A stretch of 27,443 nucleotides of DNA from a virus. How positions within the stretch are numbered: position 1 is the first letter of the stretch; each line of letters opens with the position of its first letter. Positions 1 through 27,443 of the stretch are shown piece by piece. The notes beneath the pieces are model-generated. The model was given only the letters and a program-made list of their open reading frames with translations. It did not search any database and was not told where the DNA came from. The stretch covers positions 1 through 27,443 of IMG/VR virus record IMGVR_UViG_3300007735_000562. The stretch is one strand, 5' to 3'. The position numbers and the translations under genes are program-made.

Positions 1-11
1 GTGGGTAAAGT

Positions 12-407
12 ATGAATGTGATTGATGCCTTGCCAAACAACCTAAAGAAAAAAGGTCGCCCTAAGGGTGCTGTGAACAAGAAGTTCACTATGGCTACCTA
101 TGCTGATAGACCTGCGGCTCTCCTGCCAAAGACTGAAGTTCAGCGCATCAAAGAACTCAAAGACCTCCTGATAAACAGTGCTGGTTCCAATGTTGTCCAC
201 AAAGCAATTCAGATTGCAATGGATGACGATCACCCTGCACAGGCGGCTATGCTCAAACTCTGTATGGATCGGATGCTTCCCGTCAGTCTGTTTGAGAAAG
301 AAGGCAAACAGCGTTCTGCTGTAAACATCACTATCTCCGGCATTGGCGGAGTTACGATTGGCGAAAATACTGTAGATGCTGAAGATATAGAACCAAAAAA
401 TGTCTGA
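12..407 (+). CDS. Putative terminase small subunit (DNA-recognition)
   Basis: A 131-residue basic protein whose stop lies inside the start of the terminase large subunit gene (8-base overlap). The N-terminus carries a KKKGRPKGAVNKK patch, typical of AT-hook-like or small-terminase N-termini. A central helical region (about residues 40-90) follows, then a Gly/Ile-rich end. Small terminase subunits bind the packaging site and hand DNA to the large subunit; the position immediately upstream of the large subunit is the main support. I see no unambiguous helix-turn-helix, so the call rests on context plus the GRPKG motif. The start is ATG with GGGTAAAGT just upstream. The window edge hides anything further upstream. 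Alternative: a small DNA-binding protein unrelated to packaging. Confidence 0.6.
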   Translation: MNVIDALPNNLKKKGRPKGAVNKKFTMATYADRPAALLPKTEVQRIKELKDLLINSAGSNVVHKAIQIAMDDDHPAQAAMLKLCMDRMLPVSLFEKEGKQRSAVNITISGIGGVTIGENTVDAEDIEPKNV

Positions 408-1659
408 CCTTAACTTCTCACTCCTTCCTTGGCAACAAACTGTCTTTACTGACAAAACAAGGTTTAAGGTTGTGGCTGCTGGTCGGCGCTGTGGCAAGTC
501 TAGGTTAGCGGCTACTACGCTAATTATTGAAGCATTGCGTTGCCCAGCAGGTAGCGCAGTTCTCTATGTTGCGCCTACCAATGGACAAGCTAGGCAAATT
601 ATCTGGGATGTTTTGATGGAGATTGGCAGGGATGTTATCCAGGCTAGTCACATCAACAATATGGACATCACCATGATAAATGGTGCAAAGATTTATGTTC
701 GTGGCGCTGATAGACCAGATACTCTGCGGGGTGTGTCCCTTACCTATGCGGTGCTAGACGAGGTTGCGGACATTAAGCCTGAAGCCTGGGAGCAGGTCAT
801 CAGGGCTTCTTTGTCAGACAAAAAGGGCAGAGCCATATTCATTGGCACTCCCAAGGGCCGCAACTGGTTCTATGATCTGTTCAAGATGGGCCAAGAGGGG
901 TCTGATCCTGATTGGAAGTCTTGGCACTTTACAACCCAAGATAACCCATTGATAGACCCAACTGAGATTGAGTCTGCCAAGAAAACGCTGTCATCCTTTG
1001 CTTTCAAGCAGGAATATCTAGCGTCCTTTGACAACGCAGGAAGCGATGTTTTTAAAGAAGATTGGATCAAATATGGTGTGGAACCTGAGTATGGTAGTTA
1101 CTTCATTGCAATCGACTTGGCAGGATTTGAAGAGGTGGCTAAACAAGCTGCTAACGCAAAGAAAAGGCTAGATGAGAGCGCCATTGCAGTGGTCAAGGTC
1201 ACTGATGATGGGAAGTGGTTTGTCAAAGAGATTGATCATGGCAGATGGGACATTCGGGAAACTGCTGCCAAAATCCTGATGAAGATGCGGGATTACAGGC
1301 CAATTTCGGTGGGAATTGAGCGTGGGGCGCTTAAAAATGCTGTTTTGCCCTACCTCAGTGACCTGATGCGGAAAAATAATGTATATTCCCACATAGTTGA
1401 CCTAACGCATGGCAACAGGAAAAAGACAGACAGAATTATCTGGAGTCTCCAAGGGCGGTTTGAGCATGGGCGAATTGTGCTGAACTCTGAAGAAGATTGG
1501 GACACATTTACCGATCAACTCTTGATGTTTCCTGCCAATGGCGTACATGATGACTTACCCGATGCTTTGAGTTATATCGATCAATTGGCTGTAACATCTT
1601 ACTTTGAAGCCGAAGAAGATGAAGAGTGGGAGCCTGTAGACATCATATCGGGGGTTTAA
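400..1659 (+). CDS. terL: Terminase large subunit (packaging ATPase/nuclease)
   Basis: A 419-residue two-domain packaging motor. The ATPase half has an adenine-binding LLPWQQ motif (residues 8-13), Walker A AAGRRCGKS (26-34), Walker B YAVLDE (116-121, D120 then catalytic E121) and a coupling motif FIGTPKG (147-153). The C-terminal RNase H-like nuclease has candidate metal ligands D239 in FIAIDLAG, E307 in VGIERG and the Asp cluster in HDDLPDAL (383-390). It pumps DNA through the portal into the prohead and cuts concatemers. Length is slightly short for the family (usually about 420-500) but all motifs are present. Its stop overlaps the portal start as TAATG, suggesting translational coupling. 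Confidence 0.97.
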   Translation: MSDLNFSLLPWQQTVFTDKTRFKVVAAGRRCGKSRLAATTLIIEALRCPAGSAVLYVAPTNGQARQIIWDVLMEIGRDVIQASHINNMDITMINGAKIYVRGADRPDTLRGVSLTYAVLDEVADIKPEAWEQVIRASLSDKKGRAIFIGTPKGRNWFYDLFKMGQEGSDPDWKSWHFTTQDNPLIDPTEIESAKKTLSSFAFKQEYLASFDNAGSDVFKEDWIKYGVEPEYGSYFIAIDLAGFEEVAKQAANAKKRLDESAIAVVKVTDDGKWFVKEIDHGRWDIRETAAKILMKMRDYRPISVGIERGALKNAVLPYLSDLMRKNNVYSHIVDLTHGNRKKTDRIIWSLQGRFEHGRIVLNSEEDWDTFTDQLLMFPANGVHDDLPDALSYIDQLAVTSYFEAEEDEEWEPVDIISGV

Positions 1660-3719
1660 TGGCAACAGATAAGCAAGAAAAGCTAGAGCAAAATGAGTTT
1701 TATGAGCCTACTGAGGCTGACAAAGAACTGACTGATTTTGTTGTTGACCATTGCAACCGCTGGCGTGATTGGAGAGATACCAACTTCCTCCCAGATTGGC
1801 TTGAATACGAGCGAATCTTTCGTGGTCAGTGGGCATCTGAAGACAAAACCCGTGAGTCTGAGCGTTCTCGCATCGTAACCCCTGCCACCCAACAAGCCGT
1901 AGAGACTCGCCATGCTGAGATCATGGAAGCTATCTTTGGTCAGGGCGAATTCTTTGACATTCAAGACGATATTCGGGATGTAAACAACAATCCCATCGAT
2001 GTTGGAGTCCTAAAAGCCCAGTTGATGGAGGATTTCAAGCGAGACAAGATTCGCAAGTCCATTGATCAGATTGAGTTGATGGCAGAAATCTATGGCACAG
2101 GTATTGGCGAGATTGTCGTTAAGACTGAAAAGCAGTTTGTGCCTTCTACTCAGCCGATTCCTGGGCAAATGGGCCAAGCTGCCATTGGCGTAGTGGAAAA
2201 AGACAGGGTTTCGGTCAAGATTTCCCCTGTCAATCCCAAAAACTTCCTTTTTGACCCCAATGGAACCTCAGTTGATGACTGCATGGGGGTGGCAATTGAG
2301 AAATACATCTCTATTCACAAGATTGTTGAAGGCATCGAGCGTGGAATCTACCGAAAAGTAGATATTGGAACCTCTGGTGAAGATAGTGATCTAGAGCCAA
2401 CCCAAGAAGTTAGCCAGTACCAGGACGAAAAGGTACTTTTGCTAACCTACTATGGTCTGGTTCCCCGTGAATACCTAGAGAATCTCAAAGAAAGCAAAGA
2501 GATTGTCGAGTTATTCCCTGAGAATTCCACTGCTGAAGACTATTCAGACATGGTTGAGGCCATTGTCGTGATTGCCAACGATGGGCAGTTGCTCAAAGCA
2601 GAGGCAAATCCTTACATGATGAAGGATCGCCCTGTTCTGACATACCAAGATGACACCGTTCCCAATCGTCTTTTGGGTCGTGGCACAGTGGAAAAAGCCT
2701 TCAATATGCAAAAGGCTATTGATGCTCAGATTCGCTCACACTTAGATTCATTGGCGCTGACCACCAGTCCCATGATTGCGATGGATGCAACCCGTCTGCC
2801 CCGTGGCGCTAAGTTTGAAGTCAAGCCTGGGAAAGCCATTCTCACCAATGGCGCACCATCAGAGATTCTGTATCCCTTCAAGTTTGGGCAAACTGACGGT
2901 AACAACCTATCAACTGCCAAAGATTTCGAGCGGATGCTTTTGCAATCCACGGGTACTTTGGATTCTCAAGGCATGGTCAGTGCTGGCGCTAGAGACATGG
3001 GCCAAGGCGGTATGTCTATGGCAGTTGCTACCATCATCAAGAAGTACAAGCGTACTCTGGTGAACTTCCAAGAAGACTTCCTGATTCCCTTCATCCAGAA
3101 GGCTGCTTTCAGGTATATGCAGTTTGATCCAGAGCGTTACCCCTCTGTGGACATGACCTTCATTCCTACTGCCACCCTGGGCATTATTGCCCGTGAGCAT
3201 GAGCAACAGATGTTCATTGGCTTGCTCCAGACCCTTGGCCCCAATACTCCTGTGTTGCCATTGATTCTGAAGGGTGTTTTGGCTAATTCTTCACTGACCA
3301 ACCGCTATGAACTGATGGAGCAGTTGGACAAGATGAGCCAACCTAATCCTCAAGCAGAGCAAATGCAACAGATTCAACAACAGTTGGATATGGAAGCAAA
3401 ACAAGCTGTGATTGCAGTCAATACGACTCAAGCTGAACAGAATCGGGCAGGGGCGCAGAAGTTGGTAGTTGAGACTCAGTTGATGCCCCAAGAATTACAA
3501 GCTAAGAGCATGGCGGCAATGACCAAAAATCTGCCTAACCAAGATGATGCTGGTTCAAAAGAGTTTGACAAGCGGGTTAAGATTGCTGAATTGATGTTGA
3601 AAGAAGCTGACATTAAAAACAAGTCCAAGATTGTTGAATTGCAAATGGCAGACAAGAAGGGCAAAATGTCGAGCGTTGAAGATGAATTTCTCAATCGTCT
3701 TTCTAGGGAATTGACCTAA
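1659..3719 (+). CDS. Portal protein (podovirus-type)
   Basis: A 686-residue protein directly after the terminase, the usual place of the portal: a dodecameric ring at one capsid vertex through which DNA enters and leaves. The start is the ATG sharing bases with the terminase stop (TAATG), preceded by a GGGGG ribosome-binding run; an in-frame ATG 33 bases upstream lies inside the terminase gene and is less likely. The N-terminus resembles large portals of P22-like and related podoviruses: an acidic helical start, then WRDWRDTNFLPDWLEYERIFRGQW-type aromatic-rich text and an RSRIVTPAT segment. The C-terminal 130 residues are Gln/Lys-rich and strongly helical, as expected for a barrel or crown. 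Length fits the 650-750 range of that group. Confidence 0.92.
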   Translation: MATDKQEKLEQNEFYEPTEADKELTDFVVDHCNRWRDWRDTNFLPDWLEYERIFRGQWASEDKTRESERSRIVTPATQQAVETRHAEIMEAIFGQGEFFDIQDDIRDVNNNPIDVGVLKAQLMEDFKRDKIRKSIDQIELMAEIYGTGIGEIVVKTEKQFVPSTQPIPGQMGQAAIGVVEKDRVSVKISPVNPKNFLFDPNGTSVDDCMGVAIEKYISIHKIVEGIERGIYRKVDIGTSGEDSDLEPTQEVSQYQDEKVLLLTYYGLVPREYLENLKESKEIVELFPENSTAEDYSDMVEAIVVIANDGQLLKAEANPYMMKDRPVLTYQDDTVPNRLLGRGTVEKAFNMQKAIDAQIRSHLDSLALTTSPMIAMDATRLPRGAKFEVKPGKAILTNGAPSEILYPFKFGQTDGNNLSTAKDFERMLLQSTGTLDSQGMVSAGARDMGQGGMSMAVATIIKKYKRTLVNFQEDFLIPFIQKAAFRYMQFDPERYPSVDMTFIPTATLGIIAREHEQQMFIGLLQTLGPNTPVLPLILKGVLANSSLTNRYELMEQLDKMSQPNPQAEQMQQIQQQLDMEAKQAVIAVNTTQAEQNRAGAQKLVVETQLMPQELQAKSMAAMTKNLPNQDDAGSKEFDKRVKIAELMLKEADIKNKSKIVELQMADKKGKMSSVEDEFLNRLSRELT

Positions 3720-5189
3720 ATGGACATTTCTGATCTTGAGCGTAAGCTAGGAATTGATGGCATTTCTGCTGAACAGCAGATGGAGATCATTTCCGCTTTG
3801 CAACAGTCTGCTGCTGAGAAGATTGCCAAGGCCAAGAGCGAGTCTATTGGCAAGGGTGCTGAACTTGTCATCCAAGGCTTAAAGAAGATCAAGTCAGACA
3901 TGGAGCAAAAGTTTGCTCAGTTGAATGGCGAGATTCAGAGCAAAGTTGCCTCTATTCAAAATGGTCAGGATGGCAAAGATGGCAAAGATGGACGGGATGG
4001 CAAACAAGGGCCAGCAGGAGCCACAGGCGCAACAGGGCGAGATGGTAGTCCTGGGCGTGATGGAGTTGATGGCGCTAACGGTGTTGGTGTTGCCTCTGCT
4101 CGCATTGATTTTGATGGTAGCCTTGTTATCGTTCTTGATAACGGTAGTGAAATTAACGCTGGTGAGGTTGTTCCTTTTGATATTGCTGAACGCATCAAAG
4201 TCATTACTAATGGTGGCGGTACTTCTCAGTATGTACTTGATACTCTAGCAAGCCTACAGGCTCAAATCAGTGCAATTACTGGTGGACTGTCCTATCAAGG
4301 AACTTGGAACGCATCTACCAATACGCCAACTTTGACTTCTAGCGTTGGAGTCACAAACTATTACTACATCGTAGGCACATCAGGGTCAACAAACCTTAAT
4401 GGCATTACTGATTGGGTAGCAGGGGATTGGGCAATCTACAACGGCACTGCTTGGCAAAAGATTGACCAGACCAATTTAGTAGTTTCAGTTGCAGGGCGTA
4501 CTGGTGCTATTACTTTGACCACTACTGATATTGGCGGTTTAGGGACAATTGCTACCCAGGCTGCAAACAATGTCTCTATCACTGGTGGTTCAATCACAGG
4601 AATAACAGATTTAGCAGTTGCTGATGGTGGTACAGGAGCATCTACGGCATCGGGAGCCAGAACTAATTTGGGATTGGTAATTGGAACAGATGTTCTTGCT
4701 CCAACAGGTTCTGCGGCAAGTCTTATAGGATTCCCAACTCTTAATCAAAACACAACTGGTACTGCAGCTAACATTACTGCAACAACCAATAGCACTCTCA
4801 CAACTCTAAGTTCTTTGAGTCTTCCTGGCTCACAAGTTTCTGGCAATATTTCTGGTAATGCAGCCAATGTGACAGGAACTGTGGCTGTTGCCAATGGTGG
4901 TACAGGTGCAACCACTACTTCTGGTGCTAGAACAAATCTTGGTTTGGTGATTGGTACAGATGTTTTGGCTCCTAATGGATCAGCTGCATCTTTGACCTCA
5001 TTTCCAACGCTGAACCAGAACACCACAGGAACTGCGGCATCCACCCCTAAACTCTTGACTACGAACTTCACGATTGAGCAAAGTGGAACTAAGTTGTTGT
5101 TTAAGTATGGGGCAACGACTATTGCATCAATGGACTCAACTGGAGTCATTACATCTGTAACTAACATAGTTGCAAATGGAACACCTTAA
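3720..5189 (+). CDS. Tail fibre protein with collagen-like stalk
   Basis: A 489-residue fibre-type protein whose ATG immediately follows the portal stop codon. Order of parts: helical, probably coiled-coil N-terminus (1-80); 14 collagen-type Gly-X-Y triplets (about 82-122); a small beta-rich part; a segment with SYQGTWNAST and DWVAGDWAIYNGTAWQKI (about 190-245), found in many phage fibres; an AGRTGAITLTTTDIGGL motif; then two copies of a 51-residue repeat (300-350 and 390-440); and a final module ending NIVANGTP. Such proteins form trimers that contact the host surface. The final about 42 residues are related to the end of the protein at 15247-15522. Its place between portal and scaffold is unusual for a fibre gene. 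Confidence 0.85.
   Translation: MDISDLERKLGIDGISAEQQMEIISALQQSAAEKIAKAKSESIGKGAELVIQGLKKIKSDMEQKFAQLNGEIQSKVASIQNGQDGKDGKDGRDGKQGPAGATGATGRDGSPGRDGVDGANGVGVASARIDFDGSLVIVLDNGSEINAGEVVPFDIAERIKVITNGGGTSQYVLDTLASLQAQISAITGGLSYQGTWNASTNTPTLTSSVGVTNYYYIVGTSGSTNLNGITDWVAGDWAIYNGTAWQKIDQTNLVVSVAGRTGAITLTTTDIGGLGTIATQAANNVSITGGSITGITDLAVADGGTGASTASGARTNLGLVIGTDVLAPTGSAASLIGFPTLNQNTTGTAANITATTNSTLTTLSSLSLPGSQVSGNISGNAANVTGTVAVANGGTGATTTSGARTNLGLVIGTDVLAPNGSAASLTSFPTLNQNTTGTAASTPKLLTTNFTIEQSGTKLLFKYGATTIASMDSTGVITSVTNIVANGTP
3963..4085 (+). repeat. Collagen-like Gly-X-Y repeat tract in fibre gene
   Basis: Fourteen consecutive Gly-X-Y triplets (GQD GKD GKD GRD GKQ GPA GAT GAT GRD GSP GRD GVD GAN GVG). 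Collagen-like tracts in phage fibres form rigid triple-helical stalks. The DNA is a run of near-repeats of GATGGCAAA, so copy number may vary between relatives by slippage. Confidence 0.9.
4617..5039 (+). repeat. Two copies of a 51-residue fibre repeat
   Basis: Direct repeats at 4617-4769 and 4887-5039, 270 bases apart. Both encode VA(D/N)GGTGA..., then SGARTNLGLVIGTDVLAP and FPTLNQNTTGTAA, differing at only a few residues, while many third codon positions differ. The protein is held while the DNA has drifted, so this is an old duplication under selection. The GGTGA(S/T)T...ARTNLG motif is common in phage tail fibres. Confidence 0.9.
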
Positions 5190-5202
5190 AGGAAAGTAAA
5201 TC

Positions 5203-6537
5203 ATGGCAACCTCAGTAACGCTAAAACCAAACGCAATTGATATTTCTGGTTCAACTTCAGGAACTACGACACTTCAGGCAAGTGCAGTTGCTGGTACTAC
5301 CACTTTGACGCTTCCTGCGGCTACTGACACCTTGGTTGGTAAGACAACGACTGACACGCTGACCAATAAGACGCTAACTGGTGCGGCTATGAATGGTACT
5401 TTGGGGGCTACCACTCCAAGCACTGCATCTGTAACTACCCTGACTACATCATCTACTGTCACTCACAGTGGCGGCACAGCTAATGGTGTGGCCTATCTTG
5501 ATGGCTCAAAGGTGCTGACCACGGGTAGTGCGCTGGTGTTTGATGGTAGTAACTTGGGATTGGGTGTTACGCCTAGTGCTTGGAGTTTATGGGGTTCGGT
5601 TCTTCAAGGTAACCCTTACTCTTTAACCGGTTACAACAACGGTTCTGGTAACGTTCAAGCAGCTTTGTGGTGTAACTCATATCGCAATTCAGGCGGTACA
5701 AATACTTTTTATGCTACTGGGTATGCAACTCAGTATGTTCAAGCTAGTGGCTCACACGCTTGGACCGTTTCTACCGCATCAGGCACAGCGGGTAACGCAA
5801 TCAGCTTCACCCAAGCAATGACGCTTGATGCTAGTGGTCGGCTGCTTTTAAACAGAACAACAAACAACAATAATGAAATTCTGCAAATTAGCGGCAATGC
5901 AAACTCTCTTTGTTCAGCATTCTTTGCAAACACAACTACAGGGCAGTCTTATGGGGCTTATATTGCGGCTGGAACAAACAGCACTGATTATGCGTTTCGG
6001 ATTCAAAATGCAGCGGCAAACACAGATTATTTAAAAGTAACTGGTGACGGTAACTTGCTGGTGGGGACTACGAGTAATGTCAACACAGCTAAATCCGTTG
6101 TTTCTTTTAGTTCTGGCGCTGGCGGTTCTATTGAATATACAGGCGGCACAGGCGCAACCAATATGTTCATTTTTAGAAACACAAATGGAAATGTTGGTGC
6201 AATTTTTACAAGTGGTTCAGCAACAACATATTCAACATCTTCTGACTATAGATTAAAAAATTCTATTGCGCCAATGACAGGTGCTTTGACTAAAGTTGCC
6301 GCATTAAAACCTGTTACATATAAATGGAATGTAGATGATACAACTGGTCAAGGCTTTATTGCTCACGAGTTAGCTGAAGTTTGCCCTCAAGCAGTTGTAG
6401 GTGAAAAAGACGCTGTGGATGAAGATGGCAACCCCGTCTACCAAGGCATTGACACCAGCTTCTTGGTTGCAACCCTCACAGCGGCAATACAAGAGCTTAA
6501 CGCTAAATTTGAAGAATACAAGGCGGCACACCCATGA
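5203..6537 (+). CDS. Tail fibre/spike with C-terminal S74 auto-chaperone
   Basis: A 444-residue receptor-binding-type fibre. The N-terminal part is Thr/Ala-rich with a TDTLVGKTTTDTLTNKTLTG motif shared by many phage fibres, then low-complexity beta-rich repeats. The last about 98 residues are an intramolecular chaperone auto-processing domain (peptidase S74): SDYRLKNSI starts at residue 347, followed by VTYKWN, GFIAHEL and a helical tail AAIQELNAKFEEYKAAHP. In this family the domain folds the trimer and then cuts itself off just before the Ser of S-D-x-R-x-K; S347 and K352 are the expected catalytic pair. The ribosome-binding site AAAGGAAAG precedes the ATG. It overlaps the HNH gene by 4 bases (ATGA). 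Confidence 0.9.
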   Translation: MATSVTLKPNAIDISGSTSGTTTLQASAVAGTTTLTLPAATDTLVGKTTTDTLTNKTLTGAAMNGTLGATTPSTASVTTLTTSSTVTHSGGTANGVAYLDGSKVLTTGSALVFDGSNLGLGVTPSAWSLWGSVLQGNPYSLTGYNNGSGNVQAALWCNSYRNSGGTNTFYATGYATQYVQASGSHAWTVSTASGTAGNAISFTQAMTLDASGRLLLNRTTNNNNEILQISGNANSLCSAFFANTTTGQSYGAYIAAGTNSTDYAFRIQNAAANTDYLKVTGDGNLLVGTTSNVNTAKSVVSFSSGAGGSIEYTGGTGATNMFIFRNTNGNVGAIFTSGSATTYSTSSDYRLKNSIAPMTGALTKVAALKPVTYKWNVDDTTGQGFIAHELAEVCPQAVVGEKDAVDEDGNPVYQGIDTSFLVATLTAAIQELNAKFEEYKAAHP

Positions 6538-7142
6538 ACGAAATTTGGCATCCCTGCGCTGGCTTTGAAACTCACTATGAGGTGAGCAACCTTGGAAATG
6601 TGCGTTCCATTGAACGATATGCAAACAATGGACACAATAACGGGTTGCGTAAATTGCTATCAAGGGTTTTAAAACCTGCGCTTGGCAAATCTGGGTATTT
6701 ACTTGTTACTTTCTCTGTTGACAATACACAATCTAGTCAGAATGTACATCGTCTTGTGGCAAGAGCATTTATTTCTAATGAATCAAACAAACCACAAGTT
6801 AATCACAAAGATGGTAACAAGCTGAACAACATGGCTGACAATCTTGAGTGGGTAACGGCATCAGAAAATGGCTTGCACTCATACAGAGTTCTTGGAAATG
6901 TTGCAAAAAACAAACCTTCTTTTGGTATAAAAAACCCAAAAGTTAAGCCTGTCATTGCCACAAACATTGAAACTGGTGAACAAATTTTAATTGCTGGTAC
7001 GAAACAAAAAAAAGAGCTTGGCTTTAGTCAGACTTGTGTAGATAAGGCAATTCGTGAAGGCAAGTCTTACAAAGGTTGGTTATTTCAATCTGCCATCATT
7101 CAATCACTCACCGCCCGTATAACTGCTTTGGAGTCAGCATGA
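6534..7142 (+). CDS. HNH homing endonuclease fused to a fibre 3' remnant
   Basis: A 202-residue free-standing HNH endonuclease. It begins with a NUMOD4-type domain (EIWHPCAGFETHYEVSNLGN, 3-22), then the HNH core: VHRLVARAF (71-79), VNHKDGNKLNNMADNLEW (89-106) with H72, H91 and N103 as likely active-site or metal residues, then a NUMOD1-like DNA-binding region (about 138-184). Such enzymes cut phage alleles lacking the insert and spread by repair. The last 17 residues (SAIIQSLTARITALESA) do not look like an HNH end; they look like the usual coiled C-terminus of S74 tail fibres, so the gene appears to have captured the displaced end of the upstream fibre gene. It starts at an ATGA overlap with the fibre stop and overlaps the next gene the same way. 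Confidence 0.93.
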   Translation: MNEIWHPCAGFETHYEVSNLGNVRSIERYANNGHNNGLRKLLSRVLKPALGKSGYLLVTFSVDNTQSSQNVHRLVARAFISNESNKPQVNHKDGNKLNNMADNLEWVTASENGLHSYRVLGNVAKNKPSFGIKNPKVKPVIATNIETGEQILIAGTKQKKELGFSQTCVDKAIREGKSYKGWLFQSAIIQSLTARITALESA

Positions 7143-7429
7143 TTACTTGGAACATCAGTCAACTTGACCGACAAACCTCAGATGGATTTGTTTACTGTGC
7201 ACATTGGCAAGCAACTGCAACAGATGGGGATTACTCTGCATCCATTGTGAACACTTGCACATGGAGTGATGGTTCTCCAACAGTGCCATACGACTCTCTG
7301 ACAAAAGAAACTGTATTGGGATGGATATGGGCCAATGGTGTGGATAAAGACGCTGTTGAAGAGGCTTTGGCTGCTCAGATTGCCGAACAGAAAGCACCAA
7401 AAATTGCAAGGGGTTTGCCTTGGAACTGA
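7139..7429 (+). CDS. Small phage protein, DUF7936-like
   Basis: A 96-residue protein beginning at the ATGA overlap with the HNH stop; a further in-frame ATG upstream lies inside the HNH gene. It starts MITWNISQLDRQTSDGFV and has VAHW-type (YCAHWQATATDGDY) and LGWIWANGVDKDAVEEALAAQI segments, a pattern I recognise from a widespread phage family usually found beside tail-fibre genes. The family label is from memory. Function is unknown; the location suggests a fibre-associated or assembly role. The C-terminal half is helical and ends GLPW. Confidence 0.8.
   Translation: MITWNISQLDRQTSDGFVYCAHWQATATDGDYSASIVNTCTWSDGSPTVPYDSLTKETVLGWIWANGVDKDAVEEALAAQIAEQKAPKIARGLPWN
7408..7413 (+). promoter_or_regulatory. 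Ribosome-binding site supporting a TTG start
   Basis: AAGGGG, six bases before the TTG at 7420. It is the main reason to call a TTG-started gene there, since no ATG is available near the start of that reading frame. Confidence 0.6.
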
Positions 7430-7578
7430 CTCTTAAATTGACTGTTGAAGAAGTTAACGCTATTCTCCAAGTGCTTGGGGATTTGCCCACAAAAACGGGG
7501 GCTTATCCTTTGGTGATGAAGATCAAAGGACAGGCAGAACCACAGATTCCACAAGAGGAAGCAAAAATTGACTCCTGA
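7420..7578 (+). CDS. Hypothetical 52-residue phage protein, TTG start
   Basis: A 52-residue frame starting with TTG (MELTLKLTVEEVNAILQVLG) and ending PQIPQEEAKIDS. The TTG has AAGGGG at ideal spacing and overlaps the previous stop by 10 bases; the next gene starts 11 bases before this stop. The LTLKLTVEEVNxILxxLGxLP pattern recurs as a small gene in many phage structural blocks, which supports it being real. It looks like a beta strand plus a helix. No function is assigned. Confidence 0.65.
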   Translation: MELTLKLTVEEVNAILQVLGDLPTKTGAYPLVMKIKGQAEPQIPQEEAKIDS

Positions 7579-7807
7579 ACTACAGCGTTATTATGAAAGT
7601 CGCTTCTCAATGATGGGAAGTGATGGATGGAAAGACTTGGTGGAGGATATTGACTCCATGATTGCATCCTTGAATAATATATCTGTAATTCCTGATGAAC
7701 AAAGCCTACAATTCAAAAAAGGTGAACTTTCTATACTAACTTGGCTGAAAACCTTGCGAGAGGTCAGCGAGAGAGCATACGAGGAACTAAATGAAAAGAA
7801 TGTTTGA
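7568..7807 (+). CDS. Hypothetical phage protein, TTG start
   Basis: A 79-residue, mostly helical, acidic protein (TPELQRYYESRFSMMGSDGW at the start). The start is TTG, preceded by AGAGGAAG at a suitable distance. It contains FKKGELSILTWLKTLREVSERAYEEL, which resembles helix-rich small head-assembly or accessory proteins, but I recognise no family with confidence. It overlaps its neighbours by 11 and 17 bases, placing it firmly in the same transcript as the scaffold and coat genes. Confidence 0.75.
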   Translation: MTPELQRYYESRFSMMGSDGWKDLVEDIDSMIASLNNISVIPDEQSLQFKKGELSILTWLKTLREVSERAYEELNEKNV

Positions 7808-8018
7808 ATTTGCCTGTGAAAACGGGCATAAAACCGAAAGACTTTGTGATTATGAGGCGCAGAGTTTTAGGTGTGAATGCGGTGAAACAGCCAACCGCAT
7901 TCTTAGTGCGCCAGCTTTTAGGTTGGAAGGGTGGTCTGGTTCTTTCCCAACAGCACATGGGAAGTTCGAGAAAAGCCACCTTGACAAGCTAAAATCTGAA
8001 CGCAAAGCCAACTCTTAA
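7791..8018 (+). CDS. Small zinc-ribbon-like phage protein
   Basis: A 75-residue protein with an FEFACENGH start and an RCECGETANRILSAP segment: C9 and H13, then C28 and C30, arranged like a degenerate zinc ribbon of the FmdB type. The tail FRLEGWSGSFPTAHGKFEKSH is a pattern I know from many phage proteins sited just before scaffold and coat genes. Metal binding is inferred from the Cys/His spacing. Role unknown; a head-assembly accessory or a regulator are both possible. It overlaps the preceding gene by 17 bases. Confidence 0.78.
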   Translation: MKRMFEFACENGHKTERLCDYEAQSFRCECGETANRILSAPAFRLEGWSGSFPTAHGKFEKSHLDKLKSERKANS

Positions 8019-8072
8019 ACAGAAATGTCGAGTTGATTCTCCTACAACCGAAACGGCAGGAAAAGGAAAAAT

Positions 8073-8831
8073 ATGTTGATTGATCAAGAGCCTGAGATGA
8101 AGAGTGAGTTAGAAGCTGAAGAATCCAAGCTATCTAACACCATTGCGCCAACCAATCCTGGACTCCCTGACAAATACAGGGATAAAAGTCTTGAGGATAT
8201 TGTTCGGATGCACCAAGAAGCTGAAAAGCTAATTGGCAAGCAAGCGCAAGAAGTGGGAGAGGTTAGGAAACTCGCTGATGAACTCATTAAGCAGAACCTC
8301 AGTTCTAAACAGCAACCTATTAAAGAGGAAGAGCCAGAAGTAGATTTCTTTGAAAATCCACAGAAGGCAGTTCAAAAGACTATTGATAACCATCCTGATG
8401 TTCTCGCTGCCCGTCAAGCGGGTATGGAGTTCAAGAGGATGCAGATTCAACAGAAGTTAGTGCAAGAGCATCCTGACTACACTCAGATTGCTCAAGATCA
8501 GGACTTTGTGAATTGGGTGAAATCCTCTCCTATTCGCCTTGGTCTGTATGCAAAAGCTGATGGTGAGTTTGATTTTGATAGTGCTAATGAATTGTTGACC
8601 ACTTACAAACAATTGCGTGGTGTCAAGTCAAAGCAGACTGAGCAAGCGGGTGAAACCGCCAGGAAGCAGAACATGAAGGCCGCACAAGTGGATGTTGGTG
8701 GAACTGGTGAGAGTTCAAAGAGGGTATACAGACGGGCTGACCTTATTCGGCTGAAGATGACCGATCCGGCTCGATACGAAGCATTGAATGATGAAATTCT
8801 TGCTGCGTATTCTGAGGGTCGGGTCAAGTAA
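8073..8831 (+). CDS. Putative capsid scaffolding protein
   Basis: A 252-residue highly charged, helix-rich protein with no Cys, immediately upstream of the major capsid gene, the classic scaffold position. It has an acidic N-terminus, a Glu/Lys/Gln-rich coil (55-125), a middle domain with HPDYTQIAQDQDFVNWVKSS, and a basic C-terminus (RVYRRADLIRLKMTDPARYE, about 215-235) of the kind scaffolds use to bind the coat protein. Scaffolds direct procapsid assembly and then exit or are cleaved. The ATG follows AGGAAAAGGAAA. No protease domain is visible, so expulsion without phage-encoded cleavage is inferred. Confidence 0.82.
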   Translation: MLIDQEPEMKSELEAEESKLSNTIAPTNPGLPDKYRDKSLEDIVRMHQEAEKLIGKQAQEVGEVRKLADELIKQNLSSKQQPIKEEEPEVDFFENPQKAVQKTIDNHPDVLAARQAGMEFKRMQIQQKLVQEHPDYTQIAQDQDFVNWVKSSPIRLGLYAKADGEFDFDSANELLTTYKQLRGVKSKQTEQAGETARKQNMKAAQVDVGGTGESSKRVYRRADLIRLKMTDPARYEALNDEILAAYSEGRVK

Positions 8832-8860
8832 CTTAACTTTCGTTTCTAAGGAGAAACAAC

Positions 8861-9838
8861 ATGGCATTTCCTACCCCTGCGGTAACCACGACTACCGCCG
8901 CTACCTTCATTCCTGAAATTTGGAGTGATGAAATTGTTGCCGCATACAAGAAAAACTTGGTGCTGGCAAATTTGGTAATGAAGATGAACTTCAAGGGCAA
9001 GAAAGGTGACACCGTTCACATTCCTGCACCTTATCGTGGTTCTGCTTCTGCCAAGGCCGCTTCTACCGCAGTGACGCTGATTGCAGCCACTGAGACTGAA
9101 GTTCAAGTGTCGATCAACAAGCACTATGAATATAGCCGCTTGATTGAGGACATCGTTGAGGCTCAAGCCCTGAACAGCTTGCGTCAGTTTTATACCAATG
9201 ATGCTGGTTATGCCCTGGCTAAACAAGTCGATACCGACTTGATCCAGTTGGGTCGTTCTGCCAACGGCGGTACTGCTGACAACGCTCGTTACGCTGGTGG
9301 CTTTATCGGTGGCGATGGCACGACTGCCTTCGACTACACGGCTAACACCAACACTGGTAACGCCACTGCTCTGACTGATGCTGCCATTCGCCGCACCATT
9401 CAGCGTTTGGATGACAACGACACTCCTATGGATGGTCGCTTCTTCATCATCCCCCCGTCTAGCCGTAACACGCTGATGGGTTTGGCTCGTTACACTGAGC
9501 AAGCCTTTGTGGGTGATGGCAACGCCATCCGCAATGGTGAAATCGGTAACCTGTATGGCATCCCCGTGTTCACCACCAGCAACGCTGACTCTGCATCTGC
9601 CACTGCGACTTTCCCCGCATCTGGTACTGCAATCGCCCGTGTTTGCTTGATGGGCCATCGTGACTCTATGGTTTTGGTTGAGCAAGTGGGCATTCGCTCA
9701 CAAACTCAGTACAAACAAGAGTACTTGGGTACGCTGTTCACTTCGGACACGCTGTATGGTGTGAAGGCTCTCCGCACTTCTACCACTAGCACTGATCCGA
9801 ATGCCGCATCCATGTTCGCTTTGGTTGTGCCTTCCTAA
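8861..9838 (+). CDS. Major capsid protein (HK97-fold type)
   Basis: A 325-residue coat protein. It starts MAFPTPAVTTTTAATFIPEIWSDEIV-style and continues with LVMKMNFKGKKGDTVHIP, a basic loop, YEYSRLIEDIVEAQ, and a long Ala/Thr-rich middle, all typical of phage coat proteins of the HK97-fold superfamily that lack a cleaved prodomain. It forms the icosahedral shell. A strong ribosome-binding site (AAGGAGA) precedes the ATG and an intrinsic terminator follows about 12 bases after the stop, both fitting high expression. The exact coat family cannot be settled by eye. Confidence 0.93.
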   Translation: MAFPTPAVTTTTAATFIPEIWSDEIVAAYKKNLVLANLVMKMNFKGKKGDTVHIPAPYRGSASAKAASTAVTLIAATETEVQVSINKHYEYSRLIEDIVEAQALNSLRQFYTNDAGYALAKQVDTDLIQLGRSANGGTADNARYAGGFIGGDGTTAFDYTANTNTGNATALTDAAIRRTIQRLDDNDTPMDGRFFIIPPSSRNTLMGLARYTEQAFVGDGNAIRNGEIGNLYGIPVFTTSNADSASATATFPASGTAIARVCLMGHRDSMVLVEQVGIRSQTQYKQEYLGTLFTSDTLYGVKALRTSTTSTDPNAASMFALVVPS

Positions 9839-9849
9839 TTGCAGTTGCG

Positions 9850-9880
9850 CCCCCTGCCCTAGTGGTGGGGGGACTTTTTT
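9850..9880 (+). terminator. Intrinsic terminator after the capsid gene
   Basis: A 9-bp stem (9850-9858 with 9864-9872, including two G-U pairs), loop CTAGT, then AC and six Ts (9875-9880). Confidence 0.9.
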
Positions 9881-9902
9881 AACCTAATTAGGAGAAATCA
9901 AA

Positions 9903-10226
9903 ATGGCTGCTGCTACCGCTGTTGTTTCGGGTCGAGACAATGAGTCTTTTCGTGGCTTGTTCAGTGACACATGGACGGTTACTTGCACTTTGAACTCTGC
10001 ATCTGTTGCAGACCAAGCTGCTGGTACTGATACCGTGACTGTTCCTGGCGTTGCCCTTGGCGACATGGTGATTGGTATGTCTGCTGGTGTAAGTGAGGCG
10101 GGTCTTGTTCGTCGTGCTTATGTCTCTGCTGCCGACACTGTGACGATTGCCACTACTAATACGACTGGTGGGGCTGTGGATATTGCCTCTACCACTGTCA
10201 AGTTGGTAATTGCTCGTACTGTCTAA
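9903..10226 (+). CDS. Hypothetical structural protein, possible head decoration
   Basis: A 107-residue Ala/Thr/Val-rich protein with an alternating beta pattern (WTVTCTLNSASVADQAAGTD, then TVTVPGVALGDMVIG and a C-terminal VKLVIARTV). It has its own ribosome-binding site (AGGAG) and is bracketed by two intrinsic terminators, directly downstream of the coat gene. That position and composition suit a capsid decoration or head-fibre protein, but no family is recognised. The terminators on both sides suggest its amount is set separately from the genes that follow. Confidence 0.75.
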   Translation: MAAATAVVSGRDNESFRGLFSDTWTVTCTLNSASVADQAAGTDTVTVPGVALGDMVIGMSAGVSEAGLVRRAYVSAADTVTIATTNTTGGAVDIASTTVKLVIARTV

Positions 10227-10231
10227 AGATT

Positions 10232-10259
10232 GGGGGGTTCATCCCCCCTTTCTTGTTTT
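10232..10259 (+). terminator. Intrinsic terminator
   Basis: Perfect 6-bp GGGGGG/CCCCCC stem (10232-10237 with 10243-10248), loop TTCAT, followed by TTTCTTGTTTT. It lies 5 bases after the preceding stop. Confidence 0.88.
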
Positions 10260-10270
10260 GGAGTTAATCA

Positions 10271-10486
10271 ATGGCAACTTTTCGCTGTCTTCAGTCTGGT
10301 AACACAGTTAGTTTTACCCTGCAACATGACATTGACTCAATGAAGGGTCATCAAGGTTATGTTCGTATTGACGAGCAAGAAAAGCAACCCGATGGGTATG
10401 ATGCCAATGCAGCGAGAACAGATACTGCTTTTACACCGCCAGTTGTACGGCGCATGGGTCGCCCAAGGAAAGTTGCAAATGTCTGA
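10271..10486 (+). CDS. Hypothetical phage protein
   Basis: A 71-residue protein: a beta-rich N-terminal half (TFRCLQSGNTVSFTLQHDID) and a polar C-terminus ending in a basic VRRMGRPRKVANV. GRPRK is an AT-hook-like patch, but a lone patch is weak evidence for DNA binding. The N-terminal pattern (sequence, not function) recurs in small genes between coat and adaptor genes of other phages. The TTGGAG ribosome-binding site lies just before the ATG. It overlaps the next gene by 8 bases. Confidence 0.75.
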   Translation: MATFRCLQSGNTVSFTLQHDIDSMKGHQGYVRIDEQEKQPDGYDANAARTDTAFTPPVVRRMGRPRKVANV

Positions 10487-10685
10487 AGAATTTGGGGCTA
10501 GAGATTTTGGAAAGCTGGAGGCTCAAGTTGAGGCTCTCCAGACAGAAGTTCACTCTTTAAGTCAAGATGTGAAAGCATTGCTTGAATTGGCAAACAAGAG
10601 CAAAGGTGGATTCTGGATGGGTATGACCATCGCCTCCACTGTTGGTGGCATCCTTACTTTTGTTGCCACAAAGTTGGTCAAATGA
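10479..10685 (+). CDS. Small coiled-coil membrane protein (holin-like topology)
   Basis: A 68-residue protein: helical heptad-like N-terminus (FGKLEAQVEALQTEVHSLSQ, about 10-40), a short SKGG turn, then one hydrophobic helix (about 45-64) and a Lys-containing tail. The start ATG lies inside the end of the upstream gene; an in-frame ATG further upstream would be within that gene and is less likely. The layout matches small phage membrane proteins of the XhlA or single-helix holin type. It sits far from the lysis cassette, so a virion or host-membrane role is equally possible. Confidence 0.75.
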   Translation: MSEEFGARDFGKLEAQVEALQTEVHSLSQDVKALLELANKSKGGFWMGMTIASTVGGILTFVATKLVK

Positions 10686-11092
10686 AGGGCTTGCTATTAG
10701 GGGCATCGTGCCCTATTGCCACTCAGGATGTGACTGTTAACCTGAAAAACAGGAATAACGTATTCAAGAAGTTTGGTTATGGCCCACCCAATCCTAATGA
10801 AGCAAATGATGCTTTTTGGCTGAAAAAGGCCAAGATGTATAACGCTCCCACATCTACCATCAAGGGTATGAGATGCGGGAACTGTGCCGCTTTCATTCAG
10901 ACTCCCAAGATGATGGAATGCATCAAATCTGGTTTAGAAAAGGATGAAAACGAGGGCGAGTTGTCCTATGACGAGAACTTTGTCAAGGCGGCTAACCTGG
11001 GATATTGTGATCTATTTCAATTCACCTGTGCAGCGGCCCGTACTTGTGATGCTTGGAAGTCTGGTGGGCCAATAACCAAGGAAAAACCATGA
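10682..11092 (+). CDS. Cysteine-rich phage protein, possible metal or Fe-S binder
   Basis: A 136-residue protein with seven Cys (10, 65, 68, 80, 109, 116, 122). The spacing C65-x2-C68-x11-C80, then YCDLFQFTCAAARTCDAW (108-125), loosely recalls high-potential iron-sulfur proteins (CxxC, then a Cys, then a Cys before an aromatic-rich end), but the order is not a clean match. The pattern suggests a bound metal or cluster; this is inference. I have seen similar Cys-rich proteins in phage structural blocks, with no function known to me. It overlaps both neighbours by 4 bases (ATGA). Confidence 0.8.
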   Translation: MKGLLLGASCPIATQDVTVNLKNRNNVFKKFGYGPPNPNEANDAFWLKKAKMYNAPTSTIKGMRCGNCAAFIQTPKMMECIKSGLEKDENEGELSYDENFVKAANLGYCDLFQFTCAAARTCDAWKSGGPITKEKP

Positions 11093-11247
11093 TGTATGGC
11101 AAGCCGATGAAAGAATCAAAACCTTCTGCAAAGAAGAAAGGTGTTCCTGTCACCATCATGGTGGCTATTGGGAAACCTAAGATGCTGCCTAAAAAGGGTC
11201 AGCGTACTGCAACCAACATGATGAAGAAATCTTCAAGAGGTAAATAA
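11089..11247 (+). CDS. Very basic 52-residue hypothetical protein
   Basis: A 52-residue protein rich in Lys and Met (about a quarter Lys; starts MMYGKPMKESKPSAKKKG) with a single Glu. The start is the ATGA overlap with the previous gene; its TAA shares bases with the next ATG (TAATG). Small basic proteins like this may bind DNA in the capsid, but nothing beyond composition supports that here. Confidence 0.7.
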   Translation: MMYGKPMKESKPSAKKKGVPVTIMVAIGKPKMLPKKGQRTATNMMKKSSRGK

Positions 11248-11531
11248 TGTCTTCCTTAACTGCTCCTATCACCCTTTTAAGTGCTGTTACAGCAACTGGC
11301 GCATCAAAAGCTGTGCAAGCTGATGCTGGTCAACCTGCATTCTTGCAAGTTTCTGGTATCACCAGTGCAACTGTAGCGCTACAAGGTAGCCTAGATGGAA
11401 CGACTTACGCAACTATTGGCACTGCATTGACTGCTGATGGCATCGTAACCATTGCCAATGCTCCCAAGTATTTGAGAGCAAATTGCACTGTTTATGTAAG
11501 TGGAACCATCACGGCTAAAGTTCTTTATTAA
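11247..11531 (+). CDS. Hypothetical structural protein
   Basis: A 94-residue Ala/Thr-rich, predicted all-beta protein (ITLLSAVTATGASKAVQADA, then FLQVSGITSATVALQGSLDG). The VALQGSLDGTTYATIG stretch is typical of small immunoglobulin- or jelly-roll-like phage virion proteins. A capsid decoration role is plausible. It starts at a TAATG junction with the previous gene. Confidence 0.75.
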   Translation: MSSLTAPITLLSAVTATGASKAVQADAGQPAFLQVSGITSATVALQGSLDGTTYATIGTALTADGIVTIANAPKYLRANCTVYVSGTITAKVLY

Positions 11532-11540
11532 GGAATTGCT

Positions 11541-11594
11541 ATGAAAATGACCAAAGCTGCTAAAAAGGTTGGCATTTCCAGTTTCTTCCTTTAA
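11541..11594 (+). pseudogene. Orphan 5' end of a DUF6496-like gene
   Basis: A 17-codon frame, MKMTKAAKKV then GISSFFL and stop, with a good ribosome-binding site (AAGGAATTGCT) at the normal place for the next gene in the operon. MKMTKAAKKV is the typical start of the small DUF6496-like family, whose body resumes at 12074. The reverse-strand HNH gene lies between. I read this as the abandoned original start of the split gene. Confidence 0.65.
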
Positions 11595-12075
11595 CAATTG
11601 CACAAATTGTTGAATCAGACACATTAAACGCTTTTGCCAAATCGGATGACTTAACAAGTTTTTGATTATGAAGATGTTTTATAGCAAGCACACATCGCTC
11701 AGTAAGCAATGCTCTTCCATTGTTTTCGTGTCTATGTGTTCCATGTTTTACAGCATCTTTATGATTTTGTTCAACAGTACCATAGGAAAGATTGTCAACG
11801 CAATTGTTGTATCTATTCCCATCAAGATGCCTAATAACCATTCCATCAGGTCTTTGTCCAATAAACACAAGAGCAACAAGTCTATGAATGTACAAAGATT
11901 TTTGTATTTCTCCATTTAAGGATTTGCATGAAACACTTAAATAATGGGTTGCAGAATTTAACTTCCTTAAAACTCTACCATCCTTCTTTAATACAGCAAA
12001 ATTACCATAATTGCTTATTTCATAAATTCCCTCATAATTGGGAACTGGTTTCCAAATTTCAGAAAGGTTTGGCAT
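11560..12075 (-). CDS. HNH homing endonuclease, reverse orientation
   Basis: A 171-residue HNH endonuclease on the strand opposite to all neighbours. It has a NUMOD4-type start (SEIWKPVPNYEGIYEISNYG, 5-24), the HNH core IHRLVALVF (63-71) and RHLDGNRYNNCVDNLSYGT (82-100) with H64, H83 and N95 as likely active-site residues, and a C-terminal helix-turn-helix (about 123-168, LAKAFNVSDSTICAIVKGRNW). I chose the ATG at 12075 because AGGAGT lies 8 bases upstream and the family begins there; the open frame extends further but that part is antisense to the next genes. It is a self-spreading element, not a virion gene. Its start codon overlaps the + strand start at 12074. Confidence 0.92.
   Translation of the reverse strand: MPNLSEIWKPVPNYEGIYEISNYGNFAVLKKDGRVLRKLNSATHYLSVSCKSLNGEIQKSLYIHRLVALVFIGQRPDGMVIRHLDGNRYNNCVDNLSYGTVEQNHKDAVKHGTHRHENNGRALLTERCVLAIKHLHNQKLVKSSDLAKAFNVSDSTICAIVKGRNWKCQPF
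11562..12075. repeat. Near-identical direct repeats at both ends of the HNH gene
   Basis: AAAAAGGTTGGCAT at 11562-11575 and AGAAAGGTTTGGCAT at 12061-12075 differ by one base and one single-base gap. They coincide with the last and first codons of the HNH gene. They may mark the recombination ends of the insertion, or be chance. Confidence 0.5.
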
Positions 12076-12250
12076 GAAAGCAACTCCTAAACAACAAAAG
12101 AAGATAGCAAAAGTATACCACGAGTACAAGGAAGGAACTTTGCACTCAGGCTCAAAAAAGGGGCCAGAAGTGACTTCTCGTAAACAAGCAATTGCCATTG
12201 CCTTGTCTGAGGCTGGTATGGCAAAGCCCAAGAAGAAGGCCAAGAAATGA
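12074..12250 (+). CDS. DUF6496-like small basic protein
   Basis: A 58-residue protein with the body KVYHEYKEGTLHSGSKKGPE and RKQAIAIALSEAGMAKP, the hallmark of a small phage family (I recall it as DUF6496). It is Lys-rich at both ends. The start used here, MKATPKQQKK, replaces the interrupted MKMTKAAKKV at 11541. AGAAAGG lies just upstream, inside the HNH gene. Its ATG shares CATG (12073-12076) with the divergent HNH start. Function is unknown. Confidence 0.8.
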   Translation: MKATPKQQKKIAKVYHEYKEGTLHSGSKKGPEVTSRKQAIAIALSEAGMAKPKKKAKK

Positions 12251-12405
12251 AGCCTGGACTCTATGCCAATATTCATGCAAAACAGGCCCGTATAAAGGCT
12301 GGTTCTGGTGAGAAGATGCGTAAACCTGGGACTCCAGGCGCACCCACTGCCTTGGCATTTAAACAAGCTGCAAAGACTGCAAAGAAAGTTAAAAAGGTGA
12401 AGTAG
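12247..12405 (+). CDS. Small basic phage protein (GLYANIHAK family)
   Basis: A 52-residue Lys-rich protein (MKPGLYANIHAKQARIKAGS, then GEKMRKPGTPGAPTALAFKQ and a Lys-rich tail). I recognise the GLYANIxAKxxRIxxGSGExMRKPG pattern as a recurrent phage small protein that usually precedes the gene that follows here. It starts at an ATGA overlap, and its stop directly abuts the next ATG. Function unknown. Confidence 0.78.
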   Translation: MKPGLYANIHAKQARIKAGSGEKMRKPGTPGAPTALAFKQAAKTAKKVKKVK

Positions 12406-12708
12406 ATGAAATCTCCTGTTTGGCAAACAAAAGCTGGTCAAAATCCCAAAGGGGGGTTGAATGCCAAGGGGAGAGCATCTTATAATGCCGCAACTGGTGG
12501 CAATCTGAAAGCACCAGTAAAGTCGGGGGATAATCCTCGCAGAGCAAGTTTCTTGGCTCGCATGGGCAATATGGATGGCCCTGAGTACAAGGATGGTGAA
12601 CCAACAAGACTGCTTCTTTCGCTAAAAGCATGGGGTGCTAACTCCAAAGCTGACGCAAAGGCAAAAGCTAGAGCAATTTCCGCAAGGAACAAGGCAAAGG
12701 CGAAATGA
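12406..12708 (+). CDS. DUF6321-like basic phage protein
   Basis: A 100-residue basic protein with GGLNAKGRASYNAATGGNLK, APVKSGDNPRRASFLARMGN and a C-terminal Ala/Lys-rich helix (KADAKAKARAISARNKAKAK). The order GGLNxKGRxxYN, then GxNLKAPV and RRASFxARMxxMxGPxxxD matches a widespread phage family I recall as DUF6321. It is very basic overall, and sits with three other basic small proteins in one run. Possibly DNA-contacting in the head, by inference only. Confidence 0.8.
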   Translation: MKSPVWQTKAGQNPKGGLNAKGRASYNAATGGNLKAPVKSGDNPRRASFLARMGNMDGPEYKDGEPTRLLLSLKAWGANSKADAKAKARAISARNKAKAK

Positions 12709-13040
12709 GAGCACTATCGGTTGGTGTTAGTCCTACAGCGGCAGTAGACACAACAGTCTATACCTGTCCAAAGGGCTATTACGCTAAATTTACTGTAATG
12801 TATATACACAATACAGGCGGCTCTACCAAGCATATTACTGTTCAATGGTATGACGCAAGTGCTAATACCACTCTTGATATATTGACTCAATATAACTTTT
12901 CATCAAAAAGCTATTTGCAGTTTGATGGCAATGCTTATATTGTTCTAGAAGAAGATGACAAGATCAAAATAACTACTGAGGCAGGAAGTACCTTCAGTTT
13001 TATAGCAACATTTGAACAAGAAGGGTTGGCTAGAGCATGA
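12705..13040 (+). CDS. Hypothetical structural protein
   Basis: A 111-residue, all-beta-looking protein (starts MRALSVGVSPTAAVDTTVYT, contains HITVQWYDASANTTLDILTQ and an acidic turn LEEDDKIKIT). The pattern CPKGYYAKFTVMYIHNTGG recurs in small phage virion proteins next to head-tail adaptors. It starts at an ATGA overlap and ends in one with the adaptor gene, so the three are translated together. Candidate neck or head-surface protein. Confidence 0.75.
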   Translation: MRALSVGVSPTAAVDTTVYTCPKGYYAKFTVMYIHNTGGSTKHITVQWYDASANTTLDILTQYNFSSKSYLQFDGNAYIVLEEDDKIKITTEAGSTFSFIATFEQEGLARA

Positions 13041-13684
13041 CACTACTAGAACTTGTCAACGATGTGTTGATCCGCTTGCGTGAACCTGTTGTAACCACTT
13101 ACAACGAAACCACCTATTCCACTTTAATTGCCAAATTTGTTAATGACACCAAGCGTCAAGTTGAAGATGCTTTTGGTTGGAATGCACTTGGTCAAACAGT
13201 CACTATTACCACTGCTTCTGGCACATATCAGTATGGTTTAACTGGTGCTGGACAGAAGTTTCAAGTTCTTGATGCCATCAACGCAACAAGCAACATTGGT
13301 CTGACAAACATCACTTTTGTGGACATGAATCGTAAGCAGAACTTCTCTACGATTATGACGGGCATCCCAAGTGAATACATATTTGAAGGCGTGGATACAA
13401 GTTACAACACCAAGGTAACGCTGTATCCAAGGCCAGATGGTGTGTATAACATCATATTTGCTTTGACAGTTCCGCAGGCTACATTGGCGGCAGATAGCAC
13501 CGTCATTCTTGTGCCTGATGTAGTTGTTGCCCAAGGTGCTTATGCAAGGGCATTGGTTGAGCGTGGTGAAGATGGTGGACTGTCTTCATCTGAGGCTTAC
13601 ACATTGTTTCGATCCATGTTGTCGGATTACATTGCTTTGGAAAGCAGTCGTTATCCTGAGAATCAAGAGTTTGTTTCCCAATGA
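13037..13684 (+). CDS. Head-to-tail adaptor (P22 gp4 / tail tubular A-like)
   Basis: A 215-residue protein with a helical N-terminus (LLELVNDVLIRLREPVVTTY) and the NDTKRQVEDAFGWNAL segment typical of podovirus adaptors. A beta-rich middle and a C-terminal helical region (VVAQGAYARALVERGEDGG) follow. Proteins of this type form the ring under the portal that seals packaged DNA and connects the nozzle. Position directly before the gp10-like gene agrees. It lies between ATGA overlaps on both sides. Confidence 0.85.
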   Translation: MTLLELVNDVLIRLREPVVTTYNETTYSTLIAKFVNDTKRQVEDAFGWNALGQTVTITTASGTYQYGLTGAGQKFQVLDAINATSNIGLTNITFVDMNRKQNFSTIMTGIPSEYIFEGVDTSYNTKVTLYPRPDGVYNIIFALTVPQATLAADSTVILVPDVVVAQGAYARALVERGEDGGLSSSEAYTLFRSMLSDYIALESSRYPENQEFVSQ

Positions 13685-15237
13685 CACAGCAAATCCAGAC
13701 CTTTTCTGTAAGTGCACCTGGGTTCTATGGACTCAACACACAGGATTCTCCGCTTGATTTAGCGGCTGGATATGCTGCGATTGCCACAAATTGCGTGATT
13801 GACCAGTATGGGCGCATTGGCTCTCGCAAAGGTTATTCAAGGGTAAATACATCATCTGGCAACCTTGGTGCAAATAATGTAACAGTTATCCATGAGTTGG
13901 TGCAAACTGATGGCACTTTGACTGTTTTGTTTGCTGGCAACAACAAGCTGTTTAAACTGAGTGGAACAAGTGTTGTTGAGTTGACCTATGGGGGGGGAGG
14001 GTCTGCCCCAACCATTACTGCAAGCAATTGGCACTGTGCCTCTTTGAATGGAATCACCTATTTCTTTCAAACGGGTTATGACCCATTGATCTATGACCCT
14101 GCGGTAAGCACAACCACATATAGGCGTGTGAGCGAGAAAACAGGGTATGTTGCCACTGCCCCACAAACAAACATTGTTATCTCTGCTTATGGTCGTTTAT
14201 GGACTGCTAGTAGCACTGCTGACACTGTTACTGTGTATTTTTCTGACTTGTTGGCAGGACATATCTGGTCAACAGGAACTGCTGGTTCTTTAGACATTTC
14301 ACGGGTATGGGCCAATGGGTCTGATGAAATCACAGGGTTAGCAGCACACAATGGGTTTTTGTTTATCTTTGGCAAAAGACAGATTCTTGTTTATGCCAAT
14401 GCAACAACTCCTGCCAGTTTAGTATTGAGTGACACCATCAGCAACATTGGTTGTATCGCAAGGGATTCCATTGCCAACACGGGCAGTGATGTAGTTTTCT
14501 TGTCAAACAGTGGTGTTCGTTCATTGATGAGAACCATTCAAGAAAAGTCTGCTCCTTTGCGTGACTTGTCTAAGAATGTACGCAATGACTTGATGGCAAT
14601 TGTTAATGCTGAGACATTGGCAAACATCAAAGCAGTTTATTCAGAGTCAAATGCTTTTTACCTGATTAACTTTCCGACTGCTGCTCAGACCTACTGTTTT
14701 GACACCAAAGCAACCCTGCAAGATGGTTCTTCACGGGTTACTGTATGGGATTCCATCACGCCTACTTGTTTCCTTTCTAAGCGCAATGGAGACTTGTTGA
14801 TTGGCAAGAATGGTTATGTGGGTAAGTATGGAACCTATCTTGACCATACAAGTACATATCGATTGCAGTATTTCACCACTTATGCTGACCTGGGACAGCC
14901 CAATGTCACATCTATCCTTAAGCGCATTGCTGTGGTGGTGATTGGTGGCTCAAACCAAGGCTTTGTCATCAAGTGGGGGTATGACTTCTCTGGTCAGTAT
15001 TACTCCACGACATTGCAAATTCCTGTGTCTACTGTGGCTGAATACGGGACTGCTGAGTACGGAGCAAATGGCTCTCCTGTTGCATACTATTCAGATGGAA
15101 TTTCTTTACAGACTTTGGTGGGTCAAACATCAGGTTCTGGAAAGACTGTGCAAACGGGTTATGAAGTTCAGATCAATGGGTATCCTGTGAGCATTCAAAA
15201 GATTGAGATTCAAGCCAAGAACGGCAAACTGGTTTAA
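13681..15237 (+). CDS. Tail nozzle / packaged-DNA stabilisation protein (P22 gp10-like)
   Basis: A 518-residue beta-rich protein. The start (PGFYGLNTQDSPLDLAAGYA then IATNCVIDQYGRIGSRKGY) is characteristic of podovirus nozzle proteins; repeated short strands such as LTVLFAGNNKLFKLSG suggest a beta-propeller. A loop with FLFIFGKRQILVYANATTPA is also typical. In P22, gp10 forms the nozzle that keeps DNA in the head and holds the tail needle and spikes. The length is close to gp10 (472) and T7-like tubular B is larger, so gp10 type fits best. It overlaps the adaptor gene by 4 bases. Confidence 0.86.
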   Translation: MTQQIQTFSVSAPGFYGLNTQDSPLDLAAGYAAIATNCVIDQYGRIGSRKGYSRVNTSSGNLGANNVTVIHELVQTDGTLTVLFAGNNKLFKLSGTSVVELTYGGGGSAPTITASNWHCASLNGITYFFQTGYDPLIYDPAVSTTTYRRVSEKTGYVATAPQTNIVISAYGRLWTASSTADTVTVYFSDLLAGHIWSTGTAGSLDISRVWANGSDEITGLAAHNGFLFIFGKRQILVYANATTPASLVLSDTISNIGCIARDSIANTGSDVVFLSNSGVRSLMRTIQEKSAPLRDLSKNVRNDLMAIVNAETLANIKAVYSESNAFYLINFPTAAQTYCFDTKATLQDGSSRVTVWDSITPTCFLSKRNGDLLIGKNGYVGKYGTYLDHTSTYRLQYFTTYADLGQPNVTSILKRIAVVVIGGSNQGFVIKWGYDFSGQYYSTTLQIPVSTVAEYGTAEYGANGSPVAYYSDGISLQTLVGQTSGSGKTVQTGYEVQINGYPVSIQKIEIQAKNGKLV

Positions 15238-15246
15238 GGAAGAAAC

Positions 15247-15522
15247 ATGGCAAATTACACTAAAACCACCAACTTTGCGGCTAAAGATAATTTGTCGCCA
15301 GGGAATGCAAGCAAGGTTGTCAAGGGAACTGAGATTGATACTGAGTTCACCAACATTCAGACTGCCATTGCTACCAAGGCAGATGGAACCTTTACTAACT
15401 TTAGCTTTGTTGAAAGCGGTTCTAATCTACTTATTCGTTACTCAGGCACTGATGTGATGAAGATTGACAGTTCAGGAAACCTGACTGTGTTGGGCAACAT
15501 TGTGGCTAATGGCACTGTCTGA
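15247..15522 (+). CDS. Small fibre-anchor-like protein
   Basis: A 91-residue protein. The first half (MANYTKTTNFAAKDNLSPGN ... GTEIDTEFTNIQTAIATKAD) is the N-terminal pattern often seen at the start of phage tail fibres, where it attaches to the tail. The second half (TNFSFVESGSNLLIRYSGTD ... GNIVANGTV) is related to the last 42 residues of the fibre at 3720-5189. So it looks like a fibre anchor fused directly to a fibre end, with no shaft between. It may be an adaptor for the large fibres or a minimal structural part. AAGGAAGAAAC precedes the ATG. Confidence 0.8.
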   Translation: MANYTKTTNFAAKDNLSPGNASKVVKGTEIDTEFTNIQTAIATKADGTFTNFSFVESGSNLLIRYSGTDVMKIDSSGNLTVLGNIVANGTV

Positions 15523-15531
15523 AAGACATAA

Positions 15532-17883
15532 ATGGACTTAGGTACAGCAATAAGGCAATTGGTTGAGAAACTAGGCGCTCAACCCGCCAGTGAACCTGCG
15601 CCTACTAGTTCTACTACATCACAAGACATTTTCTCAAAGATAGGTACACCAACTTGGAACTATGCTTACGATGACAATAGGGCTGCAAGCATAACTGGAG
15701 CAGATGGCAAAGAATATTTCTTTGTACCGCAAAGCTATGTTCAAAAAGGACAAGTTCAGGGCGATTTCCAGCAATATACCAAGCAGTTTCTTGATCCAAG
15801 TACATTTAAGAATGCAGTTGCATTTGAATTACCACAGGGGATGCAATCAAGGCTAGAGAATAAAGGCTTTGTTTGGTCTGCTGATGACTTTAATAAGTTA
15901 GGTCTGAATACATACAGCGGTTACAAAATTGATGAAAACAATCCTGCAATTGTTGGGATAGGCAATCCGCATCCAAGTATGCAAGTTGGCGCTCCAATTT
16001 CATACATTACACAACCAAAACTTGCTCCTGGTGGCGAGCGTGTCCAACAAGATTGGATAACCACAGAGGGTCGCCAAGGTGGTTTGGGTCAATATGCCTA
16101 CTATAAGTATCAAGGCCCATTGGCAGATGCTGCTCGTGGTGGCTTACAGGCAATTGGCCCACTTGCTCCACTTTTGCTGGAATATGCGGCTCCTGGAATG
16201 GGATTAGGCTTTGCTTATTCTGCTGGAAATGCTGCTGGTAAATTGACAACTGGTCAACCTGGAGCTGCTGAGACATTAGCAACTTCTGTTCTTTTAAATC
16301 AATTGGGCGTTGGGTCTAGTGTTGCAGAAGCTACTGGTTCTACTGTTGCTGGTCAAGTTGCTCAAGGAACTGCCACAGGATTGTTAACTGGAAAAACGCC
16401 AGAACAAGCAGTTACTGGTGCTGTCAAAGGCGTTGCACTTGATAGTCTTATGCCAAACCAAGGCGCAACAGTACAAACAGAACAAGAAGTTCTTGCTGGA
16501 CAACAAGACTTGCAGAATCAGTTGGCTCCTTATGAGTCATCAGTTCCACCAAGCACAACTGCATTTGACACAACACAAGACATTTCAGACACATCTGGTT
16601 TTGTGCCACCAACACCAACACCAACTACACCAATTACTGGAAATACTGGAGGAAATATGGCTGACGAAACAATTAGTGATGATCCCTATGCGGTAATTGA
16701 TCCAACTACGGGTCAATATCAATACAGTGTTGGCGATCCAGAATTCAATCCATACGACTATCAATTAGCCCAAACTGCACAGCAAACAGCAACTCAGTCT
16801 GGCTTGAAGGTTGGTGATGTTCTTAACTTCTTTAAAACCAATCCAACCCTGACAAAAGGTTTGATTAGTACTGGAATTAGCACTGCTGGTGGTTTGTTGA
16901 CCAACCAAGCCAATGTAGAGGCAGCACGAATCTCTGCTCAAGCAATGCGAGATGCAGCGGCACAGGCGGCAGAAGCACAGAGGTTTCGTCCTGTTGGCGT
17001 TACCACTCGCTTTGGCGCATCACAGTTTGGGTTTGATCCTACAACTGGTCAATTGACAAGTGCTGGTTACACAGTTAGCCCAGAACTCAAAGCGATGCAA
17101 GACCGCATCATGGCTTTGTCTGGTCAGGGCTTGACTGAGGCAGAGAAGGCCGCAGGTCGTTATGCTCCTTTGACTGCTGGCGCACAGGGATTGTTTGGCC
17201 TGGGCCAACAGTATCTGGCTCAGACTCCAGAGCAAGTTGCTGCCGACTACATGGCTAAACAACAGAACTTGTTGGCTCCTAGCCGTGAGCGTCAGTTGGC
17301 TCAACTGCAAAACCAGTTGTTCCAAACAGGTCGTGGTGGATTGTCTGTGGGTGCTACTGGTGCTCGCCCAAGTGGTGCTGCTGGTTTGGGTGCGGCATCT
17401 CCTGAGATGGAGGCCTATTACAACGCTTTGGCTCAACAAGATGCGGCATTGGCGGCACAAGCACAGCAAGCTGGTCAACAACAAGTGCAGTTTGGTGCTG
17501 GTTTGCTAGGCTCTGGTGCTAATTTGCTTGGAAGCTACACACAAGGCTTGACGGGTGCTTATTCGCCGTTTAGCACTGGTGTTGGCGTAGGTTCATCACT
17601 AGAGTCTCTGGGTCAAGCGCCTTTGGACATTGGCGCACAATTGGGTGGTAGAACTGCTGCGGCTGGTGCTAATGTTGGTCAAACACTGCTCCAAGGTGGA
17701 TTGTTGGGGGCTAGAACAACTCAAGCTGCATCTGGTGTTAGTCCTTTTGGAGCGGCATTGACCAGATTTGCAGATAGCCCTGAAGCACAACAGGCGTTGC
17801 TTGGAATGTTTACTGGTGGTTCGCCAAATCAGTATGAGCAACGGGCAGGTGTTCCATTTACACAGCGAAATGTTTACGGTTAA
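15532..17883 (+). CDS. Large internal virion / DNA-ejection protein candidate 1
   Basis: A 783-residue protein in the place of P22 gp7/gp20/gp16 or T7 internal core genes. The N-terminal 190 residues look globular (FFVPQSYVQKGQVQGDF). Then a Gly/Ala-rich hydrophobic part (about 205-310), a Pro/Thr-rich linker (about 340-375), an Ala/Gln-rich helical part (about 440-490, QAMRDAAAQAAEAQRFR) and a Gly/Ala/Gln-rich C-terminus with repeats of LGxGxxLLGSY type. No enzymatic motif is visible. Ejection proteins leave the head with the DNA and form a channel; the hydrophobic Gly-rich part would suit membrane passage. The ribosome-binding site is weak (GAAAGACATAA). Confidence 0.72.
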   Translation: MDLGTAIRQLVEKLGAQPASEPAPTSSTTSQDIFSKIGTPTWNYAYDDNRAASITGADGKEYFFVPQSYVQKGQVQGDFQQYTKQFLDPSTFKNAVAFELPQGMQSRLENKGFVWSADDFNKLGLNTYSGYKIDENNPAIVGIGNPHPSMQVGAPISYITQPKLAPGGERVQQDWITTEGRQGGLGQYAYYKYQGPLADAARGGLQAIGPLAPLLLEYAAPGMGLGFAYSAGNAAGKLTTGQPGAAETLATSVLLNQLGVGSSVAEATGSTVAGQVAQGTATGLLTGKTPEQAVTGAVKGVALDSLMPNQGATVQTEQEVLAGQQDLQNQLAPYESSVPPSTTAFDTTQDISDTSGFVPPTPTPTTPITGNTGGNMADETISDDPYAVIDPTTGQYQYSVGDPEFNPYDYQLAQTAQQTATQSGLKVGDVLNFFKTNPTLTKGLISTGISTAGGLLTNQANVEAARISAQAMRDAAAQAAEAQRFRPVGVTTRFGASQFGFDPTTGQLTSAGYTVSPELKAMQDRIMALSGQGLTEAEKAAGRYAPLTAGAQGLFGLGQQYLAQTPEQVAADYMAKQQNLLAPSRERQLAQLQNQLFQTGRGGLSVGATGARPSGAAGLGAASPEMEAYYNALAQQDAALAAQAQQAGQQQVQFGAGLLGSGANLLGSYTQGLTGAYSPFSTGVGVGSSLESLGQAPLDIGAQLGGRTAAAGANVGQTLLQGGLLGARTTQAASGVSPFGAALTRFADSPEAQQALLGMFTGGSPNQYEQRAGVPFTQRNVYG

Positions 17884-17892
17884 GGAATAATC

Positions 17893-19242
17893 ATGGCAGA
17901 ACCAAATATTGTTGGAAGTTTGTTCGGTGTAACTCCTGAGTTGTACCAAGAGCAGCGGGACTTGATGCGTCAAAAGCAAGCAATGGAGTTTGCTCAACTT
18001 GATCCACGGGCGCAAGCAACATACGCTTTTGGTCGTGCTGGTCAACAAGCAGGTCAAGCACTGGGTGGCTTGATGGGCGTAGAAGACCCTCAGATGCGCC
18101 TGATTAGCCAACGCAATGCCTTGGCAAAGCAGATTGACATGAATGATCCTGAATCCATCATGCGTGGCGCACAGATGGCAGCACAAGCGGGTGACACAGC
18201 GGCAGCTACTGCCTTGGCTGACTATGCTCGTAAAGCTGCTGGTGATTTAGCATTGGTGCAACAGCGCACCGCTGAAAAGATGACTTCTGAACAGCGTAAT
18301 GCTTTGGCATTTGCTTCTTCTGTTGGTCGCCCTGGCTCTCCTGAATTCAATAGAGCATATCAAGATAAATTAACTGAATTGACAACAAAACCAGAGGCAA
18401 CATCTACAGAGATGAGAAATGCAGCTGCTCTTGCTGCGTCTGAATTTCCTGTTGGATCGTCTCAATATACTGAAAAATATAGAGAAGAATTAAAGCGACT
18501 AACAACAGCAAAAGAAAAAGATTTGCGCTTTGGTGTTGATAGAGAAGCGTATGCAGAAGAAAAGTTTTCTAAGCCATTTGCTCAACTGTCTCCAGAAGAA
18601 AAAGGGGTTGTTAATAGGTATATTGAGGGCGAAAAAGCAACTATTGCAGAAAAAGGTGCTGTTAAAGTTTATCCTCCAGGAACGCCTGTTGCACAAAAAG
18701 ATTGGATAACTTTTAGGGATTACACTGATAAAAATCCAGTAATGAAAAAAACAATGGCTTTGATTTCTGAAGCGCCTAATGCTATAGAAACAATTGGTCA
18801 AGTTACAAGTAATGACATTGCGGCTAAAGCACTTCCAGCAACGCTTGCAAGATTAACTGGCGATACTGGAGTTTTGTCAAATCAAGACATTACTCGTTAT
18901 GCTAGAACTGGTGGTCTTGATGACAGGCTGGCTCAGTCTGCGGCACAATTTTTTACTGGTCGTGGAACTGCTCAACAAAAAGATCAAGCACTTAGATTTG
19001 TTTCTGCAATTTATCGTGGTGCGTTAATTGAGCAAAGACAATTTATTGTTGATGAAGCTAAACAACTTGGATATACAAATACATCAAACTATGACACCAT
19101 GCTTAAATCAATTGATGACAAACTTGCTAAATTTAAAGAAGTAAAACCAGGGTCACCGCAAATGGGGACTCAAAATCAAAGACAACCTACTGGAAACCCA
19201 TTGATTGACAAGTACTTGGCTCCAGCAAACACCACACAATAA
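17893..19242 (+). CDS. Internal virion / ejection protein candidate 2
   Basis: A 449-residue Ala/Gln/Glu-rich, mostly helical protein. The start (LFGVTPELYQEQRDLMRQKQ) and an AFGRAGQQAGQALGGLMGVE stretch are a pattern I recognise from phage internal proteins next to other ejection genes. No transmembrane helix or catalytic motif is visible. It is preceded by TAAGGAATAATC (AAGGA) and the gap to the next gene is only 9 bases. Function is inferred from position. About half of the sequence (residues 155-300) is rich in charged helices, suiting a tail-channel or core component. Confidence 0.72.
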   Translation: MAEPNIVGSLFGVTPELYQEQRDLMRQKQAMEFAQLDPRAQATYAFGRAGQQAGQALGGLMGVEDPQMRLISQRNALAKQIDMNDPESIMRGAQMAAQAGDTAAATALADYARKAAGDLALVQQRTAEKMTSEQRNALAFASSVGRPGSPEFNRAYQDKLTELTTKPEATSTEMRNAAALAASEFPVGSSQYTEKYREELKRLTTAKEKDLRFGVDREAYAEEKFSKPFAQLSPEEKGVVNRYIEGEKATIAEKGAVKVYPPGTPVAQKDWITFRDYTDKNPVMKKTMALISEAPNAIETIGQVTSNDIAAKALPATLARLTGDTGVLSNQDITRYARTGGLDDRLAQSAAQFFTGRGTAQQKDQALRFVSAIYRGALIEQRQFIVDEAKQLGYTNTSNYDTMLKSIDDKLAKFKEVKPGSPQMGTQNQRQPTGNPLIDKYLAPANTTQ

Positions 19243-19251
19243 GAGGATCAA

Positions 19252-22005
19252 ATGGCAGCAACATACGAACAAGTTATTGAAGCATTGCGGATAGCCGATT
19301 CACAAGGAAATGTAGAAGACGCAACAAAACTTGCTGAAATGGCGGCTGCTATGCGTCCAAGTGGTGGTGCTGGCAGAGGTCAATTGGGTGGCCCTGCTGC
19401 CCGTCCAGCTTCTGGCATGGGTGAATATCTTGGAATTAGTGCCGCCAGAGGACTGACAAGTACACCAGCTAGATTGGCTGCTGGCTCTGCAATGCAACAA
19501 GGCACTTTTGCTGGCGCATTTCCTACACAACCAGAACTTGAAGAAATAACTACCGAGAATGTCCAACGCAGGTTTGGCGTTGATACAGCAACTCGTCCGG
19601 CAACTAAAGCACAAAGATATATTGGTGCTGGCGTTGAAGGTGCTGTTGATACATTAAATTTGATGGGTGCTGGTGCTGGAATTGCTCCAAAATTGTTGAG
19701 TGCTGGGGCTGGTGGTCTTGCTGGAATGGGTGGAGAATTTGGCGGTGAAATTGGCGGTCAAGTTGCTGGTGTTCCAGGTCAAGTGCTTGGCGGTATTACC
19801 TTTGCTCTTTTAAGTGGTGCTGGTGGACTAAAAGCAGGTCAAAAATTGTTTGGCGATGCTGTTGAAAAACTAAACATAAAAGATTTGAATATTTCTGATC
19901 TTGCAGATGTTGAAGGCGTTTCAAGAGCACAAGCACTTATAAAACAAGCAGTGGAGGCCGATCCAACACTTTTGACAAAACTTCAAAACATAGAGAAAAA
20001 AATACAGTTTGTTACTGGAGAAAAAGGCGCTTTAGCTGCAACAGGCCTGGACAATCAAGTTATCAGAGCTAAAGTACAAAAACTTGCTGAATCTGATTTG
20101 ACAATCAGGTCTGATTTGCAACGGCTATACAAAGAATTACAAGATGCCGTACAAAAAAAGGCTGCTGGTCTTTATCCACAACCAACAGCAGAATTACCTT
20201 CAGGGAAGGCTGCTATTGCTGCTGTTGAAACAGATTACAACCAGCGTTTAAAGGCAATTGATAGTCAACTTGAAAGGCAAACTGCAAACTTAACTTTGGG
20301 AAACAAATACATTAGCACATCAGGATTGATTGAGCCTCCAACCGAACTTGGAAAAGCAATTCAAAACCTTGTGCTGGCAAGAGAAAAGGCAGCAAGAGGT
20401 GCTTTGTCTCCTGAATACAACTCTGTGCGAGATCAGGCATCCAATATGGGTGCAATTCTTCCTGCACAAGAAACACAAGATTTGTTAGGCACTGCTTTTG
20501 ATTTGTTTATGAAAGACCCTTGGGGTCGGCAATCTGACTTGCTAAAACTTGTTAAGCAACAGTCTGACAAATTTAAAGCATTACGGGCAAAAGCAAGCGG
20601 TGTTGAGCCTGGAACAACTTTGCCAGCTACCACTGGGCCTGATTTGTCTGTTGGCCTTGATATTACAAGCCTAGATTCATTGAAGCGCCGTGTTGCTGAT
20701 GACATAAGACGAGTGCAGAATCCAGCTACCAAAGATAAGTTAATTATCTTGCAACAGCGAGTAGATGAGGCTTTGGGAAAAGTTGAGTCTAACAATGGTG
20801 CTGTGATGGTTGATTTTCGTGGTGAAAAAAGCAGTTTTGGCGATGCCATGCAACAGCTTGATTTGGATTACTACAACAAAGTAGGGGTTCCATTTAAAGA
20901 TGCTGATGCTGTGCAAAAAATTGGCTCTCAGGAATATGCTGAAAGAATTGCACCAACCATTGCATCATCTCCAACTGCATTGGATCAGTTTTTGCGAGTC
21001 TCTGGTGAAGAGGGAATGCCATTGGCTGAAAAAGCAATCATGTCTAAGCTGTACAACAAAGCAATTGGAAAAGATGGTTTTGTTGATCCAGTAAAACTTG
21101 ATAAGTTAATTAAAACAGATTCAAACAATGGTGGGTTTAGCGATATTTTGGATAGAACGCCAAATCTAAAAGGAAACCTTGATGATGTTTTAACAAGAAC
21201 GCAATATCTTTCAGAGGTGAAAAACTCAATTGATGATGCTGCAAAAGCAGAGCGTGTTCGTTTAGGTCAAAGTTTCTTAATGGACTATGACAATCGTGGC
21301 GTTGAGGGAATTGTTGCAAGCATGACAGGTTCGTCTGGTAAAGGTTATTCAAACAAGTTTAATGTTGACTTGAAAAAACTTCCTGCCGATGACCAAACTA
21401 ATGTGACCTTTGCTATTCGCAATCAACTTGTAAATAACATGATTGAAAGCAATAATCCATTTGAATACCTTAATAAACACAAAGATACTTTTGTGTCTAT
21501 GTTTGGCAAAAGTCACTTTGACAATTTATCAGCACTTGCTGATGTGTCACGATTGGCTAAAAACATTGATATTCAAAAATTGCCAATCAGAGATGCTGCC
21601 TTACATGAATCTTCGGTTTTAGAAAACATGGTTGGCGGGGTTAGGATGCAACAACTTGCTGGAATTGCAGTCAATCAAATTTCAAGTGTTTTCAATAAAG
21701 GCTTTAGGATTCTTTCGTTGATTGGGCAGAAAAACATAGATGAATCAACCAAACAGGCAATCACACAGCTTTTGTTTGACAAGGAAGGTCTTGACAAAAT
21801 AACCAAGGCATCAACAAAGATTTTCACAAGAAAAGGCCAAGAGATTGACATAAAAGATGTTGTTAAAGGCGTTGATCTTTCAAATCTTGCAACTGCATTT
21901 GGTCAAAACATCTTGAAGTATGGTTATATTGGTGGTGCTACTGCGGCATCTCCAAGTGAAGTAATGGAAGAGCAAACTCAGCCGTATTTCATGTATAGCC
22001 CATAA
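19252..22005 (+). CDS. Internal virion / ejection protein candidate 3
   Basis: A 917-residue protein, the largest here. The N-terminus (YEQVIEALRIADSQGNVEDA) is a short helical hairpin also found at the start of other phage ejection-type proteins. A Gly/Ala-rich hydrophobic part follows (about 135-205), then a long charged helical body and a C-terminus ending EQTQPYFMYSP. I see no lytic transglycosylase or protease motif, unlike T7 gp16-type core proteins. Ribosome-binding site AGAGGA precedes the ATG. With the two preceding genes it makes a set of three, as in P22 and T7 ejectosomes. That parallel is inference from order and size. Confidence 0.7.
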   Translation: MAATYEQVIEALRIADSQGNVEDATKLAEMAAAMRPSGGAGRGQLGGPAARPASGMGEYLGISAARGLTSTPARLAAGSAMQQGTFAGAFPTQPELEEITTENVQRRFGVDTATRPATKAQRYIGAGVEGAVDTLNLMGAGAGIAPKLLSAGAGGLAGMGGEFGGEIGGQVAGVPGQVLGGITFALLSGAGGLKAGQKLFGDAVEKLNIKDLNISDLADVEGVSRAQALIKQAVEADPTLLTKLQNIEKKIQFVTGEKGALAATGLDNQVIRAKVQKLAESDLTIRSDLQRLYKELQDAVQKKAAGLYPQPTAELPSGKAAIAAVETDYNQRLKAIDSQLERQTANLTLGNKYISTSGLIEPPTELGKAIQNLVLAREKAARGALSPEYNSVRDQASNMGAILPAQETQDLLGTAFDLFMKDPWGRQSDLLKLVKQQSDKFKALRAKASGVEPGTTLPATTGPDLSVGLDITSLDSLKRRVADDIRRVQNPATKDKLIILQQRVDEALGKVESNNGAVMVDFRGEKSSFGDAMQQLDLDYYNKVGVPFKDADAVQKIGSQEYAERIAPTIASSPTALDQFLRVSGEEGMPLAEKAIMSKLYNKAIGKDGFVDPVKLDKLIKTDSNNGGFSDILDRTPNLKGNLDDVLTRTQYLSEVKNSIDDAAKAERVRLGQSFLMDYDNRGVEGIVASMTGSSGKGYSNKFNVDLKKLPADDQTNVTFAIRNQLVNNMIESNNPFEYLNKHKDTFVSMFGKSHFDNLSALADVSRLAKNIDIQKLPIRDAALHESSVLENMVGGVRMQQLAGIAVNQISSVFNKGFRILSLIGQKNIDESTKQAITQLLFDKEGLDKITKASTKIFTRKGQEIDIKDVVKGVDLSNLATAFGQNILKYGYIGGATAASPSEVMEEQTQPYFMYSP

Positions 22006-22009
22006 GGAG
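22004..22009 (+). promoter_or_regulatory. Ribosome-binding site pointing to an ATT start
   Basis: AAGGAG overlapping the preceding TAA, exactly six bases before ATT at 22016. No ATG, GTG or TTG in the correct frame is at this distance; the TTG at 22017 is in another frame. Confidence 0.55.
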
Positions 22010-22015
22010 CGCAAG

Positions 22016-22717
22016 ATTGATCCTCTCACCCTCCTGGCAATGGCAAATGGTTGTGTTGCAGCCATTCGCAAAGGCTGTGAACTCTATAAAGAGGTCAAAG
22101 GGACTGTTTCAGCAGTTCAAAAGACTGCCAAGGAAGTCACGGCTATTGCTGAAGAAGTGGGTGGTTTCTTTGGGTTCTTCAAGAAGAAAAAGCCTCAAGC
22201 TGCCGCACCTGTCGCCCAGGCCAAGCCTAAGAAAGCTGAAGCTGAAGTTTGGGATGAGGGCAAGGTTGTGGCTGACTTGGCGGCTAATCTGTCGCAGTTC
22301 TTCAAGGTTCAGCAACAGCTTGCAGACCACATTCGTGAAGAAGAAGAAAAGTCTAAGACTGTTTATGACCCAAATCAAAACATCATGGAGTCGGCACTTC
22401 ATCGTGAATTGGCAAAGACGCAGTTTGAGAAGTTAGCCAAAGAGATTCGTGAGATTATGGTGTATCAAAGCCCACCAGAGTTGGGTAACTTGTACACCAG
22501 AGTCAATGCAATGAGGGTGCAGATCATTGAAGAACAAGAAGAAGCAAGATTGGCACAAGAGAAGAAACAACGAGAGGTTGAATGGCAACGCAGAAAGGTA
22601 ATCAGCGCAATCCAAGACAAGGCAATCTACGGGGTAGCCTGTTTAGTGTTCGTCCTGTACCTAGTCCTGTTCTTCAGCCTTCTAATAATGGATCGAAAAG
22701 TAAGATGGGGTTTTTAG
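22016..22717 (+). CDS. Membrane-tethered helical protein, probable ATT start
   Basis: A 233-residue protein if started at ATT 22016 (225 from the first ATG, 22040). The extra residues (I)DPLTLLA complete a DPLTLLAMAN N-terminus that I know from phage relatives, and a strong AAGGAG sits at ideal distance. The body is charged and helical: a KKKK patch (about 57-60), an Ala/Pro/Lys linker and a coiled region with EEQEEARLAQEKKQREVEWQ. One hydrophobic helix (about 206-226) lies near the C-terminus. It belongs to the group of tail-anchored helical proteins found before phage lysis genes; the function is unknown. The end overlaps the next gene by 13 bases. Confidence 0.75.
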   Translation: MDPLTLLAMANGCVAAIRKGCELYKEVKGTVSAVQKTAKEVTAIAEEVGGFFGFFKKKKPQAAAPVAQAKPKKAEAEVWDEGKVVADLAANLSQFFKVQQQLADHIREEEEKSKTVYDPNQNIMESALHRELAKTQFEKLAKEIREIMVYQSPPELGNLYTRVNAMRVQIIEEQEEARLAQEKKQREVEWQRRKVISAIQDKAIYGVACLVFVLYLVLFFSLLIMDRKVRWGF

Positions 22718-22899
22718 TTGCATTGGTTGCTATGGTGCTGGTCTTTGTCCTACTGCTACCGCTGATAGGCTCCATCTACTATGACACCTTGGCGGCACAA
22801 AAGGAAAGCAAAATGCAGATTGAGCGCATGGAGAGACTGCGCCAACAACTAGAGTATGAGCGTCAACAACTAGATAGGCAGCGCAATGAATCAAAATAG
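22705..22899 (+). CDS. Small single-helix membrane protein
   Basis: A 64-residue protein: hydrophobic helix at 2-23 (VALVAMVLVFVLLLPLIG) then a charged Gln/Arg-rich coiled coil (33-62, RMERLRQQLEYERQQLDRQR). An in-frame ATG at 22582 would add 41 residues, but those are antihydrophobic, low-complexity and read across the membrane helix of the preceding gene in another frame, so I use 22705. The ribosome-binding site is weak (GAAAAG). Layout recalls i-spanins or XhlA-type lysis accessory proteins; it is the first of the lysis-side membrane genes. Confidence 0.6.
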   Translation: MGFLVALVAMVLVFVLLLPLIGSIYYDTLAAQKESKMQIERMERLRQQLEYERQQLDRQRNESK

Positions 22900-23137
22900 G
22901 TTTCTGTGGTGCGTGATTACCATTTCATTGGTGTGCATATTCCTTCTATCTGGGTGCGAGGATAGGTATCGATATGTTTGCCAGAATCCTGATAAATTTG
23001 ACCTTCCTGAGTGCCAAAAACCCAGATGTTTATTCACCCAAACCTGTCCTGAATACCTTGTAGCACCCATCTTGACCACCAAAGTTGAGCAACCACCAAA
23101 GGTTGAAGAAAAGAAGGCTGATGATGACAAAAAGTAA
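22886..23137 (+). CDS. Cysteine-rich phage lipoprotein
   Basis: An 83-residue protein with a lipoprotein signal: hydrophobic segment 6-21 and lipobox L21-S22-G23-C24. The mature part holds CQNPDKFDLPECQKPRC and LFTQTCPEYL, four Cys at regular spacing, a pattern I recall from lipoproteins of many aquatic phages. The C-terminus is Lys/Glu-rich. It would be anchored in the host envelope, most likely the outer membrane inner leaflet. Role may be in lysis or exclusion of other phages; not shown. It overlaps both neighbours. Confidence 0.8.
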   Translation: MNQNRFLWCVITISLVCIFLLSGCEDRYRYVCQNPDKFDLPECQKPRCLFTQTCPEYLVAPILTTKVEQPPKVEEKKADDDKK

Positions 23138-23609
23138 ATACTCTCCTGAAGACCTAGAAGTTCGCATTTGGGGCTTTGTGGTCGTGATGATTACCATCAT
23201 TTTGTTTGGCATCGTGTTTTCACTGCTCTATTCGGTTACTTTTGTAACTCAGCCTATCAAGTCGATGGCTCCGATAGACCAAGCCTATACTAAGATGCTG
23301 AACGACATTGTTTTGTTGATCGTTGGCGGCATTGGTGGAATCGTTGGAAAACGGGCCGTGGGTTCTGTGAATAGCCCAACGCCCACACCTCAGGCTTCAG
23401 CGCCTTCTAACCCCCCTACAGCGCCTCCTGCGCCCCCTGCCACATCAACATGGACTGCTCCATCTGGCGCTATGCCAGCTTGGGTAAATCCTCCTTTGGA
23501 TGAAACCTGGACACCACCGCCACCACCTACAACGCCACCACAGCATTTAGAGGCTGATTCTGTGCGGGAAGAGATTGCTCTTGCTCGTCAAGAGGTGAGA
23601 AATGGTTAA
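23124..23609 (+). CDS. Holin candidate with two membrane helices
   Basis: A 161-residue protein with helices at about 15-41 (IWGFVVVMITIILFGIVFSL) and 60-77, separated by MAPIDQAYTKMLND, then a long Pro/Thr/Ala-rich tail (about 84-145) and a charged end. The DLEVRIWGxVVV start and the AYTKMLNDIVLLIVGGIG second helix recur in small holin-like proteins of aquatic podoviruses. Holins open the inner membrane so endolysin can reach the wall. Two ATGs are adjacent; GAAGG is 6 bases before 23124, so I prefer that one over 23121. Position just before Rz and endolysin supports the call. The Pro-rich tail is unusually long for a holin. Confidence 0.72.
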   Translation: MTKSKYSPEDLEVRIWGFVVVMITIILFGIVFSLLYSVTFVTQPIKSMAPIDQAYTKMLNDIVLLIVGGIGGIVGKRAVGSVNSPTPTPQASAPSNPPTAPPAPPATSTWTAPSGAMPAWVNPPLDETWTPPPPPTTPPQHLEADSVREEIALARQEVRNG

Positions 23610-24093
23610 CCCATATTTCATCATCGGCGCAATGATTGCGGTTGCTGGTGCTTATGGGTATGGGCATCATGTTGGATGGGGTGATAGAGATGCTGAAATG
23701 CAAGTTGAGATTGCTAAAAAGAATGATGAAGCACGAGAAAAAGAGCGTGAACTTGCCCAACAACTGAATGAACAATCAACCAAACTGTCGGAGGCCAATA
23801 ATGTTATCAATCAAAAACAATCTAGTCTTGATTCTGCTATTCGTGCTGGTCGGTTGCGGCTCCAAACCTCAAGTTGTGTACAAGCCACCCCAAATGCCCC
23901 CACTCCCGCCGGAGATAGCCCAAAAGAAAGAAGTGAACCTAACAGACAGGTTTATGAAACTTCTGACTCCGACAGAGCAACCCTCGCAGCCATTGCCGAA
24001 ATCATCGCCCAAGGCGACAGAAACACAGCGCAATTGAATGCTTGTATCGACAGTTACAACAAGGTAATGGGGATAATCAATGGTAACAAGTGA
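23602..24093 (+). CDS. Rz: i-spanin (Rz-like)
   Basis: A 163-residue inner-membrane spanin subunit: one N-terminal helix (about 5-26, with GAYGYGHHVG) and a long periplasmic coiled coil (about 30-85, KERELAQQLNEQSTKL), then a Pro-containing stretch and a second helix ending in NACIDSYNKVM. Two Cys (about 93 and 148) could form disulfides. With Rz1 it bridges the inner and outer membranes and fuses them in the last step of lysis. Rz1 lies wholly inside this gene in the +1 frame. It overlaps the preceding gene by 8 bases and the endolysin by 14. Confidence 0.85.
   Translation: MVNPYFIIGAMIAVAGAYGYGHHVGWGDRDAEMQVEIAKKNDEAREKERELAQQLNEQSTKLSEANNVINQKQSSLDSAIRAGRLRLQTSSCVQATPNAPTPAGDSPKERSEPNRQVYETSDSDRATLAAIAEIIAQGDRNTAQLNACIDSYNKVMGIINGNK
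23790..23794 (+). promoter_or_regulatory. Ribosome-binding site for the nested Rz1
   Basis: GGAGG six bases before the ATG at 23801, inside the Rz reading frame. It decides the Rz1 start over the in-frame ATG at 23768. Confidence 0.8.
23801..24037 (+). CDS. Rz1: o-spanin (Rz1-like lipoprotein), nested in Rz
   Basis: A 78-residue lipoprotein, completely inside Rz in another frame. The signal is 8-17 (LVLILLFVLV) with lipobox L16-V17-G18-C19, giving a 60-residue mature protein. It is Pro-rich (YKPPQMPPLPPEI), the hallmark of Rz1. It would sit in the outer membrane and pair with the Rz C-terminus. The start at 23801 has a perfect ribosome-binding site. The fully nested arrangement is known from lambda-like phages. 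Confidence 0.85.
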   Translation: MLSIKNNLVLILLFVLVGCGSKPQVVYKPPQMPPLPPEIAQKKEVNLTDRFMKLLTPTEQPSQPLPKSSPKATETQRN

Positions 24094-24679
24094 ACAACTA
24101 AAGAAACTCCATATTGGCCCTGAATGGGTTGATGCCCTCAATGAAACCTTCAACACTTTTGGCATCTCTACCAAGCGCCAACAAGCGGCATTCATTGGTC
24201 AATGTGGGCATGAGTGCGGCAACTTCAGAATCCTTGAAGAAAACCTCAATTACAGGGCTGAAACCTTGATGAAGTTGTGGCCCAGGCGTTTTCCAACTCT
24301 TGAGATTGCGAACCAATATGCAAGAAACCCCAAAAAAATCGCCAACATGGTCTACGCTAGTCGTATGGGCAATCGTGATGAATCTAGTGGTGACGGGTAT
24401 CGTTTCCGTGGTCGAGGATGCATCCAGCTTACCGGACACGCTAATTACTTCCATGCGGGACAAGCACTAGGCACTGACTTTGTAATGGAGCCTGACCTTG
24501 TTGCCACGCCTAAGTATGCGGCATTGACTGCTGGATGGTTCTGGTCAACGCATGATTGCAACCGCTTGGCAGAGGCGGCAGATTGGGTAGGCTTGACTAA
24601 GAAGATCAATGGTGGAACCATTGGGTTGGATGACAGGATTAAGCACACTAACGAGGCTTTTGCGGTGCTTGGTTCTTGA
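24080..24679 (+). CDS. Endolysin, glycoside hydrolase family 19
   Basis: A 199-residue single-domain GH19 enzyme with no binding domain or signal peptide. It has FIGQCGHECGNFRILEENLN (38-57), with E45 as the expected acid and E54 close by; the YRFRGRGCIQLTG motif is conserved in GH19 lysozymes, as is AGWFWSTHDCNRLA. Such enzymes cut the glycan chains of peptidoglycan after holin release. The start overlaps the Rz stop by 14 bases. The last 32 bases overlap, in convergent orientation, the end of a - strand gene. Confidence 0.93.
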   Translation: MVTSEQLKKLHIGPEWVDALNETFNTFGISTKRQQAAFIGQCGHECGNFRILEENLNYRAETLMKLWPRRFPTLEIANQYARNPKKIANMVYASRMGNRDESSGDGYRFRGRGCIQLTGHANYFHAGQALGTDFVMEPDLVATPKYAALTAGWFWSTHDCNRLAEAADWVGLTKKINGGTIGLDDRIKHTNEAFAVLGS

Positions 24680-24857
24680 GTTTTCCTCTGTTGAATATCT
24701 TGTTTTTCTTAAAGAAGTACAAGATAACTTCATAGGACACATCAAACCTTTTTGCAATTTCCTTCTTGCTGACACCATCTTTCCATAGTGCCAATGCTCT
24801 GGATTCGCTGATTTGAGTGTGTTTTCTACCACTTCCAGGTCTTGCGCCGCCTTTCAT
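24648..24857 (-). CDS. Small helix-turn-helix DNA-binding protein
   Basis: A 69-residue basic protein: GGARPGSGRKHTQISESRAL, then WKDGVSKKEIAKRFDVSYEV (about 25-44) which reads as a helix-turn-helix, and a basic tail KIFNRGKLKNQAPQKPR. The GxRPGSGRK start is also common in small terminase subunits and in short phage regulators. It likely binds DNA as a repressor or regulator. A TTG further upstream could extend it by 4 residues, but ATG 24857 has GGGGG at good distance. The start overlaps the stop of the small membrane-peptide gene upstream (ATGA). Confidence 0.7.
   Translation of the reverse strand: MKGGARPGSGRKHTQISESRALALWKDGVSKKEIAKRFDVSYEVILYFFKKNKIFNRGKLKNQAPQKPR
24696..24726. other. 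Long hairpin just after the endolysin
   Basis: Arms TATCTTGT (24696-24703) and ACAAGATA (24719-24726) are perfectly complementary, and the inner TTCTT/AAGAA adds more pairs, giving a stem of about 13 pairs with a T-T mismatch and a G-U pair. No T-run follows on either strand, so it is not a standard terminator. It lies in the coding part of the helix-turn-helix gene. Confidence 0.55.
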
Positions 24858-24949
24858 AGCAACCCCCAACCAAACATGAACAGTTCATAAATCATCCGGC
24901 ACACAACTCCCCAGACTGGGACAAAGCAAAGAGCAGCGATGTACTTCAC
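24854..24949 (-). CDS. Possible 31-residue membrane peptide
   Basis: GTG-started 31-codon frame: MKYIAALCFVPVWGVVCRMI then YELFMFGWGLL. It is nearly all hydrophobic or aromatic, with one positive residue at each end of a single membrane helix. It overlaps the previous stop (GTGA) and the next start (ATGA), filling the otherwise empty gap exactly. This coupling on both sides is the main argument for its being real; length is the main argument against. Confidence 0.5.
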   Translation of the reverse strand: MKYIAALCFVPVWGVVCRMIYELFMFGWGLL

Positions 24950-25122
24950 AGCACATCCCGCATTTCTTGAGGCATCACACCTCTCATTTCCCAGCCTGCC
25001 AGGAAATAATTCCATCTGTTTTGCATAGCAGGGTTGTTGTACTTGTCGCCTGTCATGGCTAGATCGGCATCTGTATAGCCCTTTGATGACATCAGTGCGT
25101 GGAATACTTGTCGTGCTTTCAT
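24946..25122 (-). CDS. Small hypothetical protein
   Basis: A 58-residue frame (MKARQVFHALMSSKGYTDAD, then LAMTGDKYNNPAMQNRWNYF and LAGWEMRGVM). AGGAG is five bases before the ATG, and the ATGA overlap with the upstream gene supports it. The NPAMQNRWNYFLAGWEMRG part resembles the short YxNxxLQxxWxxFxxGWE motif of many phage small proteins. Function is unknown. Confidence 0.72.
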   Translation of the reverse strand: MKARQVFHALMSSKGYTDADLAMTGDKYNNPAMQNRWNYFLAGWEMRGVMPQEMRDVL

Positions 25123-26102
25123 GTGTTCTCCTTTATGCCGTGTGCGGCTTCAATGGCTCGGGCGAATTCATGCACCACTGGAGGGTTGTTGATTGCAATC
25201 TCGCTTATCTCCTCATCCGTCAGCGGCTTGCGCTGTGGTGTCCAGCCAAGTGCTGTTGCAATCCGTTTCGCCGCAGACTTGTCAATCACAGGCTCTTGAT
25301 CTAACTGTTGCAAAACTTTATTGCTCAAACGCTCAAACAAATCTTCCCACTTTTTTATTTTTTCAAAATGGTAGTCAAGCGTGACTGTCCCGTATTGGCT
25401 TGGTTGATTTTCTGGGTCAGTTATTGCTTGCAACATTTCATCTGACATAGGATTTTGCTCTGGCTGTGGTGGGGTGACTCTTACCATGTGCTTTAGCCAA
25501 TCAGCCTCAAACCACTCATCGTGCCCGTTAATCCTGACGCGTATGTCTGTGTGATGTGCGTGTTTAAGACGATCAATCAAGCGTTGAATGGAATCCACTT
25601 GAAGTGAGTTAATGTTTTTATCAGTCAACAGCCACGCCACAGGCTCTTGCTCTGGCTGTGCCATTGGATGAAATTGAGAATAAAACATTTCCATCACGGC
25701 ATCAGGCTTGCGGTAAAACGCCGTTACCGCTGTACCTTCTCTTGTTACATCAACGCCAATGTGAACTGGATGCAAGGGTTCTTCTTCTGGCTGTGCCAAG
25801 TCTGTTTCTTTTGCTAATTTTTCAAACAACTCAGAAACTTGTTCGTTTGTGTAAACACCAATGTGCGTATCAGGAAACTTCACCCATTGGCGATCCGTTC
25901 CTGCAACATGGATGACGCAATACTCATCAGTTTCAAGACATACCAACCGATCACCTCGGCGGTATTTTTGCTCTGGCTGTGCCAATGCTTCTTTGCTGGC
26001 AGACCTTACCTTCGCTCGCAATTCGGCGTATCCGTCATCCGTGTGGTGCATGGTCGCCAAATCAAGCGCCAGCTTCATGGCCTGCAATTGTTTTGGTGTC
26101 AT
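25119..26102 (-). CDS. Mosaic multi-module phage protein with AQPEQ linkers
   Basis: A 327-residue protein made of short modules joined by repeated linkers: AQPEQ (41-45), AQPEEEP (103-109), AQPEQEP (148-154), PQPEQNP (212-218) and DQEP (268-271). Modules: helical N-terminus (1-40); a GDRLVCLETDEYCVIHVAGT part (50-95); a HIGVDVTREGTAVTAFYRKP part (114-145); a DIRVRINGHDEW part (186-205); SDEMLQAITDPENQPSQYGT; and a C-terminal KSAAKRIATALGWTPQRKPL (275-294) with PLTDEEISEIA. Each is a small widespread phage fragment. I chose ATG 26102 (AAAGGGAAA before it); the frame is open further upstream. Function unknown. Confidence 0.75.
   Translation of the reverse strand: MTPKQLQAMKLALDLATMHHTDDGYAELRAKVRSASKEALAQPEQKYRRGDRLVCLETDEYCVIHVAGTDRQWVKFPDTHIGVYTNEQVSELFEKLAKETDLAQPEEEPLHPVHIGVDVTREGTAVTAFYRKPDAVMEMFYSQFHPMAQPEQEPVAWLLTDKNINSLQVDSIQRLIDRLKHAHHTDIRVRINGHDEWFEADWLKHMVRVTPPQPEQNPMSDEMLQAITDPENQPSQYGTVTLDYHFEKIKKWEDLFERLSNKVLQQLDQEPVIDKSAAKRIATALGWTPQRKPLTDEEISEIAINNPPVVHEFARAIEAAHGIKENT
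25455..25984 (-). repeat. Interspersed linker repeats encoding AQPEQ
   Basis: TTGCTCTGGCTGTGCCA (+ strand reading) at 25647-25663 and 25968-25984, with close versions at 25455-25468 (TTGCTCTGGCTGTG) and 25782-25798 (TTCTTCTGGCTGTGCCA). All lie in one gene and encode the QPEQ-type linkers; the spacing varies from about 120 to 190 bases. Confidence 0.8.
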
Positions 26103-26314
26103 GCTTTTCCCTTTGGCGGCATTTCTGGACAAGGCATCCAATACAGTGGATGATTTTTCACGCTGTTTCCATTAGATGCCAACCAATGAAACCCACCAGG
26201 ACTTAATTTATCTTCATAAAGTGTTGCTGTATGTGGAACAAATTGATCTGCCCACGCAACAATGCAACGCTGCTTAAATTCTGGAAGTCGATCTGTGCTT
26301 TTAATCCATTCCAC
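26099..26314 (-). CDS. DUF551-like protein, GTG start
   Basis: A 71-residue protein starting with GTG (MEWIKSTDRLPEFKQRCIVA). AGGAGA is about 8 bases upstream. The pattern EWIKxxxRLPE, then VxxW... and HPLYWMPCPEMPPKGK at the end matches the widespread DUF551 family of phages and prophages. Function is unknown. It overlaps both neighbours, by 4 bases at the end and 14 at the start. Confidence 0.78.
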   Translation of the reverse strand: MEWIKSTDRLPEFKQRCIVAWADQFVPHTATLYEDKLSPGGFHWLASNGNSVKNHPLYWMPCPEMPPKGKA

Positions 26315-26531
26315 TTTTCATTCTCCTCACATAAGCAGTAAACGACTGAATCGTGTCTTTGCCAAACGCTAGAGTGCATTTCTCAATGTGTTGGGCGACT
26401 TCTTCAATCACTTCATTTCTGGCATTGTTCTCAGCGTATCGAATGATCTGGTGCTTGCGTGAGCCTTGCAAACCCCAATCACCTTGACGCTTGGCAAGTT
26501 CTTCAAAGGCTTCATCCTCTTCTGTTTTCAT
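26301..26531 (-). CDS. Small hypothetical phage protein
   Basis: A 76-residue charged helical protein. It starts MKTEEDEAFEELAKRQGDWG, a pattern that recurs in phage small-protein clusters, and ends HIEKCTLAFGKDTIQSFTAY VRRMK-like. A single Cys is present. It starts at an ATGA overlap with the upstream gene and has AAGGTG at a suitable distance. No function assigned. Confidence 0.72.
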   Translation of the reverse strand: MKTEEDEAFEELAKRQGDWGLQGSRKHQIIRYAENNARNEVIEEVAQHIEKCTLAFGKDTIQSFTAYVRRMKSGMD

Positions 26532-26962
26532 GCGTTCACCTTGAGTTTAGTTTCTAACAACTGTTTAACAAGTGCTGCTGGGGCTTTGTGGGCCTTTAGA
26601 ACAGACCCAATCAACGCATTCATTGCCTTGGTATTGCCACCCATCACTTGCTTTGCCAAGTCAGATTGACAAGCAGTGTCTATTGCTGATTCCAGTTCTG
26701 GAGGCATATTTTTCAAGATTTTTCGCTGCTCTTTTAAGGCTTTCTTTTTGCGAGTTGTTCCAGGTGCAGAAACCTTACGCTTGCCAGCCATGTATCGCAT
26801 TGCACAGTTTTGTTTTTCAGCAAGTGTTGTTGCAAACCCTTGCATTTCGCAACGACTTACATACCAAAGAATTTCATGGCGGTTTTCCCAATGTGGAGTT
26901 CCATGCACCACATCCCAAATGTCTCCAACCACTTGCCAATAACTGTTAGTCGGCTCGTTCAC
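26528..26962 (-). CDS. Phage protein with GatB/YqeY-like C-terminus, GTG start
   Basis: A 144-residue protein. The N-terminal part (NEPTNSYWQVVGDIWDVVHG, then HEILWYVSRCEMQGFATTLA) is unknown to me; a Lys/Arg-rich helix follows (61-84). The last 45 residues (MGGNTKAMNALIGSVLKAHK, then ALVKQLLETKL) resemble the tail domain of GatB/YqeY, in which VxGNxKAxxxLxGxVMKxxxGxA is conserved. In GatB that domain touches tRNA. The start is GTG with AGGAG 7 bases before; the frame is open upstream, overlapping the previous gene more deeply. Phage function is unknown. Confidence 0.72.
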   Translation of the reverse strand: MNEPTNSYWQVVGDIWDVVHGTPHWENRHEILWYVSRCEMQGFATTLAEKQNCAMRYMAGKRKVSAPGTTRKKKALKEQRKILKNMPPELESAIDTACQSDLAKQVMGGNTKAMNALIGSVLKAHKAPAALVKQLLETKLKVNA

Positions 26963-27209
26963 TTGCAATCTCCTGGTCGTTACGCTTGATTTCATGCTTG
27001 AGATATGCCAAATCAGCATAGGACAACTCGTCTGTTATGTCCTTGATTTGCAAGTTAAAGCGCATCCACTTGACCGTTTTCTCACAATACGAGATTAAGC
27101 CAACAGAATCATCGCCTTCATGCCATTGGTAATCAACCTCAATTCGATCAATCTCTGGATTAAAGTCAGCGTTATCCCACTCAAAAGGCACAAATTCAAT
27201 TGTTTTCAT
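26946..27209 (-). CDS. Acidic hypothetical protein
   Basis: An 87-residue acidic protein (MKTIEFVPFEWDNADFNPEI, YQWHEGDDSVGLISYCEKTV). Two adjacent ATGs exist: AGGAG is 6 bases before 27209 and 3 before 27212, so I use 27209. The C-terminal 17 bases overlap the next gene. Beta-rich beginning and helical C-terminus. I recognise no family. Confidence 0.72.
   Translation of the reverse strand: MKTIEFVPFEWDNADFNPEIDRIEVDYQWHEGDDSVGLISYCEKTVKWMRFNLQIKDITDELSYADLAYLKHEIKRNDQEIASERAD
26970..26974 (-). promoter_or_regulatory. Ribosome-binding site supporting the GTG start
   Basis: AGGAG on the - strand, seven bases before the GTG at 26962, inside the end of the preceding gene. It is the reason for choosing GTG over the ATG further upstream. 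Confidence 0.6.
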
Positions 27210-27372
27210 CATTCACTCCTATCTGTTCAATGTCTTGTGCGGCAAGGAGGGCATCCAAAGCCACAGATTTGAGGATTACAAGGGCGCTCTCAGGCGAGGA
27301 TGGATTGAGAGCCTTGTGAGCCTCTACATCCTGCCAGAAAGCATTTAAACGGGTTGTTTGTTGTTGGTTCAT
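27196..27372 (-). CDS. Small hypothetical protein, first of the - strand run
   Basis: A 58-residue helical frame (MNQQQTTRLNAFWQDVEAHK, then PESALVILKSVALDALLAAQ). Its end overlaps the next start by 14 bases. The ribosome-binding site is poor (AAGG about 12 bases upstream), which lowers confidence. The amphipathic helices and clean coupling to the next gene suggest it is real. It is the most upstream - strand gene visible. Confidence 0.55.
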   Translation of the reverse strand: MNQQQTTRLNAFWQDVEAHKALNPSSPESALVILKSVALDALLAAQDIEQIGVNDENN

Positions 27373-27406
27373 GCGTCAATTCTGCCTTGTCTGACAGAGA
27401 TTGGAA

Positions 27407-27421
27407 TAGGTATTTACCCTA
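27407..27421. promoter_or_regulatory. Pseudo-palindrome upstream of the - strand run
   Basis: TAGGTATTTACCCTA, arms TAGGTA and TACC(C)TA with one extra C, 35 bases upstream of the first - strand start. Position suits an operator or part of a promoter. No clear -35/-10 pair is visible. Confidence 0.35.
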
Positions 27422-27443
27422 GCTTACGCATAACCCTTTGGAG

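Follow-up and report, generated by a model that had tools for sequence, protein, structure and literature searches.

A candidate HNH homing element at the 3' end of a phage tail-fibre gene

In yeasts of the genera Torulaspora and Lachancea, WHO elements home at the FBA1 locus, and with each homing event the host gene receives a new 3' end. The old one is pushed downstream, where it can act as the right homology arm, and the 5' part of the host gene differs in history from the 3' part (PMC7282813). Foreign C-termini are also carried for host genes by the mORFs of fungal mitochondria, which are found in atp6 of Allomyces and in atp6, atp9, cox2, and nad3 of Glomus (PMC3630166). In phages, the free-standing homing endonucleases of the T4 type (seg, mob) lie between genes or split a gene (PMC2988022), and hidden HNH insertions of the ShiLan type occur in methylase genes of phages (PMC11855218). 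These two papers and three others (PMC2993671, PMC2248197, PMC12724721) deal with HNH genes that are free-standing or inserted. In the open-access text of the five, to which the comparison was confined and which does not prove priority, replacement of a host-gene end in a phage is not described, and the T4-type review (PMC2988022) yielded no case of an element that carries a host-gene end and displaces the native one in frame.

The fibre locus and its empty counterpart

The locus considered here lies in a virus record of 27,443 bases (IMGVR_UViG_3300007735_000562), referred to below as the window; metagenomic relatives are labelled with L-numbers. An S74-type tail-fibre gene is followed at once by a gene for a predicted HNH endonuclease, and an earlier note on this DNA had proposed that an HNH cassette came in behind a donor fibre end and left the recipient's own fibre end fused in frame to the endonuclease. 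The relevant features are as follows.

5203 to 6537, plus strand: S74-type tail-fibre gene, the host gene of the element; 444 residues; Pfam Peptidase_S74, E 9.4e-12; PHROG tail fibre, 1.7e-35
6241 to 6258, plus strand: S-D-Y-R-L-K self-cleavage motif of the intramolecular chaperone, intact; Ser at 6241-6243 and Lys at 6256-6258, invariant in the alignment
6493 to 6537, plus strand: new fibre end brought in by the element, ELNAKFEEYKAAHP and stop; left border CAA/GA(G) at 6492-6494, homology with contig L093 ending at 6494
6495 to 7091, plus strand: inserted unit of about 597 bp relative to the empty site in L093, comprising the new fibre end and an HNH gene that lacks a stop codon
6534 to 7142, plus strand: predicted HNH endonuclease gene; 202 residues; NUMOD4, HNH_3, and a NUMOD1-like module; its start overlaps the fibre stop as ATGA
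7092 to 7142, plus strand: former fibre end AIIQSLTARITALESA with its stop, displaced to the 3' end of the HNH gene; identity to L093 in 48/48 nt, the match extending into the DUF7936 gene
7139 to 7429, plus strand: DUF7936 gene, the native neighbour of the fibre; Pfam DUF7936, E 2.8e-25; ATGA overlap kept; L093 and L245 share the junction

Elsewhere in the window, an upstream gene at 3720-5189 encodes a collagen-repeat, fibre-like protein with two near-identical internal repeats, VA[DN]GGTGA.T.SGARTNLGLVIGTDVLAP.GSAASL. The major capsid protein (8861-9838) is a distant relative (25-35%) of those of short-tailed cyanophages such as A-4L and Pf-WMP3, and a GH19-type endolysin is encoded at 24080-24679.

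The Peptidase_S74 domain occupies the C-terminal part of the fibre, which ends AAIQELNAKFEEYKAAHP; the HNH protein ends SAIIQSLTARITALESA, including the displaced end AIIQSLTARITALESA. Thus, the fibre does have an ending of its own that differs from that of the HNH protein, as had been claimed. A search with the DUF7936 gene revealed L093, in which an S74 fibre ending AAIQEQQAIIQSLTARITALESA / TAAIQEQQAIIQSLTARITALESA is followed directly by DUF7936, without an HNH gene and with the same ATGA overlap as in the window; a second contig without HNH, L245, has a junction of this type. These are the uninvaded arrangements that the earlier note had said to look for, namely S74 fibres that end AIIQSLTARITALESA and run directly into DUF7936. 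The fibre genes of the window and of L093 are 80.2% identical over 257 nt, up to CAA GA (codons Q-E), where the homology stops. It resumes in the HNH tail and continues at 93.8% over 288 nt, the first 48 nt, which encode 16 residues of the tail, being identical base for base and the match running on into DUF7936. These limits place the insert at about 6495 to 7091. The fibre-type tail that the note had reported on the HNH protein is therefore an S74 fibre end, although it is 16 residues long rather than 17, since the S (and Q) in front of it is part of the junction. The borders and the homology with L093 bear out the proposed order of events, and indicate that the inserted DNA brings a new fibre end together with an HNH gene for which the old fibre end and its stop now serve as the 3' end.

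The insertion point lies between codons, between Q and E of TAAIQE, in the last helix of the S74 chaperone domain. In L016 and L045, the complete QEQQ of the fibre is retained at the right border, so that CAAGAR is present at both borders. Special codon conservation was considered as a signature of the target and rejected: the third positions of CAA and GAA are conserved at the insertion site, but another CAA codon upstream is equally conserved, and there is consequently no clear signal.

A model of the S74 piece (pLDDT 82.6) matches the solved intramolecular chaperones 3gud and 3gw6 and the MyRF domain 7dc3. Within the modelled piece, the last helix covers residues 99-123, and the insertion is located midway along it, at 111/112. 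Together with the chaperone fold of the model, the domain has an intact Ser-Lys dyad, as described in endosialidases (PMC3742443), in which the S74 domain trimerises the protein and then gets cut off (PMC3742443; PMC12632334). If cleavage like that of the endosialidases holds here, the mature fibre would be unaffected by the exchange of its end, and an element could land at this site safely.

Recurrence and inheritance among relatives

Among 80 HNH relatives in IMG/VR, nearly all of those above about 60% identity lie directly behind an S74 fibre, and a fibre-like tail is present in each of these closer relatives and differs between loci. The loci collected with HNH and S74 profiles comprised 34 occupied S74 ends and 120 empty ones, all distinct; the empty set was queried with the window's own fibre and DUF7936 and is not a random sample. 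All of the relatives are metagenome contigs and are related to one another, so that the tests below are not fully independent and their p-values are indicative. Cultured genomes gave distant HNH relatives only (at most 67% over short stretches), and no isolate was found.

The layout is identical in all 34 occupied loci, and in each of them the fibre stop overlaps the HNH start as ATGA or TAATG. About 15 kinds of displaced end occur among the 34, most of which match the fibre of an empty site in frame. When the tails were scored against 105 distinct empty-site fibre ends, the window scored 69 and the occupied loci had a median of 60.5, with 31/34 above the 95th percentile of shuffled tails (30); the 41 HNH homologues located away from S74 fibres scored at most 23. 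The earlier note had held that the same tail on HNH homologues away from fibres would count against it, and 0/41 have one. Matching tails are found in many further pairs of occupied and empty loci, clear examples being L043/L107, L015/L189, L029/L176, L044/L236, L028/L215, L049/L173, and L047/L168, several of which also have the same downstream gene. The window and L043 have the type of displaced end, the carried end, and the neighbouring gene in common, but their HNH genes are only about 70% identical.

A second class of enzyme, with HNH_3 and AP2 domains, also lies behind S74 fibres (L249, on the same contig as L083, and L250, L251, and L252). The fibre ends in front of these genes are of a carried type of their own, EQQA(L/I)IVSMREE..., while their C-termini continue after FANHG as IQSLTARITALESA, ITQLTARITALESA/EGA, or IQSLTTRITALENK; other HNH-AP2 proteins stop at or near FANHG. 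The displaced ends in L249-L252 are the same as those in loci of the NUMOD4 type, which indicates that a different HNH architecture has arrived at the same end-swapped state. In L055 (4001-5000), an HNH element of the NUMOD4 type stands directly before an HNH gene of the AP2 type, behind one fibre, in what is apparently a stack of two elements.

By these comparisons, the interpretation given in the earlier note is supported, and the arrangement goes beyond it: it is recurrent, with many different displaced ends, and extends to the distinct HNH-AP2 class. The recurrence and the second class of enzyme argue for a kind of mobile element rather than a one-off accident.

Several measures bear on which parts of the locus are inherited together. 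At the left border, the codon for glutamate is GAG in 29/34 occupied sites versus 21/107 empty sites (p 1.8e-12), an enrichment which assigns this codon to the insert. Across the 32 loci left after dereplication, HNH cores and carried ends correlate in similarity (rho 0.31, p 0.0003), and no correlation was found between HNH core and displaced tail (rho 0.04, p 0.24) or between fibre body and carried end (rho 0.02). The displaced tail and the downstream gene do not correlate significantly over the whole set (rho 0.02), so that the argument for their continuity is carried by the close pairs, which do agree. On the HNH tree, the roughly 15 tail classes need 17 changes and the 8 carried-end classes need 12, where both sets of classes are greedy clusters and some of the changes in tail represent erosion, not new insertions. 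Taken together, these results indicate that the carried end and the HNH gene move as a unit that is discordant with the body of the host gene.

In the first set of loci, the carried ends EAHGLIK and ELNAKFEEYK occurred only in occupied loci (0/120 empty sites). Strict exclusivity of the carried ends to HNH loci was, however, overturned by pattern scans across the entire viral collection. EAHGLIK ends with DUF7936 immediately behind them, and without an HNH gene, are present in six contigs belonging to three lineages (L360, L366, L367, L373, L375, L376); the fibres end EAHGLIKNLETRISALEAK, which is the end carried by HNH elements, and are joined to DUF7936 through ATGAC. In L377, a 32-codon open reading frame (MWRHYCPEEKAWISVGKGQPCNWCEQIEKEKS) takes the position of the HNH gene behind such an end, and in L385 and L386 the ELNAKFEEYKATHP end is present on another fibre, again without HNH. 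L360 and the occupied L361 have 56/57 nt of the end in common, whereas their flanks are only about 85-87% identical. These HNH-less ends may be where the carried end came from, or they may be scars left after loss of the HNH gene; beside the latter reading it is noted that both HNH and DUF7936 start with ATGAC at EAHGLIK ends. The argument from the displaced end is not affected by them.

A model for the insertion and its alternatives

These findings have led to a model in which a free-standing homing element exchanges the 3' end of the gene that it invades, a reading to which we assign a probability of roughly 0.85. In this model, the HNH enzyme would nick or cut uninvaded fibre genes near CAAGAA, and the break would be repaired from a co-infecting phage genome, with the conserved S74 region serving as the left arm and the displaced end plus the downstream gene as the right arm. 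The repaired recipient would keep its frame, and its altered end would no longer be a target. After insertion, the fibre reads into the carried end and its stop and thus stays complete, and the old end and stop now close the HNH gene and keep it coupled to the gene that follows. That nearly all of the tails are in frame would be accounted for by crossovers within the displaced end.

The enzyme itself is maintained. NUMOD4 (E 4.8e-14, 52.7 bits; cut-off 23.4) and HNH_3 (E 4.2e-10, 39.5 bits; cut-off 24.8) are recognised by Pfam, the HNH core residues are invariant in the alignment of relatives, and dN/dS against relatives is 0.06-0.11, at dS 1.1-1.9, which places the enzyme under purifying selection. 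It could nevertheless be argued that the HNH gene is a passenger: ordinary phage recombination in the S74 region and in the coil-coding ends would shuffle the ends, and the HNH enzyme would not cut. S74 ends are hypervariable, the carried end also occurs without HNH, and HNH cleavage is a prediction from sequence. However, two distinct classes of HNH are found at the same kind of site in the same ATGA arrangement, and this, together with the strong purifying selection and the joint movement of carried end and HNH gene, makes a passenger role improbable, at something like one chance in eight.

Equally improbable in our estimate is that the fibre-type tail is now functional in the endonuclease and kept by selection, for instance as a coil for multimerisation or for binding the fibre trimer. 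With few exceptions, the tails keep the frame and are predicted to be helical; in the AlphaFold model of the window's HNH protein, the tail forms a helix (187-201) after the last strand, at low confidence (mean pLDDT 60.5). The conserved HNH core is found with three C-terminal states, namely a NUMOD1-like module (the window), a NUMOD3-like module (L018, L041, L055), or none. A recognisable C-terminal DNA-binding module is missing in about half of the relatives, which tells against the homing model, and in many relatives NUMOD1 has gone and the tail comes almost directly after the core. But the tails are unrelated to the HNH phylogeny, and homologous exchange inside the tail would keep the frame in any case. 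Furthermore, the tail is eroded in some loci, being frameshifted in L026 and reduced to 6-7 residues in L007 and L009 and to about 4 in L108, an erosion which suggests that it is mostly a relic.

Two observations on the HNH proteins may be recorded here. The combination of one core with varying C-terminal modules (L007, L018, L041, L015, L043) suggests module swapping at about residue 125. In addition, the window encodes a second NUMOD4 plus HNH_3 protein in a structural gene region (11560-12441, minus strand; homology 11761-12063), which is 41% identical to the first over residues 2-113 and ends SDSTICAIVKGRNWKCQPF, without a fibre-like tail.

It is very unlikely that the insert is removed at the RNA or protein level, as an intron, an intein, or by translational bypass, with restoration of the original fibre end. 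Such removal would suit the displaced end, which is intact and stands in frame with a plausible original gene, but no group I intron structure or other Rfam intron was matched at either the gathering or a relaxed threshold, the insert is filled by the HNH reading frame, which differs from that of the fibre, and the fibre runs through a complete end to a stop of its own. Still less probable is insertion of HNH behind an intact fibre, with the tail made by local duplication of the fibre end; the ends are repeat-like coils, but the two ends within each locus differ, and the HNH tail matches the fibre ends of other phages base for base and onward into the downstream gene. A tandem duplication of the fibre's own end is, moreover, contradicted by L093. 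That the tail is a natural HNH/NUMOD C-terminus and coil-like by chance, coiled-coil composition being common, can be dismissed on the 48/48 nt identity to a fibre end, the empty site in L093, and the low scores of the homologues elsewhere.

The preferred reading, replacement of the fibre-gene end by a free-standing homing element, has a broader form that we hold with less assurance yet still consider probable. In this form, such elements would be widespread in phages and need neither an intron nor a stop codon of their own; they would swap the distal half of the last S74 helix, which is cleaved off in endosialidases, and use the displaced end both as right arm and as 3' end of the enzyme, and at least two distinct HNH families would have converged on this landing site.

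Comparison with described systems

End-replacing homing elements have been described in fungi; if the present reading is correct, phages would do likewise on their tail-fibre genes. The mosaic ends of S74 fibres would then be explained, and a selfish gene could enter an essential gene harmlessly and without splicing. It would also be predicted that empty alleles are cut and occupied alleles spared. For annotation, the locus is a warning that the C-termini of HNH proteins may be displaced ends of host genes.

Among the phage systems, the T4-type endonucleases are similar in being free-standing HNH genes without an intron that are thought to spread by repair of cuts in a co-infecting genome (PMC2988022). 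The ShiLan-type insertions are similar in that a phage HNH reading frame lies inside a host gene, in another frame and without an intron or intein; there, however, the insert is read through in the host protein, whereas in the element described here the fibre stops at the carried codon and the old end is displaced.

The likeness to the fungal systems lies in the arrangement. As in a WHO element or mORF, a replacement 3' end precedes the endonuclease gene, and the native end lies behind it, contiguous with the native downstream gene. With the mORFs, the element shares an endonuclease reading frame that carries a foreign C-terminus for the host gene and a native C-terminus displaced downstream; the mORFs differ in having LAGLIDADG or GIY-YIG enzymes, in residing in conserved respiratory genes, and in that the displaced end is generally separate from the reading frame. 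With the WHO elements, it shares the replacement of the 3' end and, in L055, an apparent stacking that resembles theirs; its displaced fragment would likewise act as a second region of homology. The WHO enzymes are, however, of the HO/intein-type LAGLIDADG family and act in a nuclear genome, where cleavage and resistant alleles have been demonstrated. The phage enzyme, in contrast, is a predicted HNH endonuclease with an HNH_3 domain, not an HO-like LAGLIDADG or a GIY-YIG enzyme; its displaced end is fused in frame and supplies the stop, and only 14-20 codons are swapped. Thus, the phage element would work like a WHO element or an mORF without being a homologous member of either group.
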